Shown here one piece after another: positions 1 through 64,000 of a DNA stretch of 64,000 bases. The number at the start of each line of letters is the position of its first letter. The stretch's first letter is position 1. The position numbers and the translations under genes are program-made. The DNA lies in the NCBI RefSeq assembly GCF_005576615.1, contig NZ_CP040330.1:2914001-2978000 (forward strand). The letters are read 5' to 3'. A model generated the notes under the pieces. It made no database searches and was not told where the DNA came from. It saw only the letters and a list, made by a program, of their open reading frames with translations. This stretch comes from Natrinema versiforme. Lineage in GTDB: Archaea; Halobacteriota; Halobacteria; Halobacteriales; Natrialbaceae.

Positions 1-1
1 G

Positions 2-847
2 TTGCAGGGGACGATGATCAGCGCCGTCTACGCGCTGATCGCCATCGGATTCACCATGATCTTCGGCGTCGGCGGGACGCTGAACCTCGCCCACGGGGCG
101 TTGATCATGGGCGGTGCCTACGTCTTCGCGCTCCTCTCTCGAGAGATCCACGCTGCCGTCGCGTTCCCCGTGACGATCGCCGTGATCGCCCTCCTCTCGT
201 GGGGGCTCTATCAGGTGCTCGTTCGCTGGGTCGAGGAGAACGTCGTCATCACGTTTCTGGCCACCGTCGTCGTCGCGATCGCGACGACGGAGTTCGTCCT
301 CTACCAGTTCGGCAGTTCGCCGATCGGGATGACGCTGATAAGCGGCGCCGTGAACCTCGAGCCCTACGGGATCAACGCGCGGACTCGCTACGTCCAGTTC
401 GTCGGCTTCGTCATCTCGTGGATCGCGATCGGGCTGCTGTGGTACTACGTTACCCACACCGACGACGGCCGATCGGTCCTCGCGGCCTCGATGAGCGAAC
501 GCGGGGCCCAGTTGACCGGCGTCGATCTCCACGCGGTGCGATCGAAGACGTGGCTCATCGCCGGGGCGCTCGCCGGAACCGCCGGCGTCATCCTCGGCTC
601 GACCGGCGGTGCGACGCCGCTCATGTGGCTGAACCCGCTCGCGCTGGCGTTTATCATCGTCGTCATCGGCGGCATCGGCTCGATCAAGGGATCCGTCATC
701 GCGGCGTACGTCATCGGATTCCTCGAACAGTTTACGGTCACCTTCATCGGGCACGGATTCAGGGGCATCCTCTCGCTGGTCGTGCTCGTGGTCTTCCTGT
801 TGTACATGCCACAGGGACTCTACGGGAGGGAGTTCGCCCATGATTAG
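2..847 (+). CDS. livH: Branched-chain amino acid ABC transporter permease LivH (5-prime partial)
   Basis: This is an inner-membrane permease of the hydrophobic amino acid transporter family and forms half of the transmembrane channel with LivM. The protein is almost entirely hydrophobic. It shows the family N-terminal pattern (YALIAIGFTMIFGVGGTLNL, then AHG) and the late conserved region AFIIVVIGGIGSIKGSVIAA. The 281 residues visible start already inside the first membrane helix, so roughly ten residues and the true start lie to the left of the window. The stop overlaps the livM start by 8 bases, which implies translational coupling. The substrate cannot be fixed from the permease alone: urea or short-chain amide transporters share this fold. 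The binding-protein gene is not in view and probably lies upstream. Confidence 0.93.
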   Translation: MQGTMISAVYALIAIGFTMIFGVGGTLNLAHGALIMGGAYVFALLSREIHAAVAFPVTIAVIALLSWGLYQVLVRWVEENVVITFLATVVVAIATTEFVLYQFGSSPIGMTLISGAVNLEPYGINARTRYVQFVGFVISWIAIGLLWYYVTHTDDGRSVLAASMSERGAQLTGVDLHAVRSKTWLIAGALAGTAGVILGSTGGATPLMWLNPLALAFIIVVIGGIGSIKGSVIAAYVIGFLEQFTVTFIGHGFRGILSLVVLVVFLLYMPQGLYGREFAHD

Positions 848-1997
848 TACGATCCTACTCCTCGGAACGGTACTCGCGACGGTGACGAGACGACTCGGCA
901 ACGTCGCCGGCACGGTACGACGAGAGGTCCTGTTACCGATCGGTCAGGCGCTCGAGCGACTCCTCGCGCCGATCGATCGAGCACTCGAGCCCGCCGCGAA
1001 CGCCTACAACCGGTCGCTCGGACCGTACTTCGGCACGATGACCGGGCTGCAGTTCGCGCTGATACTCGTCAGCGTCGTGGCCCTCCTGACCGCGGGCGTG
1101 TGGGCGCCGATGGTCGGTCCGCTGGTCGGCGGCGGCCTCCTGCGGACGCTCGCGCTCGCCAGCATCTGGGCCATCTTCGCGATGAGCTGGGACATCCAGA
1201 GCGGTTACACCGGCTACATCAGCTTCGGCCACTCCGTGTTGTCGGGAGCGGCCGGCTACACGACGGCGCTCCTGATCGTCCACGTCGATCCGGGGCTGTC
1301 GATCTGGGTCACGGCCTCGGTGTCGGTCCTCGCGGCGCTCGTGATCGGGCTGCTGATCGCGCTGCCGACGCTCCGACTCGAGGGCCCGTACTTCTCGCTG
1401 ATCACCTTCGTCGCCGTGCTCCTGTTCTACAGGCTGACGACGGCGTTCAGTTCGCTGGGTGGTATCCCCGGGTTCGGACAGCCGGATGTCTTCACGTGGG
1501 ATCCGGTCATGCGGTACTACTACATGGCCATCCCGATGTTGCTCATCGCGCTCGGGCTGACGTTCATGGCCCGGTCGAACCTCGGGATGATCCTGGTCGC
1601 GATCCGCGAGAACGAATCGGCGGTGTCGGCCGCCGGGATCAACCCGACGAAGTTCAAGATCTGGTCGTTCGCGCTCAGTTCGATCCCGATGGGGATCGGC
1701 GGGGTGCTCTTGGTCGGCTTTACGGGTAACGTCGACCCGGAGACCTTCGTCATCGTCGACAATAGTATCGAGATGATCGCGATGGCCGTCATCGGCGGCA
1801 TGAGCTCGATCCTGGGACCGCTCGGCGGCGCGTTCCTCTTTGAGTTCCTCAATCACCAGCTCTTCCACAGCTACTCGACGCCGGTCCGGTATCTGTTCCT
1901 GTGGGGACTGGTCTTGCTCGTGCTCGTGTTCGCGCGGGACGGGCTGTTCAGGATGATCTGGCACCGCCTCGGTGCCGTTCGAGGTGAGTCCGAATGA
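840..1997 (+). CDS. livM: Branched-chain amino acid ABC transporter permease LivM
   Basis: This is the second permease of the liv transporter, 385 residues. The conserved part starts near residue 90 with the pattern ASIWAIFAMSWDIQSGYTGY, followed by SFGHS, and continues through about eight further hydrophobic segments. The cytoplasmic loop that contacts the ATPases is visible (RENESAVSAAGINPTKFKIW). In front of it are about 90 residues with one extra hydrophobic segment and a charged stretch, a longer lead than in many LivM proteins. The gene overlaps livH by 8 bases and livG by 4 (ATGA). Confidence 0.95.
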   Translation: MISTILLLGTVLATVTRRLGNVAGTVRREVLLPIGQALERLLAPIDRALEPAANAYNRSLGPYFGTMTGLQFALILVSVVALLTAGVWAPMVGPLVGGGLLRTLALASIWAIFAMSWDIQSGYTGYISFGHSVLSGAAGYTTALLIVHVDPGLSIWVTASVSVLAALVIGLLIALPTLRLEGPYFSLITFVAVLLFYRLTTAFSSLGGIPGFGQPDVFTWDPVMRYYYMAIPMLLIALGLTFMARSNLGMILVAIRENESAVSAAGINPTKFKIWSFALSSIPMGIGGVLLVGFTGNVDPETFVIVDNSIEMIAMAVIGGMSSILGPLGGAFLFEFLNHQLFHSYSTPVRYLFLWGLVLLVLVFARDGLFRMIWHRLGAVRGESE

Positions 1998-2725
1998 GCG
2001 TCCTCGAGGTCGACGGACTCACCAAACGGTTCGGCGGACTGGTCGCCGTCGACGACTTCTCGCTGGACGTCGAGGAAGGCGAAATCGTCGGCCTGATCGG
2101 ACCGAACGGATCGGGCAAGTCGACGGTGTTCAACTGCATCATGGGTATCTACGACGTGACCGAGGGGTCGATTCGGTTCAACGGCGACAACATCACCGCC
2201 GATTCGACGCACGAGATCGTCAACAAGGGGCTCTCGCGGGTCTCACAGGAGTCCAATCCGATCGATCTCTACTCCGTCGCCGGCAACATCAAGCTGTTTA
2301 CGCTGCCGAACAGCATCCGCTCGCTCCACGGCGGTGCGAGCGACGAGAAGATCTACGAGTACGCCGCCCGCATCGACATCGAGGACAAACTCGAGGAGAT
2401 GCCGGGCGAACTACCCCACGCGGATGTCCGCCGGCTCGAGATCGCCAAGGCGCTGGCGACCGAGCCCGAGATGATGCTGCTGGACGAGCCATTCGCCGGG
2501 ATGAATCAGGCCGAGATCTCGGAACTGTCCGACCAGATCGAACGCTTCCGCGAGAACGGCATGACGATGGTCGTCGTCGACCACAACATGGGCGGCCTGA
2601 TGGAACTCGTCGATCGGGTCGTCGTGCTCAACAACGGCGACTTCCTCGCGGCGGGTACTCCCGAAGAGATCGCCGAGAACGAACGCGTTCAAGAGGCATA
2701 CCTCGCCGGGGAGGGAATCGAATGA
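1994..2725 (+). CDS. livG: Branched-chain amino acid ABC transporter ATP-binding protein LivG
   Basis: This is a cytoplasmic ATPase subunit of 243 residues. Walker A (GPNGSGKS) lies near residue 37, a Q-loop glutamine follows in RVSQESNP, and Walker B is MMLLDEPFAGM with the long LivG-type tail. The ABC signature is unusual: where LivG proteins normally have a motif of the type LSYGQQRRLE, this one reads ELPHADVRRLE, so the serine and glycine of the signature are gone. Everything else in the nucleotide-binding fold looks intact. The switch histidine is present in VVDHNMGG. The gene overlaps both neighbours by 4 bases. Confidence 0.94.
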   Translation: MSVLEVDGLTKRFGGLVAVDDFSLDVEEGEIVGLIGPNGSGKSTVFNCIMGIYDVTEGSIRFNGDNITADSTHEIVNKGLSRVSQESNPIDLYSVAGNIKLFTLPNSIRSLHGGASDEKIYEYAARIDIEDKLEEMPGELPHADVRRLEIAKALATEPEMMLLDEPFAGMNQAEISELSDQIERFRENGMTMVVVDHNMGGLMELVDRVVVLNNGDFLAAGTPEEIAENERVQEAYLAGEGIE

Positions 2726-3438
2726 CAGATCCAATACTCGAGGTCGACGACCTCAACGTCTACTACGGCAAGTCACACGCACTGACGGGCGTCTCGCTGT
2801 CGATCGATCAGGGCGAAATCTACGGCGTGATCGGGCCCAACGGGGCCGGCAAGACGACCATGCTCAACGCCATCGCCGGGTTCGTCGAGTACGAGGGGAC
2901 CATCCGCTACGACGGAGCGGACCTCGCTCGCGTAAGCCCCCAGCAGATCGTCAGGGACGGCCTGATCTACTGTACCGAGGATCGGGACCTGTTCCCGTAC
3001 TTCTCGGTCCACGAGAACCTGCTGATGGGCGCGCAGTTCCGCGACGACCGCGATGCGGTCCAGGACGACCTCGCGATGGTCTACGAGCTGTTCCCGCGGC
3101 TGGACGAACGCCGCGAGCAGGAAGCCGAGACCATGAGCGGCGGCGAACAGCAGATGCTCGCCGTCGGCCGCGCGCTCATGAGCGACCCCGACGTGTTGAT
3201 GCTCGACGAGCCCACGCTCGGGCTCGCACCGGTCATCATCCAAGATATCAGCGACGCGCTCGAGCGGCTCTCGGACCAGGGGCTGACGATCCTGCTCGCC
3301 GAGCAGAACTCGACGTTCGCGCTGCGCCATGCCGACCGACTCTCGCTGATCGAAACCGGCGAGATCGAACTATCGGGAACGTCCACGGAGTTCCACGACA
3401 ACGAGTACGTCCGCGAGGCGTACGTCGGCGTTCACTGA
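2722..3438 (+). CDS. livF: Branched-chain amino acid ABC transporter ATP-binding protein LivF
   Basis: This is the second ATPase of the liv transporter, 238 residues. Walker A is GPNGAGKT, the signature is the regular MSGGEQQMLAVGRAL, Walker B is VLMLDEPTLGLAP, and the switch region is LLAEQN. The start was chosen at the ATG that overlaps the livG stop (ATGA). The reading frame stays open far upstream, but only as a shadow of livG. It is the last gene of the operon; a weak T tract lies about 100 bases downstream. Confidence 0.95.
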   Translation: MTDPILEVDDLNVYYGKSHALTGVSLSIDQGEIYGVIGPNGAGKTTMLNAIAGFVEYEGTIRYDGADLARVSPQQIVRDGLIYCTEDRDLFPYFSVHENLLMGAQFRDDRDAVQDDLAMVYELFPRLDERREQEAETMSGGEQQMLAVGRALMSDPDVLMLDEPTLGLAPVIIQDISDALERLSDQGLTILLAEQNSTFALRHADRLSLIETGEIELSGTSTEFHDNEYVREAYVGVH

Positions 3439-3699
3439 GACGGGTTGCTGCAACGATGTACCGGCGCAACCCCAGAGCGGTCGGGGTCGCGCCGGCAATG
3501 ACTTACAGCAGACCGTATGAGGAACCGATTCGCCGCGGGCTCCTTTTTCCGGTCGCGTCGGCGACAGCGAGCGGTGAGGCGAGTGCGTGTCGATCCGGGG
3601 CCTGCCGCTGGGCCGTAGCGTCGTGGGGTCGGAGGTCGGGAACGCCGGTCCTGTGAATGCTTGCCGGTCACCTACGTGTCGTCCCGTCGACGCTACCGC

Positions 3700-3837
3700 A
3701 TGGTCAAACTCTCGACGATCGTCATCGCCGCCGGCGTCGTCATGCTGGTCTTCCCGATTCCGCCGGTCGCGAGCGCGCTCGGCGGGGTCGCCGTGATCCT
3801 CGTCGGCATCCTGCTCCGGTTGGTCGCGGGGAAGTGA
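3700..3837 (+). CDS. Small two-helix membrane protein
   Basis: This 45-residue reading frame starts MVKLSTIVIAAGV and consists of two hydrophobic stretches (about residues 5-19 and 24-41) separated by a proline turn (FPIPPVAS), ending in a basic tail. The composition and the turn are typical of small haloarchaeal membrane proteins, and it lies in a gap between livF and the convergent oxidoreductase genes. No function can be assigned. The support is composition and position only. Confidence 0.55.
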   Translation: MVKLSTIVIAAGVVMLVFPIPPVASALGGVAVILVGILLRLVAGK

Positions 3838-3895
3838 GGCCGTCGGGGCGATCGGCGTTCGCCGATGGACCCGTCCGTGAAGTCGGCTCGAGCGG

Positions 3896-5665
3896 TCAGT
3901 CGTCCGGCGATGCGAGCAGGTCGGGGCTGTCCAGATACTCCTGAATCCCCTCCGCTGCGCGGAACGCGAGCGCCCCGACGGTCCCCGTCGGGTTGTAGCC
4001 GCTGTTGTGGGCGAACGCCGACGCGCCGGGGACGAAGAGGTTGTGTGCGTCCCAGTTCTGCAGGTAGTTGTTCACCACCGACTCCGACGGATCCGAGCCC
4101 ATGATCGCACCGCCGGTGTTGTGCGTCGACTGGTAGGGCGTGATATCGAAGCTCCCCTCGAGGCTCGTGCTCGCGTCGACCGTGTTGGCGCCCATCTCCT
4201 CCATGATCTCCTCGAGGTAGGGGCCGATGTGTTCGACCATGTTCCGGTCTTGCTCGCGCCAGTCGAAGGTCATCCGCAGGAGCGGCTGGCCGTACTGATC
4301 GGTGTAGTTGGGGTCGAGATCGAGGTAGTTCTCCCGGAACGGGAGCACGGACCCCTGTGCGGAGACCGAGACCGAACTGTGGTAGTTGTCGATACTTTGG
4401 GCCTTGAACTCCGATCCCCACGACTGGGTCCCCTCCGGGACCGGGTTGTTCGCGATCGGCCGGTCGCCGGTCTGGTTGAGGGCGACGTTTCCGCCGTGGA
4501 GGAAATCCAGCTCTGAGTGGTCGAAGTTGTCGCCGTTGAAATCGTCGATCGCGGCTCCGAGCGCGCCGGCACCCATGTAGAGGTTCCACTCCTCGTCGTC
4601 GAAAAAGCCGGTCGCGCTGGCCTGAAAGTTCTGGTAGCAGTAGTTCTTCCCGACGGTGCCCTCGCCCGTCTCGGGGTCGTACGGCTCGCCGATGTCCGAC
4701 AGCAACAGGAGCCGGACGTTGTTCAGCACGTAGGCGGTCAGCGCGACGACGTCGGCCGGCTGCTCGTAGACCTCGTCGGTCCGCCGGTCGACGTACCGGA
4801 CCCCCTCGACCTCCTGCTCGTCCTCGTTGTACAGCAGTTCGACCACGTCGGCGTGGGTCCGCAGTTCGAAGTTGCCCGTCTCCCGTGCGGCGGGCAACAC
4901 CGTGGTGATCGGCGAGGCCTTCGCGCCCCACTCGCAGCCGAACCGTTCGCAGTAGCCGCAGTACTGACACTGGCCCTGCTGGACGCCGTCCGGGTTCGTG
5001 TACTGCTCCGTGAGGTTGGCCGAGGGGGCCTGAAACGGTTCGTAGCCCAGTTCGTCGGCCGTCTCCTTGAACCGCTCGAGGACCGGCGTCTCGATCATCG
5101 GCGGGAGCGGGTACTCCCGCGACCGGGGGCCTTCGTAGGGGTTCCCCAGCTCCTGCGTTTCGCCCTCGATGTTGCCCGCTTCCCCCGCGATACCGGCGGT
5201 GTACTCGAACTGATCGTAGTAGGGCTGGAGTTCGTCGTAACTGATCCCCCAGTCCTGAAGCTGCATGTTCTCGGGGATCTTCTCCTCGCCGTACTCGTCG
5301 ATCGTTCGCGATCGGATCTCGAAGTCGTAGGGGAGAAACCGCCACGTCTGCCCGTTCCAGTGGACGCCCGCGCCGCCCTCGCCCGAGCCCGGCAGGAACG
5401 CGCCGAAGCGGCGCATCGGCAGGGCGGTATCGTCGACGGCGTTCCGGAACGTGATGGTCTCCTTCGAGAGGTCCTGCATCAGCTTGTACCGGAGCGCATA
5501 GCCCAGCTCGTCGTGGACCGTAAAGAAGTTCTCCGTCTCCCGCTCGCCGCCGCGCTCTAAGCTCACCACCTGATAGTCCTCCTGTGCGAGTTCCTTGGCG
5601 ATGATGCCGCCGGTCCAGCCCGCGCCGACGGTCACCACGTCGACGGGATCGAGTTGCTGTGCCAT
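3896..5665 (-). CDS. GMC-family FAD oxidoreductase, gluconate/sugar dehydrogenase large-subunit type
   Basis: This flavoprotein of 589 residues belongs to the glucose-methanol-choline oxidoreductase family, in the branch with gluconate 2-dehydrogenase. The N-terminus has the FAD-binding dinucleotide fold (VVTVGAGWTGGIIAKELAQE). A cysteine-rich stretch, CQYCGYCERFGCEWGAK, lies near residues 235-252. The C-terminus holds the GMC catalytic region with THNTGGAIMG and HNSGYNPTGTVGALA. It probably oxidises a sugar acid or polyol. No own signal peptide is seen; it would be exported as a complex with the Tat-signal subunit encoded just upstream, whose stop it overlaps by one base. The exact substrate is not determinable here. 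Confidence 0.9.
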   Translation of the reverse strand: MAQQLDPVDVVTVGAGWTGGIIAKELAQEDYQVVSLERGGERETENFFTVHDELGYALRYKLMQDLSKETITFRNAVDDTALPMRRFGAFLPGSGEGGAGVHWNGQTWRFLPYDFEIRSRTIDEYGEEKIPENMQLQDWGISYDELQPYYDQFEYTAGIAGEAGNIEGETQELGNPYEGPRSREYPLPPMIETPVLERFKETADELGYEPFQAPSANLTEQYTNPDGVQQGQCQYCGYCERFGCEWGAKASPITTVLPAARETGNFELRTHADVVELLYNEDEQEVEGVRYVDRRTDEVYEQPADVVALTAYVLNNVRLLLLSDIGEPYDPETGEGTVGKNYCYQNFQASATGFFDDEEWNLYMGAGALGAAIDDFNGDNFDHSELDFLHGGNVALNQTGDRPIANNPVPEGTQSWGSEFKAQSIDNYHSSVSVSAQGSVLPFRENYLDLDPNYTDQYGQPLLRMTFDWREQDRNMVEHIGPYLEEIMEEMGANTVDASTSLEGSFDITPYQSTHNTGGAIMGSDPSESVVNNYLQNWDAHNLFVPGASAFAHNSGYNPTGTVGALAFRAAEGIQEYLDSPDLLASPDD

Positions 5666-6720
5666 CAGCGCTCACCTCCGCGATCGGCGGCCTCGTCGTC
5701 GAGATCGGTCCGAACCGACTCGTCGTCGGCGTTCCCGCGAGCGGCCTGCTCGTCGACGATGTTCGGGTAGTCCGCCTCCGCGGCATCGTGGACGTGTGCG
5801 TGGCCCCCCTCGCTCTGTTCGTTGGCCGGCTGCTCGTTCTCGGTGTCGAGCCCGAGGGACTCGATGTCGTCGGCCAGTTTCCGGTAGTCGCCCTCCTCGA
5901 GTTCGACGTACTCGCCCTCATCGAGTATCCCCCGATAGCTGCCGAGCGCGCCCGGGGTTCCGGGGAATCCCTTCAGTCGCCAGCCGATCATCTCGCGGTT
6001 GCCGCCGTACATCGGATCGCTGAACATCCCCTCCAAGGTGTTCTGGCGAACCATGAGGAAGAACCCCTCCGAATCGATGTCGGTGTCCTCGAACGCCGCC
6101 ACCTCGCCCGCCTCGAGCGCCTCGACGACCGCATCCTGCTGGTCGTCGTCGAGGCCGGTGAACGTCTCGGCGTCGTACTCCCCTCGGACGTGCTCCTCGA
6201 CGGCCGCGATCCCCTGATCGTAGGCCTCGTTCGGCGTGAGCGCGTACTGCCAGCCTTGGGTCTGGGCCGGCGTCGTTTCCGCCCACGGGACTTCCTGATC
6301 CTGTTCGATGTCCGCCGGCTCCTCCGTATCGTCCTCGAACGGAGCGCTCGGGTCCTTCCCGGCGAACGGCCCCTGCATGTACCATCGCTCCCCGCGACCC
6401 CACGCCGAGTTCATCTGGTTGTCGATGAAGTAGACGACGCCGGCCTCCGGCGCGCCCGGCCCGTTGTCGTCGGAGGGGTAGATCCGCGCCGTCAGGTCGT
6501 GAACGACTCGCGCCTGCTGTATCGTGAAGTACTCGAGGCCCTGTTCCTCGACCTCGACTTCCTCGAGTTGCTGGAGCGGCGTCACGTCGAACTGTTCCGG
6601 ATCGAACCCCTCCGCCGTTCCGGCGATGCCGAAAACGGCCAGGGTGCCCCCGGCCCGCATCACCGTTCGCCGCGAGAGATCGCGCGTGAAGTCGAACGCT
6701 GGCTCGTCATCGTCTGCCAT
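5665..6720 (-). CDS. Gluconate 2-dehydrogenase subunit 3 family protein with Tat signal
   Basis: This 351-residue partner of the GMC subunit carries a twin-arginine signal near residues 10-35 (LSRRTVMRAGGTLAVFGIAG). It then shows the subunit-3 pattern, including FFTIQQ-like LEYFTIQQARVVHDLTARIY followed by a PSDDNGPGAPEAGVVYFID segment. The acidic tail (after about residue 300) is histidine- and glutamate-rich. The start at 6720 puts the Tat motif close to the N-terminus; the upstream in-frame start at 6831 would add 37 residues and is less likely. Bacterial relatives have a third, cytochrome c subunit; none is encoded here, so the electron acceptor is unknown. Confidence 0.88.
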   Translation of the reverse strand: MADDDEPAFDFTRDLSRRTVMRAGGTLAVFGIAGTAEGFDPEQFDVTPLQQLEEVEVEEQGLEYFTIQQARVVHDLTARIYPSDDNGPGAPEAGVVYFIDNQMNSAWGRGERWYMQGPFAGKDPSAPFEDDTEEPADIEQDQEVPWAETTPAQTQGWQYALTPNEAYDQGIAAVEEHVRGEYDAETFTGLDDDQQDAVVEALEAGEVAAFEDTDIDSEGFFLMVRQNTLEGMFSDPMYGGNREMIGWRLKGFPGTPGALGSYRGILDEGEYVELEEGDYRKLADDIESLGLDTENEQPANEQSEGGHAHVHDAAEADYPNIVDEQAARGNADDESVRTDLDDEAADRGGER

Positions 6721-6849
6721 ACAGGCGACGGACGCCGAGATCTCGAATAGTGTATTCACCTGCGAGTGCTTGTCTCGCAGGCCATTCGAACCCGGATCGG
6801 CGATCCCGAACTCGTCAGCGTTCGAGAACACCTGCAGTAGTGGCCCGAC

Positions 6850-6857
6850 GATTTTAC
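6850..6857 (+). promoter_or_regulatory. TATA-like element for the FAD oxidase gene
   Basis: The T-rich stretch gattttac lies about 26 bases before position 6881. That is the spacing expected between an archaeal TATA element and a leaderless transcription start. It is the only such element near this gene and supports the unusual start discussed there. Confidence 0.4.
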
Positions 6858-6880
6858 TCGCCGCTGGCCGACGTTCGCCT

Positions 6881-8191
6881 CTGCAGACGACTCCGCGGGT
6901 ACTCGTCGCCGGCGGCGGACTGGCCGGACTGGTCGCCGCGCGCCATCTCGCCGCCGCCGGCGCGGACGCGGCGCTGCTCGAGCGCAGAGAGCGGGTCGGC
7001 GGCCGCGTCCGGACCCTCGAGCGCGACGGCTACCGGTTCGATCGCGGCTTTCAGGTCCTCTTTACCGCCTATCCCGCAGTGAGGCGGGAACTCGATCTCG
7101 AGGCGCTCGAGTTGCGCCGGTTCGCGCCGGGAGCAACCATCGCGGGACCCGACGGCCGATCGGTGCTCGCGGACCCGCTCCGGGAGCCCGGAACGATCGC
7201 AAAAACGCTGTCTACCCCGTTCGTCTCCGTCGGCGACGCGCTTCGTGTCGCTCGACTCTGGTGGGAGCTTCGGCAGACCGATCCGGACGAGCTATTCGCC
7301 GGTAGCGACGAGCGGATCGACGCGTTCCTCCGCGACCGCGGCTTTTCGGACGCGTTCATCGAGGGCTTCGTCGCGCCGTTCTACGGCGGCATCACGCTCG
7401 ATCAGTCGATCTCGATCTCGAGACACGTCTTCGAGTACACGTTCAAGACCCTCGCAGCGGGCGAGATGGCGGTTCCGGCCGCCGGCATGGGCGCGATTCC
7501 GACCCAGCTCGCGGCCCGCGTTCACGAGGCCGGCGGCACGATCAGGACGGGAGTCGGCGTCGAGTCGGTCGCGGCGGACGGCGGCAACTCGAGCAGGGAA
7601 CGCCCCAACACCGACGGCTCCGTCACCGTCGAGACCGACGAGGGGACCGTCGCGGCCGACGCGGTCGTCGTCGCGACCGATCCGCCGACCGCTCGCGACC
7701 TCACCGGCGTCGAGTCGATCCCCACCGACGCGCGGGGCTGTGTCACCCAGTACTACGCGCTACCGGACGATATCGACCTCGAGACCGGGCGGCGGCTCCT
7801 GTTGAACGCGACCGATCGAGGGCCGAATCACGTCGTGCCCCACAGCGCGGTCGCGCCCGAGTACGCCCCCGACGGGATGGCCCTACTCAGCGCGACCTAT
7901 CTCGGCGTCCCCGACGAGAGCGACGACGCCTTGGCCGATCGGACGCGAGCGGCCCTCGAGTCGTGGTATCCCGACCGGGAGTTCGACGCACTCGAGGCGC
8001 TCCACACCGAGCGCGTGCCGTTCGCGCAGTTCGTACAGCTGCCGGGGTTCCGCGACCGGCTGCCCGACGCTCGCGATCCCGCGGGCTCCGTCTATCTCGC
8101 TGGCGACTACACGCAATGGTCGTCGATTCAGGGCGCGATGGAGAGCGGACGGGACGCGGCGAAAGCCATGATCGACGATCTGTCGCGATAA
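6881..8191 (+). CDS. FAD-dependent oxidoreductase (protoporphyrinogen oxidase / amine oxidase superfamily)
   Basis: This NAD(P)-binding Rossmann flavoprotein has the FAD motif VAGGGLAGLVAARHLAAAGA at the very N-terminus. It is followed by LLERRERVGGRVRTL and the GYRFDRGFQVLF pattern of protoporphyrinogen-oxidase-like and phytoene-desaturase-like enzymes. The C-terminal FAD contact is VYLAGDYTQWSSIQGAMESG. It probably oxidises an isoprenoid, porphyrin or amine. There is no ATG, GTG or TTG between the Rossmann motif and a TTG at about 6769 that would add an unnatural 37-residue leader. The CTG at 6881 fits the TATA spacing and gives a normal-length N-terminus. The start is therefore provisional and a sequencing error is an alternative. 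Confidence 0.85.
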   Translation: MQTTPRVLVAGGGLAGLVAARHLAAAGADAALLERRERVGGRVRTLERDGYRFDRGFQVLFTAYPAVRRELDLEALELRRFAPGATIAGPDGRSVLADPLREPGTIAKTLSTPFVSVGDALRVARLWWELRQTDPDELFAGSDERIDAFLRDRGFSDAFIEGFVAPFYGGITLDQSISISRHVFEYTFKTLAAGEMAVPAAGMGAIPTQLAARVHEAGGTIRTGVGVESVAADGGNSSRERPNTDGSVTVETDEGTVAADAVVVATDPPTARDLTGVESIPTDARGCVTQYYALPDDIDLETGRRLLLNATDRGPNHVVPHSAVAPEYAPDGMALLSATYLGVPDESDDALADRTRAALESWYPDREFDALEALHTERVPFAQFVQLPGFRDRLPDARDPAGSVYLAGDYTQWSSIQGAMESGRDAAKAMIDDLSR

Positions 8192-8347
8192 TCCGGGCGG
8201 GGCCCGACTCGAGTCGTCCCCGTTCGATCGGACCGACAGACGGCCGAGCGGCGGTCGGACTCCTTCGAGACCGTGACAGTCCCGCGAGTAGCGGAGAAAC
8301 ATTAAGCGCCGCGAGCCCCCTTCTGGAAACACGGAGACAGCACAGCC

Positions 8348-8569
8348 ATGGCTCTGGACGAACTCCTCGAGGGGACAGCGTTGACCGGGCGACAGGCGGC
8401 GATCATCTTCTTTACCTTTCTCACCCTGATTATCATCGCCGCGCTGATCCTGATCACGTTCAGCGACTTCTTCAGGGACCTATTCATGTACCGCGACGCG
8501 GCCGACCTTCGAGTCGGTGCGCTGGCTCTCGTTTCCGGGCGGTCGGCCCTCGGAAGCCGCGGTCCCTGA
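8348..8569 (+). CDS. Small single-helix membrane protein
   Basis: This is a 73-residue frame with a short amphipathic head (MALDELLEGTALTGRQ) and one strong hydrophobic helix at about residues 18-42, followed by FSDFFRDLFMYRDAADL. The last 20 residues look like read-through of non-coding DNA, although the frame is closed. A TATA-like acattaag lies about 45 bases upstream. The function is unknown. Confidence 0.5.
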   Translation: MALDELLEGTALTGRQAAIIFFTFLTLIIIAALILITFSDFFRDLFMYRDAADLRVGALALVSGRSALGSRGP

Positions 8570-8615
8570 TTCCGATTTCGGAGGCCGCCCCCGATCGGTA
8601 CGGACCAACCGCGGC

Positions 8616-9335
8616 TCACAGCAGCCGCCGACACCGCCCCAGCGGCGGGAACCAGAGCGTCTCGCCGCTCGAGGCGTCCCTGACCGCGGGATAGAAGGCG
8701 TCGGGGGTGCGGACGAGCGGCGTCTGGAAGTCCCGGCCGGACATCCCGTTGACCGTCGCCCCGGCGGCGAGGCGGGTAAACGCCGGGAGCACGAGCACGT
8801 CCGCACCCTCGTACTGCTCGGGTCCGTAGAGGAAACACGGGCGTTTGCGCCCCTCGATCGACAGCGCCGGGTGATCGTGGCCGACGATATAGCGGTCGGC
8901 GGCCGTGTCGGGGCGCTCGTGACCGTGACAGACCACCGTCTCGCCGTCGGCGACCGCGTACTCGGCAGTCGTCTCGCCGTCGAACGCGTCCGCGAGCATC
9001 GCGTCGTGGTTGCCGGGCGTGACGATCAGTTCGGCATCGGGCCGCTCGACGATCTCTGTAAGGCGATCCAGATCGCGCGCCACGCCGCGGGGCACCCGCG
9101 AAAACGAGTGCAACAGATCGCCGGCGACGACGACGGTTTCCGGGGTGGTTTCCGCGAGGAGGGCCCGGAGCCGCTCGAGGCTATCGCTCCCGTCGTCGAT
9201 CGGCGCATCGACGCTCGAGGCAGCCGCTTTGCCGAGGTGGACGTCGGCGAGGACGAGCGTCTCGGCGGCGGGCAGGAAGACCGCGCGATCGCGGAGGGAA
9301 AACGGAACGTCGATCTCGACGTCGGGTGCGGTCAT
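8616..9335 (-). CDS. Metallophosphoesterase, archaeal calcineurin-like type
   Basis: This 239-residue hydrolase has the dimetal phosphoesterase motifs in order: LVLADVHLGK (D-x-H), VVVAGDLLHSF (GD-x-x), ITPGNHDAML-type (VTPGNHD), VVCHGHE and VGHDHPAL (GH-x-H). It resembles the small archaeal DNA-repair-associated or Icc-like phosphoesterases; the substrate is not known. The start ATG at 9335 overlaps the artA stop by 4 bases, so the two genes are translated as one unit. Confidence 0.9.
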   Translation of the reverse strand: MTAPDVEIDVPFSLRDRAVFLPAAETLVLADVHLGKAAASSVDAPIDDGSDSLERLRALLAETTPETVVVAGDLLHSFSRVPRGVARDLDRLTEIVERPDAELIVTPGNHDAMLADAFDGETTAEYAVADGETVVCHGHERPDTAADRYIVGHDHPALSIEGRKRPCFLYGPEQYEGADVLVLPAFTRLAAGATVNGMSGRDFQTPLVRTPDAFYPAVRDASSGETLWFPPLGRCRRLL

Positions 9336-10429
9336 CGCTCCGGTCCGGTGTCGGCCGCGGACGCAGCATCGGACTCGGCCTCTGTCGCCGCTCGCTCGGA
9401 CGCCGGCTCCGTCCCGGATGCGGCCGTCGTCGCCCCGCCGTCGGCGCGCAACTCCTGTCCGAGCGCGTCCGCGAGGTCGTACTCGGTGCCCGTCAGGATG
9501 TAGAGCACGTCCTCGAGGGGCTCGAGGACTTCGGGGAGGATGCGGACGACGAGGTAGGTGATCCCCAGCAGGGCGACGATCGACAGCGACTGGGCGATGA
9601 AGTTGTGGGCGACGATGTAGGACGTGCGGTCGGCGGGGGCACCCATGAATTCCGTGACGACGTAGACGAGGGCGTCCTGCTGGAACCAGCCCCACGGCGA
9701 GGCGAGCCCGATGAAGACGTTCCGGACGAGGTTGAGGAACCAGATGACGCCGATCGCGAGCGCGAAGGCGGTCGCCTTCCGCTCGAGCGGCGCTTTGACG
9801 GCGGCGATGAGGCCGCCGAAGATGGCCATGCTCCCGATACCGGTACAGGCCGTGATGATGTAGGTGGTCCGGCCGGTCACCGTCTCGTTCGGATCGAAGT
9901 CGAACTTACTCACGTAGCCGTTGCTCCCCTCCGTAAGCCCGGGACTGTGACCGAGCAGTTCCATCCCGAAGTGGGTCTGAGACGCGGTCGTCTCGATCAG
10001 CCACGTGCGAACGACCGGAATCGTCTCGACCGGCAGGTAGATCAGCCCCATGATCGCGACCGCTTTCGAGAGCAACAGGAGCGACTCGCGACCCCGAAAG
10101 AGCAGATACCCGGTATAGACACACAGCGGCAGCGCCGCTATCGTTAACAGGGTCTCGATCGGGCTCTTGACCTCGAGATAGTAGTGGGGGGTGAGCGTGA
10201 CCCAGAAGACGCCGAAGACGACCCACGCGCCCGCAGCGAGGTACCGCGCCGGATCGACAGCATCGAGCCACTCGAGGACCATCGCGGTCACGAACGCGCC
10301 GATCGCGAGCCACGCGAGCGCGTCCGACAGGGTGATCGAGCCGATACTCGCGAAGAGAGGCGTCGCGGGTCCCGCCGCGACGTCGACGACTGCGTCGGGA
10401 ATCGCGGTCGTCGCTGGTAGGGCCGGCAT
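9332..10429 (-). CDS. artA: Archaeosortase A
   Basis: This is a polytopic membrane transpeptidase-like enzyme of the exosortase/archaeosortase family. It removes the C-terminal PGF-CTERM signal of surface proteins and couples this to lipid anchoring. The 365 residues contain about eight hydrophobic segments, the catalytic cysteine in TACTGIGS (Cys195) and the conserved arginine in FLNLVRNVFIG (Arg236). Arg268 and His275 follow in DRTSYIVAHN, and by spacing His275 would take the third active-site position. The last 45 residues are a hydrophilic acidic tail. GTG at 10435 is an alternative start two codons upstream. A matching PGF-CTERM substrate is encoded at 52852-53613. Confidence 0.95.
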   Translation of the reverse strand: MPALPATTAIPDAVVDVAAGPATPLFASIGSITLSDALAWLAIGAFVTAMVLEWLDAVDPARYLAAGAWVVFGVFWVTLTPHYYLEVKSPIETLLTIAALPLCVYTGYLLFRGRESLLLLSKAVAIMGLIYLPVETIPVVRTWLIETTASQTHFGMELLGHSPGLTEGSNGYVSKFDFDPNETVTGRTTYIITACTGIGSMAIFGGLIAAVKAPLERKATAFALAIGVIWFLNLVRNVFIGLASPWGWFQQDALVYVVTEFMGAPADRTSYIVAHNFIAQSLSIVALLGITYLVVRILPEVLEPLEDVLYILTGTEYDLADALGQELRADGGATTAASGTEPASERAATEAESDAASAADTGPER

Positions 10430-10597
10430 ACTCACGTGAATCCGACGAACTCTCCCGCTATCAACTTGACGCCTCGAGACTATCGCCGATTCTGAGAGGG
10501 AAGTATCGCCGATTCGGCGGCCGACAGTCGCGCATTCGGCGGCCGGACGGAGCGCGACCGCGTACCTTTTTGCAACGCTCTCGAAAAGGCTAGCCAT

Positions 10598-11377
10598 ATG
10601 GTCGACGTCCTCGACAACAAGCGGGCCGCGACGCGATTTCGGATCCTCGTCCAGATCGCCGAACGCCAGCCCGCGGTCAGCCAGGGGGAGATCGCCGGGG
10701 AAGTCGGCGTGACGAGTCAGGCCGTCAGCGAGTACATCCGAGAACTCGTCGACGACGGTCTCGTCGAGAAGGAAGGCCGATCGCGCTATCGCGTCACCCG
10801 CGAGGGCGTCGATTGGCTCTTTCGGGCCGCGGACGACGTCCGCCGATTCGCGGACCACGTCACCGGGGACGTACTGGGCGCGATGAGCGAGGACGCCTAC
10901 ATCGCAACCGAGGACATCGAGGAAGGCGAGACCGTCTCGCTGTCGGTCGAAGACGGCCTCCTCCACGCCGCGCCGGGCAGCGAGGGTCCCGCGACCGGTA
11001 TCGCGACCACCGACGCCGCGGCCGGCACCGACGTCGGCGTCACCAGCTTCGAGGGTGTCATGGAACTCGATCCCGGCTCCGTCACCGTCCTGCAGGTCCC
11101 CTCGATCCGAACCGGCGGGAGCCGTGCGATCGACGACGAAACCGTCACCGAGGCCTGCGACGAGGCCGACGTCGTCGTCGCCGCCGGCGTCGAAGCCGTC
11201 GTCGCCTGTCGGCAGGCCGGCACCGATCCCGACGTCACCTTCGCCGTCGGCGACGTCGCGGCCGACGCCGCAAATCACGGCCTCGAGGTGACCGCCGTCG
11301 CCACGACCGACGCCGTCGGCCGAGTCACCGACGCGCTTCGGGACGCAGACGTCTCCTACGAAGTACTCGAGGGATAA
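10598..11377 (+). CDS. Winged-helix transcriptional regulator, MarR-like N-terminus
   Basis: This 259-residue protein is divergent from artA. Residues about 8-75 form a winged helix (RFRILVQIAERQPAVSQGEI, then GVTSQAVSEYIRELVDDGLV, then a wing in RSRYRVTREG). The remaining 180 residues form a soluble alpha/beta domain without a recognised ligand signature (VVVAAGVEAVVACRQAG, VTFAVGDVAAD). A TATA-like ctttttgc at 10566 gives a leaderless or nearly leaderless transcript. The shared intergenic region suggests it may control artA, which is an inference from position. Confidence 0.8.
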   Translation: MVDVLDNKRAATRFRILVQIAERQPAVSQGEIAGEVGVTSQAVSEYIRELVDDGLVEKEGRSRYRVTREGVDWLFRAADDVRRFADHVTGDVLGAMSEDAYIATEDIEEGETVSLSVEDGLLHAAPGSEGPATGIATTDAAAGTDVGVTSFEGVMELDPGSVTVLQVPSIRTGGSRAIDDETVTEACDEADVVVAAGVEAVVACRQAGTDPDVTFAVGDVAADAANHGLEVTAVATTDAVGRVTDALRDADVSYEVLEG

Positions 11378-11493
11378 CCACCGGTCTCGTCGGCGGCTAC
11401 TCACTGCTCGAGCGGCGTGACGAACGTCTCCCTCAATGACTTTAGGTAGAATTCCTTTCCCGTCACGGCCGCTTTCTCGGACTGAGGTCGCGA

Positions 11494-11856
11494 ATGGAAC
11501 CCTCCGACGCGTACAGAGTAATCGCCAGTGTCGACCGACAGTATCTACTCCACGAACTCGTCGAGCACGGCGGAGAGAGTAGCGTGAGAGACCTCTCACG
11601 GAAGGTCGCCATCCGACGACATCGGACCGACAGCGCGAACATCTCCGAGACGGAGATCGATCGGGCTCGCCTCAGACTGGTTCACATCCACCTGCCCCAG
11701 TTACTCGAGCGGGACGTGATCGACGTCGACTGGAACGACGGCGCGGTCGCGCTCGCCGAGGATGATCGCGTCGACCCGCTGCTCGAGGCGGCCGAAGAGG
11801 TCGCGCAGTGGCCGCCGGAACCGCAACTGCCACAGCGGTCGGAGTCCGAGGCGTAG
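11494..11856 (+). CDS. DUF7344-type winged-helix protein
   Basis: This 120-residue acidic HTH protein follows the haloarchaeal DUF7344 pattern: a first helix pair (YRVIASVDRQYLLHELVEHG), a recognition region with SVRDLSRKVAIRR, then RLRLVHIHLPQLLERDVIDV and DWNDGAVALAEDD as the wing. It is one of three such proteins in the window (with 23919-24584 and the duplicated form at 42624-43250). It is probably a DNA-binding regulator with unknown targets. Confidence 0.75.
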   Translation: MEPSDAYRVIASVDRQYLLHELVEHGGESSVRDLSRKVAIRRHRTDSANISETEIDRARLRLVHIHLPQLLERDVIDVDWNDGAVALAEDDRVDPLLEAAEEVAQWPPEPQLPQRSESEA

Positions 11857-11943
11857 CGCGGCGTATTCACTGATCGAGTGACCAGTGTCTCGACCACCGT
11901 CCCGAGTGCCCCGACGAGCGGTGGCTCCGAACGAACGAGACGC

Positions 11944-12711
11944 TTAGCCGATATACCGCAGGTCGTCGTCGGTCGGCACGTCCATCTGCTGTTGCTGTTC
12001 CATCTCTTGGATCTTGCCGATGACTTCCTCCATCTCGTCGGCCCGCTCGTCCAAGGACTCGTAGTCGAGTTCGAAGCCCAGCACTGCCTCGAGCACCTCG
12101 AGGACCGCGCGGGCGCTCTTGGGGTCGACGAGGTAGCCGCTGGTCTCGCCCATCAGGCAGGTCGCGTCGAAGCCGCGGCGCTCGCCGAGTCCGAGCAAGA
12201 GCCCGGAGACGCCGACGATGCCCCCCGCCGGCTCGTCTTCGCGGAACTCGACGTCCGCGTCCTCGAGTGCCTCGAGCAGCGACTCGTCGCTGACGGCCCC
12301 GACGACGGCGTACTCGTCGATGAGTTCGCCGGTCGGAACGCCCCCGAGCGCGTACACCTCGGTCGCGCCGAACTCCTCGGCGACGTCGAGGAAGGCATCG
12401 GTCAGCGTGTAGTGGCCCTCGTTGCTCTGGGCCTGATGATCGCCGGTCAGCAAGAGGAGGTCACGGCCGTCGGGCACCTCGACGGCGTAAATCTCCGCGC
12501 AGGTCAGCGTCGAGACGCCGTCTTCGACGCTCACCTGCGGCGGGAACTCTTGGGAGTAGATTCGCCGTACGAGCGTGCTCTCACCCTCGAGTTCCTCGAG
12601 CAAGTGCTCGACGGCGAGGTTGCCGACGTGCCCGACTCCCGGCAACCCCTCGACGAGGACGGGATCGTCCAGTTCGACCTCGGCGACTGCGTCGATCTCG
12701 AGTTCGTCCAT
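11944..12711 (-). CDS. PAC2-family (proteasome assembly chaperone-like) protein
   Basis: This 255-residue protein has the PAC2 pattern: LVEGLPGVGHVGNLAVEHLL at the start, LLLLTGDHQAQSNEGHY and VYALGGVPTGE in the middle, and GLLLGLGERRGFDATCLMGE then DPKSARAVLEVLEAVLGFEL towards the end. The C-terminus is a glutamine- and acid-rich helix (EMEQQQQMDVP). Archaeal homologues regularly sit next to nop10 and aif2a, as here (6 bases after nop10). The family is suspected to act as a proteasome assembly chaperone; the role in haloarchaea is inferred. Confidence 0.88.
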   Translation of the reverse strand: MDELEIDAVAEVELDDPVLVEGLPGVGHVGNLAVEHLLEELEGESTLVRRIYSQEFPPQVSVEDGVSTLTCAEIYAVEVPDGRDLLLLTGDHQAQSNEGHYTLTDAFLDVAEEFGATEVYALGGVPTGELIDEYAVVGAVSDESLLEALEDADVEFREDEPAGGIVGVSGLLLGLGERRGFDATCLMGETSGYLVDPKSARAVLEVLEAVLGFELDYESLDERADEMEEVIGKIQEMEQQQQMDVPTDDDLRYIG

Positions 12712-12717
12712 ACCGTA

Positions 12718-12897
12718 TCAGCGGCGGCGACGTTTAAGAGCGCGTCGGTACTCGCCGTATGGATCGTTCGGATCGAACGGTGCCGGGGCGCTGTTTGCCG
12801 TTTCGGCACCGCAGTCGGGGCAGGTCGCAGAAAGGGTATACACCGGGCTGTCGTGGGCCTCGCGCCACGCCGAGCAGACCCGGATGTCGGATTTCAT
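12718..12897 (-). CDS. nop10: Ribosome biogenesis protein Nop10
   Basis: This is a 59-residue H/ACA ribonucleoprotein subunit that supports Cbf5 in RNA-guided pseudouridylation. The sequence opens [15 protein letters not shown] and has the zinc-ribbon half CPDCGAET. It then carries the Nop10 signature PAPFDPNDPYGEYRRALKRR. Only part of the archaeal four-cysteine set is kept (CSAW and CPDC). The start codon overlaps the aif2a stop by one base (TAATG). The gene is short and easily missed but lies in the conserved order S27e, aIF2-alpha, Nop10, PAC2. Confidence 0.95.
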   Translation of the reverse strand: MKSDIRVCSAWREAHDSPVYTLSATCPDCGAETANSAPAPFDPNDPYGEYRRALKRRRR

Positions 12898-13697
12898 TAT
12901 TCGTCGTCGGTCCGGCGCTCGCGGTGGTACTGTCCGGAGCCACCCTGGTCCTCGATCGCGACGACCGCTCGCTGTGCGCTCTCCTCGAGCTGGGATTCGG
13001 CGGTCTTGTAGTTGGGCGCCTGCACTTTGATTCGGTACTCGGGCGCGCCGACGTAGCTCACTTCGAGGTCGACTTCCTCGGGCACCTCACCGTTGCCCTC
13101 GGCGGCTTCAAGCGCCTCGCGGATCCCGTCGACGCCGGTCTCGGTCGGGTTCTCGAGGTCGACGTAGCCGGTGACGTTGACGTACGGCACCGAGACGTTC
13201 TCGCGAGCCGTCTCGACGATCGCGTCGATTTCGTTCTCCTCGAGATCGGTGTCCTCGAGGGCCTCCTCGCCGTGAATCGCGGCCTGCTTGAAGCCCTCGT
13301 AGAGCCCGCCGTGGATGCCGATCAGTTCGTTGGCGATCGCCGTGTAGTCCTCGTCGTCGATCTCCTCGCCGAAGGCGAGTTCCATCCAATTGTCGGCCTT
13401 CTGCTCGTTTTTCCACTCCTGAATCTTGTCGGAGCGCTGGTGGTCGTTGACGTCTTTCAGCGAGAGGTCGATCTGCTGGGACCCCTCGTCGACATCTAAG
13501 ACCTTACAGACGGCGATCTGGCCCTCGCGGACGTGATCGCGAACGTTCTTGATCCAGCCGCTCGCGACTTCGGAGATGTGGATCAGGCCGCGCTTGTCCT
13601 CGTACTCCTCGAGATCGACGAAGACGCCGAAGTCTTCGATTTCGTCGATCTTGCCGACGACGAGTTCGCCGGGTTCGGGCCAGCCGCTGTACTTCAT
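12897..13697 (-). CDS. aif2a: Translation initiation factor aIF2 subunit alpha
   Basis: This 266-residue subunit of the heterotrimeric initiator-tRNA carrier has an N-terminal S1 RNA-binding domain ([46 protein letters not shown]). A helical middle domain follows ([20 protein letters not shown]), then the C-terminal alpha/beta domain ([20 protein letters not shown]). Length and domain order are normal for the family. It overlaps rps27e by 4 bases and nop10 by 1. The gene for the initiator tRNA it serves lies about 1.6 kb away at 15308. Confidence 0.97.
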
Positions 13698-13867
13698 CGT
13701 GACTCGACTGTCTCGAGGATCTCGTGTTCGATCTCGGCTTTGCCACCGGTCGGTCGCACGAGCGTCGTCCCGCAGACGGCGCAGGCGACCTCGGAGGAGG
13801 CCTTGCCGAAGACGGTCTGTTCGTTCTCGCAGTCACTGCATCGAACGTTGTAGAAATTTCCTGCCAT
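13694..13867 (-). CDS. rps27e: 30S ribosomal protein S27e
   Basis: This 57-residue small-subunit zinc-ribbon protein starts [20 protein letters not shown] and has the second cysteine pair in CAVCGTTL, so all four zinc ligands are present. The start at 13867 was chosen over an upstream in-frame start because it gives the family length and lies 5 bases after the L44e stop. It overlaps aif2a by 4 bases. Confidence 0.96.
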
Positions 13868-13872
13868 TGGAA

Positions 13873-14154
13873 TCACTCCTGGAACTCGAGTCGGCCGGTA
13901 CGCCATCCCTCGCGGAGATGGGCCTTGCCACACTCGCTGCAGCGGTATTTGAGGTCGGTCTTCTTCGTCGGCTTTTCGCCGACCGGCACCTTCGAGAAGC
14001 GACCGGAGTTACCGATGCTCGAGGTGCTCCGACGGGTGCGGCGAGCGTCCCACTTGAGACCACTCGAGCGGCCCGTTCGGGACTTTTCGACTTCGTGTTC
14101 GTGGTGTTCGTTGCAGTGCGGACAGTACGTATTGAATCGGCGTGGCATCTGCAT
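13873..14154 (-). CDS. rpl44e: 50S ribosomal protein L44e
   Basis: This 93-residue large-subunit protein starts [20 protein letters not shown] and has a second zinc half, [15 protein letters not shown]. Basic and threonine-rich residues ([23 protein letters not shown]) complete the known haloarchaeal L44e sequence pattern. It is the first gene of the leftward translation operon. Confidence 0.97.
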
Positions 14155-14280
14155 AGTTATCTCACTTGCCGTGGGCTAAGATAGCGCTGTTTAAAACCCG
14201 TTTGGTTCGTCGTCGTTCGTTCCCGCCGGCTGTCGTGTTGGATCGCTCTCGGCGGTCGCCGCTGTCGCTCGCTCCGAAGC

Positions 14281-14288
14281 GTTTAATC
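14281..14288 (+). promoter_or_regulatory. TATA element for the HAH_0734 family gene
   Basis: The sequence gtttaatc is centred about 27 bases before the ATG at 14312, the spacing expected for a leaderless haloarchaeal promoter. Confidence 0.5.
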
Positions 14289-14311
14289 CGCTCTCCTGTG
14301 AAGCGTGAGCC

Positions 14312-14578
14312 ATGAAGCAGCTCATCATCCACGGCGATCCCGGGATCCGAAACGGGGCGATCATCCAGTACGAAGGGGAGGAGGTGGTCTGTTTCGGGAT
14401 CAACAGAAACGGCGAGTACCACGGTCCCGAGCGGGTGCAACTCTGGTGTACTGTCGGCTCCGAGGACGAGTACGAGGACTACGAGAAACGGAACTTCACG
14501 CCGCACTTCCTCGACGTCGACCGCGCCGACGCCGAGGACATCGATGTCGTGCAACCGAAGAGCGATCTGGCGATCTAA
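14312..14578 (+). CDS. HAH_0734 family conserved haloarchaeal protein
   Basis: This 88-residue acidic protein (MKQLIIHGDPGIRNGAIIQY, later ERVQLWCTVGSEDEYEDYEK) matches a small conserved haloarchaeal family without known function. It looks like a single beta-rich domain with no membrane helix or signal. The ATG at 14312 is supported by a TATA element 27 bases upstream. Confidence 0.8.
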   Translation: MKQLIIHGDPGIRNGAIIQYEGEEVVCFGINRNGEYHGPERVQLWCTVGSEDEYEDYEKRNFTPHFLDVDRADAEDIDVVQPKSDLAI

Positions 14579-14794
14579 CGGCCGACTCTTGATCGCGACG
14601 GCGATTCCACGCGCCGATTTTCCGACCCGTGTTCGACCGACGCCCGTTATCTGAGCCAGCGGCCGACTGACCGAGCCCGCCGACCGAAACGGTATCCCGC
14701 GGATAGTCACGATATCTGATGTTTTCACACATCAATCGCAAGAGGGAAAACGAAGCCGTCGACAGTAGACGATACTCTCGAGGCCGAACCGACG

Positions 14795-15241
14795 ATGAGT
14801 AAGTCCCTCTCAGAGGCCGTCCGAACGCGGATTCGCGCGCTCCGCTCGACGGCACGGTTTAGTCAGTTCGTCGGTGTCGGCACCGTCGGGGCGACGGTCG
14901 ACAACGTCGTGCTCTTTTTACTGGTTCAACGGACGGGTCTCGGACTGGCGTGGGCGAAACTCATCGCTTGGGAACTCGGCATCGTGGTCATCTTCGTGAT
15001 CAACGAACAGTGGACGTTCTCGAGCCACGGCGAGGACGGGGTCGGACCCCTCGGACGGCGGTTCGTACGTTCGAACGCGGTTCGATTCGGCGGATTACTG
15101 GTTACGCTTGCCGTGCTAACGGTGCTGACCGAGCAGTTCGACGTCTGGTTCATGGCGGCGAACGTGATCGGGATCGGCGTCGGCTTCTTCGTCAACTACA
15201 CCTGTGAGAGTCTCTACACGTGGCAGGTCCATCAGGAGTAG
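14795..15241 (+). CDS. GtrA-family membrane protein
   Basis: This 148-residue protein has four hydrophobic helices and the GtrA family landmarks: FSQFVGVGTVGATVDNVVLF at the first helix, AWELGIVVIFVINEQWTFSS before the loop, and a C-terminal helix VNYTCESLYTW. Members of the family are thought to help flip or carry lipid-linked sugars, often next to glycosyltransferases. No glycosyltransferase is adjacent here, so the partner is unknown. Confidence 0.88.
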   Translation: MSKSLSEAVRTRIRALRSTARFSQFVGVGTVGATVDNVVLFLLVQRTGLGLAWAKLIAWELGIVVIFVINEQWTFSSHGEDGVGPLGRRFVRSNAVRFGGLLVTLAVLTVLTEQFDVWFMAANVIGIGVGFFVNYTCESLYTWQVHQE

Positions 15242-15307
15242 CGGTAGAAATCCGCATACGGCGTCCGAATCATAACCCTTAACTAGCACACTCGGGTATG
15301 ATGTGGT

Positions 15308-15382
15308 AGCGGGATGGGATAGCCAGGAGATTCCGGCGGGCTCATAACCCGCAGACCGGTAGTTCAAATCTACCTCCCGCTA
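15308..15382 (+). tRNA. Initiator tRNA-Met (anticodon CAT)
   Basis: The 75-base gene folds with the acceptor pair agcggga/tcccgct, so the first base pair is A-U as in archaeal initiators. The anticodon arm is gcggg-ctcataa-cccgc with anticodon CAT; the three stacked G-C pairs next to the loop are the initiator hallmark. The T arm contains gttcaaatc between gtag and ctac. There is no intron. The discriminator is A and no CCA is encoded. Confidence 0.95.
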
Positions 15383-15471
15383 TACTTTCGCTGCGAGCAA
15401 AGCAAATACGCGAGCAGCGAGTATAGCACAGTAGTGGATTTGAATCAGGGAGCAGCTTTGCTGTGACCGTG

Positions 15472-15493
15472 GTTCAAATCTACCTCCCGCTAT
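15472..15493 (+). repeat. Second copy of the tRNA-Met 3-prime end (identical)
   Basis: All 22 bases equal positions 15362-15383 of the tRNA 3-prime end (T-loop, T-stem and acceptor strand). It lacks the rest of a tRNA. This is the form expected of an attachment-site duplicate left by integration into a tRNA gene. Confidence 0.85.
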
Positions 15494-15574
15494 GTTTTGG
15501 CGCAAACAAATCCGTGAGCGCCATCCATAGCATGATGGTAGTTTGTACTAGGGAGCAGTTTCGCTGCGACCGTG

Positions 15575-15596
15575 GTTCAAATCTACCTCTCGCTGT
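15575..15596 (+). repeat. Third copy of the tRNA-Met 3-prime end (two mismatches)
   Basis: This copy matches the tRNA 3-prime end in 20 of 22 bases (ctctcgctgt instead of ctcccgctat). Its upstream flank is shared with the second copy, which suggests a unit duplication rather than chance. Confidence 0.8.
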
Positions 15597-15764
15597 CTTT
15601 TTGCTGTGAGCAAATACGCCGAGTAGCGAATTCTCGTCCTCGAGTCCGTCAGCACTCGGTCTCGAGAGGCCCTGGGTCGAGACTCGCCGGAAGCGGTTAT
15701 GAAGCGTATCAGGGCCAAACTAAACAGGAATAGCGTTGAAAGGCGTTTATCCCCTACATCCCAT

Positions 15765-16076
15765 ATGAATCCAGAGCGAGGGAGTAACGCGGTCGTCGCG
15801 GACGGTGGCACGACGTTTCTGACGGAGCGAGATCCGGAGGAATCGACGACGGAGGCGATCTCCCGGAGTATCGCCGCGGTAAAGGGGGTTCCCGAAACGG
15901 ACCTCGATCCGCTGTACTCGAAAATCGAGCTGGAAGCGCTGGAAACGATGGTGCGACACGCCGACGAACGCGGCTGCTCGGTGCAGGTCGAGTTCACGGT
16001 TGACGAGTACACGGTGCTCGTACGCGGTGACGGGGAGATACGAATACGTCCCGATGACGCCGGTGGATATCGGTGA
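15765..16076 (+). CDS. HalOD1 output domain protein
   Basis: This 103-residue haloarchaeal signalling-type domain contains the HalOD1 pattern STTEAISRSIAAVKGVPETD, then DPLYSKIELEALETMV, and the closing VEFTVDEYTVLVRGDGEIRI. It stands alone, without a receiver or sensor domain. The ATG at 15765 gives the compact domain; an in-frame ATG at 15699 would add 22 basic residues and cannot be excluded. The role in regulation is inferred from two-component proteins carrying the same domain. Confidence 0.78.
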   Translation: MNPERGSNAVVADGGTTFLTERDPEESTTEAISRSIAAVKGVPETDLDPLYSKIELEALETMVRHADERGCSVQVEFTVDEYTVLVRGDGEIRIRPDDAGGYR

Positions 16077-16144
16077 GCGATGCGAACCGGAATCTTCGGA
16101 AACGCGCGGCGACACGAAAGAAGCCGAGCTGACGGAGCCCCGTC

Positions 16145-16675
16145 TTAGTCGACGATTTCGATCTCGGTTCGGTCGACGAGCCCTCGGTCGTCGGCGTCCG
16201 GACGAGTAATCCCCACGTCGATCGTGTACCGTCCGGGATCGACGGGCTCCCACTCGTCGTCGGCGACCCGAATTCGCTGTGGCCACTCCCGTCGGAACCG
16301 TTGCCGCTCGCTTCGGGCGAAGGAAAACGCCGCCGGGCGATCGGGAACCGCTCGAGGGATCCGCGAGGCGTTCCGCAGGCCGTCGACGGCCCAGTACCAG
16401 CGGTTCGGCGATTCGGTGCGGATGCGGATCGGGAACGGGAGCCGATTGCGAAACTCGACGGTGATTTCGACCGGGTCACCGCGCTCGTACCGTCGCTTAT
16501 CCGTGGAGACAGCGACGCTGAGTCCGCGGTGGCGCAGCGCCAGCGGGGTGAACGCGTGGCTGAACGCCGTCCAGTCGATTGTTCGCGGCCCGCGTGCGTC
16601 GTCACCCTCACGTTCCGGAGTGAACGGGTCGTCGTCCGCGCGCTCGAGCGCGCGTGAATCGTAGATCCGTCTCAT
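16145..16675 (-). CDS. Conserved haloarchaeal protein with beta-sandwich domain, last gene of the peptide transporter operon
   Basis: This 176-residue soluble protein has a mid-region that reads like an Ig-like or BsuPI-type sandwich ([20 protein letters not shown], then [12 protein letters not shown], and [18 protein letters not shown] near the end). There is no signal peptide. It starts inside the dppF-like gene with a 4-base overlap (ATGA), so it is translated with the transporter. The function is unknown. Confidence 0.75.
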
Positions 16676-18012
16676 GGCTGACTCCCTCGCGAGGAGTGGT
16701 CGCCGCGCTCGGCCGGGGTGTCGGTTTCGGCGTCGTCCACCTCATACCGGTCGTCGAATCGGTGACAGGCGATCGGGTGGTGATCCGGACCCGCCGATAG
16801 CGCCGGGTCGCTCGTCTCGCAGGGCGTTTCGAACGCCGACGCGAGGCGCTCGCGTGCAGCGTCGAGGTCGCCCGCCGCGGCGGCCTCGAGCGCCTCCGAA
16901 AGCGCGGCCTCCGCGTCGGGATCCTGCAGTCGTCGGGGGATGTCGTAGGCCTCCCTGAGTGTCGCCGTGAGATCCTCGCGGTGATCGGACCGGGAGTACA
17001 GCGTCTCGAGCCCCGCATCGGGATCCGCGTCGGCGAGTCGGGTTCGCAGGGTCATGATCGCGCGGAACGCGCCTTCCTCGAGGTCGTACTCCGCGGGCGG
17101 GATGACCCGCGGACAGCGGGTGTGGAACCGACAGCCCGAGGGCGGGTCGGTCGGCGACGGGACGCTCCCCTCGAGGACGATCCGGTCGCCCGCCCAGCAG
17201 GGGTCGGGTTCGGGGATGGCCGACAGCAGCGCCTCGGTGTAGGGGTGGGAGGGCGAGTCGAAAACTTCGGCGGTCGTCCCGGTTTCGACGAGTTTGCCGA
17301 GATACATCACGGCGACCCGGTCGGCGACGTGTTCGACGACCGAGAGATCGTGGGCGATGAAGAGGTAGGAGAGGTCGAACCGCTCCTGCAGGTCGGAGAG
17401 TAGATTGAGAATCCCGGCCTGCACGGAGACGTCGAGCGCGGACACGGGCTCATCACAGACGATAAGCGACGGTTCGACCGCGAGCGCGCGGGCGATGCCG
17501 ATCCGCTGGCGCTGCCCGCCCGAGAACTCGTGGGGGTACCGGCTCGCGTGGCCGGCCCGGAGCCCGACCGTCTCGAGCAGGTCCCGAACGCGCTCGTCGC
17601 GTCGCTCCGGCGGCACGATATCGTGGACTGAGAGGGCTTCGCCGACGATTTCGCCGACCGTCAGTTGCGGGTTCAGGCTGGTCGTCGGGTTCTGGAAGAC
17701 GTACTGGATCTCGGTTCGCAACTCCCGCAGTTCCCCTCGAGAGCAGTCCGACAGGTCGGTCCCGCGGTACGCGACCGTGCCGCCGGTCGGCTCGAGCAGT
17801 CCAAGCAGCGTCCGGCCGAGCGTCGTCTTGCCGCAGCCGCTCTCGCCGACCAGCCCGAGCGTCTCACCTTCGCGGATCTCGAGGTCGACGCCGTCGACCG
17901 CCCGGACCGTTTGATCGCGGCCGAGCAACCGATCGAGGAGTCCGTCGGCGGTCGTGTAGTGTTTCTCGAGGTCGGTCGCCCGGAGGAGCGGCTCGTCGTC
18001 GGTCGCGGTCAT
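16672..18012 (-). CDS. Dipeptide/oligopeptide ABC transporter ATP-binding protein (DppF type)
   Basis: This 446-residue ATPase has Walker A GESGCGKT, signature [17 protein letters not shown], Walker [14 protein letters not shown] and a C-terminal oligopeptide-transporter domain with the cysteine pattern [15 protein letters not shown]. About 130 further residues follow that domain ([34 protein letters not shown]), an acidic helical extension longer than in most DppF proteins. It overlaps dppD by 4 bases. Confidence 0.94.
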
Positions 18013-19091
18013 CGCGTCTCACCCCCGTGGTCTCGGTCGGATCGCTCGGTCGCCGGCTCGTCTCGTACCCGCACCTCGTAGTCCAGTCCCCCCTTGAGGT
18101 CGCCGGTGTACTCGAGGCAGGCGGCGAGGTGGGCGTCGGGATCCGCCTCGGCCGCCGGCGTCTCCGAGTCCGTCCCGACGAGCGGCGGACTGCGTCTGGC
18201 ACACGCGTCCTCGGCGTAGGGACACCGAGGGTGAAACCGGCAGCCGGTCGGCGGATCGACGAGCGACGGGACTGTACCGGGGACCGTCGTAAGACGCTCG
18301 CGGTCGTCACCGAGACGGGGGATCGAGGCCAGCAGCCCGACGGTGTAGGGATGTTTGGGGTCGTAGTAGAGCTCCTCGACCGGTGCGCGTTCGACGATCT
18401 CCCCGGCGTACTGCACCAGCACCCGATCGCACAGCTCCGCGACGATCCCGAGGTCGTGGGTGACGAGTTGGATCGCCGTGTCCGATTCCCGCGCGAGGTC
18501 GTCGAGCAACTCGAGGATGCCGGCCTGGACGGTGACGTCGAGCCCGGTCGTCGGTTCGTCGCAGACGAGCAGGTCGGGATCGCATGACAACGCCATCGCG
18601 ATGACGGCCCGCTGTTGCATCCCGCCGGAGAACTCGTGCGGGTAGTCCGCGTACCGCGCGGCCGGCTCCGGAATGCCGACCTGCTCGAGGAGGTCGATCG
18701 CTCGGTCGCGAGCCGCGCGGTCGGACACGTCCTCGTGGGCGCGGATCGCCTCGGCGATCTGTTCGCCGACGGTGTAGACCGGGTTGAGCGCCGCGTCGGC
18801 GTCCTGAAACACCATCGCGATCTCGTCGCCCCGAATCTCCCTGAGTTCGTCGGTCGAACACTCGAGGAGGTTCCGGCCGTCGAGGCGGATCTCGCCGCCG
18901 ACGATCTCGCCGGGCGCTCGAATCAGGCGCAGCAACGCGAGGCTGGCGACGCTCTTGCCGGCCCCGCTCTCGCCGACCAGCCCGACCGCCTCGCCCCGGC
19001 GGATCTCGTAGCTGATGCCGTCGACCGCCCGGACCACGCCGTCGTCCGTGTAAAACTGGACGGTGAGATCCTCGACCTCGAGCAGCGACAT
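18009..19091 (-). CDS. Dipeptide/oligopeptide ABC transporter ATP-binding protein (DppD type)
   Basis: This 360-residue ATPase has Walker A GESGAGKS, signature [17 protein letters not shown], Walker [16 protein letters not shown], and the C-terminal oligo_HPY cysteine motif [15 protein letters not shown]. The start [20 protein letters not shown] at 19091 sits at the permease stop with a one-base overlap. It works with the DppF-type subunit as the ATPase pair. Confidence 0.94.
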
Positions 19092-20212
19092 CAGCGCATC
19101 CGCCTCCGTTCGTCGCTCGCGTCTCGGTGCGGGTCGAGGGCGTCGTTGATCCCGTCGCCCACGAGGTTGATCGCCAGCACGAACAGGAAGATCGCGAACC
19201 CAGGGAAGGCGGTGACGTGCCAGTGGCCCTGCACGAGCGAGTCCCGACCCCGCGAGAGCATCGCGCCCCACTCGGCGCTCCCGGGCTCGAGACCGAGTCC
19301 GAGGAAGCCAAGCGCCGCCGCGGCGAGGACGACCGTCCCGACGTTTAACGTCGCCTGCACGACGACCGGCGCGATGGCGTTCGGAACGACGTGTCGCCGG
19401 ATGATGGCCCGATCGGGGACGCCGAGCGCGCTTGCGGCCGTCACGTACTCGCGTTCGCGGACCGAGAGGATTTCGCCGCGTAACAGTCTGGCGTAGCCGA
19501 TCCAGCCGGTGACGACGAGCGCCAGCACCACCGTCCAGAACCCCCCGCCGAGGATCGGGATCGGCTCGAGGATCGGGACGATCGCGATCGCGAGGACCAG
19601 AAACGGGAAGGCGTAGAGCACGTCGACGATCCGCATAACGACCTCGTCGACCCAGCCGCCGAAATACCCCGCGATCGCGCCGAGAGGGATTCCGACACAC
19701 AGCGCCAGTACGACGGCGACGAGGCCGATTCCCAGCGTGTAGCGCCCGCCGACGAGTACCCGGGCGAGTTGGTCTCGCCCAGCCCAGTCGGTTCCGAAGG
19801 GATGGTCCCACGAGGGCGGCGCGTTCGCTGCCCCGACGGCCGGCTGAGACGGATCGTGCGGGGCCAGCGAGAACGGCTGAAGGGTGATCGTGTACTCCGC
19901 CGTCGAGACTTCGATCGGCCGAGCGAAGACCGCGAGCACCGCCATGCCGACGATGATAGCCAGTCCGATCATCGCCGTGCGATTCCGGCGAAACCGGTGC
20001 CACGCGTCCGCGAGGCGGTGGTGCTCCGTTCCCTCGAGTGCGGGTTCCGCCGGCTCCGTCGCTCCCGTTGCCCCAGTCGCCCCCGTCGGTGATTGGGGTC
20101 CCGCATCGGGACGCTCAGGAGAGCCGTCACTGTCGCGCTGCGACGAGTCGGCGTCGTCGAAGCCGACGATGCAAATCCGGCCGCGTTCGGTGGTGGGTCG
20201 TCGGTCACTCAT
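19091..20212 (-). CDS. Peptide ABC transporter permease (DppC type)
   Basis: This 373-residue permease has an unusually long cytoplasmic N-terminus of about 75 residues, rich in Gly-Ala-Thr (TGATGATGATEPAEPALEGT), before the first helix near 78-97. The inner-membrane permease pattern follows: HPFGTDWAGRDQLARVLVGG, the helices, and the EAA loop RREYVTAASALGVPD-like sequence (EREYVTAASALGVPDRAIIR). The start at 20212 is 2 bases from the upstream permease stop. Confidence 0.92.
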   Translation of the reverse strand: MSDRRPTTERGRICIVGFDDADSSQRDSDGSPERPDAGPQSPTGATGATGATEPAEPALEGTEHHRLADAWHRFRRNRTAMIGLAIIVGMAVLAVFARPIEVSTAEYTITLQPFSLAPHDPSQPAVGAANAPPSWDHPFGTDWAGRDQLARVLVGGRYTLGIGLVAVVLALCVGIPLGAIAGYFGGWVDEVVMRIVDVLYAFPFLVLAIAIVPILEPIPILGGGFWTVVLALVVTGWIGYARLLRGEILSVREREYVTAASALGVPDRAIIRRHVVPNAIAPVVVQATLNVGTVVLAAAALGFLGLGLEPGSAEWGAMLSRGRDSLVQGHWHVTAFPGFAIFLFVLAINLVGDGINDALDPHRDASDERRRMR

Positions 20213-20214
20213 AG

Positions 20215-21162
20215 TCAGTATCGAATGCGGGGATCGAGGACGGCGTAGATGATGTCGACGAGCAGGTTCACGAGGACGATCGAGACGCCGATGACCAGCA
20301 CGGCGGCCTGAATGACGGGGTAGTTTCGCTGCAGGATCGACTGGACCAGCAGCCGCCCCATGCCCGGCCACGAGAAGATCTGTTCGACGACGACGGCACC
20401 GTCGACCAGAAACGCCAGCTGGAGGCCGGCGACGGTCACGACCGGGAGCAGGGAGTTCCGCAGAACGTGTTTCAGGATCACCGTTCGCTCGCGGAGCCCC
20501 TTCGCGCGTGCGGTCCGGACGTATCCCGCCTCGAGCTCCCGCAGCATCGACGAACGGAGCAAGCGCGTGACGAGCGCGGCCGAGGCCGTTCCGAGCGTGA
20601 TCGTCGGCAGGAGCATGAACTTCGCCATCGCGAGGCTCGCGAGCGGCGCGTCCGGCGGGATCACCCGGAACCACCCCAGCCGGACGCTGAAGACCAACAG
20701 GAGGACGAGGCCGAGCCAGAAGTTCGGCGTCGCGATCCCGGCGAGGGCGGCGACCCTGCTGAGTTCGTCGGCCGGTTCGCCTCGCTTGACCGCGGCGACG
20801 ATGCCCGCCGGGACCCCGATCGCGAGCGCGAGCAGCCACGCGGCCCCGCCAAGCGCCAGCGTCGCTGGGAGTCGCCGACCGATCGTCGCCGCGACGCTCC
20901 GCCCGGTGACCGGCGACCGCCCGAACTCGAGTGCGAGGGCGTCCCGCAGCCAGAGCACGTACTGTTCCCACACCGGCCGATCGAGGTGGTACTCGGCCCG
21001 GATCGAGGCCTCGGTCTCGGGGCTTACAGTCTGGTAGCCGATGATCGCGTCGACCGGATCGCCCGGCAGCGCGTGCAGAAACGAGAACGTCAGGACGGTC
21101 ACGCCCAGGAGGACCGGAACGGCGACCAGCAGCCGCGTGAGGACGTATCTCCCGAGGGACAT
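20215..21162 (-). CDS. Peptide ABC transporter permease (DppB type)
   Basis: This 315-residue permease begins YVLTRLLVAVPVLLGVTVLT and continues FLHALPGDPVDAI, the DppB opening pattern. The EAA loop is AGYVRTARAKGLRERTVILK. Six hydrophobic segments are visible. It follows the binding-protein gene with a gap of 7 bases. Confidence 0.94.
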   Translation of the reverse strand: MSLGRYVLTRLLVAVPVLLGVTVLTFSFLHALPGDPVDAIIGYQTVSPETEASIRAEYHLDRPVWEQYVLWLRDALALEFGRSPVTGRSVAATIGRRLPATLALGGAAWLLALAIGVPAGIVAAVKRGEPADELSRVAALAGIATPNFWLGLVLLLVFSVRLGWFRVIPPDAPLASLAMAKFMLLPTITLGTASAALVTRLLRSSMLRELEAGYVRTARAKGLRERTVILKHVLRNSLLPVVTVAGLQLAFLVDGAVVVEQIFSWPGMGRLLVQSILQRNYPVIQAAVLVIGVSIVLVNLLVDIIYAVLDPRIRY

Positions 21163-21169
21163 CTATGGG

Positions 21170-22816
21170 TCAGTCCGGACGGACGTATTCGTCGGCGATT
21201 CGCTCTCGAAACCCCTCGTCGGCGTACGTCTCGAGCAGCGGTGAGATCGGCGTGTAGGTCGGCTGCCCGTGCCCGTGATAGACGTTCTCGACGATCGCCT
21301 CGCGTGGAATCAACATGTTACAGCCCCGGCGGACCTGCTCGTCGGTAAACGGCTCGCGATAGAGCGGGTAGATCACCAGATCGAACCCGCCGCCGACGTG
21401 ACGATCGACGTCGTATGCGTCGTCTTCGCCAAGTTCGGCGAGACTCGCCGACGGCACGCCGTCGCTGAAGTCGATATCGCCGGCCTCGAGCGCGCCCCGT
21501 CGAGCGGCCGCCTCCGTGATGATCTCGAGGGTCACGGTTTCGATCGGTGCCGGGGCCGGGACCCTCTCGTCGCCGTCGAACCAGTAGTCCTCGAACCGCC
21601 TCAGCCGCCAGTGATCGCCCGCTCGGTAGTCGTTGAACCGATAGGGACCGGTTCCGACCGGCCGCGACGCGAGGTCGAGGTCGCCGTCGATCGCCGCCAT
21701 CGGGACGATCGGGAGGTCGAACAGTCGCCGTTCGAAGGGGCCGTACTTCCGCCAGCAGCGGATGTCGATCGTGTAGTCGTCGACGATCTCGCTGCCGTCG
21801 TACCAGTCGGTGACGTCCGACTCCCTGGCTTCGCCCTCGTAGCGTTCGAACGAGCCCTTGACGTGTGCAGCGGTCAGTTCCTCGCCGTTGTGAAAGCGGA
21901 CGCCTTCTCGGAGGGCAACCCGGTAGGTCGTCGAATCGAGTTGCGTCCAGTCCGCGGCCAACACCGGTTGGACCGTCCCGTCGAAATCGACGCCCGTCAG
22001 CCCCTCGTAGACGAGCTGCGTCGCCCGACTCGAGGCGGTGTCGTTCATCGAGACCGGATCGGTGGTCGAAACGTCGCCGCCGAGGTCGCCGACGAACTCG
22101 TTGCCGTCCTCGAGATCGGTGTAGACGCCCGCCCACGGGGCATAGATCGCGGTGTAGGTCCCGGACTCGAGCGGATACGCCCGCCAGCCGCTGACGCTGT
22201 CGGCGTCCCAGACGTGTGCCGCTTCGCTCACGCGGACGAACGACGCCGGGGAGTCGGCGACCAGTTCCTCCTGTAACTGCTGGTAGATCTCGACCCGCTC
22301 GTCCGGGGATGTCTCCTCGAGGCCGTCGTCGATGTATTCGTCGACGGTCTCGCTGGCGTAGTGGTTGATGTTGAGCCCGGTGGGCGTGTGATTGTCGGAG
22401 TGAAACAGCGTATTGACGTAGTCGTCGGGGTCCCAGCCGCCGGTCCAACTGACGATGAAGAGGGCGTTTTCCTCGTCGTCGGCCGCCGTGTTCAGCATCT
22501 CGAGATAGGTCGTCCACTCGTATTCGCTGATCGAGATATCGAAGAAACCGGTGTCCTCGAGTTCGGTCGCGAGGAGTTGTGCGAACCGGCTCCGCTCGGT
22601 GTCTTCGGTGATCGCGATCGTCGTCTCGAACGGCGGCTCGATGCCGGTCGCCTCGAACCCCGTCTGAATCAACTCCTCGGCCGGGCCGTCGGCTTCGATA
22701 TCGTTACTGCGAACACAGCCCGCCAATCCGGCGATGCCGGCCGTGCCCACGCCCTTCAGCAGCGACCGCCGCCGCAGGCGATGGCGGTCACTCGGCCCGA
22801 CGCGGTTCTCTGCCAT
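21170..22816 (-). CDS. Circularly permuted family-5 substrate-binding lipoprotein of the peptide transporter
   Basis: This 548-residue Tat lipoprotein has RRRSLLKGVGTAGIAGLAGC with lipid-attachment Cys34. The two halves of the family-5 (DppA/OppA) fold are in swapped order. Residues about 45-235 match the part that is normally C-terminal (YEWTTYLEML, SWTGGWDPDDYVNTLFHSD, DERVEIYQQLQEELVADSPA). Residues about 245-548 match the normal N-terminal part (PVSMNDTASSRATQLVYEGL, YRVALREGVRFHNGEELTA, RPVGTGPYRFNDY, VRRGCNMLIPREAIVENVYH). The protein ends where a normal one would continue into the present start. ATG at 22816 is preferred; 22831 would add five residues. It is first in the operon and defines the transported ligand, likely peptides. 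Confidence 0.92.
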   Translation of the reverse strand: MAENRVGPSDRHRLRRRSLLKGVGTAGIAGLAGCVRSNDIEADGPAEELIQTGFEATGIEPPFETTIAITEDTERSRFAQLLATELEDTGFFDISISEYEWTTYLEMLNTAADDEENALFIVSWTGGWDPDDYVNTLFHSDNHTPTGLNINHYASETVDEYIDDGLEETSPDERVEIYQQLQEELVADSPASFVRVSEAAHVWDADSVSGWRAYPLESGTYTAIYAPWAGVYTDLEDGNEFVGDLGGDVSTTDPVSMNDTASSRATQLVYEGLTGVDFDGTVQPVLAADWTQLDSTTYRVALREGVRFHNGEELTAAHVKGSFERYEGEARESDVTDWYDGSEIVDDYTIDIRCWRKYGPFERRLFDLPIVPMAAIDGDLDLASRPVGTGPYRFNDYRAGDHWRLRRFEDYWFDGDERVPAPAPIETVTLEIITEAAARRGALEAGDIDFSDGVPSASLAELGEDDAYDVDRHVGGGFDLVIYPLYREPFTDEQVRRGCNMLIPREAIVENVYHGHGQPTYTPISPLLETYADEGFRERIADEYVRPD

Positions 22817-23171
22817 CGCTATGAGGTTCAAATCGTGGCGACATATTCCTTGTGATGGCGAAACACATTAGTTGAAAACCGAATGCGTCCGGTACAGCTG
22901 AGACTCCGTCTCCGTCGAAGATACAACGGAACGGAATATCGGGAGACGTGCTATGCGTTTGGCCGAGAAACGAGTGGGTCGTACGTTTCGTGTTCGAACG
23001 TCCCGAGAATCGTCCCGTCTATCGTCTTGACGTGGGTGTACAGGACGCCTTCGTCCGCCGCAGACGGTCGGCACGCGCCATATCGTATTCACGACTTACA
23101 GCCGTTGGACCACCGATAGTGAGAAAGCCGACCGGATCTGAACGGGGGAGACCAGAACGAACCGAGAACTG
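22817..23171. other. Intergenic stretch upstream of the peptide transporter operon
   Basis: No convincing gene is seen in these 355 bases. Short frames exist on both strands but have arginine-rich, non-halophilic composition. The leftward transporter promoter must lie here; a TATA-like ggaatatg reads leftwards about 30 bases before the 22816 start. Confidence 0.4.
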
Positions 23172-23741
23172 TCAGTGGTCGCCGTCTTCGTCGACGATAA
23201 CGACCTCGCCGTCGACGACGTCGACGTTGATCAGCGTCTTGACGTCGTAGCCCGCGTCGTCGACCTTGTTCTCGCCGCCGACCTTCTTGATGACCGCGAC
23301 CGTGTCGATGACCTCGGCACCGATCTCGTCGAGGGCCTCGAGCACCGACGCGAGCGTGCCGCCGGTCGAGAGCACGTCGTCGAGCACGAGCACGCGCTCG
23401 CCCTCGCGGACATCGTTGATGTACATCTCGTTCTCCGAGTAGCCGGTCTTCTGAGAGATCGCGACCTCGTCCTTGAGGCCGTACTGGCGCTTGCGGATGA
23501 CCGTCAGCGGAATGTCGGTCATCAGGGAGACAGCCGTCGAGATGTGAATGCCCATCGCCGCGGGCGTGACGATCCGGTCAACGTTCTCGAGTTCGGCCTT
23601 CCGGATGATTCGGATGACGATCTCCCGCAGGAGCGTCGGATCGAGCTTCGGGACGCCGTCGCTGATCGGGTGAACGAAGTAGTGATAGCCGTTCTTCTCG
23701 ATGATCGGCGCCTCGAGGAGCGACTGCTTCAGTTGATCCAT
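23172..23741 (-). CDS. hpt: Hypoxanthine/guanine phosphoribosyltransferase (archaeal, APRT-like)
   Basis: This 189-residue purine salvage enzyme transfers phosphoribose from PRPP to a purine base. The PRPP-binding motif is [20 protein letters not shown] (about residues 120-140), and the conserved [18 protein letters not shown] and [13 protein letters not shown] regions match the archaeal HptA group. [12 protein letters not shown] at 23741 is the natural start; the longer frame adds unrelated residues. The acidic C-terminus ([14 protein letters not shown]) is typical of halophiles. Confidence 0.92.
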
Positions 23742-23918
23742 GTCGTAGGTCGGTTGGTAGCGGAGTAAAAGTTGACGATACGAGCGAAGTGGCGCCACCT
23801 GCGAACGTCCCGCATTCGCCGCGGCGGGTCGGAGCGCTTCGGCACCGACTCGAGTCGAGACGCTCGTTTTCGCGCCCGCAAGGCGGCCGAATCGATCGGG
23901 TCTCGAGCGCCGCCGGCG

Positions 23919-24584
23919 CTACTTGTCGGTCCCGTAGCTGAGTTCCGGCGGCTGATCGCCGTGGCCGAGGCGCATGTTCCGTTCGTGGTAGACGTGTGCG
24001 ACCGCAGTGAGCGTGAACGTGACCGCGACGACGGCCGCCCACGACAGGTTCGACAGGATCGTCAGCGGATAGATCCCCAGCCAGAGCGCGGCGACCAGCG
24101 CGCAACTGATCGCGCCGAGTGAGAGGTACAGTTCCCGCCACGCGAACTCGCGGCCGGGGACGATCTCGAGGTAGACGCTGATGTCCCGCGTTCGTTCGGT
24201 CCCCTCGATGACGCCCCGATCGGAGTCGAAACGGAGGATCCCGGCCGTATCCATCTTCGGGAGATGGGTTTGCTGGAGTGTCGTATAGACGCGTTTGCGC
24301 TGTTCCGGGGTGACGCCCTCGAGGGTCGTGTCGTACTCCCACGCGGCGACCTGCTGGGCCAGATCCCCGAGTTCGACGGGTCGGTGGTCCTGCTTGAGGT
24401 ACTGGAGGACGTAGCGCCGTCGCTGGTTTCGGAGGACTTCGAATATCTCGCCTTTGGAGAGCGATTCGTTCGTATCGGACGTGTCGCCGTCGGCGTCTGG
24501 GGTGTCGGCGTCGGCATCGGCCTCACCACCCTCGTCGGCCGCGGTGGCGTCGTCGAGTTGCTGTCGTTGTGCCACCTCGATCAC
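23919..24584 (-). CDS. DUF7344 winged-helix protein with two membrane helices
   Basis: This 221-residue protein has an acidic head (ADADADTPDADGDTSDTNES), then the winged helix EIFEVLRNQRRRYVLQYLKQ, LGDLAQQVAAWE and RKRVYTTLQQTHLPKMDTAG. It ends with two hydrophobic helices near residues 155-200 (YLSLGAISCALVAALWLGIY and AAVVAVTFTLTAVAHVY). A DNA-binding domain tethered to the membrane suggests a regulator responding to the cell envelope, though this is inference. Confidence 0.82.
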   Translation of the reverse strand: MIEVAQRQQLDDATAADEGGEADADADTPDADGDTSDTNESLSKGEIFEVLRNQRRRYVLQYLKQDHRPVELGDLAQQVAAWEYDTTLEGVTPEQRKRVYTTLQQTHLPKMDTAGILRFDSDRGVIEGTERTRDISVYLEIVPGREFAWRELYLSLGAISCALVAALWLGIYPLTILSNLSWAAVVAVTFTLTAVAHVYHERNMRLGHGDQPPELSYGTDK

Positions 24585-24695
24585 CTCAGGTTGCCGGCTA
24601 CCGGTGCCGTCGCACGAAGATCCGCATCCGGTCGTCTATCCATTACGTCGGTCGGATGAACCCCACCCATATAATTCTCCTGACGGCCCGCCCGC

Positions 24696-25865
24696 TCAGT
24701 CGGCCGCCGCGGAACCGCACACCGCGGCGATCGAGTCGGCGATTTCGCCGCCCAGCCCCGCCTTCGTCCCCTCGTAGCGGGCGGCGTCGTTCGCGTGGAC
24801 CAGCAGCGCCGACGTTTCCGCCGCACCCATCACGCTCGCGTCGTTTGCGACGACGAAGGCCAGCCCGGCCCGCTCGAGCGTCTCCCTCGCCCGCTGGATC
24901 ATGGCCCCCTCGTCACCGGACGTTTCGGTCTTGAAGCCGACGATGGGGAGGTCGGGGTGCTCGGAGCGGATCTCGTCGATGAGCTTCGGGGTCGGCTCGA
25001 GTTCGAGCGTAAGCTCCTGTCCCGAACGGATCTTCTCGTCGCTCGTCTCGACGGTGTAGTCGCCGATCGCGGCCGCCGAAACGAGCGCGTCGGCCTCGGC
25101 GCAGGCCTCGCGGGTCGCGTCGAGCATCTCCGCGGCGCTCTCGACCGCGCGGACATCGGCGTAGGGGACCGCCGGCCCGTCGTGGACGAGCGTGACAGTT
25201 GCCCCGCGGACGTAGCAGGCCTGCGCGACCGCGCGGCCCATCTTCCCCGACGAGCGGTTCGTGATGATCCGAACGGGGTCGATCGACTCGCTGGTCGCCC
25301 CGCTGGTGACGACGACGTGCTCGCCCTCGAGCGGCCGGTCGCCGGCCGCGCGGGCCGTCTCGCAGACGATCGCCTCCTCGCTGGCGATCTTGGCCTTCCC
25401 CTCTTCGAGGCGCGGGTCGACGAAGTCGACGCCCCACCCCTCGACGGTCTCGATTGCCTCGAGCACGCCGGGGTGGTCGTACATCGGTTCGTGCATGGCC
25501 GGCGCGATCACGACCGGCGTCTCGGCGCCGAGCGCGGTCGTCGCACACGTGGTGACCGGCGTATCGTCGACGGCACCGGCGATCTTCCCGACGGTGTTGG
25601 CCGTCGCGGGCGCGATCACGAACACGTCGGCCCAGCCGTCGTAGCCACAGAGGTCGACGTGTTCGACGCTCCCCGTGATCTCCGTGACCACCTCGTTCTC
25701 GGTCGCGAACTCGACGGCCCACGGGTGGATGATCCCCTGCGCGCTGTCGGTCATCACTCCGCGAACCGCCGCACCCTGCCGCCGCAACTCGTGGGCCAGT
25801 TCGACCGTCTTGACGGCCGCGATCGACCCCGTCACCCCGAGCGCGACGTTGACTCCCTCGAGCAT
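24696..25865 (-). CDS. coaBC: Bifunctional phosphopantothenoylcysteine decarboxylase/phosphopantothenate-cysteine ligase
   Basis: This 389-residue coenzyme A biosynthesis enzyme has an N-terminal flavoprotein decarboxylase domain (NVALGVTGSIAAVKTVELAH, VIAPATANTVGKIAGAVDD, IAPAMHEPMYDHP). The C-terminal ligase domain contains VVTSGATSESIDPVRIITNR then SSGKMGRAVAQA, and the AAIGDY and TPKLIDEI motifs. Length and order are standard for CoaBC. Confidence 0.95.
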   Translation of the reverse strand: MLEGVNVALGVTGSIAAVKTVELAHELRRQGAAVRGVMTDSAQGIIHPWAVEFATENEVVTEITGSVEHVDLCGYDGWADVFVIAPATANTVGKIAGAVDDTPVTTCATTALGAETPVVIAPAMHEPMYDHPGVLEAIETVEGWGVDFVDPRLEEGKAKIASEEAIVCETARAAGDRPLEGEHVVVTSGATSESIDPVRIITNRSSGKMGRAVAQACYVRGATVTLVHDGPAVPYADVRAVESAAEMLDATREACAEADALVSAAAIGDYTVETSDEKIRSGQELTLELEPTPKLIDEIRSEHPDLPIVGFKTETSGDEGAMIQRARETLERAGLAFVVANDASVMGAAETSALLVHANDAARYEGTKAGLGGEIADSIAAVCGSAAAD

Positions 25866-26070
25866 TCAGTCACAGTTCGCGCGTGGTCGGTTTATCAGTA
25901 CCGCCATCGGCATCGATCTCGACATCGGCTCCGTCACCGGCTGCGGACGCGGGTCCGGAATCCGTCGGCGTCGCGACGCGATCGCTCCGAGAGAACGCCT
26001 CGTGCGAGACGGCGAGGATCGTTCCGACGCGAGCGGGTACACAGTGGTGCTGTTCCGACGCGGGTTCTCT

Positions 26071-26080
26071 ATTATTAAGT
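26071..26080 (+). promoter_or_regulatory. TATA element for the dgcN-dgcA pair
   Basis: The sequence attattaagt is centred about 27 bases before the ATG at 26103, consistent with a leaderless transcript of the two-gene unit. The 237 bases between coaBC and this gene hold no other supported gene. Confidence 0.55.
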
Positions 26081-26102
26081 AACCCCCTCACCATGTGCCA
26101 GT

Positions 26103-27122
26103 ATGAACGTTGCAATTCTCGCTCACGAGAAGTTCCCGGATCGGGCGAAGACCGCGCTCGGCGTCCTCCGATATGCCGACCACGATGTCGTCGCCGTCCT
26201 CGATCGAGAGACCGCCGGGCAGCGCGTGACCGATTTCGTCCCCGACGTACAGGACGCACCGATCGTCGCCGGAATGGACGACCTCGAGTCCGACGCTGTC
26301 GACACCCTTCTGATCGGGATCTCCCCGATCGGCGGCGAGTTCGACGAGAGCTGGCGCGACGACGTTCGGACGGCCCTCGAGGACGGCTGTGACGTGATCT
26401 CGGGACTGCACTACTTCCTCGCCGAGGACGAGGAATTCGCGCGGTTGGCGGCCGAACACGGCTGTGAGATCCGCGACGTACGGAACCCGCCGGCCGACCT
26501 CTCGGTGGCCGACGGCGTCGCCGGCGAGGTCGATGCCGAGGTAATCCTCACCGTCGGGACGGACTGCTCGGTCGGCAAGATGACGACGACGATGGAACTG
26601 GCTCGCGACGCCCGCGCGGCCGGCCACGACGCCGCCGTGATCCCGACCGGCCAGACCGGGATCATGATCGAGGGGTGGGGTAACCCGATCGACCGCGTCG
26701 TCAGCGACTTCACCGCGGGCGCGGTCGAGGAGATGATCCTCGAGAAGGGCGACCAGCACGATTACCTGTTCGTCGAGGGACAGGGCAGCATCGTCCACCC
26801 GGCGTACTCCCCGGTCACGCTGGGCATCCTCCACGGCTCGATGGCGGATAAACTGGTGCTCTGTCACGAGGCCGGGCGCGAGGAAATCCACGGCTACGAG
26901 TCGTTCTCGCTGCCGTCGATCCCGACCTACGTCGACCTCTACGAGAGCATCGCCGCACCGGTCGCGGAGAGTCAGATCGTCGCCGGCGCGATAAACACCG
27001 CCGGTCTCGCGGACGACGCGGCGGCCCGTGATGCCGTCGAGGAGTACGCCGACACCCTCGGCGCGCCCGCGACCGACGTGATCCGCTTCGATACCGACGA
27101 CGTGCTCGAGGCGTTGCTCTAG
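26103..27122 (+). CDS. dgcN: DUF1611-family protein, D-glutamate N-acetyltransferase type
   Basis: This 339-residue protein has a P-loop-like motif in the middle, VGTDCSVGKMTTTMELARDA, followed by AVIPTGQTGIMIEGWG, and later FVEGQGSIVHPAYSPVTLGI. These are the marks of the DUF1611 family. Members partnered with a dipeptide-epimerase-like gene have been described as DgcN, acetylating D-glutamate before racemisation. Here that partner follows after one base. The symbol rests on family and context; the true acyl acceptor is not shown by sequence. Confidence 0.8.
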   Translation: MNVAILAHEKFPDRAKTALGVLRYADHDVVAVLDRETAGQRVTDFVPDVQDAPIVAGMDDLESDAVDTLLIGISPIGGEFDESWRDDVRTALEDGCDVISGLHYFLAEDEEFARLAAEHGCEIRDVRNPPADLSVADGVAGEVDAEVILTVGTDCSVGKMTTTMELARDARAAGHDAAVIPTGQTGIMIEGWGNPIDRVVSDFTAGAVEEMILEKGDQHDYLFVEGQGSIVHPAYSPVTLGILHGSMADKLVLCHEAGREEIHGYESFSLPSIPTYVDLYESIAAPVAESQIVAGAINTAGLADDAAARDAVEEYADTLGAPATDVIRFDTDDVLEALL

Positions 27123-27123
27123 C

Positions 27124-28176
27124 ATGGCCCTCGAGACCTCGTTCGAGCGGCGCTCGCTGCCGCTCGAGTACCCGTTCGGGATCGCCCGCGGGACGACGAC
27201 CGAGACCGAGGCCGTCTTCGTCCGGATCGAAGATGGCGATGGAACGACCGGGATCGGTGCCGCCACGCCGTCGGCCCACTACGGCGAGACCGCCGCGACC
27301 GTCGAGGCGGTCCTCCCGGACCTGCTTTCGGTCGTCGAATCCGTCGGTGATCCCCACCAACTCGAGCGGATCGAGCGCCGCATGCGCGAGACGGTCCGGC
27401 GGAACCCGGCCGCCCGGACCGCGGTGAGCATCGCTCTGCACGACCTCGTCGCGAAGCGACTCGCGGTCCCGCTCTATCGCTACTGGGGGCTCGACCCCGC
27501 GGAGACCCTCGAGACCTCGTACACGATCGGGCTCGACGACCTCGAGACGATGCAGGAGAAGACCGAGACGGCCGTCGATCGGGGCTACGGCACGCTGAAG
27601 GTCAAACTCGGCACCGATCGGGATCTCGAGATCGTCCGGACGATCCGCTCCGTCGCCCCCGACGTCCGGCTGTTCGTCGACGCGAACGAGGCGTGGACGC
27701 CCCGCGAGGCGGTCGCGAAGATCGACCGGCTCGCCGAGTACGACCTCGCGTTCGTCGAACAGCCCGTCCCCGCCGAGAATCCCGAGGGGCTGCGGTTCGT
27801 CTCCGAGCGCTCGAGCCTGCCGATCGCCGCCGACGAGTCCTGCGTGACGCTCGCGGATATTCCGCGGATCGCGGACCGCTGTGACATCGCGAACCTGAAA
27901 CTGATGAAATGCGGCGGGCTGCGGGAGGCCAGACGAATGATCAGCGCCGCCCGCGCCCACGGGCTCGAGGTGATGTGTGGCTGCATGACCGAGTCGAACG
28001 CCTCGATCGCAGCGGCCTGTCACCTCGCGCCGCTGCTCGACTACGCCGACCTCGACGGCTCGCTGCTGCTGGCCGACGACCCCGCCGACGGCGTTCCGAT
28101 GCCCGACGGCCGGATCGACCTCGCCGGCCTCGAGCGCCCGGGAACGGGTGCGGTTCTCGATGGCTCGCTCGACTGA
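27124..28176 (+). CDS. dgcA: Enolase-superfamily epimerase, dipeptide epimerase / N-acetyl-glutamate racemase type
   Basis: This 350-residue enzyme of the muconate-lactonizing subgroup has the general acid/base lysine pair in TLKVKLG, metal ligands in LFVDANEAW, FVEQPVP and AADESC, and the second lysine region NLKLMKCGG. Relatives are L-Ala-D/L-Glu epimerases and DgcA N-acetyl-D-glutamate racemase. Being one base downstream of a DgcN-type gene favours the second. Product: probably N-acetyl-L-glutamate, which feeds glutamate pools. Confidence 0.87.
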   Translation: MALETSFERRSLPLEYPFGIARGTTTETEAVFVRIEDGDGTTGIGAATPSAHYGETAATVEAVLPDLLSVVESVGDPHQLERIERRMRETVRRNPAARTAVSIALHDLVAKRLAVPLYRYWGLDPAETLETSYTIGLDDLETMQEKTETAVDRGYGTLKVKLGTDRDLEIVRTIRSVAPDVRLFVDANEAWTPREAVAKIDRLAEYDLAFVEQPVPAENPEGLRFVSERSSLPIAADESCVTLADIPRIADRCDIANLKLMKCGGLREARRMISAARAHGLEVMCGCMTESNASIAAACHLAPLLDYADLDGSLLLADDPADGVPMPDGRIDLAGLERPGTGAVLDGSLD

Positions 28177-28264
28177 TGCGGTGACTGCCGTGTACCGCCG
28201 AAACTGACTGTCAGATTCGTCGGCAACATGGTTTCATACCCGCAGTCGGTGTGGGGATGCTGGC

Positions 28265-29152
28265 ATGTACGACAGCGACGACGACGATCCGATCGTGTCC
28301 CGACGGGCGCTGTTGCAGGCGTCGGCCGGAACGGTCGGGCTCTCGGCCGTCGGCAGCGTCCGCGCCGACGGAGCCGACGGCGGGACCGAGGCCGAGGTCG
28401 CCAGACAGTTCGATCGAGACTGTCCGGACGCGACCATCGAGCCCGGAATGACCCACTGCGAGGGGACGACCGCGGAGGGCTGTGCGGACGACCATCCGGC
28501 GACGACCGAACTGCAGTCGGCGGTCGCCGACTCCCTCGAGACCCAGTTTCCGGACGCGAACGCGCTGATCGACGCGGGGTACAAACCCTACTTCGACACC
28601 CTCGAGAGCGGCGACGACAGCTGGTCCCATTGGCTCAGCCCGGAATTCATCGGCGACGACGAGGTACTGACCCCCGAGCGGCCGGAATCGGTCCTCGTCG
28701 ACAACGACTCGTGGCGGTCGATCGGCGTCATGTTCATCGCGACGCGGGATGGGGAACCGGTCGAACCGCCGGCGGTGTACGGCGAGGACGAGGCGGCGGC
28801 CGAGGAGCGATGTTCGCCGTGGCACGCCCACACCGGCCTCCCCGGGCGGTTCGCGTGGTGGTTCTACCAGCAGACCTACGAGCAAGACTATCGGGAGGGC
28901 GACCTCGAGTTCCCCTGTCGGACGCCGTGTATGCTCCACGTCTGGACCGTCGACCACCCCGAGAGCGTCTACGCACACGACGCGCCGCCGGCGGAGTATC
29001 GAGACCTGCCGCCCGCCGACGATCCCGATTTCGATACCGACGCGGTCCCCGGTGAGGACGAACTCGACTGGGACGCGCTGCCGGACGACGTCGTCCCTGA
29101 TCAGACACCTGGGGAGTTCACCGTGCCCGATCCGTTCGGTATCGGTTTCTAA
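28265..29152 (+). CDS. Tat-exported protein of unknown function
   Basis: This 295-residue acidic protein has a Tat signal (SRRALLQASAGTVGLSAVGS). Conserved-looking regions include DANALIDAGYKPYFDTLESG, SWRSIGVMFIATRDGEPVEP and a His/Cys-containing stretch around CSPWHAHTGLPGRFAWWFYQ and FPCRTPCMLHVWTVDHPESV. The His and Cys residues could bind a metal. The C-terminus is acidic and ends PDPFGIGF. A TATA-like tttcatac at 28232 supports a leaderless start. No family is recognised with confidence. Confidence 0.75.
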   Translation: MYDSDDDDPIVSRRALLQASAGTVGLSAVGSVRADGADGGTEAEVARQFDRDCPDATIEPGMTHCEGTTAEGCADDHPATTELQSAVADSLETQFPDANALIDAGYKPYFDTLESGDDSWSHWLSPEFIGDDEVLTPERPESVLVDNDSWRSIGVMFIATRDGEPVEPPAVYGEDEAAAEERCSPWHAHTGLPGRFAWWFYQQTYEQDYREGDLEFPCRTPCMLHVWTVDHPESVYAHDAPPAEYRDLPPADDPDFDTDAVPGEDELDWDALPDDVVPDQTPGEFTVPDPFGIGF

Positions 29153-29317
29153 GACACGGCCGACAACGCGACGGGAAGGAATTGCACCCTCGGCACACCC
29201 GTGGCACGGGCGTGTGTTACGCTACACCACCGTCGCACTCACTGCATGCGGACTATCGGATGCATATGAAAAAGTTATATTCCGAATACCGGCACAGAAG
29301 CGAGCCATAGCGGGTCG

Positions 29318-29767
29318 TTACCGCTCGAGCCAGTCCCCGATCGCGGCCGCGATCCGAGCAGCCGCCTCGCCGGGCCCGCACCGGTCGGTATCGATCTCGC
29401 GGTCGGCGTCGGGCGCGTCGAACTCCCGATAGACCACGTGGACTCCCTGCTCCTCGATCGGGTCCGACCGACTCCGATTGCGTTCGAGGCAGGTCTCGAG
29501 GCTCGCGGTCACGTGGACGAACCGAACGTCGGCGAACGCCCGAAATCGCCGCTGCCACTTCCGGCGATAGAACGTGCCGTCGACCAGCGTGACACCCGTT
29601 TCAGGCGCGTCCCTGATCCGCTCGGCCAGTTGCTCGTAGGTCCGACTCGAGAAGGAATCGGAGTGAAACGACCGGACCGGCACCGCTCGGGCCTCGAGTC
29701 GGTCGCGGACGCGGGCCGTGACGGTGGACTTGCCGGCACCCGGCGGCCCGCAGATGACGACGATCAC
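29318..29767 (-). CDS. Small P-loop kinase / AAA-type ATP-binding protein
   Basis: This 149-residue protein has Walker A at the very N-terminus (VICGPPGAGKSTVTARVRD), then FHSDSFSSRTYEQLAERI, VTLVDGTFYRRKWQRRFRAF and RNRSRSDPIEEQGVHVVYRE. It resembles small polynucleotide-kinase, zeta-toxin-like or tRNA-seryl kinase folds. The GTG start at 29767 places the P-loop at the expected distance. The phosphoryl acceptor is unknown. Confidence 0.75.
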   Translation of the reverse strand: MIVVICGPPGAGKSTVTARVRDRLEARAVPVRSFHSDSFSSRTYEQLAERIRDAPETGVTLVDGTFYRRKWQRRFRAFADVRFVHVTASLETCLERNRSRSDPIEEQGVHVVYREFDAPDADREIDTDRCGPGEAAARIAAAIGDWLER

Positions 29768-29840
29768 GGCCGACGGTAGCGGCCGGGGCCATACCAATGG
29801 CGCGGATCGCGAATCGGCAGTCGGGACCGACCTGGACGGT

Positions 29841-29981
29841 TCAGAGAACTGCAGACTCCGATCCCGTCGGTCTCGAGGGAAGTTCCGCGAGACACTGTCG
29901 ACAGTAGGTGTAGAAAACGTCGTTTTCGGTCCGGCAGACGCGGCACTGCTGCGTGGTCGTCGTGTCGGATGCCGTCGACAT
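29841..29981 (-). CDS. Small zinc-ribbon protein
   Basis: This 46-residue protein has two CxxC motifs (CRVCRTEN and CRQCLAEL) 15 residues apart, flanked by a Thr-rich head and a Ser-rich tail. The ATG at 29981 gives a compact ribbon. Such one-domain zinc proteins are common in haloarchaea; the function is unknown. Confidence 0.65.
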   Translation of the reverse strand: MSTASDTTTTQQCRVCRTENDVFYTYCRQCLAELPSRPTGSESAVL

Positions 29982-30063
29982 GGCCGTCGGTTCGGGCCGA
30001 GAGCCAAAAGCCGCGGGGCTCACGTCTGCAAGCATCCGCGACGCTCGACCCGAGACGGTGCGC

Positions 30064-31101
30064 TCACTCCCAGTCGATCTCCTCGCCGCGACTCGACTCC
30101 CGGAGGATGAACGGGCCGATCGCCAGCGTCCGCTTGGCCATCGTCGCGACCCGCAGGATGAACGCGATCAACAGCAGGAACGGCGCGACGGCGATCGTCG
30201 CCGCCGCCACGACGATCCAGACGAGGAGATCGACGCCGATGAACACGCCCGACACGGCGTTCGCGTCGAAGAAGAGCAGCATCGACATCGTGACCACCAA
30301 CGCCGGGACGGCGACGTACATCATCGCCCGCGAGAGGTTGATCAGCTCCCACTGGAAGTATAGTGTCTTGAAGTGCTCCCGGGCGAGGCCGAACAGCTTC
30401 AGCGACTCGAGCAGGTCGTCGTAGGCCTCGTGGGCCTCGTCGGTAAAGGAGTCGGCGTGGACGTTCCGAATCCGTCGGGCGCGGAAGATCTTCCACGAGT
30501 AGTTGTAGTCAAGCGCCGCCTTGAGGACCGCGTACGTGCCGAACTGGGCGTCATCGAGGCCGTCGCGGATCGAGTCGGCGTGGGTCGTGACGTTGTCGAC
30601 GAAGTCGTCGACGCGGTCTTTGAGCTCCTCGTCCTGACTCTCGGAGACGGCCTCGCGGAAGTCGTGTGCCCGGTCTTCGGAGGCGGCGACGACCGCCCGC
30701 AGGAACGAGGACGGTTCCGGCGGGCTGATCGGCGCGTCGATCGACCCCTCGACGTTCCGCCGGAAGTCGAGCGCACCCTCGAGGCGCGTGCGCTGATCCT
30801 CGACGGCCCCGAGTTCCTGGGACAGCACCAGCGAGTTGATGGTGACCACGAGCGTGACCCCGGTGATCAGCGCGGTCGTCAGCGCCTGAAAGAGCGTCCC
30901 GATCGGATCCTGACTCCCCACGAGCGCCCTGAACGAGACGGGGCTGAAGCGGGCGACGGCGAGGAGACCGACGAAGACGAACAGCATGAGTCCGGCGGTG
31001 ACGACCCAGCGGTTCGCGTTCAACAGCAGGCGGTGTTTCCACGTCGGGTCCGCGCTGCGCTCGGCCATCGTGTCGCTGGGCTGGGACCCGTCGCCGCTCA
31101 T
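30064..31101 (-). CDS. Paralog A of a haloarchaeal four-helix membrane protein family
   Basis: This 345-residue protein has hydrophobic pairs at about residues 35-55 and 75-100 (LITGVTLVVTINSLVLSQEL) and again at 245-265 and 275-305. An acidic helical domain lies between them, and the C-terminal block reads RVATMAKRTLAIGPFILRES. The region AREHFKTLYFQWELINLSRA is shared almost exactly with paralogs B and C. No known transporter motif is visible. It is one of four neighbouring copies in this window. Confidence 0.85.
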   Translation of the reverse strand: MSGDGSQPSDTMAERSADPTWKHRLLLNANRWVVTAGLMLFVFVGLLAVARFSPVSFRALVGSQDPIGTLFQALTTALITGVTLVVTINSLVLSQELGAVEDQRTRLEGALDFRRNVEGSIDAPISPPEPSSFLRAVVAASEDRAHDFREAVSESQDEELKDRVDDFVDNVTTHADSIRDGLDDAQFGTYAVLKAALDYNYSWKIFRARRIRNVHADSFTDEAHEAYDDLLESLKLFGLAREHFKTLYFQWELINLSRAMMYVAVPALVVTMSMLLFFDANAVSGVFIGVDLLVWIVVAAATIAVAPFLLLIAFILRVATMAKRTLAIGPFILRESSRGEEIDWE

Positions 31102-31183
31102 CGTTCGATCCGGACGATACCAGACGGCCCCGGAAATAGCTACGGCAAGCGCCGGCGGACCGAACGCGGCGGTGTCGGCGAAG

Positions 31184-32212
31184 TTACCCGAGGTCCTCGT
31201 CGCGCTCGGACTCCCGCAGGATGAACGGTCCCATCGCGAGGGTTCGCTTCGCGACCGTCGCGATCCGGAGGATGTAGACGATGAAGACGACGAAGGGCGA
31301 GATACCGATGACGAACCCCGCGCTGGTCAGCCAGACGAGATTGTCGACGGTCAGCGTCGTCCCGGGGAGCGTACCCGCGTCGACGTACATCATCAGTAGT
31401 CCCATCACCACGAGCGCGGGCACCGAAATGTACAACAGCGCCCGCGAAAGGTTGATCAGCTCCCACTGGAAGTACAGCGTCTTGAAGTGCTCGCGAGCGG
31501 GGCCGAAGAACTTCAGGATCTCGATCATCTCGTCGATCTCGCTGTCAGCCTCGTCCGAGAGGTCGTCGCCGTGGTCGGCGCGAATCTCGCGCGCGTCATG
31601 GATTTTTCGGGAGTAGTTGAAGTTCAGAGCGTTCCAGATCACGTCGAACGTGCCGAACTGGGCGTCCTTGAGGTCGTCCTTGACGACCGCCGCGTTCTCG
31701 GTGATGTCGTCGACGTAGTCGGACACTTTCCCCTGGATTTCGTCGCCGTGATCGGACGCCACTGTCGACTCGAACTCGTTGGCTTCCCGCTCGATACCGT
31801 CGACGAGTTCGTAGAGGAATGCCGCGGGTTCGGGGGGCGTCACGTCCTCCTCGTCGAGGACAGCCTCGATATCGCCGCGAAACTCCATGGCGTCCTGCAT
31901 CCGGTCGCGCTGGTCGCCGACCGCCCCCAGTTCCTGGGACAGCACCAGCTGGTTGATCGTGACGACGATCGACGTCCCCGTGATGATCGCGCCGATGAAC
32001 GCCGAGAAGATCCAGAAGGTGCCGTTGTGCTGGCCGATGATGAGACGGAGCGGTGTCAGCCCGAGTTTGCTGCAGGCGACCATCACGACGAAGACGACCG
32101 CCAACGCGACCGCCGCGAAGAGCCAGCGTCCCATCCGAAGCAACACCCACAACCGCAGCCCGCCGACGCCGGCCCGCTGACCGAGGACGCTGCTCGAGTC
32201 CGAATCGCTCAT
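31184..32212 (-). CDS. Paralog B of the four-helix membrane protein family
   Basis: This 342-residue protein has the same layout as paralog A. Its second helix region is VVTINQLVLSQELGAVGDQR, the middle domain contains PPEPAAFLYELVDG, and then AREHFKTLYFQWELINLSRA and RIATVAKRTLAMGPFILRES follow. The frame is open far upstream, but the ATG at 32212 (MSDSDSSSVLGQ) starts the homologous part. It is divergent from paralog C with a shared 163-base promoter region. Confidence 0.85.
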   Translation of the reverse strand: MSDSDSSSVLGQRAGVGGLRLWVLLRMGRWLFAAVALAVVFVVMVACSKLGLTPLRLIIGQHNGTFWIFSAFIGAIITGTSIVVTINQLVLSQELGAVGDQRDRMQDAMEFRGDIEAVLDEEDVTPPEPAAFLYELVDGIEREANEFESTVASDHGDEIQGKVSDYVDDITENAAVVKDDLKDAQFGTFDVIWNALNFNYSRKIHDAREIRADHGDDLSDEADSEIDEMIEILKFFGPAREHFKTLYFQWELINLSRALLYISVPALVVMGLLMMYVDAGTLPGTTLTVDNLVWLTSAGFVIGISPFVVFIVYILRIATVAKRTLAMGPFILRESERDEDLG

Positions 32213-32375
32213 TGACTGTGGAAAGGGGAACAACGGCGCGGGATAAAATACTCGCCCGGGAGTGAGCAACCCCGCGGTAGTCGACGGCGCCCGTTCGCGA
32301 TCGAAACCCACCGCATCAAGCGTCGTGCGAACGACGAAAACACTTGTCAGCCCGGCCGTGGTACGACCGGCGCAC

Positions 32376-33428
32376 ATGAGCGAGTCCGGTCGGAGCGCGA
32401 GCGACGAGACCTCGAACACGATGGTCGACCGCGTCCGCGGCGGTCGCTCGGCGCTGTGGTTTCTCGTGGAAGGCAACCGCGTCCTCGTCGCCAGCACGAT
32501 GCTCGCCGTTTCGTTCGCCCTGTTGATCGTGCTCGGGACGTTCGGTCCCGGTTCCATCTCGAAGCTGTTCGATCCCGCGCCGATCGCCTCGGTGTTCACC
32601 CCGACTATCATCGGGATCATCATGGGCGTCACCCTCGTGTTGACGTTCAACCAGTTCGTCCTCGCCGAGGAACTCGGGCCCGTCGCCGACCAGCGCGAGC
32701 GAATGGCGGGCGCGATGGCGTTTCGCCGGGACACCGAAAACGCCGTCGACCGCACCACCAGCCCGCCCGAACCCTCCGCGTTCCTCCGCGGCCTCGTCGA
32801 GGCGACCGGGGCCCGAGCCGACGACCTCGTCGCCGCGCTCGAGTCCCATCCCGACCTCGACGACGCAGTCGGTCGGGATGTCCGCGAGTACGCCGAGGGG
32901 ATCGCGGCCGACGCCGATCGGGTCGCCGATAATCTCGAGGGCGCGCAGTTCGGCCGGTTCGAGGTCGTCAAGGCCGCCCTGGAGTACAACTATTCCTGGA
33001 AGATATACACCGGCAACCGGGTGCGCAACCGACACGAGGACGCGCTGCCGGACGCCGTCGAGGAGGAACTCGAGGGGTTACTCGAGGTGCTGGGTTTTTT
33101 CGGCCCCGCTCGGGAGCATTTCAAGACGCTGTACTTCCGCTGGGAGATCATCACCCTCTCACGGTCGCTGGCGACGCTCGCCCTGCCGGCGCTGTCGGTG
33201 TCGGCGTACATGATTCTCGTCTTCGAGGTCGGCGACGTGGCCGGGACGACCGCGGGGATCGACCACGGACTGCTGTTCGTCGGGTTCGCCTTCGCCCTCG
33301 GCGTGACGCCGTTCGCGATCTTCCTGTCGTACATCCTCCGGGTCGTCACCGTCGCCAAGTGGACGCTGGCGATCGGTCCCTTCATCCTCCGGGAGACCGA
33401 CCGCGGGGCCGACGTGGACTGGGAGTGA
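32376..33428 (+). CDS. Paralog C of the four-helix membrane protein family
   Basis: This 350-residue protein has the family blocks MGVTLVLTFNQFVLAEELGP, SPPEPSAFLRGLVE, ALEYNYSWKIYTGNRVRNRH, AREHFKTLYFRWEIITLSRS and RVVTVAKWTLAIGPFILRET. The start at 32376 follows the pattern of the other copies (a short polar head before the first helix). Its stop is immediately adjacent to the stop of the convergent paralog D. Confidence 0.85.
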   Translation: MSESGRSASDETSNTMVDRVRGGRSALWFLVEGNRVLVASTMLAVSFALLIVLGTFGPGSISKLFDPAPIASVFTPTIIGIIMGVTLVLTFNQFVLAEELGPVADQRERMAGAMAFRRDTENAVDRTTSPPEPSAFLRGLVEATGARADDLVAALESHPDLDDAVGRDVREYAEGIAADADRVADNLEGAQFGRFEVVKAALEYNYSWKIYTGNRVRNRHEDALPDAVEEELEGLLEVLGFFGPAREHFKTLYFRWEIITLSRSLATLALPALSVSAYMILVFEVGDVAGTTAGIDHGLLFVGFAFALGVTPFAIFLSYILRVVTVAKWTLAIGPFILRETDRGADVDWE

Positions 33429-34475
33429 TCACCGGTCCTCGCCAGCGGTCACGTCGAACGGTCCTTCGTCGGGGTCCTTCTGCGGGATGAACGGACCGAC
33501 CGACGCGGTCCGGCGGGTAACGGTCGCGGTCCGGAGGATATAGGAGACCAGCAGCGCCAGCGGCGAGAGAACGATGACGATCAGGACGGAGACGACGTAG
33601 GGCAACGCGGCGACGCTGACGCTCGGGCCGGTGAAGTCGGCGTACAGGAGGCCGACGAGGATCGCCGACAGGATCGACGGGACGCCGCAGTAGATCGTCA
33701 GCTGCGAGAACCGGGTCAGTTCCCGCTGCAGGTAGGTCGTCTTGAACTGCTCGCGGGCCACGCTGAATAGCTTCAAGGAGCCAATCAGATCGTCGAGTTG
33801 CTCTTTCGCGGCCGGCGACAGCGACTCGTCGTGGTCGTTTCGCAGATGGGTCGCGACGTACAGCTGCCAGGCCTCGTCGTAGTTGATCGCCGCCGAGACG
33901 GCCGAGAAGGTGCCGAACTCGGACCGCTCGAGCGTGTCGTCGACCCGGTCGGCCCGCTCCTCGACGCTGTTGGTGTACCGGACGACCGTCTCCCGGACCT
34001 CGTCGTCGTGATCGGCGACCATGTCGGCGAGTTCGGCGGCGTCGCCTCGGATCGCTTCGATGATCAGCTCGAGGACCCTCGTGGGCGCGGCCGGCGTGGC
34101 GGGAATGGCGGCCTCCTCGGCGACGTCCTCACGGAACGAGACGACCCCCTCGAACCGGTCGCGGGCCTTCCCCGCCGCGCCGAACTCCTGGGAGAGGATC
34201 AGCTGGTTGACCGAGACGACGAGCGTCACCAGCGAGAACGTCCCCGCGATCATGCCGCTGGCGACGCGGGTGACGGAGTTCGGGTTGACGAAGTTGATCA
34301 CGCCGAGTTCGTACAGGCCGACGATAAGCGCGAAGATGACGGCCGAGAGCAACGCCGTGACGGCCAACCGGTTCCCCTGAATCAGCACCCACTCGTGGAA
34401 CCGCGTCAACGGTCCCCCCGGCCCGCCCACGTCGGCCCCGTAGGACTCGAGCGTCTCGTCGGTCTCGGAGGACAT
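33429..34475 (-). CDS. Paralog D of the four-helix membrane protein family (most divergent)
   Basis: This 348-residue protein keeps the family frame with FSLVTLVVSVNQLILSQEFG, AREQFKTTYLQRELTRFSQL and RTATVTRRTASVGPFIPQKD, but is the least similar copy. The stop codon abuts that of paralog C with no spacer, so the two genes converge base to base. ATG at 34475 was chosen because upstream residues of the frame have no family similarity. Confidence 0.82.
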   Translation of the reverse strand: MSSETDETLESYGADVGGPGGPLTRFHEWVLIQGNRLAVTALLSAVIFALIVGLYELGVINFVNPNSVTRVASGMIAGTFSLVTLVVSVNQLILSQEFGAAGKARDRFEGVVSFREDVAEEAAIPATPAAPTRVLELIIEAIRGDAAELADMVADHDDEVRETVVRYTNSVEERADRVDDTLERSEFGTFSAVSAAINYDEAWQLYVATHLRNDHDESLSPAAKEQLDDLIGSLKLFSVAREQFKTTYLQRELTRFSQLTIYCGVPSILSAILVGLLYADFTGPSVSVAALPYVVSVLIVIVLSPLALLVSYILRTATVTRRTASVGPFIPQKDPDEGPFDVTAGEDR

Positions 34476-34696
34476 GGAGACACGTTCAATCGACCCGACA
34501 ATAAGGGCCTGCGTTGCACACACCGCCGATCGCCGTCCCACCGCCTCGGCCGCCCTCGAGACGGCGGTTCGGGCCGCGGCGAGACACCGAGCGGTCCGAG
34601 CGCTGTCGCTTCAGGGCTTACACTGAAATGCGTCGGCGGTGTCCCCGAAGACATGGTCGGTACCGGAATCGATTCGCAGACGAGAGGCAGGTCGCG

Positions 34697-35206
34697 ATGA
34701 TGCGCTCGGACGCGACGAGCCGACGGCGACTGCTCGCATCGCTCGGCGTCGGGATGGCGACCGCGGCCGCCGGCTGTACCGGCAGCAACGGACTCGGCGG
34801 CGAGCCGAACTACGAGAGCGGCAATATGGGCCAGATAAACGCCAGCAACGCCTCGAGCAGGAACGCCACGGAGATGTCCACGGCCTCGTCGCTGGCCCAA
34901 CAACAGCCGACCAACTCGGTGACGCCGCTCGATCCCCTCGAGCTGGTCGAACACGAGTTCGTCGTCGAGGACGGCTACCTCGGCTCGACGGTCCAGGGGG
35001 TCGTGACCAACACGGGAGCCGACCGGATCCAGATCGTCGAGGTCCGGACCCGGATCTACAACGACGCCGGCAACCTCCTCGGCCGGTATCTCGCCAGCAC
35101 CGGCGACCTCGACGGGAACTCGACGTGGGAGTTTCAGGTCGTCGTCCTCGAGGCACCCGCTGACGTCGCTGACTACGAGATCACTGTGCTCGGAACGCCG
35201 TCGTGA
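34697..35206 (+). CDS. Tat lipoprotein with FxLYD-type domain
   Basis: This 169-residue lipoprotein has SRRRLLASLGVGMATAAAGC, with the lipid cysteine followed by TGSNG. After a Ser/Asn-rich linker, residues about 85-165 form an FxLYD-like beta domain (VVEDGYLGSTVQGVVTNTGA, then VEVRTRIYNDAGNLLGRY). Two adjacent ATG codons (34697 and 34700) are equally possible starts. It acts on the cell surface; the role is unknown. Confidence 0.82.
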   Translation: MMRSDATSRRRLLASLGVGMATAAAGCTGSNGLGGEPNYESGNMGQINASNASSRNATEMSTASSLAQQQPTNSVTPLDPLELVEHEFVVEDGYLGSTVQGVVTNTGADRIQIVEVRTRIYNDAGNLLGRYLASTGDLDGNSTWEFQVVVLEAPADVADYEITVLGTPS

Positions 35207-35260
35207 GTCCGCGCCCATCTGCTGCCGCGCTCGACGCGACCGCCGTCCGCCGCGGCGAGG

Positions 35261-35608
35261 TCAGTCGCCGGCCCCATTCAGGAGTTCGTCGTCGACGCCG
35301 TCGTAGACCCTGCCGGCGGTCACGGCGAGCGTATAGGCGGGCCGTCCCTTCCCCGTCGGCGACGTCTCGGTCGGCTCGACCTCGTCGACGAGCCCCTCGT
35401 TCTCGAGCCGGTAGAGCGATCGAATGACGTCCGCTTCGGTGATCGTGCCGACGACCTCCGTGTCGACCTCGGAAAGCTGTCGCCGGCAGTGCCGTCGGAG
35501 GTCGTGGGTCTGGACCGGCGTCTCGTCCTCGCGGGCGAGTTCGGTGACGCCGAGCAAGACGACCTGATTGGTCAGCGAGATGGATTCGAACGGTGACTCG
35601 TCGCTCAT
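35261..35608 (-). CDS. Winged-helix regulator
   Basis: This 115-residue protein has TNQVVLLGVTELAREDETPV, DLRRHCRRQL, then EADVIRSLYRLENEGLVDEV and a wing in TGKGRPAYTLAVTAGRVYDG. It looks like a compact PadR/MarR-type HTH of haloarchaea. It is convergent with the lipoprotein gene, and its own targets are unknown. Confidence 0.72.
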   Translation of the reverse strand: MSDESPFESISLTNQVVLLGVTELAREDETPVQTHDLRRHCRRQLSEVDTEVVGTITEADVIRSLYRLENEGLVDEVEPTETSPTGKGRPAYTLAVTAGRVYDGVDDELLNGAGD

Positions 35609-35793
35609 AGTGCAGAGTAGTCGTGAACGATCGTAACCGTTTCTCCGCCTCACAGCACGGGAGACGGGTACACGCCGACTGACTGGGAGCAGCAGGGAGA
35701 GACAGCTCAACCAGATCGACAGTAAACACGTCCACGCAATCAACACGGACACAAAAAACGTGTCTCCGCCGCGACCCCGTCGGCAGCCGCTCT

Positions 35794-36630
35794 CTAGGCG
35801 TTCTCTTCGTCCTGTAGCTCCGCGAGTTCGGCCTCGACATCCTCCTGATCGTCGCCCTCGAGTTCCGTGAGTTCCTCCTCATCGACCTCGCTCGCGGCGT
35901 CCGCCCCGGCCTCGGATTCCGTCTCCGTCTCGGCCCCGCCGACATCGGACTTGAGCGTCTCGAGTTCGGCCTCGACGCCGCTGTCGGTCTCTAACTGCTC
36001 GAGTTCGCGGTCGATGTTGTCCTTATCCGAAAGAACGTCGTCGAACGCGCCCGACTCGTGGAGTTCGTCCATCGCGGCGGCGCGAGCCTCCATGTCCTCG
36101 GTCTGTTCCTCGGCGCGCTCGATGGCGCGGCCGACATCCTCGAACTCCTCGCCGGTGGCCGTCATGGCCTCCGAAACCGTGGAACTGGCTTTGGCAGCCT
36201 CGTGGCGGGCCTTCATCGTCTCCTTCTTGGTGCGGAACTCCTCGATGCGGCTCTGGAGTTCGTTCTTCTGTTCGATCAGCCGATCCTGCTGGCCCTGCAG
36301 GTCCGAGATCTGGCGCTCGAGGTCCTCGATCTGGTTCATCTTCGTCTTCTTCTTCTCGAGGGCGCGTCGCGCCAGATCCTCGCGGCCCTGCTGAACCGCG
36401 GTTCGGGCCTGATCGTTGTGTTTCTCGACGTTGTCCTCGAGGCGGCGTTTCTGCATCTCGAGGCGCTTTTTCTGCGTCGTGAGGTCGGCGATGCCGCGTT
36501 TGACCTGCTGGAGCTGGTCTCGCATCTGCTCGTAGGAGTAGTCCAGCGTCTCGGTCGGATCCTCGGCCCGGTTGAGCACCGAGTTGAGCTTCGACCGGAT
36601 GACGTAGGAAGTCCGAGAGAGGATGCCCAT
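35794..36630 (-). CDS. pspA: PspA/IM30 (Vipp1) family membrane-stress protein
   Basis: This 278-residue protein is almost entirely coiled coil: an amphipathic N-terminal helix (MGILSRTSYVIRSKLNSVLN), then the PspA opening RAEDPTETLDYSYEQMRDQL, and long charged helices to about residue 215. An acidic Glu/Asp/Ala tail follows. PspA proteins are ESCRT-III-like and bind membranes, keeping the proton barrier under stress. No other Psp genes are adjacent. Confidence 0.93.
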   Translation of the reverse strand: MGILSRTSYVIRSKLNSVLNRAEDPTETLDYSYEQMRDQLQQVKRGIADLTTQKKRLEMQKRRLEDNVEKHNDQARTAVQQGREDLARRALEKKKTKMNQIEDLERQISDLQGQQDRLIEQKNELQSRIEEFRTKKETMKARHEAAKASSTVSEAMTATGEEFEDVGRAIERAEEQTEDMEARAAAMDELHESGAFDDVLSDKDNIDRELEQLETDSGVEAELETLKSDVGGAETETESEAGADAASEVDEEELTELEGDDQEDVEAELAELQDEENA

Positions 36631-36787
36631 ACTCGCAACGTATTGCTCCCCGGCCTTAAAAATGTCACCTCAGAAATATCCACTGTGAGACGACGTTCTG
36701 TGGAGTCCCCCGGCCGGTGTCGGCCGAGCCGCGACTAGCGCTCGAGGGCGACGGGGATTGATTACCGCCGCTTCGTAACAGGGCCCC

Positions 36788-37411
36788 ATGAGCGATGTTC
36801 TGGTCCCCGGGAGCCGCGACGTTCGCGGGACGCTCGAGGAACCGGCCGGCGAGACCGATGCGATCGTCGTCGCGTGTCCGCCCCATCCCCAGCAGGGCGG
36901 CTCGCGAAGCGATCCCCGCCTCGTCGCGGTCTCGAAAGCACTTTGCGAGGCAGGTATCGCCTGTCTCCGCTTCGATTACGGCCCGTGGGACGATGGCGAC
37001 GGCGAGCGAGCGGACGTTCGCAACGCCGTTCGGTGGGCCCGCGACGAGGACGACCTCCCCGTCGGCGTCTTCGGCTACAGTTTCGGCGCGTCGCTGGCCC
37101 TGCTCGCGGCTGCCGATGTCGATCCCGCTCCCGACGCCGTCGCCGTTCTCGCCCCCGCAGCGCGGCTCGCGGACGACCTCGACGCGGCCGCGGCGCTCAG
37201 GTCTCTCTCGAGTGAGACGCCCGTCCGCGTTCTCTACGGGGAACGGGACACGACCGTCGACTGGGAGCCGGTGGTCGAACGCGCTCGCGAGCGCGGCGAC
37301 GAGGTCACCGCGCTGCCGGCAGACCACTTCTTCCTCGGGAAACGCGAGGCCATCGCCGAGGCGGCCGCGGGGTTCTTCGAGGGCGAACTGCTCGAGTCGG
37401 GGTCACAGTAG
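36788..37411 (+). CDS. Alpha/beta hydrolase (dienelactone-hydrolase-like)
   Basis: This 207-residue hydrolase has the nucleophile elbow GVFGYSFGASLALLAAA (Ser near residue 99), a conserved early segment VVACPPHPQQGGSRSDPRLV, an acid region RVLYGERDTTVDW, and the catalytic histidine in LPADHFFLGK. It matches the small archaeal and bacterial alpha/beta hydrolases with the PPHP motif. The substrate is unknown. Confidence 0.88.
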   Translation: MSDVLVPGSRDVRGTLEEPAGETDAIVVACPPHPQQGGSRSDPRLVAVSKALCEAGIACLRFDYGPWDDGDGERADVRNAVRWARDEDDLPVGVFGYSFGASLALLAAADVDPAPDAVAVLAPAARLADDLDAAAALRSLSSETPVRVLYGERDTTVDWEPVVERARERGDEVTALPADHFFLGKREAIAEAAAGFFEGELLESGSQ

Positions 37412-37593
37412 CTCGAGACGGCCGAACAACTCGAAGCGGAACGGAGGGTCGCTGCGAATCGATCGACAACGGGGGCGCGCTGCGCGCCGGGCGTTCGATA
37501 TTCTTGCAGCGCCGTTATTTCCGCGGCGGCGCTAGGGTCGAGTATGCTGAACCGGTCTCTCGAGGAGTCCCATCGGGCCGCTCACAGCGACCG

Positions 37594-38502
37594 ATGACTG
37601 ACGACACGGATGCCCAGTCGATCGTCCGCGCCGAATCGTGGACGGAGCTACAGGACCTGGTCACCGCGGAGATGTGGATGCCCGACATCTCCCGGCACCG
37701 CTCGCCGTACGTCTTCCGGGGAGTCCCTCACGTCGATCACACCCTCGAGACATCGATCAACCGCTTCGTCGGCGAGTCCGGAAAGTGGAACTTCGAGCCG
37801 CTCTTGCTCCGGAATTTCGCCCAGTACGCGGCCGACGAGATCGACGAGTCGCAGTCGATCTGGCACCTGCTCTCGATCGCCCAACACTACGGGCTGCCGA
37901 CGCGGCTGCTCGACTGGTCGTTCTCGCCACTCGTCGCGGCCTACTTCGCGACGCGAACCGGTGACACCGACCACGACGGGGCGATCTGGGCCGTCGACTA
38001 CCGGCAGCTACACGCCGACCTGCCCGACTCCTACCAGTCGGTCCTCGAGATGACGGAGACCCACATGCTCGACACGCATCTCCTCTCGAACGTGACACTG
38101 GACGACGAACCGCGCGAGTCCGGCCCCGACGACGCTGGATCCGGCCTGACTCGAACCCTCGACGACGTCACCCGCATCGACGAACTCTGGCAGGAGTTGT
38201 GGGCACCCGACGAGGGCTCCGAAGACGAATACGTCGTCTTCTTCCGGCCGCCGGCGATCGACGACCGGATCGCCAACCAGTCGGCCGTCTTCTCGTTCCA
38301 GTCCGATCCGCGGCTGCTCCTCGATCAGTGGCTCGCGGACCACCCCGATTGCTACCGGAAGATCGTCATCCCGGGCGAGCGCAAACTCGAGTTCCGCGAC
38401 AAACTGGATCAGATGAACGTCAACCACCGAACCCTGTTCCCCGACCTCGAGGGGCTGGCGACGTGGTTGAAGCAGTACTATCAGCCCCAGTCCGGGGAGT
38501 GA
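37594..38502 (+). CDS. FRG-domain protein
   Basis: This 302-residue soluble protein has the FRG domain signatures: YVFRGVPHVDHTLETSINRF at about residues 38-57 and LLSIAQHYGLPTRLLDWSFS followed by PLVAAYFATR near 94-123. The middle contains YVVFFRPPAIDDRIANQSAV and SFQSDP, and the end IVIPGERKLEFRDKLD. FRG proteins occur in phage-defence and toxin contexts, but no partner gene is adjacent. The ATG at 37594 follows a frame that is open but unrelated further upstream. Confidence 0.85.
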   Translation: MTDDTDAQSIVRAESWTELQDLVTAEMWMPDISRHRSPYVFRGVPHVDHTLETSINRFVGESGKWNFEPLLLRNFAQYAADEIDESQSIWHLLSIAQHYGLPTRLLDWSFSPLVAAYFATRTGDTDHDGAIWAVDYRQLHADLPDSYQSVLEMTETHMLDTHLLSNVTLDDEPRESGPDDAGSGLTRTLDDVTRIDELWQELWAPDEGSEDEYVVFFRPPAIDDRIANQSAVFSFQSDPRLLLDQWLADHPDCYRKIVIPGERKLEFRDKLDQMNVNHRTLFPDLEGLATWLKQYYQPQSGE

Positions 38503-38720
38503 CGGGCGGTTTCGATCGACTCCCCCGAACGACGTCCCCGTCGATGTCGTCTGTCGACAGTACGACCGTTCTCCCGACCGCAACCGAGACGATACGTTCC
38601 GCTTTCCGACTGATCGCCGACTGCATTCTCGGTACGACTACTCTATTCGGGTATTCCCAATAGTTGCAACAGTTTACAGTCCGTATTACTACCGGATTTT
38701 CCACCGAACGACCGGTCGCG

Positions 38721-39683
38721 ATGAAACGACGTTCGAACGCAGTCGTAACCGCGACAGTCGCAGCGATTCTCGCACTGAGCATGATCGTCGGCGTCGGGGC
38801 CGCAGCACCCGGCCACGGTCCGTCCGTGACCGATACGACGGACACTGAGACCGTGGCTTCAGGGCCAGAGACCGTCACGCAATCGGAGAGCGTGACGACG
38901 GTAAGTACGGATACCGAGATTGACACCGAGAGCGTCGATACGGGCGCGTCCGGAGACGACGCCCTCGAGTCGGTGCCGACCGATCTCCGGTCGGGTCCGG
39001 ACGCGGACCTGCCCGGTTCGACGTTCCTCGAGGACCTGTTCGACGACCTCGGAGAGAGCGGCGATTCCGTCAGTGACAGTGACGATTCCGACGGCGACGA
39101 GTCTGCCGACGATACCGGCGCGGACGACGACACTGGAACGGACGACGCGGAGACGCCTGACGAAACGACCGAAACCGGTGATGGCGAATCCGACGAGAGC
39201 GCCGACGGCGAAACGACCGATGATAGCCTCGACAGGAGTCAGGTCGAACGAGACGTTCACGAAGCGGTAAACGAGGAACGGACGGCCCGCGGCCTTGAGC
39301 CGCTCTCGTTCGACACCGAACTCCGCGACATCGCTCGCGGCCACAGCGAGGACATGGCCGAGCGCGGCTACTTCTCGCACGTCGACCCCGAGGGGAACGA
39401 TTTCGCCGACAGGTACGACGCGGCGGGCTACGAGTGCAGCGCGAACGGGTACACCGGGGGTGAGAACATCGCCCAGACGTGGTACGACACGCGAGTCGCG
39501 ACGGGCGACGGCGAGATCGTCCGGTACGAGAACGAGCGCGAACTCGCCGACGGAATCGTCACCCAGTGGATGAACTCGCCGGACCACCGCGAAAACATCC
39601 TCGCGTCCCAGTGGGAGAACGAGGGTATCGGCGTCTACGTCACTGACGACGGCCGGGTGTACGTCACGCAGAACTTCTGTTGA
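38721..39683 (+). CDS. Secreted CAP (SCP/PR1) domain protein
   Basis: This 320-residue protein has a Sec signal peptide (AVVTATVAAILALSMIVGVG then AAAP). It continues with a Thr/Asp-rich low-complexity linker to about residue 185 and a CAP domain: VNEERTARGLEPLSFDTELR, RGHSEDMAERGYFSHVDPEG, GGENIAQTWYDT, VTQWMNSPDHRENIL and VYVTQNFC. The histidine and glutamate residues of the CAP cavity (HSED, H of FSHVD, GENI) are present. It has no membrane anchor, so it is probably released or wall-associated. The upstream TTG at 38664 is an unlikely start. Confidence 0.9.
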   Translation: MKRRSNAVVTATVAAILALSMIVGVGAAAPGHGPSVTDTTDTETVASGPETVTQSESVTTVSTDTEIDTESVDTGASGDDALESVPTDLRSGPDADLPGSTFLEDLFDDLGESGDSVSDSDDSDGDESADDTGADDDTGTDDAETPDETTETGDGESDESADGETTDDSLDRSQVERDVHEAVNEERTARGLEPLSFDTELRDIARGHSEDMAERGYFSHVDPEGNDFADRYDAAGYECSANGYTGGENIAQTWYDTRVATGDGEIVRYENERELADGIVTQWMNSPDHRENILASQWENEGIGVYVTDDGRVYVTQNFC

Positions 39684-39720
39684 GTACCGCCGGCGGGCGC
39701 GACTTCCCGTCAGCCGGTCC

Positions 39721-39728
39721 GTTTTTTC
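39721..39728 (+). terminator. T-tract terminator after the CAP gene
   Basis: A run of six T (39722-39727) lies about 40 bases after the CAP stop, in a convergent gap. T runs of this kind end archaeal transcripts. It touches the last codon of the convergent HerA gene. Confidence 0.5.
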
Positions 39729-41631
39729 AGTCCCGGCCGTGCCGGGTGAGACACTTCGGCAGCCCGATCAGTTCGACCGGCTCCGAGTTATCGGGCGAGT
39801 AGACCACCATCTGGCCCTTCTCCATGTAGGGGACCTTGGACTCGAGGTTACTGGGAATGTTCACGCTCTTGATGGCGTCCTCGTCGCCGAGGTTGAGCAC
39901 GACGGTGGTGTTGATCTGTTTGAAGACGGCGTCGTGGATGTCCTGTGGGTCCTGCGTGATCAGGAAGAGGCCGAGCCGCTCTTTCCGGCCCTGTTTGGCG
40001 GCTTCGGTGAACTTGTTGATGACCTTCCCCGCCTGCACGGAGTCGGCGTCGGTCAGGAAGTTGTGGGCCTCGTCCATCCCGAGCACGAGCGGAGTCTCCT
40101 TGATCCGGTCGTAGGCCGGGTCGTTCGAGAGTTTCTGGTCGATAACGAGCGAGGAGACCGCGAGGACGATGGCCTCGGTCGCCCGGCTATCGTTGATGTG
40201 GTAGGTCGGGACCACGGTCAGCCCGCCGGGGCGGACGAACTCGTGGACGAGGTCGGTGATCGGGCGTGCGTCCTGATCGAAGACGTGGCCGAAGCCGAGC
40301 ACGCGCCGCCGGACCGCGTCGAAAGTCGCCTCGTGGACCCGCCCGGACTCGTCGAGTTCCTCGCGCAACGCGGGGTCGTCGAGGAACGTCGTGAACTCCT
40401 CGTAGGTGCCGCCGTCGCCGTACTGCTTTCGGAACCGCGGCAGGAGCACGCTGACCAGCGCGCCGTACTGGTTGTCGTTCAGCCCGCTGCCCGCGACCAG
40501 CCACGGGTTGTCGTAGACCATCGAGAACGGAATCGTGAACTCGACCTGCTCCGCGCGGTGGTGGCCCGCGGCGTACGACGCCGAGCCGACCTTCGGAATG
40601 AAGGCGGTCGTATCGTCGTGGCCGCCGTAGGCGATCCCCTCGCGCTCGAGGCGGCGCGCGAACTCGTCGTCCAGATCAGGGTTGTCGTCGTGCATCTGGG
40701 CGTACTCGTCTTGGGGATCGAACTGGATGACGGCGGGGCGGACCTCGCGGCCGTCGTCCATCGGATACGTCCGCTCCTCGTCGAGGTATTGCCGCAGGAT
40801 GTTCTTCGCGCCGTGGGTCTTCCCCGACCCCGTCCCGCCGGCGATCAGGGAGTGGCGGAAGACGAGCGGATCGCCCGCGTCGTAGTCGTCTTTCAGCCGG
40901 TAATCGATCGTCGGCGGGGTGGCCGCCGTCCGCACCTTCTCGCCGCCGACCGAGAGGTGGCCGAGGAAGACGCCGTCTTCCGGCATCTTCAGCCCGGTCT
41001 TGATCTCCTCGGTGTCGTCGGCCTGCCGGATCACCGTCTGGGGTTTCGGCACGCGGTCGGTCATCCGCCGTTTCAGTTCGCCGTCGTCTCGCGGGCTCTG
41101 CCCGCTCGAGTCGTCCGCGGAGCGTGGCTCCGCGCGGTCCTCGTAGAGGATGGCAACTGGCTCGAGCTCGGCGACGAACTTGTAATCGGACTCGTCGATC
41201 TCGTCGGTCCGCATCGCCCGCCGCGCGTGGATCTCCGTCGCGTCGTCGGCGTGGTACTGCTGGGCGTACTCGAGTCCCGTAATGCGACAAAAGAGCGTCT
41301 CGCCGTCGGGGTAGGGCGCGAGCAGGTAGCTCCCGATGCGGATCGAGGAGCGGTTGTCGCGGGTGACGTAGGCCCGGAGCGCGGTGTCGTCCCCGTCTTC
41401 GGCGACGCGCAGGCCCTGCGAGACGCAGATCGTCCCGATACCGACGTCATCGCCGCTGGGTTCGACGGGCGTCGGTTCGAATTCGTCGGTTTGCTCACTC
41501 GTCGTCGAACTCGCGCTCGCCGCCTGTTCGGTGCCCGAAGACGGCGGCGACGAGCCCGCTGTGTCGGCGTCAGCGCCGTCTCCGGTATCGGCGTCGGCGT
41601 CGAATTCGCCGAAGTCTCCCAGATCGGTCAT
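39727..41631 (-). CDS. herA: HerA-like DNA translocase / DUF87 ATPase
   Basis: This 634-residue ATPase of the HerA/FtsK superfamily has an acidic N-terminal head of about 60 residues. A HAS-barrel-like region follows (GTICVSQGLRVAEDGDDTAL to about 150), then Walker A at GGTGSGKTHGAKNIL (near residue 280) and Walker B ETPLVLGMDEAHNFLTDADS (near 520). The C-terminal arginine-finger zone reads EAAKQGRKERLGLFLITQDP. HerA works with NurA in end resection, and a NurA gene lies on the same strand at 44155-45432. Other HerA-like ATPases exist, so the symbol is provisional. Confidence 0.85.
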   Translation of the reverse strand: MTDLGDFGEFDADADTGDGADADTAGSSPPSSGTEQAASASSTTSEQTDEFEPTPVEPSGDDVGIGTICVSQGLRVAEDGDDTALRAYVTRDNRSSIRIGSYLLAPYPDGETLFCRITGLEYAQQYHADDATEIHARRAMRTDEIDESDYKFVAELEPVAILYEDRAEPRSADDSSGQSPRDDGELKRRMTDRVPKPQTVIRQADDTEEIKTGLKMPEDGVFLGHLSVGGEKVRTAATPPTIDYRLKDDYDAGDPLVFRHSLIAGGTGSGKTHGAKNILRQYLDEERTYPMDDGREVRPAVIQFDPQDEYAQMHDDNPDLDDEFARRLEREGIAYGGHDDTTAFIPKVGSASYAAGHHRAEQVEFTIPFSMVYDNPWLVAGSGLNDNQYGALVSVLLPRFRKQYGDGGTYEEFTTFLDDPALREELDESGRVHEATFDAVRRRVLGFGHVFDQDARPITDLVHEFVRPGGLTVVPTYHINDSRATEAIVLAVSSLVIDQKLSNDPAYDRIKETPLVLGMDEAHNFLTDADSVQAGKVINKFTEAAKQGRKERLGLFLITQDPQDIHDAVFKQINTTVVLNLGDEDAIKSVNIPSNLESKVPYMEKGQMVVYSPDNSEPVELIGLPKCLTRHGRD

Positions 41632-41690
41632 ATCACCTCAATCCGGCCCGTTCCTCAAACACGTTTCCCTCCACCTGTCGGGACTGTTTA

Positions 41691-42476
41691 TTAGCGGCGG
41701 CCATCACGACCGGCCGAAAGGCAGTAGACCGCGAGCGCGACGGCCACGAGAGCGATCTCGAGCGTAAATCCGGAGACCGGCTCGCCACCGTCGGTTTCGG
41801 CCGCGTCGTCCCCGCTCGAGGCCGCGGGCTCGCGGTCGATCTCGTCGGGATCGGGGTGGTCGAACGCCTCGAGCGACTCGTCGCCGCCGTCGATCGCGAC
41901 CGTCACGGGCTCGTCGACGACGGCGGACGGGTAGTCGCCGGTGAGTTCGATGTCGCTCTCGTCGAACGAGATCGGCGTCGTCCCGGCCGGTGCGTCATCG
42001 GCGACGCGGACGGTCAGCGTCGCGATCGTTCCCGTTCCGGTCGTTCCGCCGGCGGCAGGCTCGCGGCGCTGCTCGAGGATCGTCGTTCCCCGCTCGCGAG
42101 CGTCCGTTTCCGTCGCGCGGATTTCGGTCCCGTCGCCCTCGAGCCACGGCCCGCGCTCGATATCGGTGATCTCGAGGTAGTCGGGGTGATACTGGGCGAT
42201 CAGTGCCACGGCGGCGACGCCCTCGTCGCCGTGACCGCCCTGACTCCGGAGGGAGACATCGATCTCGATCGTCTCGCCGGGCGCGGCCTCGACCTGTGTC
42301 TGCTCGGGCGAGAGGATCGCGACCTGATCGATCGCGGCGGCCGGCCCCGCGACGATCGGGATCGTCAGCGAGAGGGCGAGGACGACGGCAATCAGGCAGG
42401 CGACGACGCGGTCGCTATCGGGTCCTATGCCGTCGGTCCGACGGTCGCCGTCACGCGCGGCGTCAGTTCGCGACAC
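41691..42476 (-). CDS. Cohesin-domain surface protein with SGF variant C-terminal sorting tail
   Basis: This is a protein of about 261 residues with a signal peptide (RVVACLIAVVLALSLTIPIV then AGPAAA). A cohesin-like beta domain follows at about residues 55-200 (VEAAPGETIEIDVSLRSQGG, YHPDYLEITDIERGPWL, GTIATLTVRVADDAPAGTTP). An acidic linker precedes the tail VSGFTLEIALVAVALAVYCL with basic residues GRDGRR. The tail has the PGF-CTERM layout but Ser-Gly-Phe instead of Pro-Gly-Phe. The GTG at 42476 is the preferred start; a TTG at 42578 is possible and no ATG is available. Confidence 0.8.
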   Translation of the reverse strand: MSRTDAARDGDRRTDGIGPDSDRVVACLIAVVLALSLTIPIVAGPAAAIDQVAILSPEQTQVEAAPGETIEIDVSLRSQGGHGDEGVAAVALIAQYHPDYLEITDIERGPWLEGDGTEIRATETDARERGTTILEQRREPAAGGTTGTGTIATLTVRVADDAPAGTTPISFDESDIELTGDYPSAVVDEPVTVAIDGGDESLEAFDHPDPDEIDREPAASSGDDAAETDGGEPVSGFTLEIALVAVALAVYCLSAGRDGRR

Positions 42477-42623
42477 GTCTGCCCGTAGGGACGGGAACGA
42501 ACTTACCGTTTGGTGATCCGGGTGAAAAGACGAACCGATGCGGACGCGGGCGATCGGACGAATCAGTGGGTCGGACAAACGAAACTCGGTCGAACGGGCG
42601 GTCGGCCGGACCCGAGGTGGCGA

Positions 42624-43250
42624 CTACTGGACGATCGAGACGACCTGCTCGTATCGCGTGACCCGCTGGGACTCGGCGTCGTAGCTGACGACGCCGAGGT
42701 CCGCCATCGCGGGCAGGTGGGAGTGGTGGAGCGCGATCTTCGCACGCTCGGTGTCGTCGAAGGGGCCGCTGTCGCGGGCGCTGAGCTCGGCGGCGAGGCA
42801 CTCGAGCGAGACCGGACTATCGCCCGCTTCGAGCAGCGAGAGGAGACGCATCCGAACCGGATCGACGAGCGTCTCGAGCAGGGTCTCGGCGTTCTCGCTG
42901 TCACAGAGATCGAGGAGGACGGAGAGATCCGCGGGATGTACCGGCGGTTCGTCGACGAGCGCGACGCCGTCGTCGTCCCAGTCGACGATATCGTACTCCT
43001 CGAGTCGCGGGAGGTGGTTGTGGACGAGAGTGATCCGAACTTCGTGACGCGCCCGTCCGTTCGAGGCGGTCGTCGACGTCCGGTCGATTAGTTCCGTCGT
43101 TAGCTCCGACAGCGAGAGTCGCGTCTGCCGACAGCCGAGGACTTCGAGCAGCCGAAGCCGGCGCGGATGGCGTAGAATCTCGTAACACTCTGTCGGAACG
43201 GTCGCGAGTGGGTCGGGCATGTCGCCGCCGAGGTGAGCGTCCGAACTCAT
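42624..43250 (-). CDS. Tandem DUF7344-type winged-helix protein
   Basis: This 208-residue protein has two copies of the same HTH unit. Copy one covers about residues 20-100 (YEILRHPRRLRLLEVLGCRQ, LVHNHLPRLEEYDIVDWDDD). Copy two covers about 110-205 (ETLLETLVDPVRMRLLSLLE, ALHHSHLPAMADLGVVSYDA). An internal duplication could let one chain bind DNA like a dimer. It is divergent from nothing close and lies upstream of the cohesin gene on the same strand. Confidence 0.82.
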   Translation of the reverse strand: MSSDAHLGGDMPDPLATVPTECYEILRHPRRLRLLEVLGCRQTRLSLSELTTELIDRTSTTASNGRARHEVRITLVHNHLPRLEEYDIVDWDDDGVALVDEPPVHPADLSVLLDLCDSENAETLLETLVDPVRMRLLSLLEAGDSPVSLECLAAELSARDSGPFDDTERAKIALHHSHLPAMADLGVVSYDAESQRVTRYEQVVSIVQ

Positions 43251-43690
43251 TACTCATTCCAACCCCTGCAATGGGGATAAGGTCGTTTCCAAAACGATTT
43301 GGGCCGAAAATTCTGCCATTACTCCCGTAACCTCATCGTAACCCAGTGAAGTCCCCGATGTCGGTGTATAGTGGTGATTCCGTCCGGAAATACGTCTATC
43401 AGGAGCCGTGACTGCCCTCTCGTCTCGAGTGATCACGTGCGCTGATCGTCAGCACTGCCGTCTCGTACTCCGTGATTACCGCCGCTGCAGTCGGCCGCTC
43501 GATGGCAATTCGGCTTCCACATCACCGCTGATTGCCGGTCGACCGGGCGATGAGCCGTCCGCGTGCCGAGATGAACGGAGCGGATTTCCGATCGGTCCCG
43601 GTCGGCCCCGGTCGGAACCGATCGGCCACTCCGTCGGACACATCAACCGATGCCACGACGTTTTTGCGTCCGCGAACCCTACGATAGCGT
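43251..43690. other. Intergenic stretch of 440 bases
   Basis: I see no supported gene here. The short frames on both strands are arginine- and serine-rich shadows. A TATA-like gtttttgcg at 43660-43668 lies 27 bases before the gene at 43691 and gives a leaderless start. Confidence 0.45.
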
Positions 43691-44023
43691 ATGCTTATGG
43701 TACGCGGTCGCGCGGGCGGGACGGAGCTCACCGGGACGCTGTACGAACGGGGTGAACGAGCTCCCACGTTCCGCGGTGCACCCGACGAAGACGCCGCGTA
43801 CGTCTGGGTCTGCGACGAGTTCTACGAAGTCGACAGCGGCGGCTCGACACAGCTCGTCGACGGCCGCGAGGTCAACCTCGCCTTCGAGTCACCCATGCCG
43901 CGGGGCTTCGACACCCGCGAACAGGCCCTCGAGGGTGCCAAGGAACACGTCCGGACGCAGTTCGCCCGGATCGGCGTCGACCCGGACGATGTCGAACTCG
44001 AGGTCGAAAAGAACGACGGCTAG
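43691..44023 (+). CDS. DUF7113-type conserved haloarchaeal protein
   Basis: This 110-residue soluble protein (MLMVRGRAGGTELTGTLYER, YVWVCDEFYEVDSGGSTQLV, FESPMPRGFDTREQALEGAK) is recognisable as a conserved haloarchaeal small protein. It has no membrane segment or known motif. The ATG matches the leaderless spacing. The family name is from memory and less certain than the gene. Confidence 0.75.
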   Translation: MLMVRGRAGGTELTGTLYERGERAPTFRGAPDEDAAYVWVCDEFYEVDSGGSTQLVDGREVNLAFESPMPRGFDTREQALEGAKEHVRTQFARIGVDPDDVELEVEKNDG

Positions 44024-44070
44024 TACGGACATGACACGCGAGACCGCCGTCTCGTACTCTGGAGATGGTT

Positions 44071-44091
44071 CGCGGAACCACTGGTTCCGCG
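44071..44091. repeat. Perfect hairpin with 3-base loop between convergent genes
   Basis: A 9-base stem (cgcggaacc/ggttccgcg) encloses the loop act. It lies between the stops of the DUF7113 gene and nurA. It has the same design as the hairpins at 57664-57894 and may act as a shared 3-prime boundary. Confidence 0.7.
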
Positions 44092-44154
44092 CTCGCGCTC
44101 CCGTTTGCGCTCCCTTCCCGCGGATCGAGAATAGCAGCGACACCTCCTGTCTGG

Positions 44155-45432
44155 CTAATACGGCTGTTCGTCCCACCGGTGGTCGTCGTAGGTTCGGTCC
44201 TGTGCCGCGTCGAATCGCTCCTCGAGGGTCTCGCGGAGCGAGGCCTTCTCCGCGTTGCTGATCCGGGCGAGTTCGTCGGCTTTCTCGACGATCGTCGGCG
44301 GGCCGTGGGCGATGGCGACGTCCTGTAACAGCTGCATCGTCAGTCGCTCGCGCGTGTCCGGGTCCTTCGTGAACGCGTAGGGGGCCTCGATCCGATACAG
44401 CAAGTCGTCGCGCGGGTCGTAGATCACGAAGAACGTCACCTCGTAGGCCTCGCGCTCGAGGCGGCGGTCGACGCCGAGCGCGTCGCCCTCGGCCGACAGC
44501 GGTCGATCGACCCCGCCCCGCGACCGGAACCAGTTCGTGTAGGTCAGCGCCGACGTGTCCCGCTCCCAGCGGTCGCCGTCGACGTCGTCGACGTACTCGC
44601 CGCGCTCGAGCAGGCGGGTGAACAGCGCCGAGTCGTCGCTCCACGGCACGCTGACGTCGACCTCCCGTTTGGACTTCAGCGTCCGCGTGAGGACCCGCGT
44701 CGCGGGGTTTTTGACGAAGCCGACGAGGGGAACGTCCCGTTCGACGAACTCCTCGACCAGTCGGACGTAGTTCTCGAGGACCGTCGTGGGCCGGGGGTCG
44801 TCGAGTAGGAAGTCGGCGAGGTCGGGGTGCTGGTCGGCCCAGCGCAACAGCCCCCGCGGGTACAGCGGCCCGTCGAGGACGAGCAGGTCCGAGACCGTGT
44901 CGGCGTGGTCGCGGGCGTGCGTGCTCTCGGCGAGGTACAGCGCCAGCGCGTGGACGACGCCCTCGGCGAACCGCGGCAGCGGCGGAATCTTGACCACGCG
45001 ACTCCGGCTGTAGCCCTCGTCGAATTTCCCCCACGTCTCGTCGACCATCATCGTCTCGTCGTTCGAGTGGACCGTCATCACGGTCGTCCGCGACCGGTGG
45101 AGATCGAGGTCGCTCGGGGTCGTGCTCATAGCCGCCTGCGCGATGTCGATGACTAGTCCGTTCTTGAACGTCGTCGGATTGATCGTCCCCGCGTCGAGGC
45201 CGTGTTCGGTCGGGAACTCGCGGTCGCGCAACGCGACGGCCTCGCAGTCGACCATCCGGCGGGCTCGCTCGTCGATCGGCTCGAGGATCGTCCGTCCGTC
45301 GTGTACCAGCGGGTCCAGAAACTCCTCCCAGACGGTCTCGGCGAAGGCGCGTCGGTCGCGCTCGTCGGTCCCGTGGTCGATCCGCCTCGCGAGCCGCGCG
45401 ATACCGTCGAAGTGGACCGGATCGAGCGTCAT
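44155..45432 (-). CDS. nurA: DNA double-strand break repair nuclease NurA
   Basis: This 425-residue protein has the NurA pattern: GLDAGTINPTTFKNGLVIDI near residues 80-100, which holds an acidic catalytic residue, and LLVLDGPLYPRGLLRWADQH and LVGFVKNPATRVLTRTLKSK in the middle. APYAFTKDPDTRERLTMQLL and an ISNAEKASLRETLEERFDA helix end the chain. It is a 5-prime to 3-prime nuclease acting with HerA, Rad50 and Mre11 in end resection. MTLDPVHFDG at 45432 is the start; an upstream frame extension is unrelated. Confidence 0.9.
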   Translation of the reverse strand: MTLDPVHFDGIARLARRIDHGTDERDRRAFAETVWEEFLDPLVHDGRTILEPIDERARRMVDCEAVALRDREFPTEHGLDAGTINPTTFKNGLVIDIAQAAMSTTPSDLDLHRSRTTVMTVHSNDETMMVDETWGKFDEGYSRSRVVKIPPLPRFAEGVVHALALYLAESTHARDHADTVSDLLVLDGPLYPRGLLRWADQHPDLADFLLDDPRPTTVLENYVRLVEEFVERDVPLVGFVKNPATRVLTRTLKSKREVDVSVPWSDDSALFTRLLERGEYVDDVDGDRWERDTSALTYTNWFRSRGGVDRPLSAEGDALGVDRRLEREAYEVTFFVIYDPRDDLLYRIEAPYAFTKDPDTRERLTMQLLQDVAIAHGPPTIVEKADELARISNAEKASLRETLEERFDAAQDRTYDDHRWDEQPY

Positions 45433-45520
45433 GACAGGGGGCACCCACCCGACTCGCAAAAATCCAGTGGTCGTCGGCTCCGGACGTTAACTCGAGGCCG
45501 GGTAAAAAACTATCAGAAAA

Positions 45521-45530
45521 CGTATATATG
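45521..45530 (+). promoter_or_regulatory. TATA element for the small zinc protein gene
   Basis: The sequence cgtatatatg is centred about 31 bases before the ATG at 45557, so the leader would be only a few bases. Confidence 0.55.
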
Positions 45531-45556
45531 GGCGCGTCGAGGCTGGTACTATCTCG

Positions 45557-45835
45557 ATGTCCGAGCGAGAACCGGCTGCCGTTACCCGCGACGATCGAGC
45601 GATCAACTGGCGACAGGACAGTTCCGGCGTCACCCTCTACGAGGACGGGAACCGCGACGCCTGGATCCGCGCCGACTTCGAGGCCGGCGTCGCACCGGAA
45701 CACCGCCTGTTCATGATCTGTGACGAATGTGGTGCCGTGTTCGCACAGCGAGTCAAGCCCGGGAAGGGGACGACCTGTGGCGACTGCGGTGCGACGTTCG
45801 AACACGACGGGGACGCGACTCGGCCGTCGCACTGA
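45557..45835 (+). CDS. Zinc-ribbon protein with two CxxC motifs (haloarchaeal conserved)
   Basis: This 92-residue protein has an N-terminal part with AINWRQDSSGVTLYEDGNRD and WIRADFEAG, and a C-terminal zinc ribbon with CDECGAVF and CGDCGATF. It looks like a compact haloarchaeal DUF7567-type protein; the family name is from memory. The strong TATA element upstream supports an independent transcript. Confidence 0.78.
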   Translation: MSEREPAAVTRDDRAINWRQDSSGVTLYEDGNRDAWIRADFEAGVAPEHRLFMICDECGAVFAQRVKPGKGTTCGDCGATFEHDGDATRPSH

Positions 45836-45962
45836 GAGAATCGGTGTTGCTCGCGGATCTGTTCTGGGCCGCATCGATGGAGAGACGACCGTGAAAGAGA
45901 CGTTTCAGTATACACTAAACTTATGCCGGTCGATGCGAGAGCCGAGAGCGAACACGTAGACG

Positions 45963-47519
45963 ATGTCTCAGGCTCTTCCCAGCGAGGCGCGGAATCGAGC
46001 GGCGAACGCGCTGGATAGTCTCTCGAGAGCCGTCCACCGACGGTTCGAAATCGATCTGCGAGCGCTGGCCGCCTTCCGCATCGCGGTCGGGCTGTTGATC
46101 ATCACCGATCTGGTTCTCCGGGCCCGGAACCTCAGGGCCTTCTATACGGACGCCGGCGTTCTCCCGCTCGAGGCGCTGTTTTCGGACTACTCGTCGGTCT
46201 ACTCCCTTCATGCCGTCTCCGGTGAAGCGTGGGTACAGGCGCTCCTGTTTTGCGTCGCCGGCGCGTTCGCGCTCGCTCTGCTCGCGGGCTATCGGACCAG
46301 ACTCGCGACGATCGCCTCGTGGGTCCTGCTGGTCTCGCTGCACGCCCGGAACCCGATGATCCTCAACGGCGGCGACATCCTGCTGCGGATGCTGCTCCTC
46401 TGGGGAATCTTCCTCCCGCTCGGGGAGCGATGGTCGATCGACGCCCGTCGGATCGATCGGGACCGACAGACGGTCTCCTCCGTCGGAACGATGGCCGTGC
46501 TCATGCAGGTGTTGCTCATGTACGTGACCAATGCCATCCACAAGAGCAGGAGCGACACGTGGATGGCCGGAAACGCGGTTGGCGAGATCTTCCGGGCGGA
46601 CCAGTTCACCGTCCTGCTGGGGAACGTCATCGCGGAGCAGGCGCTCCTGATGCGCGCGTTCACTCATCTCTGGATGGTTCTCATCCTGCTCTCGCCCTTG
46701 CTTATCGTGCTGACCGGGTACCGACGGGCGGCGTTCGCGTCCCTCTTCGTCGGCATGCACCTCGGCATGTTCGTCACGATCCAGGTCGGCATCTTCCCCT
46801 TGGTCGCCGTTGCCGGCCTCGTCCTGTTCTACCCGCCCGTCGTCTGGGACGCCACGACTGCGATCGCCACTCGAGTCGGATTGACACCACGGTTCCGCGA
46901 CGGAATGACCCGGCTCCAGGGAGCCGCGCCGCAGTTCTCGCTTCCCCTGTTTCCGTCAGTTCGGGACGGAATCCCCCCGCTCACGTCGATTACGTCCCGC
47001 GGTCGCATCCTGTTCTCGACGGTCGTTCCGTGGCTCTTTCTCGTCCTCGTCGTCCTCGCCAACGCGCAAGCAGTCGACTACACCGAGATGCCAGATCCCG
47101 CCGAACAGGTCATCGATACCGCACACGCGGACCAGCAGTGGCGAATGTTCGCTCCCGATCCGATCTCCAACGCCCGATGGCTTGTCGTCCCGGGCGAACT
47201 CGAGGGCGGGACCGAGACCGACGTGCTCCACGAGTCGGCCGTGAGTTGGGACAGGCCGCCGTCGGTCGACGAGACCTACGAGACGTCGCGGTGGCGCAAG
47301 TATATCGCGACGATGCGATATGCCGACAACGAGAACCACCGGTCGTACTTCGCCAACCACCTGTGTGGCCGCTGGAACGAGACCCACGAAACCGGCGTCG
47401 AACAGGTTACCATCTACGGCCTGACCGACCGGGCCGCTCCGTACGACGACGAGCCGGACATTGCCGAGTACAAGCTGCTCGAGTACGACTGTTCAGGCGA
47501 ATTCATCCAGAACGAGTGA
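45963..47519 (+). CDS. HTTM-domain membrane protein (vitamin K-dependent carboxylase-like)
   Basis: This 518-residue protein begins with FEIDLRALAAFRIAVGLLII, followed by ARNLRAFYTDAGVLPLEALF, the HTTM opening. About eight hydrophobic segments lie between residues 40 and 300, including ARNPMILNGGDILLRMLLLW, which is the HTTM active-site-like region. The C-terminal third is soluble and outside-facing (TAHADQQWRMFAPDPISNAR, RKYIATMRYADNENHRSYFA). In animals this domain belongs to gamma-carboxylase; the microbial function is not known. Confidence 0.88.
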   Translation: MSQALPSEARNRAANALDSLSRAVHRRFEIDLRALAAFRIAVGLLIITDLVLRARNLRAFYTDAGVLPLEALFSDYSSVYSLHAVSGEAWVQALLFCVAGAFALALLAGYRTRLATIASWVLLVSLHARNPMILNGGDILLRMLLLWGIFLPLGERWSIDARRIDRDRQTVSSVGTMAVLMQVLLMYVTNAIHKSRSDTWMAGNAVGEIFRADQFTVLLGNVIAEQALLMRAFTHLWMVLILLSPLLIVLTGYRRAAFASLFVGMHLGMFVTIQVGIFPLVAVAGLVLFYPPVVWDATTAIATRVGLTPRFRDGMTRLQGAAPQFSLPLFPSVRDGIPPLTSITSRGRILFSTVVPWLFLVLVVLANAQAVDYTEMPDPAEQVIDTAHADQQWRMFAPDPISNARWLVVPGELEGGTETDVLHESAVSWDRPPSVDETYETSRWRKYIATMRYADNENHRSYFANHLCGRWNETHETGVEQVTIYGLTDRAAPYDDEPDIAEYKLLEYDCSGEFIQNE

Positions 47520-47634
47520 TCCCAGCGGTGCGTCGATCCAACCGTTCGAGCCGCGCGGTCGGAATCGAACCCGGGCGTTCCAACTCGCGGCGGACAACGA
47601 TAGCTAAGTAACCCCGGCTGGAAACCGAGGACAC

Positions 47635-49155
47635 ATGGACGCTGCGCTGATCGTTCTCGACGGCTGGGGGCTCGGAAACGGCGGTAGAGATGCAGTCCAA
47701 GCGGCTGAGACACCAGTTTTCGACCGGATAGCGGACTCGGGTTCGGACGGCCGGCTCGAGGTCGCGGGCCGGCGCGTCGGCCTGCCCGACGGCCAGATGG
47801 GAAACAGCGAGGTGGGCCACCTCAACATCGGCGCGGGACGGGTCGTCTATCAGGAATACACGCGGATTTCGGACTCGATCGCGGACGGCTCCTTCCGGGA
47901 GAACGACGCGATCAACGCGGCCTTCGATCAGGCCCGCGAGAACAATGGCCGCGTTCACTTCCTCGGACTCGTCAGCGACGGGGGGGTTCACGCCGATCAG
48001 GAGCACCTGCACGCGCTGATCGAACTGGCGGCCGACCGCGATGTCGAGGCCGTCACCCACGCCATCACCGACGGCCGGGACACCTCGCCGACCGGCGGCC
48101 GGGACTACCTCGACCGGCTCGAGGACGTGATCGACGAGCACGGGACCGGCGACGTGGCGACGGTGTCGGGCCGGTACTACGCGATGGACCGCGATCAGAA
48201 CTGGGAGCGGACGAAGCGGGCCTACGACGCGATCGTGAACCGCGAGGCCGAGTGGACCGCCGACTCGGCCGTCGACGCCGTCGAGGACTCCTACGACCGC
48301 GGGGAGACGGACGAGTTCGTCGAGCCCACGGTCGTAGACGGGCGGCCGGCGCTCGAGGACGGTGACTCGGTCGTCTGGTTCAACTTCCGATCCGACCGCG
48401 CCCGGCAGTTGACGCGGATGCTCGCCGACATTCGACCCGAGGACTGGGCAGAGGAGATCCAGACGAACCCGCCCGAGGCCGAGGTCGTGATGCTGACCCA
48501 GTACGACAAGACGTTCGACCTCCCCGTGGCCTACCCCCCGAACCAGCCCGAGCAGGTGCTCGGCGAGGTGCTCGCCGACGCGGGCCGAACCCAATTGCGG
48601 ATCGCCGAATCCGAGAAGTACGCCCACGTGACCTACTTCTTAAACGGCGGCCGCGAGGTCGAGTTCGACGGCGAGATCCGGAAGATCGTCGAGAGCCCCG
48701 ACGTACCGACCTACGACCTGCAACCCGAGATGAGCGCGCCCGAGGTGACTGACACGGCGATCGACACCATCGAGTCGGACGATCCCGACGTGCTCGTGCT
48801 CAACTACGCCAATCCGGACATGGTCGGTCACACGGGCGACTACGAGGCCGCGATCGAGGCCGTCGAAGCCGTCGACACGCAACTGGGCCGGCTCGTCGAG
48901 ACGCTCGAGGACGCCGGCGCGCACGTCCTCGTCACCGCGGACCACGGCAACGCCGACGATATGGGAACCGAGGAGAACCCCCACACCGCGCACACGTACA
49001 ACGAGGTCCCGCTCGTCTACGTTTCGCCCGACGGAACGGACGGCAATCGGACGGTCCGCGAGGGCGGGACGCTCGCCGATATTGCGCCGACGATACTCGA
49101 GGCCATCGACCTCGATCAGCCCCCCGAGATGACCGGCGAGTCGCTGCTCGAGTGA
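47635..49155 (+). CDS. gpmI: 2,3-bisphosphoglycerate-independent phosphoglycerate mutase
   Basis: This 506-residue glycolytic enzyme interconverts 3- and 2-phosphoglycerate with two metal ions. The nucleophile Ser58 lies in MGNSEVGHLNIG. Metal and substrate motifs include LDGWG at the N-terminus, LVSDGGVHADQEHLHALIEL, THAITDGRDTSPTGGRDYLD, NFRSDRARQLTRML, VLNYANPDMVGHTGDY and TADHGNADDMGTEENPHTAH. The length is normal. A TATA-like taagtaac at about 47603-47610 gives a near-leaderless start. Confidence 0.97.
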   Translation: MDAALIVLDGWGLGNGGRDAVQAAETPVFDRIADSGSDGRLEVAGRRVGLPDGQMGNSEVGHLNIGAGRVVYQEYTRISDSIADGSFRENDAINAAFDQARENNGRVHFLGLVSDGGVHADQEHLHALIELAADRDVEAVTHAITDGRDTSPTGGRDYLDRLEDVIDEHGTGDVATVSGRYYAMDRDQNWERTKRAYDAIVNREAEWTADSAVDAVEDSYDRGETDEFVEPTVVDGRPALEDGDSVVWFNFRSDRARQLTRMLADIRPEDWAEEIQTNPPEAEVVMLTQYDKTFDLPVAYPPNQPEQVLGEVLADAGRTQLRIAESEKYAHVTYFLNGGREVEFDGEIRKIVESPDVPTYDLQPEMSAPEVTDTAIDTIESDDPDVLVLNYANPDMVGHTGDYEAAIEAVEAVDTQLGRLVETLEDAGAHVLVTADHGNADDMGTEENPHTAHTYNEVPLVYVSPDGTDGNRTVREGGTLADIAPTILEAIDLDQPPEMTGESLLE

Positions 49156-49352
49156 GCGGGGCTGAGTCGGCCGACTCCGCGGCTCGAGATCGGCCGACGG
49201 CGTCGACCGTTCGGCTCTCCGGTGTCGTCGAGTCGAATTCGGCGGCGTGACCGGCACCGCGGGACCGGGACTCGAATCCCGGTCGCCGTCGCTATCGCCC
49301 TCGCAGTCCCCGCGGTCAGCGGTCTCGGTATCGGAACGGACGGCTCTCGAGA

Positions 49353-49362
49353 GATATATACG
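49353..49362 (+). promoter_or_regulatory. TATA element upstream of the 49420 gene
   Basis: The sequence gatatatacg is a strong TATA form; the ATG follows about 62 bases later, implying a leader of roughly 35 bases. Upstream in the gap, an accggga/tcccggt palindrome at about 49262 has no clear role. Confidence 0.5.
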
Positions 49363-49419
49363 GTTCATACGAAGCTTCAATAGGACGATAGGACTGGGTT
49401 CGGCTGGAACCGTTCCGAT

Positions 49420-49842
49420 ATGTCCCAGACCACAGCCATCCCCGACACCGAGGAGTCAGTCGTCGACGCGTACGTTCTCGACGTTCGCATCGTCGAAACC
49501 GACGCAGCCGACGACGAGGACCCGCGCTACCGATTCGAGGCACCCGAACACACCGCAATCGCGTTCGACAGTCTCGAGGACGCTCGGCTCTACGCCGACG
49601 TCTACTTCGATGTCAACGGCTTCGTCGAGGAGGGAACCGGCGAGCGCGGCGTCCCGCCGGAGGTCGTCCAAGCGGGCAAGGACACCCTCGCCGCCTATCT
49701 CATGACGATGCCGTGGGCCGACCGCGACTGGGTCGCCTCCTTCTACGGGTCGACGCCGACCGAACTCGATCGCTACCTCACGTGGGTTCGCGACCGCGCC
49801 GAAACGATCCGGACCGACGTGCGGGAACAGGGTCTCGACTGA
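49420..49842 (+). CDS. Conserved haloarchaeal protein of unknown function
   Basis: This 140-residue acidic soluble protein has recognisable segments VVDAYVLDVRIVETDAADDE, EHTAIAFDSLEDARLYADVY, FDVNGFVEEGTGERGVPPEV and ASFYGSTPTELDRYLTWV. No catalytic motif or membrane helix is seen. The halophilic composition and a clear promoter support it as a real gene. Confidence 0.7.
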   Translation: MSQTTAIPDTEESVVDAYVLDVRIVETDAADDEDPRYRFEAPEHTAIAFDSLEDARLYADVYFDVNGFVEEGTGERGVPPEVVQAGKDTLAAYLMTMPWADRDWVASFYGSTPTELDRYLTWVRDRAETIRTDVREQGLD

Positions 49843-50180
49843 CGGCCGCGCCGGTCGATCCCGTCGTTCCCCACCCTCGTCTCATTTTCGTCGCCGCAAC
49901 CGCTCTGTACCGCTCGGAACCGCGATACCGTCGCGCCCGACGCGGTACCGCCTGACCGACACGGCGGGTCTCGAGTCGTTCGGTTCGTGCTCCGATGGGC
50001 CGAGTACCGTCGGTCCGCGCCGGAACCGACTACCGGTCCATATTGGCGATTGTATACCACTCAATAGTCATCAGAGCGCTCTGTTCGCTATGTTCCGGAA
50101 CGTTCTCCTTATCAATATACATTATAATAAGTTCCAATATTATAAAATCTAATCAATTAATCGGGGGTTGATCCGGTTGC
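49843..50180 (+). promoter_or_regulatory. AT-rich promoter region of the PhoX-like gene
   Basis: This 338-base gap has no gene. Its last 80 bases are strikingly AT-rich for this genome. TATA-like blocks occur at 50121-50130 (attataataa) and 50141-50148 (tataaaat), the latter 33-40 bases before the ATG at 50181. The density suggests a strongly regulated or strong promoter; phosphate control would be expected for a PhoX gene, but no box is recognised. Confidence 0.6.
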
Positions 50181-52847
50181 ATGGTCGAATTTACGAGGCG
50201 AAAGCTGATAGCATCGTCAGCGGCAGCGGCAATCGGCACGGGGGCAGTCGGCCTCGCGGGGGCAGAGGAGGACCCGGAGGAACACGACACGCTCGAGGCA
50301 CCCCACGTCAAGGGGAACATCGATCGGTTCTCGACGACGGCGCTCGGCGCCGAAGTAACGGGACCGTTCGTCTTCGAGACCGGGGAACTCCTCTACAGTC
50401 TTCAGGGACCCCGTAACGACAACATCGAGCCGTTCGACACGGGCGGAGTCGGCGTCTTCGACGATTTCCAGTTCACGTTCAACGGGGCGAACGACGAGTT
50501 CGACGAGCTCGAGGCACCGCGGACCGACCGCGAGGAGAAACAGGTCCTCTCGGCGGCCGGCGAGTACCGGTTGCTCGTCCAGACGGGCGACGAGATCAAC
50601 GGCGGGACCGAGCGGTTCGGCCATCCCCAGACGCCCGACGGGACGGAACTCGTCGAGATCTGCGAAGACGAGTACGAGGGGATCGGCGAACAGGCCGACA
50701 TGAACTTCTTCGTCTCGACGAACGAGGAAGGGACGGAGGGCTACCTCTTTACCAACAACGAGATCCGGCCGGGCGGGATCACGCGAACGCCCCTCTACCG
50801 CGACGAGGACGGCTACTGGCAGGCCGACCTCGAGAACGCGATGGAACTCGAGAACACCGAGCCGTTCCGCGATATCGGCGGGACGAAGACCAACTGTTAC
50901 GGCGATCTGAGTCCGTGGGAGACGCCGCTGTCGGCCGAAGAGGAATACGGTCACCCGCGAGTCAACGGGCTCGCGACGGTCAGCGACATCGTCGACCAGG
51001 GCAGCGGCGTCGGCCTCCGCGGTGGCAGCGAGTTCTGGAACCGGCCCAACATCCTCGAGGTCGAGGCCTCGCTCCAGGAGATCTTCGGCGACGAGACCGC
51101 GTACCCGATGGGGCTGCACAATAACCGCAACACCGAGAAATTGGCCTATCACCTCGGCGTCGACCCGGTCGATCAGGCCGAGGAGGAAGCCGAAGACGGG
51201 GACGGTCTCAAGACCGTGAACACGCCCGATCCCATCGGCGACGAGGAGTTCCCGAACCGCTACCGCTACGGGAAGATCGTCGAGATCACCGCGCCGACGG
51301 CCGAGGTCCCGACGCCCGTCAAGCACCACGTTTTCGGTCGCGCCGCGTGGGAGTGTCCCGAAGTGTTGCCCGACGAGCGGACGGTCTATCTGGCCTCCGA
51401 CGGCGGCGCGAAGGGGATCTACAAGTTCGTCGCCGAGGAGCCGATTCCGGAGTACGACACCCGGATGGACGTCCGCGGCACGCTGTACGCCATGAAGGCT
51501 GCCGAGATCGGCGAGGGACCGGTCGCGGAAACCGACCTCGAGATCGAGTGGCTGGAACTCGGGACAGCGAGCAACGCCGAGATCGAGTCCTGGATCGCCG
51601 ACTACGACGATGTCACGCAGGTCGACTACCTCGAGACCCACGCCGAGACCGACTGGGAGGACGACCTCGAGACCGCACTGGCGGAAGCAGACGAGGAAGT
51701 CGCGATCAACGGCAATCAGGACTACATCACCGACGAGGAGATCGTCGAGTGGGCCGCACAGTACGAGGAACGCGGCCCCGACGGCGTCGACGAGGAACTT
51801 CGCCGCGTCCCCTTCCTCGAGACCCGAGCGGCCGCCAAGGAGATCGGTGCCAGCGTCGAGTTCAACAAGGCCGAGGGGATCGACGCCCACGACGAGGCCG
51901 AACCCGGCGACTTCATCTACTTCGGCATCTCCTCGCTCGGCGGCTCCATGGCCGACGAGCACGGCGATATCCGATTCGACGAGGTCCAGTCCGGCGTCCT
52001 CTACCGGGCCGAACTGCAGGACGACTACGATGTCTCTCGACTCGAGCCGGTCGTCGTCGGTCCGAACGGGAGCGACTCCAAGTCGGTGCTCGACCAGTCG
52101 CTCATCAACGTCGACAACGTGATGGTCATGGACGACGGTCGAGTCCTCCTCTGTGAGGACAAGAGTCCCTTCGGACGGGAACGGACGTACAGAAACGACG
52201 CGCTGTGGGTCTACGAGCCCCCGACGTCGCTGTCCGTCGACTCCGTCGCGGTCAGCCACGGCGGCACCGGCACCGCCGACCTAACGCTCTCGTCGGTCCC
52301 CGACGGGCTCGCAGGCGGCCGCGTCACCGTCTCGATCGAGCACGCCGAGGTCGCCGAAATCACGGGCGCGAGCTACCACGACGCGATCGAACTCACCGCC
52401 GATCCGACGATCAGCGACGACGGCTCGAGCGTCGAGTTCCAGTTCGCCGACCTCGAAAACGCGATCGAGTCGGGCTCGATGGACGTCACGCTGGCGTCGC
52501 TCGAACTCGAAGGGACCGGCACTGGGACGACGGATATCACGGTCGAGATTCACGCCCTGGACGACGACGACGGGAACGCGATCGACTCCCGATCGCACAC
52601 CGGTGTCGTGGTTACCGGACCGCCGGCAGTCGGCGGACCCGGCAGTGGCCGGAACCCGACGGACCCCGACGGCGACGGGAAATTCGAGGACGTCAACGGC
52701 AACGGCCGACTGGACTACGACGACGTGGTCCTGCTGTTCGATCACATCGAGGACGAGTCGGTCACCCTCAACGCCGACGCCTACGACTTCAACGAGAACG
52801 GCCGCATCGACTACAACGACGTCACCGAACTCTACGACGAGACCTGA
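50181..52847 (+). CDS. Tat-secreted PhoX-like (DUF839) protein with cohesin-like and dockerin domains
   Basis: This 888-residue secreted protein has a Tat signal (FTRRKLIASSAAAAIGTGAV). Residues about 60-670 match the DUF839/PhoX beta-propeller phosphatase family (AWECPEVLPDERTVYLASDG near 390, YFGISSLGGSMADEHGDIRF near 580, VDNVMVMDDGRVLLCEDKSP near 645). Residues about 683-812 form a cohesin-like beta domain (DGLAGGRVTVSIEHAEVAEI). Residues 828-888 are a dockerin type-I-like module with paired calcium loops DVNGNGRLDYDD and DFNENGRIDYND, and an extra DPDGDGKFED loop. There is no membrane anchor. It probably hydrolyses phosphate esters outside the cell, dependent on calcium. Confidence 0.88.
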   Translation: MVEFTRRKLIASSAAAAIGTGAVGLAGAEEDPEEHDTLEAPHVKGNIDRFSTTALGAEVTGPFVFETGELLYSLQGPRNDNIEPFDTGGVGVFDDFQFTFNGANDEFDELEAPRTDREEKQVLSAAGEYRLLVQTGDEINGGTERFGHPQTPDGTELVEICEDEYEGIGEQADMNFFVSTNEEGTEGYLFTNNEIRPGGITRTPLYRDEDGYWQADLENAMELENTEPFRDIGGTKTNCYGDLSPWETPLSAEEEYGHPRVNGLATVSDIVDQGSGVGLRGGSEFWNRPNILEVEASLQEIFGDETAYPMGLHNNRNTEKLAYHLGVDPVDQAEEEAEDGDGLKTVNTPDPIGDEEFPNRYRYGKIVEITAPTAEVPTPVKHHVFGRAAWECPEVLPDERTVYLASDGGAKGIYKFVAEEPIPEYDTRMDVRGTLYAMKAAEIGEGPVAETDLEIEWLELGTASNAEIESWIADYDDVTQVDYLETHAETDWEDDLETALAEADEEVAINGNQDYITDEEIVEWAAQYEERGPDGVDEELRRVPFLETRAAAKEIGASVEFNKAEGIDAHDEAEPGDFIYFGISSLGGSMADEHGDIRFDEVQSGVLYRAELQDDYDVSRLEPVVVGPNGSDSKSVLDQSLINVDNVMVMDDGRVLLCEDKSPFGRERTYRNDALWVYEPPTSLSVDSVAVSHGGTGTADLTLSSVPDGLAGGRVTVSIEHAEVAEITGASYHDAIELTADPTISDDGSSVEFQFADLENAIESGSMDVTLASLELEGTGTGTTDITVEIHALDDDDGNAIDSRSHTGVVVTGPPAVGGPGSGRNPTDPDGDGKFEDVNGNGRLDYDDVVLLFDHIEDESVTLNADAYDFNENGRIDYNDVTELYDET

Positions 52848-52851
52848 GCCG

Positions 52852-53613
52852 ATGGCACGGCACGACGCCGATCCGTCAGTCAACGAGACGGGCCAGGGAC
52901 GCACACCGACGGACGAATCGAATCGGGACGCGGCACCTTCGCGACGGTGGAAACAGCCCGTCGCGGCGCTCCTCGTCGCACTTGCGATCGGCGTGGCGAT
53001 CGTCCCGATCGCTTCGATGGCGACAGCCGGTACGGGCACTGCGACCGCGACGCCGACGGCGGCCGGACCCGACCTCGTCGTCGACGACGCGGCCGTCGAA
53101 TCGGGCGAGACGGCGACCCACCGGCTCGCGCTCACCGACGCGCCGGACGGGCTCGCCGGGTTCGAACTCACCGTCGAACTGTCAGGCGACGGCGACACCG
53201 CGACCGTCGCGAACGCCAGCTACCCCGACCAGTACGGTCCGACGACCGACCCGGTGGTAAGCGCCGACGGCCGGTCGGTCACCCTCGAGGCCGTCGACCT
53301 CACCGACGAGGTAACCCCCGGCGCGAGCGACGTGACGCTCGCGACGGTCGAGGTGAACGGAACCGACACCGGGTCGACGGCGCTCGAGGTGACGGAGCTA
53401 CAGATCGACGCGGACGGCGGCGACCGCATCGAACCGTCGCTCGAGGCGGGGACGCTCACCGTCGACGGCGGGTCGGCGTCACAGAACGAGACCGGCGACT
53501 CGGACGACGGGACGGGATCCGACGGCTTGGACTCGGTCCCCGGCTTCACGGGCGGCGCCGCGGTCGCTGTGATCGCCGCCCTCGCAGTCGCCCTGCTGGC
53601 GCGCTCGCGCTGA
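52852..53613 (+). CDS. Cohesin-domain surface protein with PGF-CTERM anchor
   Basis: This 253-residue protein has a signal-like helix at about 36-57 (PVAALLVALAIGVAIVPIAS) and a cohesin-like domain at about 72-205 (GETATHRLALTDAPDGLAGF, VTLATVEVNGTDTGS). An acidic linker follows, and at 230 a PGF-CTERM tail (PGFTGGAAVAVIAALAVALL, then ARSR). The tail marks it as a substrate of archaeosortase A, encoded at 9332-10429. It starts 4 bases after the PhoX-dockerin gene and shares its DGLAG cohesin motif, so it is the probable anchor for the dockerin of that protein. Confidence 0.9.
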   Translation: MARHDADPSVNETGQGRTPTDESNRDAAPSRRWKQPVAALLVALAIGVAIVPIASMATAGTGTATATPTAAGPDLVVDDAAVESGETATHRLALTDAPDGLAGFELTVELSGDGDTATVANASYPDQYGPTTDPVVSADGRSVTLEAVDLTDEVTPGASDVTLATVEVNGTDTGSTALEVTELQIDADGGDRIEPSLEAGTLTVDGGSASQNETGDSDDGTGSDGLDSVPGFTGGAAVAVIAALAVALLARSR

Positions 53614-53620
53614 CGCCGGG

Positions 53621-53632
53621 CGAGCGTTTTTT
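53621..53632 (+). terminator. T-tract terminator after the cohesin gene
   Basis: A run of six T at 53627-53632 follows the stop of the anchored cohesin gene by 13 bases and ends the two-gene unit. Confidence 0.5.
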
Positions 53633-53872
53633 CGGCCGACTCGGTCGCGCTGGTCGCTCGAGTGCCGGCGAGGCGGAACGGACGACGACGATGGACCTGT
53701 CGCGTCGGCCGATTTTATTTTCGGAACGCACGTCCCGGCGATAGTCAGGGACGTTTACACGTCCGGACGATGACGGGGACAGTATGAACGGGGACAGCGA
53801 CGATCTGACGGACGACAGAGCGCGGACGACCGCTCCGAACCGGTTTCGCCGGCGAGCCGCCGGCGGTCAGCG

Positions 53873-54886
53873 ATGATCGATATCCTCACCTTGCTCGCGC
53901 TCGCCGCCGTCGGAACGGCGGTCGTCTGGAAGGGCAGCGACTGGCTCGAGGAGTCGGCGAACGCGCTCGCCGCCGCGTACGGGCTCCCGCTGGTCGTCCA
54001 AGGAGCGATCGTCGCCGCCGTGGGCTCGAGCACCCCCGAACTGGCGAGCGTGTTGCTCGCGACGGTGCTCCACGGCGAGTTCGAACTGGGCGTCGGCTCC
54101 ATCGTCGGCTCGGCGGTGTTCAACCTTCTCGTAATCCCGGGGCTCGCGATCCTCGTCGGCGGCGGGATCGACACGACGCGCGAACTGGTCTACAAGGAGT
54201 CGCTGTTCTACATGCTCGCGGTCGCCGCGTTGCTGCTGACGTTCTCGCTCGCGGTCATCTACAACCCCGTCGAGAGCGCCGACGGCCTCATCAGGGGGGC
54301 CGTCTCGAGGCCGCTCGCGCTGTTTCCCCTCGCGCTGTACGGGCTCTACCTGTTCACCCAGTACCTCGATGCCGCGGCGAGCGACGAGCCGAACGACGAG
54401 TCGATCGCTCTCGTCCGGACGTGGCTCCGGTTCGTGCTCGGACTGGTGCTCATCGTCGTCGGCGTCGAGGGGCTCGTCCGGGCCGCGATCGGGCTCGGGG
54501 ACGCGTTCGGCACGCCGTCGTTCCTCTGGGGGATGACCGTCGTGGCGGCCGGCTCGAGCCTGCCCGACGCGTTCGTCAGTCTCGCGGCGGCGCGGGCCGA
54601 TCGACCGACGGTCACGCTGGCGAACGTCCTCGGGAGCAACACGTTCGACCTGCTCGTCGCCGTCCCCATCGGCGTCCTCGTGAAGGGATCGCTGACGATC
54701 AACTTCGCGTACATCGTCCCGATGATGGGGTTTCTGGTCTTTGCGACGATTACGTTCTTCGCGATTTCGCGGACCGGGATGTACCTCTCCCGTCGGGAAG
54801 CGTGGGCGCTACTGGTGACCTACGGATTGTTCGTCGTGTGGCTCGTCCTCGAGAGTCTGCGGGTCGTCAGCGTGCTCGGCCTCTGA
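53873..54886 (+). CDS. Sodium/calcium exchanger family antiporter
   Basis: This 337-residue CaCA-family membrane protein has two homologous halves. Each carries an ion-binding alpha repeat: VAAVGSSTPELASVLLATVL in the first half (about residues 44-63) and VVAAGSSLPDAFVSLAAARA in the second (about 223-242). About ten hydrophobic helices are visible. It probably exports Ca2+ in exchange for Na+; the cytoplasmic loop between the halves is short and acidic. Confidence 0.92.
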   Translation: MIDILTLLALAAVGTAVVWKGSDWLEESANALAAAYGLPLVVQGAIVAAVGSSTPELASVLLATVLHGEFELGVGSIVGSAVFNLLVIPGLAILVGGGIDTTRELVYKESLFYMLAVAALLLTFSLAVIYNPVESADGLIRGAVSRPLALFPLALYGLYLFTQYLDAAASDEPNDESIALVRTWLRFVLGLVLIVVGVEGLVRAAIGLGDAFGTPSFLWGMTVVAAGSSLPDAFVSLAAARADRPTVTLANVLGSNTFDLLVAVPIGVLVKGSLTINFAYIVPMMGFLVFATITFFAISRTGMYLSRREAWALLVTYGLFVVWLVLESLRVVSVLGL

Positions 54887-54991
54887 GGGGGCGACTACTG
54901 GAATCCGCCCCGGAGACAGTTCGATCGATAACCCAAGGGAACCGAACGAATTCGCCTAATAGCTTTACCAGTTCCCGTTTGATAGGCCGGT

Positions 54992-56284
54992 ATGAGCGAC
55001 GATCCCGATTCCGACGAGCGTCAGTTCGCCACGAACAGCGTCCACGCCGGACAGGAGCCCGATCCGACGACCGGTGCCCGCGCGCCGCCGCTGTACCAGA
55101 CCACCTCCTACCAGTTCGAGGATACCGACCACGCCGCCGCCCTCTTCGGGTTAGAGGAGGCCGGCAACATCTACTCGCGGATCATGAACCCGACGAACGC
55201 GATGTTAGAGGAGCGCATCGCGACGCTCGAGGGCGGCGTCGGGGCGCTTGCCACCTCGTCGGGGATGGCCGCGTTCGACCTCGCGACGTTCATCCTCGCC
55301 GAAGTCGGCGACAACATCGTCTCCTCGTCGTCGCTGTACGGCGGGACCTACACCTACCTCACCCACACGGTCGAAAAGCGGGGGATCGAGACGACGTTCG
55401 TCGATACGCTCGACTACGAGGCCTACGCCGAGGCCATCGACGACGACACCGCGTTCGTCCACCTCGAGACGATCGGCAACCCCGCGCTGGTGACGCCGGA
55501 CATCGAACGGATCGCCGACATCGCCCACGACCACGACGTGCCGCTGTTCGTCGACAACACGTTCGCCACGCCGTACCTGTGCCGCCCGCTCGAGCACGGC
55601 GCGGACCTCGTCTGGAACTCGACGACCAAGTGGCTCCACGGCGCCGGCTCGACGGTCGGCGGCGTGCTGGTCGACGGCGGCTCGTTCCCGTGGCCGGAGG
55701 GCGACTATCCCGAAATAACCGAGCCGAATCCCGCGTATCACGGCGTCAACTTCTACGAGACGTTCGGCGAGGCGGCGTTCTCGGTCGTCGCACGGACCCG
55801 CGGCCTGCGCGACTTGGGCAACCAGCAGGCCCCCTTCGACGCCTGGGTGACCCTGCAGAAACTCGAGTCCCTGCCCCTGCGCATGGAGAAACACTGCGAG
55901 AACGCGATGGCCGTCGCGGAGTACCTCGAGGAGCACCCGGCCGTCGACTGGGTGAACTACCCCGGCCTCGAGAGCCACGAGACCCACGAGAACGCCACGA
56001 AGTACCTCGAGGGCGGCTACGGCGGCATGATCACCTTCGGCCTCGAGGGCGGGTACGACGCCGCCGAGACGGTTTGTAACGAAGTGGACCTCACGAGCCT
56101 GCTCGCGAACGTCGGCGACGCGAAGACGCTGATCATCCATCCCGCGAGCACGACCCACCAGCAGCTCACCGAGGAGGAGAAGCTGGCCGGCGGCGTCACC
56201 GACGACCTCGTCCGCCTCTCGGTGGGGATCGAGGACGTCGACGACGTGATCGCGGATCTCGACCGGGCGATCGAGCAGACATAG
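54992..56284 (+). CDS. metY: O-acetylhomoserine aminocarboxypropyltransferase (MetY type)
   Basis: This 430-residue PLP enzyme of the Cys/Met metabolism family uses O-acetylhomoserine and sulfide (or methanethiol) to make homocysteine or methionine. It shows [60 protein letters not shown] and the PLP lysine in [17 protein letters not shown] (about residue 210). The chain ends with the family C-terminal block [20 protein letters not shown]. The length is normal for MetY and longer than cystathionine synthases. Confidence 0.94.
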
Positions 56285-56378
56285 TTCACAGACCAGACCC
56301 GCCCCGATCGCTTGCGGCTATTTCAGCGCGCTGGGAGTAGCCCTCGCGGTTAAGTTCGCGGAGACCGACTGGTCACGT

Positions 56379-56768
56379 ATGCCGACTGGGATACTCACGT
56401 CAGAGGCGGCGGAGCAGATCGTCGCGACCTGTCGAACGGCCATCGGCGACAGCCTCCGTTCGGTCACCTACTTCACGCGCGACGACTTCGAGCAGCTCTA
56501 CCTCCGCGATGACCTCGAGCGCGACGCCGATCTCTCGACGTTCATCGGCCACGAGTGGCGCGGCTTCAAGACCACGCAGACGGCCTACGAGGGGTCGGAA
56601 CTCGGCTCGTACGACTACACGATTCGGGTCTTCGAGAACGGCTTCCTCATCCGCGTGACCAACGACAGCGAGGGCGTCTTCGCCACGACCGACGGGCTGA
56701 CGGTCAAAGACTTCGAAGAAGTCGCGACGGCACTCGATTCGTTCCTCACTGATCGGCAGCCGTCGTAG
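56379..56768 (+). CDS. DUF7522-type conserved haloarchaeal protein
   Basis: This 129-residue protein has LRSVTYFTRDDFEQLYLRDD, FIGHEWRGFKTTQTAYEGSE and YTIRVFENGFLIRVTNDSEG, a recognisable haloarchaeal pattern of unknown function. There is no membrane helix. The family name is from memory. The last 8 codons overlap the end of a small opposite-strand frame. Confidence 0.75.
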   Translation: MPTGILTSEAAEQIVATCRTAIGDSLRSVTYFTRDDFEQLYLRDDLERDADLSTFIGHEWRGFKTTQTAYEGSELGSYDYTIRVFENGFLIRVTNDSEGVFATTDGLTVKDFEEVATALDSFLTDRQPS

Positions 56769-56931
56769 CAGCGTCGTCGCTCGAGCGGTCGTCGTCGCGG
56801 TCGGCCGCGTCTCGGTCGTCCTCCTCGTCGGCGTCCCGCCCGCCGATCGGCAGGCCGGAGCCGTGGTCGCCGTCCGTTCCGAGGAGGCGAGCGAAGCGAC
56901 GACGTTCCGCGGCGTGTCTGTCCAAACTCAT
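56746..56931 (-). CDS. Small acidic protein, possible gene
   Basis: This 61-residue frame starts MSLDRHAAERRRFARLLGTD and ends in a run of Asp/Arg/Ala residues. Its head is plausible for a small haloarchaeal protein, but the tail is low-complexity and overlaps the preceding gene by 23 bases. Evidence is composition only. Confidence 0.35.
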   Translation of the reverse strand: MSLDRHAAERRRFARLLGTDGDHGSGLPIGGRDADEEDDRDAADRDDDRSSDDAATTAADQ

Positions 56932-57128
56932 GCCGTCAATAGAGGACGGTTTCCCTTGTAGTAATGGGGGCCATTTCCGGTAGAAACATGTTACTTCCCT
57001 GTGAAACGGTGCCGCCGATTCCCCGAACGCCGCGCCCGATATCCCCGCTGTAGCGGTTTCCTACGAATTGATCCGGCCGCAGTCGGGACAACGTAACACC
57101 CTTTTCCGTCACGCCCGTTTGTCCGACA

Positions 57129-57665
57129 ATGAGCGACCTTCCAGACTCCACCGCGCACGAACTCGAGTCTCACGACGCGTTCGACCGGACCGACGACGGC
57201 TACGCCCTCGCGACGACCGTCTTCGACACCGCGATCACGGCCGACGACGCCGAGGGGAAACGAGACGGCCGCTTCCGGGTCACCGTCTTCCTCCCGACGC
57301 TCGACGCCGCCGTCGCCGACGAGGTCGTCGCCGACCCCGTCGAAAACGGCTGGTTCGAAACCCTCGAGCGCCGACTCGAGGACGTCTTCACCGTCGCGAA
57401 GACGAGCACCCACGACGAACCGGTCATCGAACGCGACGCCGACGAAGTCCGGGTCCGTCTCGAATACACCGCGTGGGACGCCGGCGAGGGCGTCGCGGAC
57501 GCCAAGGCCCTGATCGAATTCGTCGAAGGCACCTTCGCACAGGGGGTCATCCCCGGCTACGAGTATCAGGGCGAGGCGGCCACGCTGCTCGAGAACGCCC
57601 AGAACAGAGGCCAGCAGGCCGCGGACGGCGACGGCGGCAGCGGCAGCGGCGGCATGCCGCTCTAA
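57129..57665 (+). CDS. DUF5813-type conserved haloarchaeal protein
   Basis: This 178-residue soluble protein has YALATTVFDTAITADDAEGK, RFRVTVFLPTLDAAVADEVV and EGTFAQGVIPGYEYQGEAAT. It ends in a Gly/Ser-rich tail (GDGGSGSGGMPL). The function is unknown. Its stop is followed directly by a hairpin array that may end the transcript. Confidence 0.82.
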   Translation: MSDLPDSTAHELESHDAFDRTDDGYALATTVFDTAITADDAEGKRDGRFRVTVFLPTLDAAVADEVVADPVENGWFETLERRLEDVFTVAKTSTHDEPVIERDADEVRVRLEYTAWDAGEGVADAKALIEFVEGTFAQGVIPGYEYQGEAATLLENAQNRGQQAADGDGGSGSGGMPL

Positions 57666-57894
57666 AACGAAGTTTTGCGCTGTCGTTCGAGAGAGCTTCG
57701 CTCTCTCGTGATGACGAAAGACGCCAGAGGCGTCTTTCGAACCACGGGTGCGCCGCAGGCGCACCCTCGGCAAAATCTTCAAAAGAGCGCGAAGCGCTCT
57801 TTTGGACCTCGCGGAGCTTTGCTCCGCTCAGATTCGATTAAAAGCCTTCCTCGCTCCCGGTGGTCGCTCGTCGGCCCGAGCGCAAAGCGCTCGG
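57664..57894. repeat. Array of seven 3-base-loop hairpins (left copy of a modular repeat)
   Basis: Seven perfect or near-perfect inverted repeats follow one another. They lie at 57664-57676 (loop gaa), 57688-57708 (ttc), 57716-57738 (aga), 57746-57766 (gca), 57781-57803 (gaa), 57811-57827 (ttt) and 57876-57894 (aaa). Between the hairpins are conserved spacers, including ctcggcaaaat and attcgattaaaagcc, which reappear inverted at 58290-58428. The array starts inside the stop codon of the DUF5813 gene. No protein is supported here. Confidence 0.85.
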
Positions 57895-57978
57895 AGAACA
57901 GCAGCGCTCAGATTCTCCGAATCGTTCGCTTGCTGATGCAACACTAGTGGGGTCCATCATTCGCTGGGCCGCTTGCAA

Positions 57979-58152
57979 CTACCCACCAGCAGTATAGACC
58001 TCGGCCCAGAGATACCCGATTCCGATAACAGCATAGAAGAGACCGAACACGGCGAACTGCCACTCGCTATCGACGAAATATGAACCCGCCTGAACGAGCC
58101 CCAACAGAACCATCGCAACCCCGATGATCGCTTTGTGGCGTCTCTGTACCAT
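57979..58152 (-). CDS. Tiny two-helix membrane protein
   Basis: This 57-residue frame (MVQRRHKAIIGVAMVLLGLV, later SEWQFAVFGLFYAVIGIGYL) has two hydrophobic helices with a short charged turn. Its base composition is less GC-rich than its neighbours, which hints at acquisition or low constraint. A TATA element 26 bases upstream gives a leaderless start, which strengthens the case. It lies between the two copies of the hairpin repeat. The function is unknown. Confidence 0.7.
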   Translation of the reverse strand: MVQRRHKAIIGVAMVLLGLVQAGSYFVDSEWQFAVFGLFYAVIGIGYLWAEVYTAGG

Positions 58153-58173
58153 ATCTGGAAGGTAGTCTACCTG

Positions 58174-58181
58174 ATTAATAA
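58174..58181 (-). promoter_or_regulatory. TATA element for the tiny membrane protein gene
   Basis: On the minus strand the bases read ttattaat, centred about 26 bases before the ATG at 58152. Confidence 0.6.
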
Positions 58182-58289
58182 GTTCTGGTAGTGGACTATC
58201 AAACGGCTGCTGTGGCCGGGAGCACGGCTCGAGCAGACGCGAGAGCCGTGCAACTCGGGGGAGGGCAGGCCGTTACAAGCCGCTGACCG

Positions 58290-58428
58290 CGAGCGAACCC
58301 GAAGGGTGAGCGAGCGGGCCGACGACCGACCCAGCGGGGAGGGAGGAGTGCTTTTAATCGAATTTTTGCCGAGGGCGCGGCGGAGCCGCGCCCGCAGAGC
58401 AAAACTTCGTTGTTGAAACTTCGTTTTT
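58290..58428. repeat. Inverted, shorter copy of the modular hairpin repeat
   Basis: Read on the minus strand from the stop of the RAM-domain gene, this copy has acgaagtttt twice, a 9-base-stem hairpin at 58373-58393 (loop gga), the spacer ctcggcaaaaattcgattaa and then agcactcctccctccc, ending tcgtcggcccg. The same blocks in the same order make up the left copy, which contains two extra hairpins inserted between ctcggcaaaat and attcgattaaaag. Further inverted repeats occur at about 58225-58255. Confidence 0.8.
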
Positions 58429-58657
58429 AGTCCATCGCGATGTACGTCTGCGTGTCCTCGACGCCCTCGATGGCCTGAATGTAGGTCGCCGCGATCTCCT
58501 TGACTGCGGCCGGCGTCTCGACCTGCGTTTTTGCGATGAGGTCGACGTCGCCAGCGACGATGTGTGCCGATTGGACCCCGTCGATGGATTCGATGCTGTC
58601 TTTGAGCCGATCCGCCTCGCCCGTGTTCGCCTTGATCATGATAAACGCGGTAACCAT
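58427..58657 (-). CDS. Stand-alone RAM (Lrp/AsnC ligand-binding) domain protein, copy 1
   Basis: This 76-residue protein has only the ligand-binding domain of Lrp/AsnC regulators (MVTAFIMIKANTGEADRLKD, GVQSAHIVAGDVDLIAKTQV, GVEDTQTYIAMD) and no DNA-binding helix. It begins one base inside the trkA stop. The family senses amino acids or other small ligands; here it probably modulates the K+ transport regulator next to it, which is inferred from coupling. Confidence 0.88.
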   Translation of the reverse strand: MVTAFIMIKANTGEADRLKDSIESIDGVQSAHIVAGDVDLIAKTQVETPAAVKEIAATYIQAIEGVEDTQTYIAMD

Positions 58658-59424
58658 CAGTTGACACCTCCGGTATCGGAGTCGGTCTCCGAGTCCGCAT
58701 CACCCTCCACCAGTTCCGTCGCCGCCGAACTCGAGCCCGTGCCCGCGTTCGCGGCCGCTCGAGTCGCCGTTTCGCCGACCAGGAGCTGGCGCACCTCGCT
58801 CAGGACGTCGAAGTCCGCGAGGACGACGAGTCGATCGCCGTCCTCGAGCGAGAGGTCCTCGGTCGGGATGCCGAGGGGCTGGTCGCGCTTGCCGAACGCG
58901 AGGACGGTCGCGTCGGCGGGCAGTTGCAGTTCGCTGATCGTGTAGCCGTTGACGGGGGCCGCGTCGGTGAGCGTGAGTTCGACGACCTGCAGGTGCGGGG
59001 CGATGTCGGCGATGGCCCGTATCGTCCCGCCCAGCAGGGCGTTTTTCGCGCCGATTGCGCCGAGTCGCTCGGGGTAGATGATCTCGTCGACCTGATCGGC
59101 GTACTTGCGGTAGATGCCCTCGCGGTAGGCCTCGTCGATCCGCATGACCGTCCGACAGCCGTAATGGTTGGCGATCATGCAGGCGGTGAAGTTGACGTTG
59201 AGGTCGCCGGTCAGCGCGCCGACGGCATCGGCCGTGGTGACGCCGGCCTCCTCGAGAATGTCCTCGCGGGAGCCGTCGCCGTCGACGACGGTAAAGCCCT
59301 GATCGCGGGCCCGTCTGCGCGTCGGTTCGTCGCGTTCGACCATCGTCACCTCGTGGTCCTCGTCACGCAAGACGCGTGCTGTGCGCAGGCCGACCCGTCC
59401 AGCCCCGATAATCACGAACCGCAT
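58657..59424 (-). CDS. trkA: TrkA-type potassium transport regulatory subunit
   Basis: This 255-residue cytoplasmic NAD-binding protein has an N-terminal TrkA-N domain (RFVIIGAGRVGLRTARVLRD, VDGDGSREDILEEAGVTTAD, YPERLGAIGAKNALLGG). A TrkA-C domain follows (VNGYTISELQLPADATVLAF, IPTEDLSLEDGDRLVVLADF), and then a Ser/Thr/Asp tail. It gates a Trk/Ktr-type K+ channel, important for halophiles with high internal K+. The channel gene is not in the window. Confidence 0.93.
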   Translation of the reverse strand: MRFVIIGAGRVGLRTARVLRDEDHEVTMVERDEPTRRRARDQGFTVVDGDGSREDILEEAGVTTADAVGALTGDLNVNFTACMIANHYGCRTVMRIDEAYREGIYRKYADQVDEIIYPERLGAIGAKNALLGGTIRAIADIAPHLQVVELTLTDAAPVNGYTISELQLPADATVLAFGKRDQPLGIPTEDLSLEDGDRLVVLADFDVLSEVRQLLVGETATRAAANAGTGSSSAATELVEGDADSETDSDTGGVN

Positions 59425-59562
59425 GTACTGGGGTACGCTCGCCCCGGTGAATAAGTTTGCGCCCGAGTACCATGGCATCGAATGGAACGCCGTCGCTCGA
59501 GCACCGAAAGCGGCGGCGGAGAACCCGCGATCGAGACGCGCGCCACGCCGGTCTCGGTCTCC

Positions 59563-59793
59563 CTACCCCATCGCGATGTAGGTCTTCGTCTCGGTGACGC
59601 CGCTGAGTCCCTGCATGCTCGAGGAGACGGTCTGGAGCACGTCGTAGACCTCCGGCGCGTCGACCTCGGCGATGATGTCGTAGTTGCCCGCGACAATGTG
59701 GGCGTCGGCGACCGACTCGAGGCCGTCGATCTCCGCGAGCAGCCCCTCGGATTTTCCGGCGGCCGTCTTCACCATGATGAACGCGTGGACCAT
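59563..59793 (-). CDS. Stand-alone RAM (Lrp/AsnC ligand-binding) domain protein, copy 2
   Basis: This 76-residue protein is a paralog of the protein at 58427 (MVHAFIMVKTAAGKSEGLLA, ADAHIVAGNYDIIAEVDAPE, GVTETKTYIAMG). It lies 138 bases upstream of trkA on the same strand, so trkA is bracketed by two related sensors. ATG at 59793 gives the family length. Confidence 0.88.
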   Translation of the reverse strand: MVHAFIMVKTAAGKSEGLLAEIDGLESVADAHIVAGNYDIIAEVDAPEVYDVLQTVSSSMQGLSGVTETKTYIAMG

Positions 59794-59887
59794 CGGAAGT
59801 GTGGTACAGTCTATCACGACTAAAGCCTTTGCCCGAACCGATGGTCGGGAGGTGGCGTCACGAACAGGGAAAACCGGAAGAACGTGG

Positions 59888-60493
59888 TTAGCTCGAGTCG
59901 GATACCGCCGACGCGAGCGCGTCCGTCACCGACTCGAGTACTGCCGCCGGCGACTGCGTCGCGTCGACGCGGACGAACCGGTCGGGGTCGCGCTCGATCA
60001 GCCGTTCGTAGTTGTCTCGGACCGACTCGAGGTACTCGGCTCGCTCGAACTTGTTCGTCGTCCCCGCGCGGGTCGCGGCGGTCTCGGGGTCGAGGTCGAG
60101 GTAGATCGTCAGATCGGGGATGATCGAGAACGGCTCGTGGATGTCGATGACGTACTCGAGCGGGTCCGGGAGATCGTGGCCCTCGGCCGCCGCGAGCGTC
60201 GCGCCCTGATAGGCGAATCGGGAGTCGGAGTAGCGATCGGAGATCACGAGAGTGTCCTGCTCGAGGGCGGGTTCGATCACGCGCGAGAGGTGGTCGGCGT
60301 GGTCGGCGGTGTAGAGGAACAGCTCCGCCAGCGGGTCGGCGTCGTCGTCCTCGATCGAGCGGTAGACGGCCTCGCCGTACCACGAATCGTCCGTCGGTTC
60401 CCGCGTGAACGTGGCCTCGGGATAGCGCTCGTGTAAGGCCTCCCAGACCGTCGTCTTGCCGCTGCCGTCCAGTCCCTCAAGCGTGACGAGCAT
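59888..60493 (-). CDS. tmk: Thymidylate kinase
   Basis: This 201-residue kinase converts dTMP to dTDP. Walker A is [16 protein letters not shown] at the N-terminus, the DR-Y motif is [18 protein letters not shown], and the lid and base-binding parts include [22 protein letters not shown] and [16 protein letters not shown]. The length is standard. Confidence 0.95.
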
Positions 60494-60564
60494 GGGTTCA
60501 CCTCGTGGCGGTTCCTATTACAATCCGTCGAACGCCGGCCACACCGAACAGTGTCGCCGCACAC

Positions 60565-60573
60565 CTATTTATC
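60565..60573 (+). promoter_or_regulatory. TATA element for the NDUFA9-like gene
   Basis: The sequence ctatttatc is centred about 27 bases before the ATG at 60596, the classical leaderless arrangement. It also favours 60596 over an upstream start. Confidence 0.55.
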
Positions 60574-60595
60574 GCTGTACCTGCATCTCTCGGGT

Positions 60596-61567
60596 ATGAA
60601 GGCCCTCGTCGCCGGCGGCACCGGATTCATCGGAACGAATCTCTGCGAAGAACTGGCCGAGCGCGGCCACGAGGTGACGGCGCTATCGCGGTCTCCGGGT
60701 GACGCCGGCCTCCCCGACGGCGTCGAGTCGGCTCTGGGAAACGTCAGCGCCTACGACTCGATCGCCGACACCGTCGTCGGCCACGACGCCGTCGTGAACC
60801 TCGTCTCGCTCTCGCCGCTCTACAAACCGCCCGAAGGAACGAGCCACGAGGAGGTCCACCTCGAGGGCACGGCGAACCTCGTCCGCGCCGCCGAGGCCGC
60901 CGGCGTCGATCGCTTCCTCCAACTGAGCGCACTCGGTGCCGATCCCGACGGCGAGACCGCCTACATCCGCGCCAAGGGGAAGGCCGAGGCGGTGGTCAGA
61001 GAGTCGGCGCTCGAGTGGACGATCGTTCGCCCGTCAGTCGTCTTCGGCGACGGCGGCGAGTTCGTCGAGTTCACGAAGACGCTGACGACGCCGTACGTGA
61101 CGGGGCTGCCGGGCGGCGGGAAGACACAGTTCCAGCCAATCTGGGTCGGCGACCTCGTCCCGATGCTGGCCGACGCGCTTGAAGGTAGCGAGGCGCAAAG
61201 TGCCTCGGAAGCGAGCGAGCAGGGCTCGCGAGCAGATGACGCCCACGTCGGCGAAATCTACGAACTCGGCGGGCCGCAGATCGCCACGCTCGCGGACGTG
61301 ACGGAACTGGTGTACGCGGCCGAGGGGAAAGACGTCACGATCGTCCCGATCCCGATGGGGCTGGCGAAACTCGGCCTCTCGGCGATCGACTCGCTGCCGT
61401 TCGTTCCCTTCGGCCCCGATCAGGGCCGGTCGCTCGAGTTCGACAACACCGTCGCCGACAACGACGTAACCGCGTTCGGCCGCGACCCGACGGCGTTGCG
61501 AACGCTCGGTTCGTATCTCGGTCTCGAGGGGACCCGCCACCGGGCGAAACCGGCAGAAACGGCCTGA
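60596..61567 (+). CDS. NDUFA9-like NAD(P)-binding epimerase/dehydrogenase
   Basis: This 323-residue extended-SDR protein has a Rossmann motif (MKALVAGGTGFIGTNLCEEL), then VNLVSLSPLYKPPEGTSHEE, FLQLSALGADPDGETAYIRA, and a WTIVRPSVVFGDGGEFVEFT active-site region. It matches the complex I NDUFA9 subunit family found in haloarchaea. At about residues 197-213 a polar insert (EGSEAQSASEASEQGSRADD) is encoded by a pair of DNA hairpins. The enzyme substrate is unknown. Confidence 0.88.
   Translation: MKALVAGGTGFIGTNLCEELAERGHEVTALSRSPGDAGLPDGVESALGNVSAYDSIADTVVGHDAVVNLVSLSPLYKPPEGTSHEEVHLEGTANLVRAAEAAGVDRFLQLSALGADPDGETAYIRAKGKAEAVVRESALEWTIVRPSVVFGDGGEFVEFTKTLTTPYVTGLPGGGKTQFQPIWVGDLVPMLADALEGSEAQSASEASEQGSRADDAHVGEIYELGGPQIATLADVTELVYAAEGKDVTIVPIPMGLAKLGLSAIDSLPFVPFGPDQGRSLEFDNTVADNDVTAFGRDPTALRTLGSYLGLEGTRHRAKPAETA
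61189..61229. repeat. Hairpin pair inside the NDUFA9-like coding region
   Basis: Two inverted repeats lie in frame. One is at 61189-61207 (cgaggcgc/gtgcctcg, loop aaa, one G-T pair). The other is at 61215-61229 (gcgagc/gctcgc, loop agg). Their 3-base-loop design equals that of the intergenic arrays at 57664-57894. They encode the low-complexity residues noted in the gene. Confidence 0.7.
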
Positions 61568-61746
61568 TTCCGATCGTGATCGCGAGTATCGCTCCGGTTT
61601 ACACTTGCCGGGAATACGTAACATAAAAAACATCTGTGGCTCGAGTAAGTAGTGATTTCCGAAGCGGAATACCCGCTCGAATACCGCCACAGTCCTGCGA
61701 TTAGCCCGAATAGTATGTTACTAGAGAAAGTCAGTTTAGCACAAGA

Positions 61747-61755
61747 CTTATATCC
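61747..61755 (+). promoter_or_regulatory. TATA element for cetZ
   Basis: The sequence cttatatcc lies about 48 bases before the ATG at 61799, implying a leader of about 20 bases. A ggag about 17 bases before the ATG could pair weakly with 16S rRNA. The 231-base gap holds no other gene. Confidence 0.5.
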
Positions 61756-61798
61756 TCCATCGCACTGTTACCAATTCAACGGAGCCCCCTGACAAATA

Positions 61799-62983
61799 AT
61801 GAAGCTGGCGATGATCGGATTCGGACAGGCTGGTGGCAAAATCGTCGATCGATTCCTCGATTACGACGATCGGACGGGTAGCGGAATCGTCCGGGCGGCA
61901 ATCGCCGTCAACTCCGCGAAAGCGGACCTCATCGGTCTCGACAATATTCCACAGGAGAACCGCGTACTCATCGGCCAGGCCCGGGTAAAGGGCCACGGCG
62001 TGGGTGCTGACAACGAACTCGGCGCGGAAGTCGCCGAGGAGGACATCGACGAGGTCCAAAACGCCATCGACTCGATCCCGACCCACGAGGTCGACGCCTT
62101 CCTGATCGTTTCGGGGATGGGTGGCGGCACCGGCTCGGGCGGCGCGCCCGTCCTCGCGAAACACCTCAAGCGAATCTACACGATCCCCGTCTACGGGCTC
62201 GGCGTCCTGCCGGGGACGGACGAAGGCGGGATCTACACGCTCAACGCGGCGCGATCCTTCCAGACGTTCGTCCGCGAGGTCGACAACCTGCTCGTCTTCG
62301 ACAACGACTCCTGGCGACAGACCGGCGAGTCCGTCGAAGGCGGCTACGAGCAGATCAACGAGGAGATCGTCCGTCGCTTCGGCATCCTCTTCGGTGCCGG
62401 TGAAGTCGGCGACGGACAGGAAGTCGCCGAGAGCGTCGTCGACTCTTCGGAGATCATCAACACGCTTTCCGGTGGTGGTGTCTCGACCGTCGGCTTCGCG
62501 AGCGAGGAGGTCGAACTGAACTCCGGCGGCGGCCTCCTCTCGCGGTTCACCGGCGACGACGGTGGCGGCACAGACGACGACCTCGACGCCGCGAACACGA
62601 CGAACCGCATCACGAGCCTCGTCCGCAAGGCCGCGCTCGGCCGGCTCACGCTCCCCTGCGAGATCGAAGGCACCGAGCGCGCCCTGCTCGTGCTCTCCGG
62701 TCCCTCGGAGTACCTGAACCGGAAAGGCATCGAACGCGGCCGCAAGTGGCTCGAGGAGGAAACGGGAAGCATGGAAGTTCGCGGTGGCGACTTCCCGCGA
62801 GAGGAGCCCGAGGTGGCCGCGGCGATCTTGCTCTCCGGCGTGACGAACGTCCCCCGGATCAAGCGCCTGCAGCAGGTGGCCATCGAGGCACAGGACAACA
62901 TCGACGACATCCAGCAGGAGAGCGAAGAGAACCTCGAGGAACTCGTCGAAGACGACGAGGACGAACTCGAGCCGCTGTTCTAG
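61799..62983 (+). CDS. cetZ: CetZ tubulin-superfamily cell-shape protein
   Basis: This 394-residue GTPase of the archaeal CetZ family (CetZ1-like) controls cell shape and motility. The N-terminus reads MKLAMIGFGQAGGKIVDRFL; the tubulin signature GGGTGSGGAPVLAKHL is near residue 107, and the T5 region is AARSFQTFVREVDNLLVFDN. The C-terminal domain ends in an acidic tail (EENLEELVEDDEDELEPLF). The glycine-rich segment SGGGLLSRFTGDDGGGTDD near 242-260 is a loop of the C-terminal part. Confidence 0.95.
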   Translation: MKLAMIGFGQAGGKIVDRFLDYDDRTGSGIVRAAIAVNSAKADLIGLDNIPQENRVLIGQARVKGHGVGADNELGAEVAEEDIDEVQNAIDSIPTHEVDAFLIVSGMGGGTGSGGAPVLAKHLKRIYTIPVYGLGVLPGTDEGGIYTLNAARSFQTFVREVDNLLVFDNDSWRQTGESVEGGYEQINEEIVRRFGILFGAGEVGDGQEVAESVVDSSEIINTLSGGGVSTVGFASEEVELNSGGGLLSRFTGDDGGGTDDDLDAANTTNRITSLVRKAALGRLTLPCEIEGTERALLVLSGPSEYLNRKGIERGRKWLEEETGSMEVRGGDFPREEPEVAAAILLSGVTNVPRIKRLQQVAIEAQDNIDDIQQESEENLEELVEDDEDELEPLF

Positions 62984-63127
62984 GCCCTCGTTCTTTCGAT
63001 TTTCGACGCCGCGAGCGGTCGCACTCGTGTCGGGGGGCACGAGATCGGAGCACACGTGTCTCCGGGGGGTACCGGTCGCACTCCGACGTGTTTTTGAGCG
63101 CGCCCGGACTACCGCAACTAGATTCAG

Positions 63128-63850
63128 ATGCGCGTCGTCGTCCCGTTCGCCGCCGAGACGCCGAAAACTCGCCTCGAGTCAGTACTCACGCCGGCCGAGC
63201 GGTCGGCCGTCGCCCGCGCCATGCTCGCAGACGTCCTGGGCGCGATCGTCGACGCCGGCCACGAGCCGACAGTCGTCTCGACCGCGTCCCTCGCGCTCGA
63301 GGATCTCGAACTCCCGAGCGAGGTCGCCGCGTCGACGTCGATCACGGTCGACGACCGGTCGCTGACGGACGCGGTCAACGCGCGGCTGCCGGGGACTGAC
63401 GGGAACGAGGATGGCGAGAGCGAGAGCGACGACGCGGCCACTGCTCCCGACCGCGAACCCGTCGCCGTCGTCATGGCCGACCTCGCGCTGGCGACTGCCG
63501 ACGCGCTTGAGGAACTCCTGTCCGCGTCGGCAGACGTCGCGATCGCACCGGGGCGGGGCGGCGGGACGAACGCGCTCGTCGTTCGCCATCCCGAGTTCCG
63601 CGTGGACTACCACGGCACCTCGTATCTCGACCACTGCGAGATCGCCCGCGAGGTCGGCGCGACCCTCGAGACGATCGACTCGTTCCGGCTGGCGACCGAT
63701 ATCGACGAGCCGGCCGATCTCGTCGAGGTGCTCGTCCACGGGTGCGAGGGCGACCGTGCGCCCGCTCGACTCCGCGAGCTGGGGTTCGAACTCGACGATC
63801 GAGCCGGCCGAGTCGACATCGCCCGGAGCGAGGATCGCGCGAGGAAGTGA
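63128..63850 (+). CDS. cofC: 2-phospho-L-lactate guanylyltransferase
   Basis: This 240-residue nucleotidyltransferase of the coenzyme F420 pathway activates 2-phospholactate with GTP. It begins MRVVVPFAAETPKTRLESVL and has VAVVMADLALATADALEELL, IAPGRGGGTNALVVRHPEFR, YHGTSYLDHCEIAREVGATL and DIDEPADLVEVL. An acidic insert at about residues 93-110 (GNEDGESESDDAATA) is a halophile feature. The FO synthase gene cofG follows. Confidence 0.93.
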   Translation: MRVVVPFAAETPKTRLESVLTPAERSAVARAMLADVLGAIVDAGHEPTVVSTASLALEDLELPSEVAASTSITVDDRSLTDAVNARLPGTDGNEDGESESDDAATAPDREPVAVVMADLALATADALEELLSASADVAIAPGRGGGTNALVVRHPEFRVDYHGTSYLDHCEIAREVGATLETIDSFRLATDIDEPADLVEVLVHGCEGDRAPARLRELGFELDDRAGRVDIARSEDRARK

Positions 63851-63917
63851 TCGGTCGCGCTCGAGGCGATCACGTCGAGGGAAGGCCTTATGTGCCGAGC
63901 GACGACATCCAGAGGTA

Positions 63918-64000
63918 ATGTTTCCCGGGGCGAGCGAGTACGGCGTCGATATCGCGGTCGACGACGGAGCCGTCGACGAGCTGTTACAGATCAGCCCGAG
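63918..64000 (+). CDS. cofG: FO synthase subunit CofG (3-prime partial)
   Basis: Only the first 27 codons are in the window (MFPGASEYGVDIAVDDGAVD, then ELLQIS). They match the start of haloarchaeal CofG, the radical-SAM subunit that makes the deazaflavin of F420. The iron-sulfur motif lies beyond the right edge. The gene follows cofC by 67 bases, the known order. Confidence 0.8.
   Translation, partial: MFPGASEYGVDIAVDDGAVDELLQISP

Follow-up and report, generated by a model that had tools for sequence, protein, structure and literature searches.

The closest counterpart that we found described for the protein reported here is TpMglB-2 (Tp0684) of Treponema pallidum, a lipoprotein and solute-binding protein (SBP) of an ABC importer that is naturally circularly permuted (PMC4990184). 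The accessible part of that paper presents TpMglB-2 as a glucose-binding cluster B protein, with Type Ic / Cluster Bc as its proposed class, and the authors propose there that the permutation is an adaptation to tethering. In the literature that we searched, most of it open-access, the TpMglB-2 class was the sole natural permuted SBP and no permuted family-5 SBP was reported; PMC2588589, in its accessible part, tabulates SBP_bac_5 and cites a permutation paper. Natural circular permutations seldom come to light together with normal-order orthologues at the same locus. The haloarchaeal operon described here carries the normal and several permuted orders, with readable joints, so that the origin, the number of events and the consequence become testable, and it offers a direct test of the idea raised for TpMglB-2 that permutation re-sites the membrane tether.

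The window that we analysed is a stretch of 64,000 nt from Natrinema versiforme (GCF_005576615.1, NZ_CP040330.1, positions 2,914,001-2,978,000 of the forward strand). A first-pass annotation had proposed that one of its genes (Table 1) encodes a circularly permuted family-5 SBP with the C-terminal half first and the N-terminal half last, and Pfam, phmmer and an HMM of our own agree on this order. In the family search, SBP_bac_5 (PF00496) scored 203.3 bits against a cut-off of 32.4 and was the sole Pfam family up to E = 1; the match came in two stretches whose order is swapped relative to the canonical N-to-C order of the family, the best one placing residues 281-534 on profile positions 1-257 of 368. 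The best PDB chain in phmmer was 5u4o, on which residues 248-531 aligned with chain positions 53-336 (domain i-E 3.7e-25) and residues 58-189 with positions 358-484 (domain i-E 3.8e-9). Our HMM was built on six normal-order haloarchaeal relatives and queried with the 565-residue stop-to-stop ORF, whose numbering is that of the protein plus 17; ORF residues 63-235 fell on model positions 401-564 and residues 244-546 on 79-379. NCBIfam profiles too show the reversed order, and in no alignment did the halves appear in normal order. The best of the NCBIfam equivalogs (NikA, DppA, GsiB, Opp4A and others) reached 137 bits against 600, below cut-off, a threshold that a permuted protein is not easily able to reach.

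Table 1. Features of the permuted SBP gene, its operon and the neighbouring markers, in window coordinates.
Feature	Coordinates	Strand	Basis
Circularly permuted family-5 SBP, lipoprotein, 548 aa	21170..22816	-	ATG start, ORF, profile and structure prediction
Residues 1-34: twin-arginine signal (RRRSLLKG) and lipobox LAGC, lipid cysteine C34	22715..22816	-	sequence
Residues 45-232: canonical C-terminal segment, placed first; opens with the post-cut helix of normal proteins	22121..22684	-	
Residues 233-239: joint, old C-terminal tail fused to old N-terminal strand	22100..22120	-	
Residues 240-548: canonical N-terminal segment, placed last; closes with the pre-cut helix of normal proteins	21173..22099	-	
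DppB-type permease	20215..21162	-	BPD_transp_1, 153 bits
DppC-type permease	19091..20212	-	BPD_transp_1, 135 bits, and OppC_N
DppD-type ATPase	18009..19091	-	ABC_tran and oligo_HPY
DppF-type ATPase	16672..18012	-	ABC_tran and oligo_HPY
176-aa protein, operon end	16145..16675	-	no Pfam family
Phosphoribosyltransferase upstream, marker of the syntenic slot	23172..23798	-	Pribosyltran
CoaBC-type flavoprotein, outer marker of the syntenic block	24696..25865	-	DFP and Flavoprotein

The gene end at 22816, the lipid cysteine and the motifs quoted in that annotation were all found as given. The signal reads RRRSLLKGVGTAGIAGLAGC, and its match to TIGR01409 is weak (12.8 bits, below the cut-off of 16.7). 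Compared with four relatives, dN/dS lay between 0.17 and 0.38 in both halves, by a simple Nei-Gojobori estimate on GC-rich DNA. Both halves of the permuted SBP are under purifying selection, which rules out a pseudogene, and no essential part of the protein has been lost or duplicated.

Structure prediction, another of the checks that had been suggested, returned one confident protein. With an alignment of 59 rows, AlphaFold2 gave a mean pLDDT of 84.7 and a pTM of 0.84; pLDDT stayed at 50 or above except in the signal (residues 1-40) and in two stretches adjoining the joint, 215-224 and 226-231. For each of the 50 structures listed by VIA-align, the first 300-odd residues of the solved chain matched the model, and the match covered only the part of the model from residues 228-240 to 543-548 (Z 22-25). 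Tiling on 5u4o put model residues 237-548 on chain positions 42-347 and the first part on 344-483; on 4oet, the second part covered 1-304 and the first part, folded alone, 305-452. Residues 36-240 folded alone had a mean pLDDT of 73.9, poor at the end of the segment, and since the first-half matches to solved chains had an rmsd of about 10 (9.8 for 4oet) and a Z of at most 9.3, the evidence lies in the chain ranges and not in the quality of fit. Not all of the structures matched by this isolated half are family-5 SBPs. The window protein is thus predicted to have the two-lobe fold common to solved family-5 SBPs.

The site of the cut is where we part from the first-pass annotation, which had placed it at the hinge-side segment. 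It lies instead in a lobe-2 loop, between ..IADEY and the DPEKA-type helix, which corresponds to roughly 320-333 of OppA and to 304/305 of NikZ; by the domain limits of OppA, this is a surface loop inside lobe 2 (domain III), away from the hinge. The post-cut helix forms residues 45-57 of the AlphaFold2 model. The reading of a permuted family-5 SBP in which both lobes remain complete is upheld by the family search, the structure prediction, the tiling on solved structures and the normal-order orthologues found in the same slot.

We call an SBP window-type where it is cut as in this protein and later-cut where the cut falls about 20 residues further on. Pfam matches confirm that the gene belongs to a dppABCDF-type set, as had been claimed, the SBP being accompanied by two permeases that match BPD_transp_1 and two ATPases that match oligo_HPY, and the block of operon and upstream markers is conserved among relatives' loci. 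The table of 69 SBP ORFs adjoining DppB, which leaves out the window's own SBP, holds 32 normal, 17 later-cut and 16 window-type proteins, one cut at model position 143, two N-only and one C-only; by the rule used, L224, L263, L264, L270 and L284 have no SBP beside DppB, and L219 lies outside the operon. A phosphoribosyltransferase gene lies within 4 kb upstream in 15 of the 16 window-type, 7 of the 17 later-cut and 8 of the 32 normal rows (in one of these eight at 2955 bases) and in the single 143-cut row. Because it occurs upstream of all four types, these loci represent one slot with four SBP topologies: the slot before dppB holds normal proteins, the window cut, the later cut and a cut near the N-terminus. 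The 176-aa protein at the end of the operon is likewise kept with normal, window-type and later-cut SBPs.

Elsewhere in the window, on the plus strand at 26103-28173, a DUF1611 gene precedes one of the enolase superfamily (MR_MLE), and the two resemble the D-glutamate pair DgcN/DgcA. We dropped a D-glutamate link, as no literature on it was found and the genes were not seen in the block at the 34 loci examined. A frame break splits the normal-order SBP in the Halolamina rubra draft (L057:7878-13866), where DppC and DppD likewise match piecewise; these breaks are probably errors of the draft sequence.

Over the wider sample, 220 ORFs were classified into 130 normal, 85 cut near model position 400, one cut at 143, three N-only and one C-only, a set drawn from similarity searches that is biased accordingly and is no census of permuted against normal proteins. 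Window-type proteins start at model positions 394-405 and end at 378-396, so that the helix is the new N-terminus. In most other permuted members the start lies at 413-438 and the end at 408-418, and the helix forms the new C-terminus; a few ends are less clear. Around the cut site the normal relative L228 reads ..MGDEYLGYDPEKAATLLEEGFNEAGVEAPFQTKI, while the window protein ends in ..IADEYVRPD and starts, past its cysteine, with ..DIEADGPAEELIQTGFEATGIEPPFETTI. The later-cut L059 ends in ..EYDPEAAAELLEEVIEDHDLE and starts with ..DPTFHVQLEV, and the two new ends, when joined, give the uncut normal sequence, which in L044 reads ..EYDTERAGELLDEVGEDLGLEYPLEVTLE. The joint of L059 holds ETDVSDLEEGGTL, which resembles the EEVDFADLQEGGTL found between the lipid cysteine and the first strand in L044. 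Judged by this likeness, the joint retains a remnant of the old tether, as would be expected from duplication, fusion and trimming. The three later-cut members L045, L059 and L060 carry an insert of about 60 residues past the first strands of the N-terminal segment (near 312-370 in L045), and this insert subfamily has both normal and permuted members in the same operon slot. The 143-type cut was found once in the 243 genomes searched, in an orthologue in the same slot (L048:2909-4909, minus strand) of the metagenome-assembled genome G038.

From its sequence and predicted model, the window protein very probably serves a Dpp/Nik-type ABC importer as its functional solute-binding lipoprotein and is a natural circular permutant; the place before dppBCDF, the intact frame and the predicted fold argue for ordinary SBP function. 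It would form the usual two-lobed Venus flytrap, bind its solute in the same cleft and dock on DppBC as its relatives do. In OppA and DppA, the Asp of the W..DY motif binds the peptide amino group. The window protein has Gly at this position (WTGGWDPDD, 22421-22447, minus strand); a free-amino peptide is therefore not a necessary ligand, and the solute may be something other than an ordinary peptide. As for its origin, we infer a tandem duplication of the SBP gene, an in-frame fusion of the C-terminus of the first copy to the N-terminus of the second, and trimming that left the old secretion signal before a new N-terminus in the lobe-2 surface loop; no duplication intermediate was seen among the loci observed.

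Such a rearrangement would leave the protein lipid-anchored through lobe 2 instead of lobe 1, on a shorter tether, so that it would be held differently over the permease. Tether lengths were taken by motif, HMM interpolation being unreliable for this purpose. Among the normal members, of which 21 out of 29 were measured, the median stretch from the lipid cysteine to the domain was 33 residues; the eight unmeasured rows include L265 and L266, which are short by eye. In permuted members the median was 11.5 for the window cut (16 of 17 measured, two of the 16 values, 2 and 125, being pattern misfires) and 11.5 for the later cut (12 of 17). Shorter tethers fit selection on anchoring, with very few independent origins behind the comparison. 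Anchoring is unable to explain all cases, since the signals of the alphaproteobacterial proteins L069, L297 and L301, which belong to a further permuted clade (clade B), show no lipobox by eye. We call the placement of the anchor the likeliest reason why the permuted form was retained, yet only tentatively, as neutral fixation is about equally likely. On that account, tandem SBP duplicates were fused and trimmed into an equivalent permuted protein that was kept by drift with no gain, and there is a real, if less than even, chance that this is what happened. Normal and permuted forms share the operon slot and the partner genes, and the fold is predicted unchanged, all of which favours neutrality; the recurrence in one operon, the consistent presence in each clade and the shorter tethers would be unexpected from drift alone, yet they are compatible with it.

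The export route has also to be weighed, since Tat export, in which folding precedes membrane crossing, might free the folding order, and permutations barred to Sec-exported SBPs would then be tolerated in haloarchaea. In keeping with this explanation, a pattern search gives a twin-arginine motif together with a lipobox for 37 of the 38 window-type rows, all 7 later-cut rows and 32 of the 34 rows of clade B. However, normal-order relatives from the same organisms carry the identical signal type (31 of 31 long-insert rows), and among the alphaproteobacterial members L069 and L301 (one of the three plasmid members) have no twin-arginine by eye, L298 is ambiguous and L297 has one. We consider this explanation unlikely.

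How often the permutation arose was assessed on trees of 93 and 67 SBP rows, chosen from those available, with all sequences set to normal order. The 93-SBP tree has six changes between normal and permuted order, and the more careful 67-SBP tree, with the columns around the cut removed, has seven. AU tests rejected a single clade of window type and later cut (p=0.002) and a single clade of window type and clade B (p=0.00277). The window type alone was not rejected as a single clade (p=0.20), the free tree splitting it in two, and neither was the later cut alone (p=0.30). A second tree used DppBCDF, concatenated for 65 operons, of which 30 have a normal SBP, 17 a window-type one, 17 a later-cut one and one an SBP cut at 143. 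The second SBPs L215_8383, L283_13037 and L285_11353 and the N-only ORF L288_2195 were left out by hand, as were the N-terminal ORF of L057 and L225, with its frame of 944 aa; L046 was put in manually, and the DppF of L048 was left out at a contig end. On this tree the window type is one clade (SH-aLRT 99), sister to eight normal-order operons (98), and the later cut needs four changes, a pattern that repeated permutation might explain, as might swapping of SBP genes among operons.

A single ancient permutation, followed by reversions or gene replacement, could in principle cover all permuted members, and it is in its favour that the later-cut group was not rejected as one clade, although the permease tree needs four changes there, which may be gene swapping. 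The two AU rejections, cuts that fall on opposite sides of one helix and the sister position of the window group to normal-order operons argue against it, and we regard it as quite improbable. A careful count from the sequences suggests instead at least three independent permutations (window type, later cut and clade B), with a fourth should L048 prove genuine; of these, two or three fall in one operon slot. It is possible, and we hold this joint claim as a tentative one, that the SBP gene of one orthologous haloarchaeal operon underwent at least three in-place permutations, each at a different loop, that a separate family-5 permutation is shared with alphaproteobacteria, and that the cause is a short-tether shift of the anchor improving delivery to the permease. 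If true, family-5 SBPs would provide a natural series for convergent circular permutation.

Within the family of the window's genome, the window-type permuted SBP occurs in 44 of 125 genomes, unbroken in 43. These include 25 of the 29 genomes of the genus and 19 genomes from eight other genera, where identity to the window SBP is 44-53%. An assembly error or a decayed gene, for which one might cite the congener G094 with its gene in two pieces but nothing in the window gene itself, is dismissed in practice by the recurrence of an intact permuted gene in 43 of 125 genomes and by the purifying selection on both halves.

Clades B and C have permuted members throughout the haloarchaea, and a permuted-order profile found matches at E 1e-30 in 132 of 146 genomes, although normal-order SBPs gave partial matches to it and window-type proteins may be included. 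Three of the seven SBP_bac_5 genes in the window's genome are permuted; the other two lie in tandem, at about 600 aa each (G000:C2:2571521-2576113; L037:7477-9330, 10333-12123), and belong to another permuted clade than the window SBP. In alphaproteobacteria, clade B was found in Rhodophyticola and on plasmids of Ketogulonicigenium vulgare, Nitratireductor and Neorhizobium galegae; a Meiothermus match, checked too, has normal order, and one scan of viral contigs found no viral carrier of a permuted SBP. Clade B operons at L297, L298 and L299 adjoin M28 or M20 peptidase, hydantoinase/oxoprolinase or creatininase genes, a hint as to the solutes of this clade. When the clade B protein L069 was searched against the PDB, no permuted family-5 structure appeared among the best 60 of 82 matches, and the top stretch of each lay from residue 200 on and fell on the first two thirds of the chain. 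In three annotated records, permuted SBPs are named just "ABC transporter substrate-binding protein", ordinary names that conceal the rearrangement.

To conclude, the window protein has in common with the family-5, or cluster C, SBPs (DppA, OppA, NikA, GsiB and AppA) PF00496 and the dppBCDF operon, as well as the predicted two-lobe fold and, by motif, lipoprotein export; it differs from the DppA/OppA class in its reversed segments, in new termini in a lobe-2 loop and in an anchor that would sit on lobe 2. Its later-cut orthologues L059, L060 and L045 and the 143-cut L048 have the same operon slot and partner genes, the later-cut proteins being cut after the DPEKA-type helix and the window SBP before it. 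The permuted family-5 SBPs of clade B also carry the C-terminal segment first, but are cut about 20 residues later, with the helix C-terminal, and form a separate clade (AU p=0.003). TpMglB-2 and the window SBP are both natural circular permutations of SBPs; going by the accessible part of PMC4990184, TpMglB-2 is not a family-5 protein and is cut elsewhere, and the window protein for its part matches SBP_bac_5 only in Pfam, with no cluster B sugar-binding homology of the TpMglB-2 type. Normal-order orthologues occupy the same operon slot in the case of the window SBP, whereas none is described for TpMglB-2 in that part of the paper. Natural permutation of an SBP is thus precedented by TpMglB-2, and its recurrence in one operon slot is the striking new part.

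Follow-up and report, generated by a model that had tools for sequence, protein, structure and literature searches.

The window analysed here (64,000 nucleotides of Natrinema versiforme contig NZ_CP040330.1, positions 2,914,001 to 2,978,000) contains two adjacent forward-strand genes: gene 1 encodes a secreted PhoX-family protein with a C-terminal cohesin and dockerin, and gene 2 encodes a single-cohesin protein with a membrane-anchoring tail. Judging from sequence, the secreted enzyme probably docks in trans on the co-expressed, membrane-anchored cohesin. We regard this as the likeliest mechanism because the two genes are linked and because the anchor cohesin and a tyrosine in the first calcium loop of the dockerin have been lost jointly.

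Gene 1 (50181..52847, + strand) is an open frame of 888 residues with a match to Pfam PF05787 and 47 relatives of the same architecture. Its twin-arginine signal (FTRRKLIASS..., residues 1-28; 50181..50264, +) lacks a lipobox cysteine, and the arginine pair is aligned in the relatives. The PhoX domain, residues 221-663 (50841..52169, +), matches PF05787 with an E-value of 8e-23 (81.8 bits against a cut-off of 24) in a Pfam profile search, and profile comparison with PDB entries 4amf/3zwu gave an E-value of 7e-10. The Cys239 motif, NCYGDLSPWETPLSAEE, aligns with NCANGKTPWGTYLTCEE of Pseudomonas fluorescens PhoX, the structure of which has been solved; the active-site comparison covers this motif only, so the label 'phosphatase' rests on family membership. 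Residues near 37-83 of gene 1 align with residues 507-554 of the solved PhoX, in its C-terminal part, as if circularly permuted. The PhoX-cohesin-dockerin enzymes have no C-terminal anchor, their highest mean hydropathy over 18 residues being 0.69. The preliminary description of gene 1 as a Tat-type PhoX protein with a cohesin and a dockerin, and without an anchor, is thus borne out, and the coordinates, reading frames and four-base gap that it gave for the two genes are all correct.

The dockerin occupies residues 828-888 (52662..52844, +) and scores on either side of the PF00404 cut-off of 22.9 bits, with 21.5 bits in an hmmscan of the protein and 25.8 bits in the genome search. The two calcium loops that had been proposed from the sequence are both complete. 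Loop 1 (residues 837-848, DVNGNGRLDYDD; 52689..52724, +) carries the ligands D837, N839, N841, D845 and D848, and loop 2, placed by alignment (residues 869-880, DFNENGRIDYND; 52785..52820, +), carries D869, N871, N873, D877 and D880. The resulting pattern D1 N3 N5 D9 D12 is kept in 21 relatives. Position 10 of loop 1, which is Tyr846 in the window, is one of the positions through which type I dockerins are known to contact their cohesins.

Gene 2 (52852..53613, +) begins four bases past the stop codon of gene 1 and encodes 253 residues in an open frame, with an N-terminal hydrophobic signal at approximately residues 37-60. Its C-terminal tail, VPGFTGGAAVAVIAALAVALLARSR (53536..53610, +), had been read as a PGF-CTERM anchor. 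The features behind that reading are clear by eye (VPGF, a hydrophobic stretch and a basic end), but no PGF-CTERM model matched gene 2 at E-values up to 1. A C-terminal hydrophobic segment is present in 41 of 42 gene 2 orthologues and a PGF-like motif in 22 of them, the others having a plain hydrophobic end; membrane tethering therefore appears to be the conserved property of these partners, while processing by archaeosortase is not universal. The likely processing enzyme, archaeosortase A, is encoded outside the operon and, as previously noted, within the window (9473..10318, -; TIGR04125, E-value 1e-97). Just 3' of the pair lies a sodium/calcium antiporter gene (window positions 53873-54886, +); the dockerin and PhoX are both calcium proteins.

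The enzyme-borne cohesin spans residues 683-812 of gene 1 (52227..52616, +) and the anchor cohesin residues 72-206 of gene 2 (53065..53469, +). The two share 40% identity (E-value 1e-19) and are homologues. In single-sequence searches neither matched the Pfam cohesin family PF00963 or the PDB, though PF00963 is matched by six of 46 anchor-cohesin orthologues (best E-value 4e-4). Profile-profile comparison with Pfam-recognised haloarchaeal cohesins using hhalign gave a probability of 95% and an E-value of 5e-8. AlphaFold models built from natural alignments reached a pLDDT of 92.1 for the enzyme-borne domain and 94.7 (pTM 0.87) for the anchor domain. When each model was compared with solved structures using Foldseek, all 50 of the 50 matches listed were cohesin entries (best E-values 7e-10 and 2e-9, respectively), including the Archaeoglobus fulgidus cohesin 2xdh, which superimposes on the anchor model with a TM-score of 0.79. 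Despite the absent single-sequence match, the hhalign result and the predicted models together establish the cohesin beta-sandwich fold for both domains. The suggestion of cohesin-like domains in both genes was therefore correct, although the profile match expected for them came from profile-profile comparison and not from Pfam. In a tree of 115 cohesins, computed from few alignment columns, the PhoX-borne cohesins and nine other enzyme-borne cohesins form one supported group (57 rows, support 96) apart from the anchor cohesins. The enzyme-borne cohesin thus looks like a separate, conserved class, and because the two classes group apart, the two cohesin roles look old.

The gene pair is kept together well beyond the window; the regular separation in homologous loci that the preliminary description had named as a refutation was not observed. 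A PhoX-cohesin-dockerin protein is present in 18 of 61 related genomes, and a small cohesin gene adjoins it in all 18; the reading frame is broken in two of these PhoX genes and in one cohesin gene. Of the 29 genomes of the genus, 17 contain the dockerin form of PhoX, eight contain a short PhoX without the modules (58% identity to the dockerin form), and none contains both. The gene 2-type partner is absent from all eight short-PhoX genomes, in which the sole cohesin match (in genome G003) is a 671-residue protein encoded elsewhere in the genome. A search across GTDB species returned 79 loci, 47 of which are PhoX-cohesin-dockerin loci, spanning genera from Natrinema and Natrialba to Haloarcula, Halorientalis, Haloplanus and Halorubrum. 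The anchored cohesin gene lies directly downstream in 42 of these 47, with gaps of -4 to 137 bases; the short PhoX forms without the modules have none there. Across 116 genomes sampled evenly from the order, 18 encode a PhoX-cohesin-dockerin protein, with an adjacent cohesin in 16.

The five PhoX proteins without a neighbouring cohesin, from Halegenticoccus, Halocatena and Halalkalicoccus, form one clade, and no other cohesin of the family was found in the four of their genomes that were searched. Loop-1 position 10 is tyrosine in all 42 paired PhoX proteins, and R, H, G, G or D in the five exceptions. Two partner-less Halalkalicoccus-type genomes of the even sample have D at this position, one of them probably being a genome already counted. 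The loss of the partner and of the loop-1 tyrosine represents one loss event followed by divergence, and as evidence it is strong in direction, not in number.

The clade that lost gene 2 nevertheless retains both cohesin and dockerin, with calcium loop 2 intact. Its members would be accommodated if the dockerin paired chiefly with the cohesin of its own or of a sister molecule, so that the enzyme formed secreted chains or closed on itself, with gene 2 as a minor cap or terminus. The two modules are separated by a short linker within one chain and could pair within a molecule or between enzymes, and the pTM of 0.77 for the model does not fix their relative placement. We consider such self-pairing unlikely as the main arrangement, given that gene 2 adjoins the enzyme gene at 42 of 47 loci and that loop 1 decays once gene 2 is gone, though it is compatible with anchoring, and both may occur. 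Since the window cohesins diverge in sequence from known cohesins, one could also suppose that the modules no longer bind and are carried as spacers or calcium-stabilised ends. This is very improbable, as every calcium ligand is conserved across many genera, and so is the loop-1 tyrosine, which is replaced only in the absence of the partner. Least credible of all as the dockerin's real partner is a third, single cohesin overlooked in the preliminary description (41691-42578, -): it exceeds the Pfam cut-off (PF00963, E-value 1e-8), is the sole Pfam-recognised cohesin of the genome and has a C-terminal hydrophobic segment, but it adjoins HerA- and NurA-domain genes rather than dockerin genes, and was rejected because every one of the 29 genomes of the genus has it, including nine with no dockerin match in either search.

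We therefore return to docking in trans on the gene 2 cohesin, for which the following sequence of events is proposed (conditional on the binding itself). The PhoX-family enzyme would be exported in folded form via the Tat route. The co-expressed gene 2 protein would likewise be exported, its C-terminal tail retaining the cohesin on the membrane. This tail is of the PGF type in Natrinema and its nearest relatives, where it is probably processed by archaeosortase A, while in several other genera a plain hydrophobic segment would serve as the membrane hold. The calcium-folded dockerin of the enzyme would then bind the gene 2 cohesin in trans. Because of this proposed binding, the putative phosphatase would stay on the cell and the phosphate that it frees would be released close to uptake systems. 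The enzyme's own cohesin may take the dockerin of a further enzyme; self-assembly through this cohesin had been raised as a possibility in the preliminary description.

The cohesin-dockerin class of the PhoX pair is also found on other cargo. It is fused to PhoD at six loci (L167; L169, with 81% identity to L167; L172; L175; L177; and L178, which is the same as L116), to a GDPD protein with its own adjacent cohesin (L168), to a 5'-nucleotidase (L176), to SNase-domain proteins with an adjacent cohesin (L173, L189 and L185), and to choice-of-anchor I proteins (L153 and L164), the L153 gene lying near the phosphonate transporter genes phnC/phnE. Nine other-cargo loci have no adjacent cohesin; eight of these nine, from seven of eight genomes, come from organisms in which the PhoX pair is present as well, and the remaining locus is on a contig end. 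At the even-sample base rate of 16/116 the chance of such co-occurrence is approximately 7e-6, a figure that ignores kinship. Dockerins of PhoX and of the other cargo in the same genome rank 1, 4, 9, 22, 3, 2, 22, 7 and 13 of 47 in similarity, which is only suggestive. The co-occurrence of other-cargo loci lacking their own adjacent cohesin with the PhoX pair suggests a surface complex for phosphorus scavenging. As a tentative extension, in which we place rather less than even confidence, PhoX, PhoD, GDPD, 5'-nucleotidase, SNase and choice-of-anchor I proteins might all use a single cohesin-dockerin class, bind to a single anchored cohesin and chain via their own cohesins, forming a haloarchaeal phosphorus-scavenging complex separate in specificity from the glycoside-hydrolase systems of the same organisms.

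Other cohesin and dockerin clusters were observed during the searches. The chromosome of Halovivax sp. KZCA124 contains a cellulosome-like gene cluster at approximately 1612000-1650000 (L210, L211), encoding a 2096-residue GH5 protein with 10 cohesins, a PGF-tailed single cohesin of 261 residues, and eight or more proteins with terminal dockerins (GH5, GH10, GH81 and others). In genome G013 (C3:138500-173000; L117, L118), genes for GH5, GH10 and rhamnogalacturonan lyase proteins, mostly with C-terminal dockerins, cluster with those for an anchored single cohesin and an 811-residue protein combining three cohesin-like domains with fn3, CBM5/12 and PKD domains. Haladaptatus sp. DYF46 encodes a 544-residue protein that combines three cohesins with a single dockerin, amid several dockerin proteins (L213:12140-13774 and flanks; also L187). 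Clustered dockerin matches also occur in G010, G011, G015, G027 and G028, and the small G039 genome (2.7 Mb, same order) has 56 dockerin matches and few Pfam-recognised cohesins.

The PhoX pair shares with the type I system of the bacterial cellulosome its cohesin and dockerin folds and the principle of an anchored receptor for secreted enzymes. It differs in having neither a multi-cohesin scaffoldin nor glycoside hydrolases: the search of the N. versiforme genome found one dockerin match and three single cohesins, with no multi-cohesin scaffoldin or dockerin-bearing glycoside hydrolase. The pair is not a cellulosome. Archaea of the ANME groups encode many dockerin and cohesin proteins, the role of which is unclear in the available text of Chadwick 2022 (PMC9012536), where surface attachment is proposed. 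These proteins resemble the PhoX pair in being archaeal, non-cellulolytic and possibly concerned with surface attachment, and differ in that, according to the same text, their cargo is mainly substrate-binding and S-layer proteins and scaffoldin-like proteins with up to five cohesins are present; archaeal scaffoldins are there either absent or limited to that number. In those parts of the literature that were available (PMC9012536 among them), what cohesin-dockerin pairs do outside cellulosomes is given as unknown. A conserved operon of phosphatase and anchor offers a concrete, testable role for such non-cellulosomal pairs in surface nutrient scavenging. The host organisms are culturable and in part genetically tractable, and the system could yield small, salt-tolerant coupling modules.

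Closer in layout are haloarchaeal pairs with subtilase, metallophosphoesterase or beta-helix cargo (L102, L103, L104, L105 and L106), in which a secreted protein that has a dockerin at or near its C terminus is encoded beside a single-cohesin or PGF-type protein. The neighbours at L103 and L106 had no Pfam cohesin match. Like gene 1 with its added cohesin, the dockerin proteins of L102 and L105 also carry a Pfam cohesin; all five pairs differ from the PhoX pair in cargo and in dockerin contact residues.

The closest precedent for the layout is the AF2375/AF2376 pair of A. fulgidus, a cohesin-dockerin system reportedly treated by Bayer in 1999 and by Voronov-Goldman in 2011. In the available text of PMC9705933, strong and specific binding is reported between the dockerin, residues 432-506 of ORF2375, and the cohesin, residues 29-162 of ORF2376. 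That text gives the same arrangement as in the PhoX pair, with adjacent ORFs, the C-terminal dockerin first and then a single cohesin after a signal; the two systems also share the cohesin fold (TM-score 0.79 for 2xdh) and a non-cellulosomal archaeal host. They differ in that the same text reports no phosphatase and describes one species, whereas the PhoX pair is found in many haloarchaeal genera. A literature search, with most subscription papers outside its scope, returned no description of a phosphatase-linked cohesin-dockerin pair. The pair had been called unusual, which holds for its phosphatase cargo but not for its arrangement, given the measured precedent in Archaeoglobus and the haloarchaeal pairs with other cargo. 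What is new relative to Archaeoglobus is the cargo, PhoX and other enzymes, and the scale over the haloarchaea.
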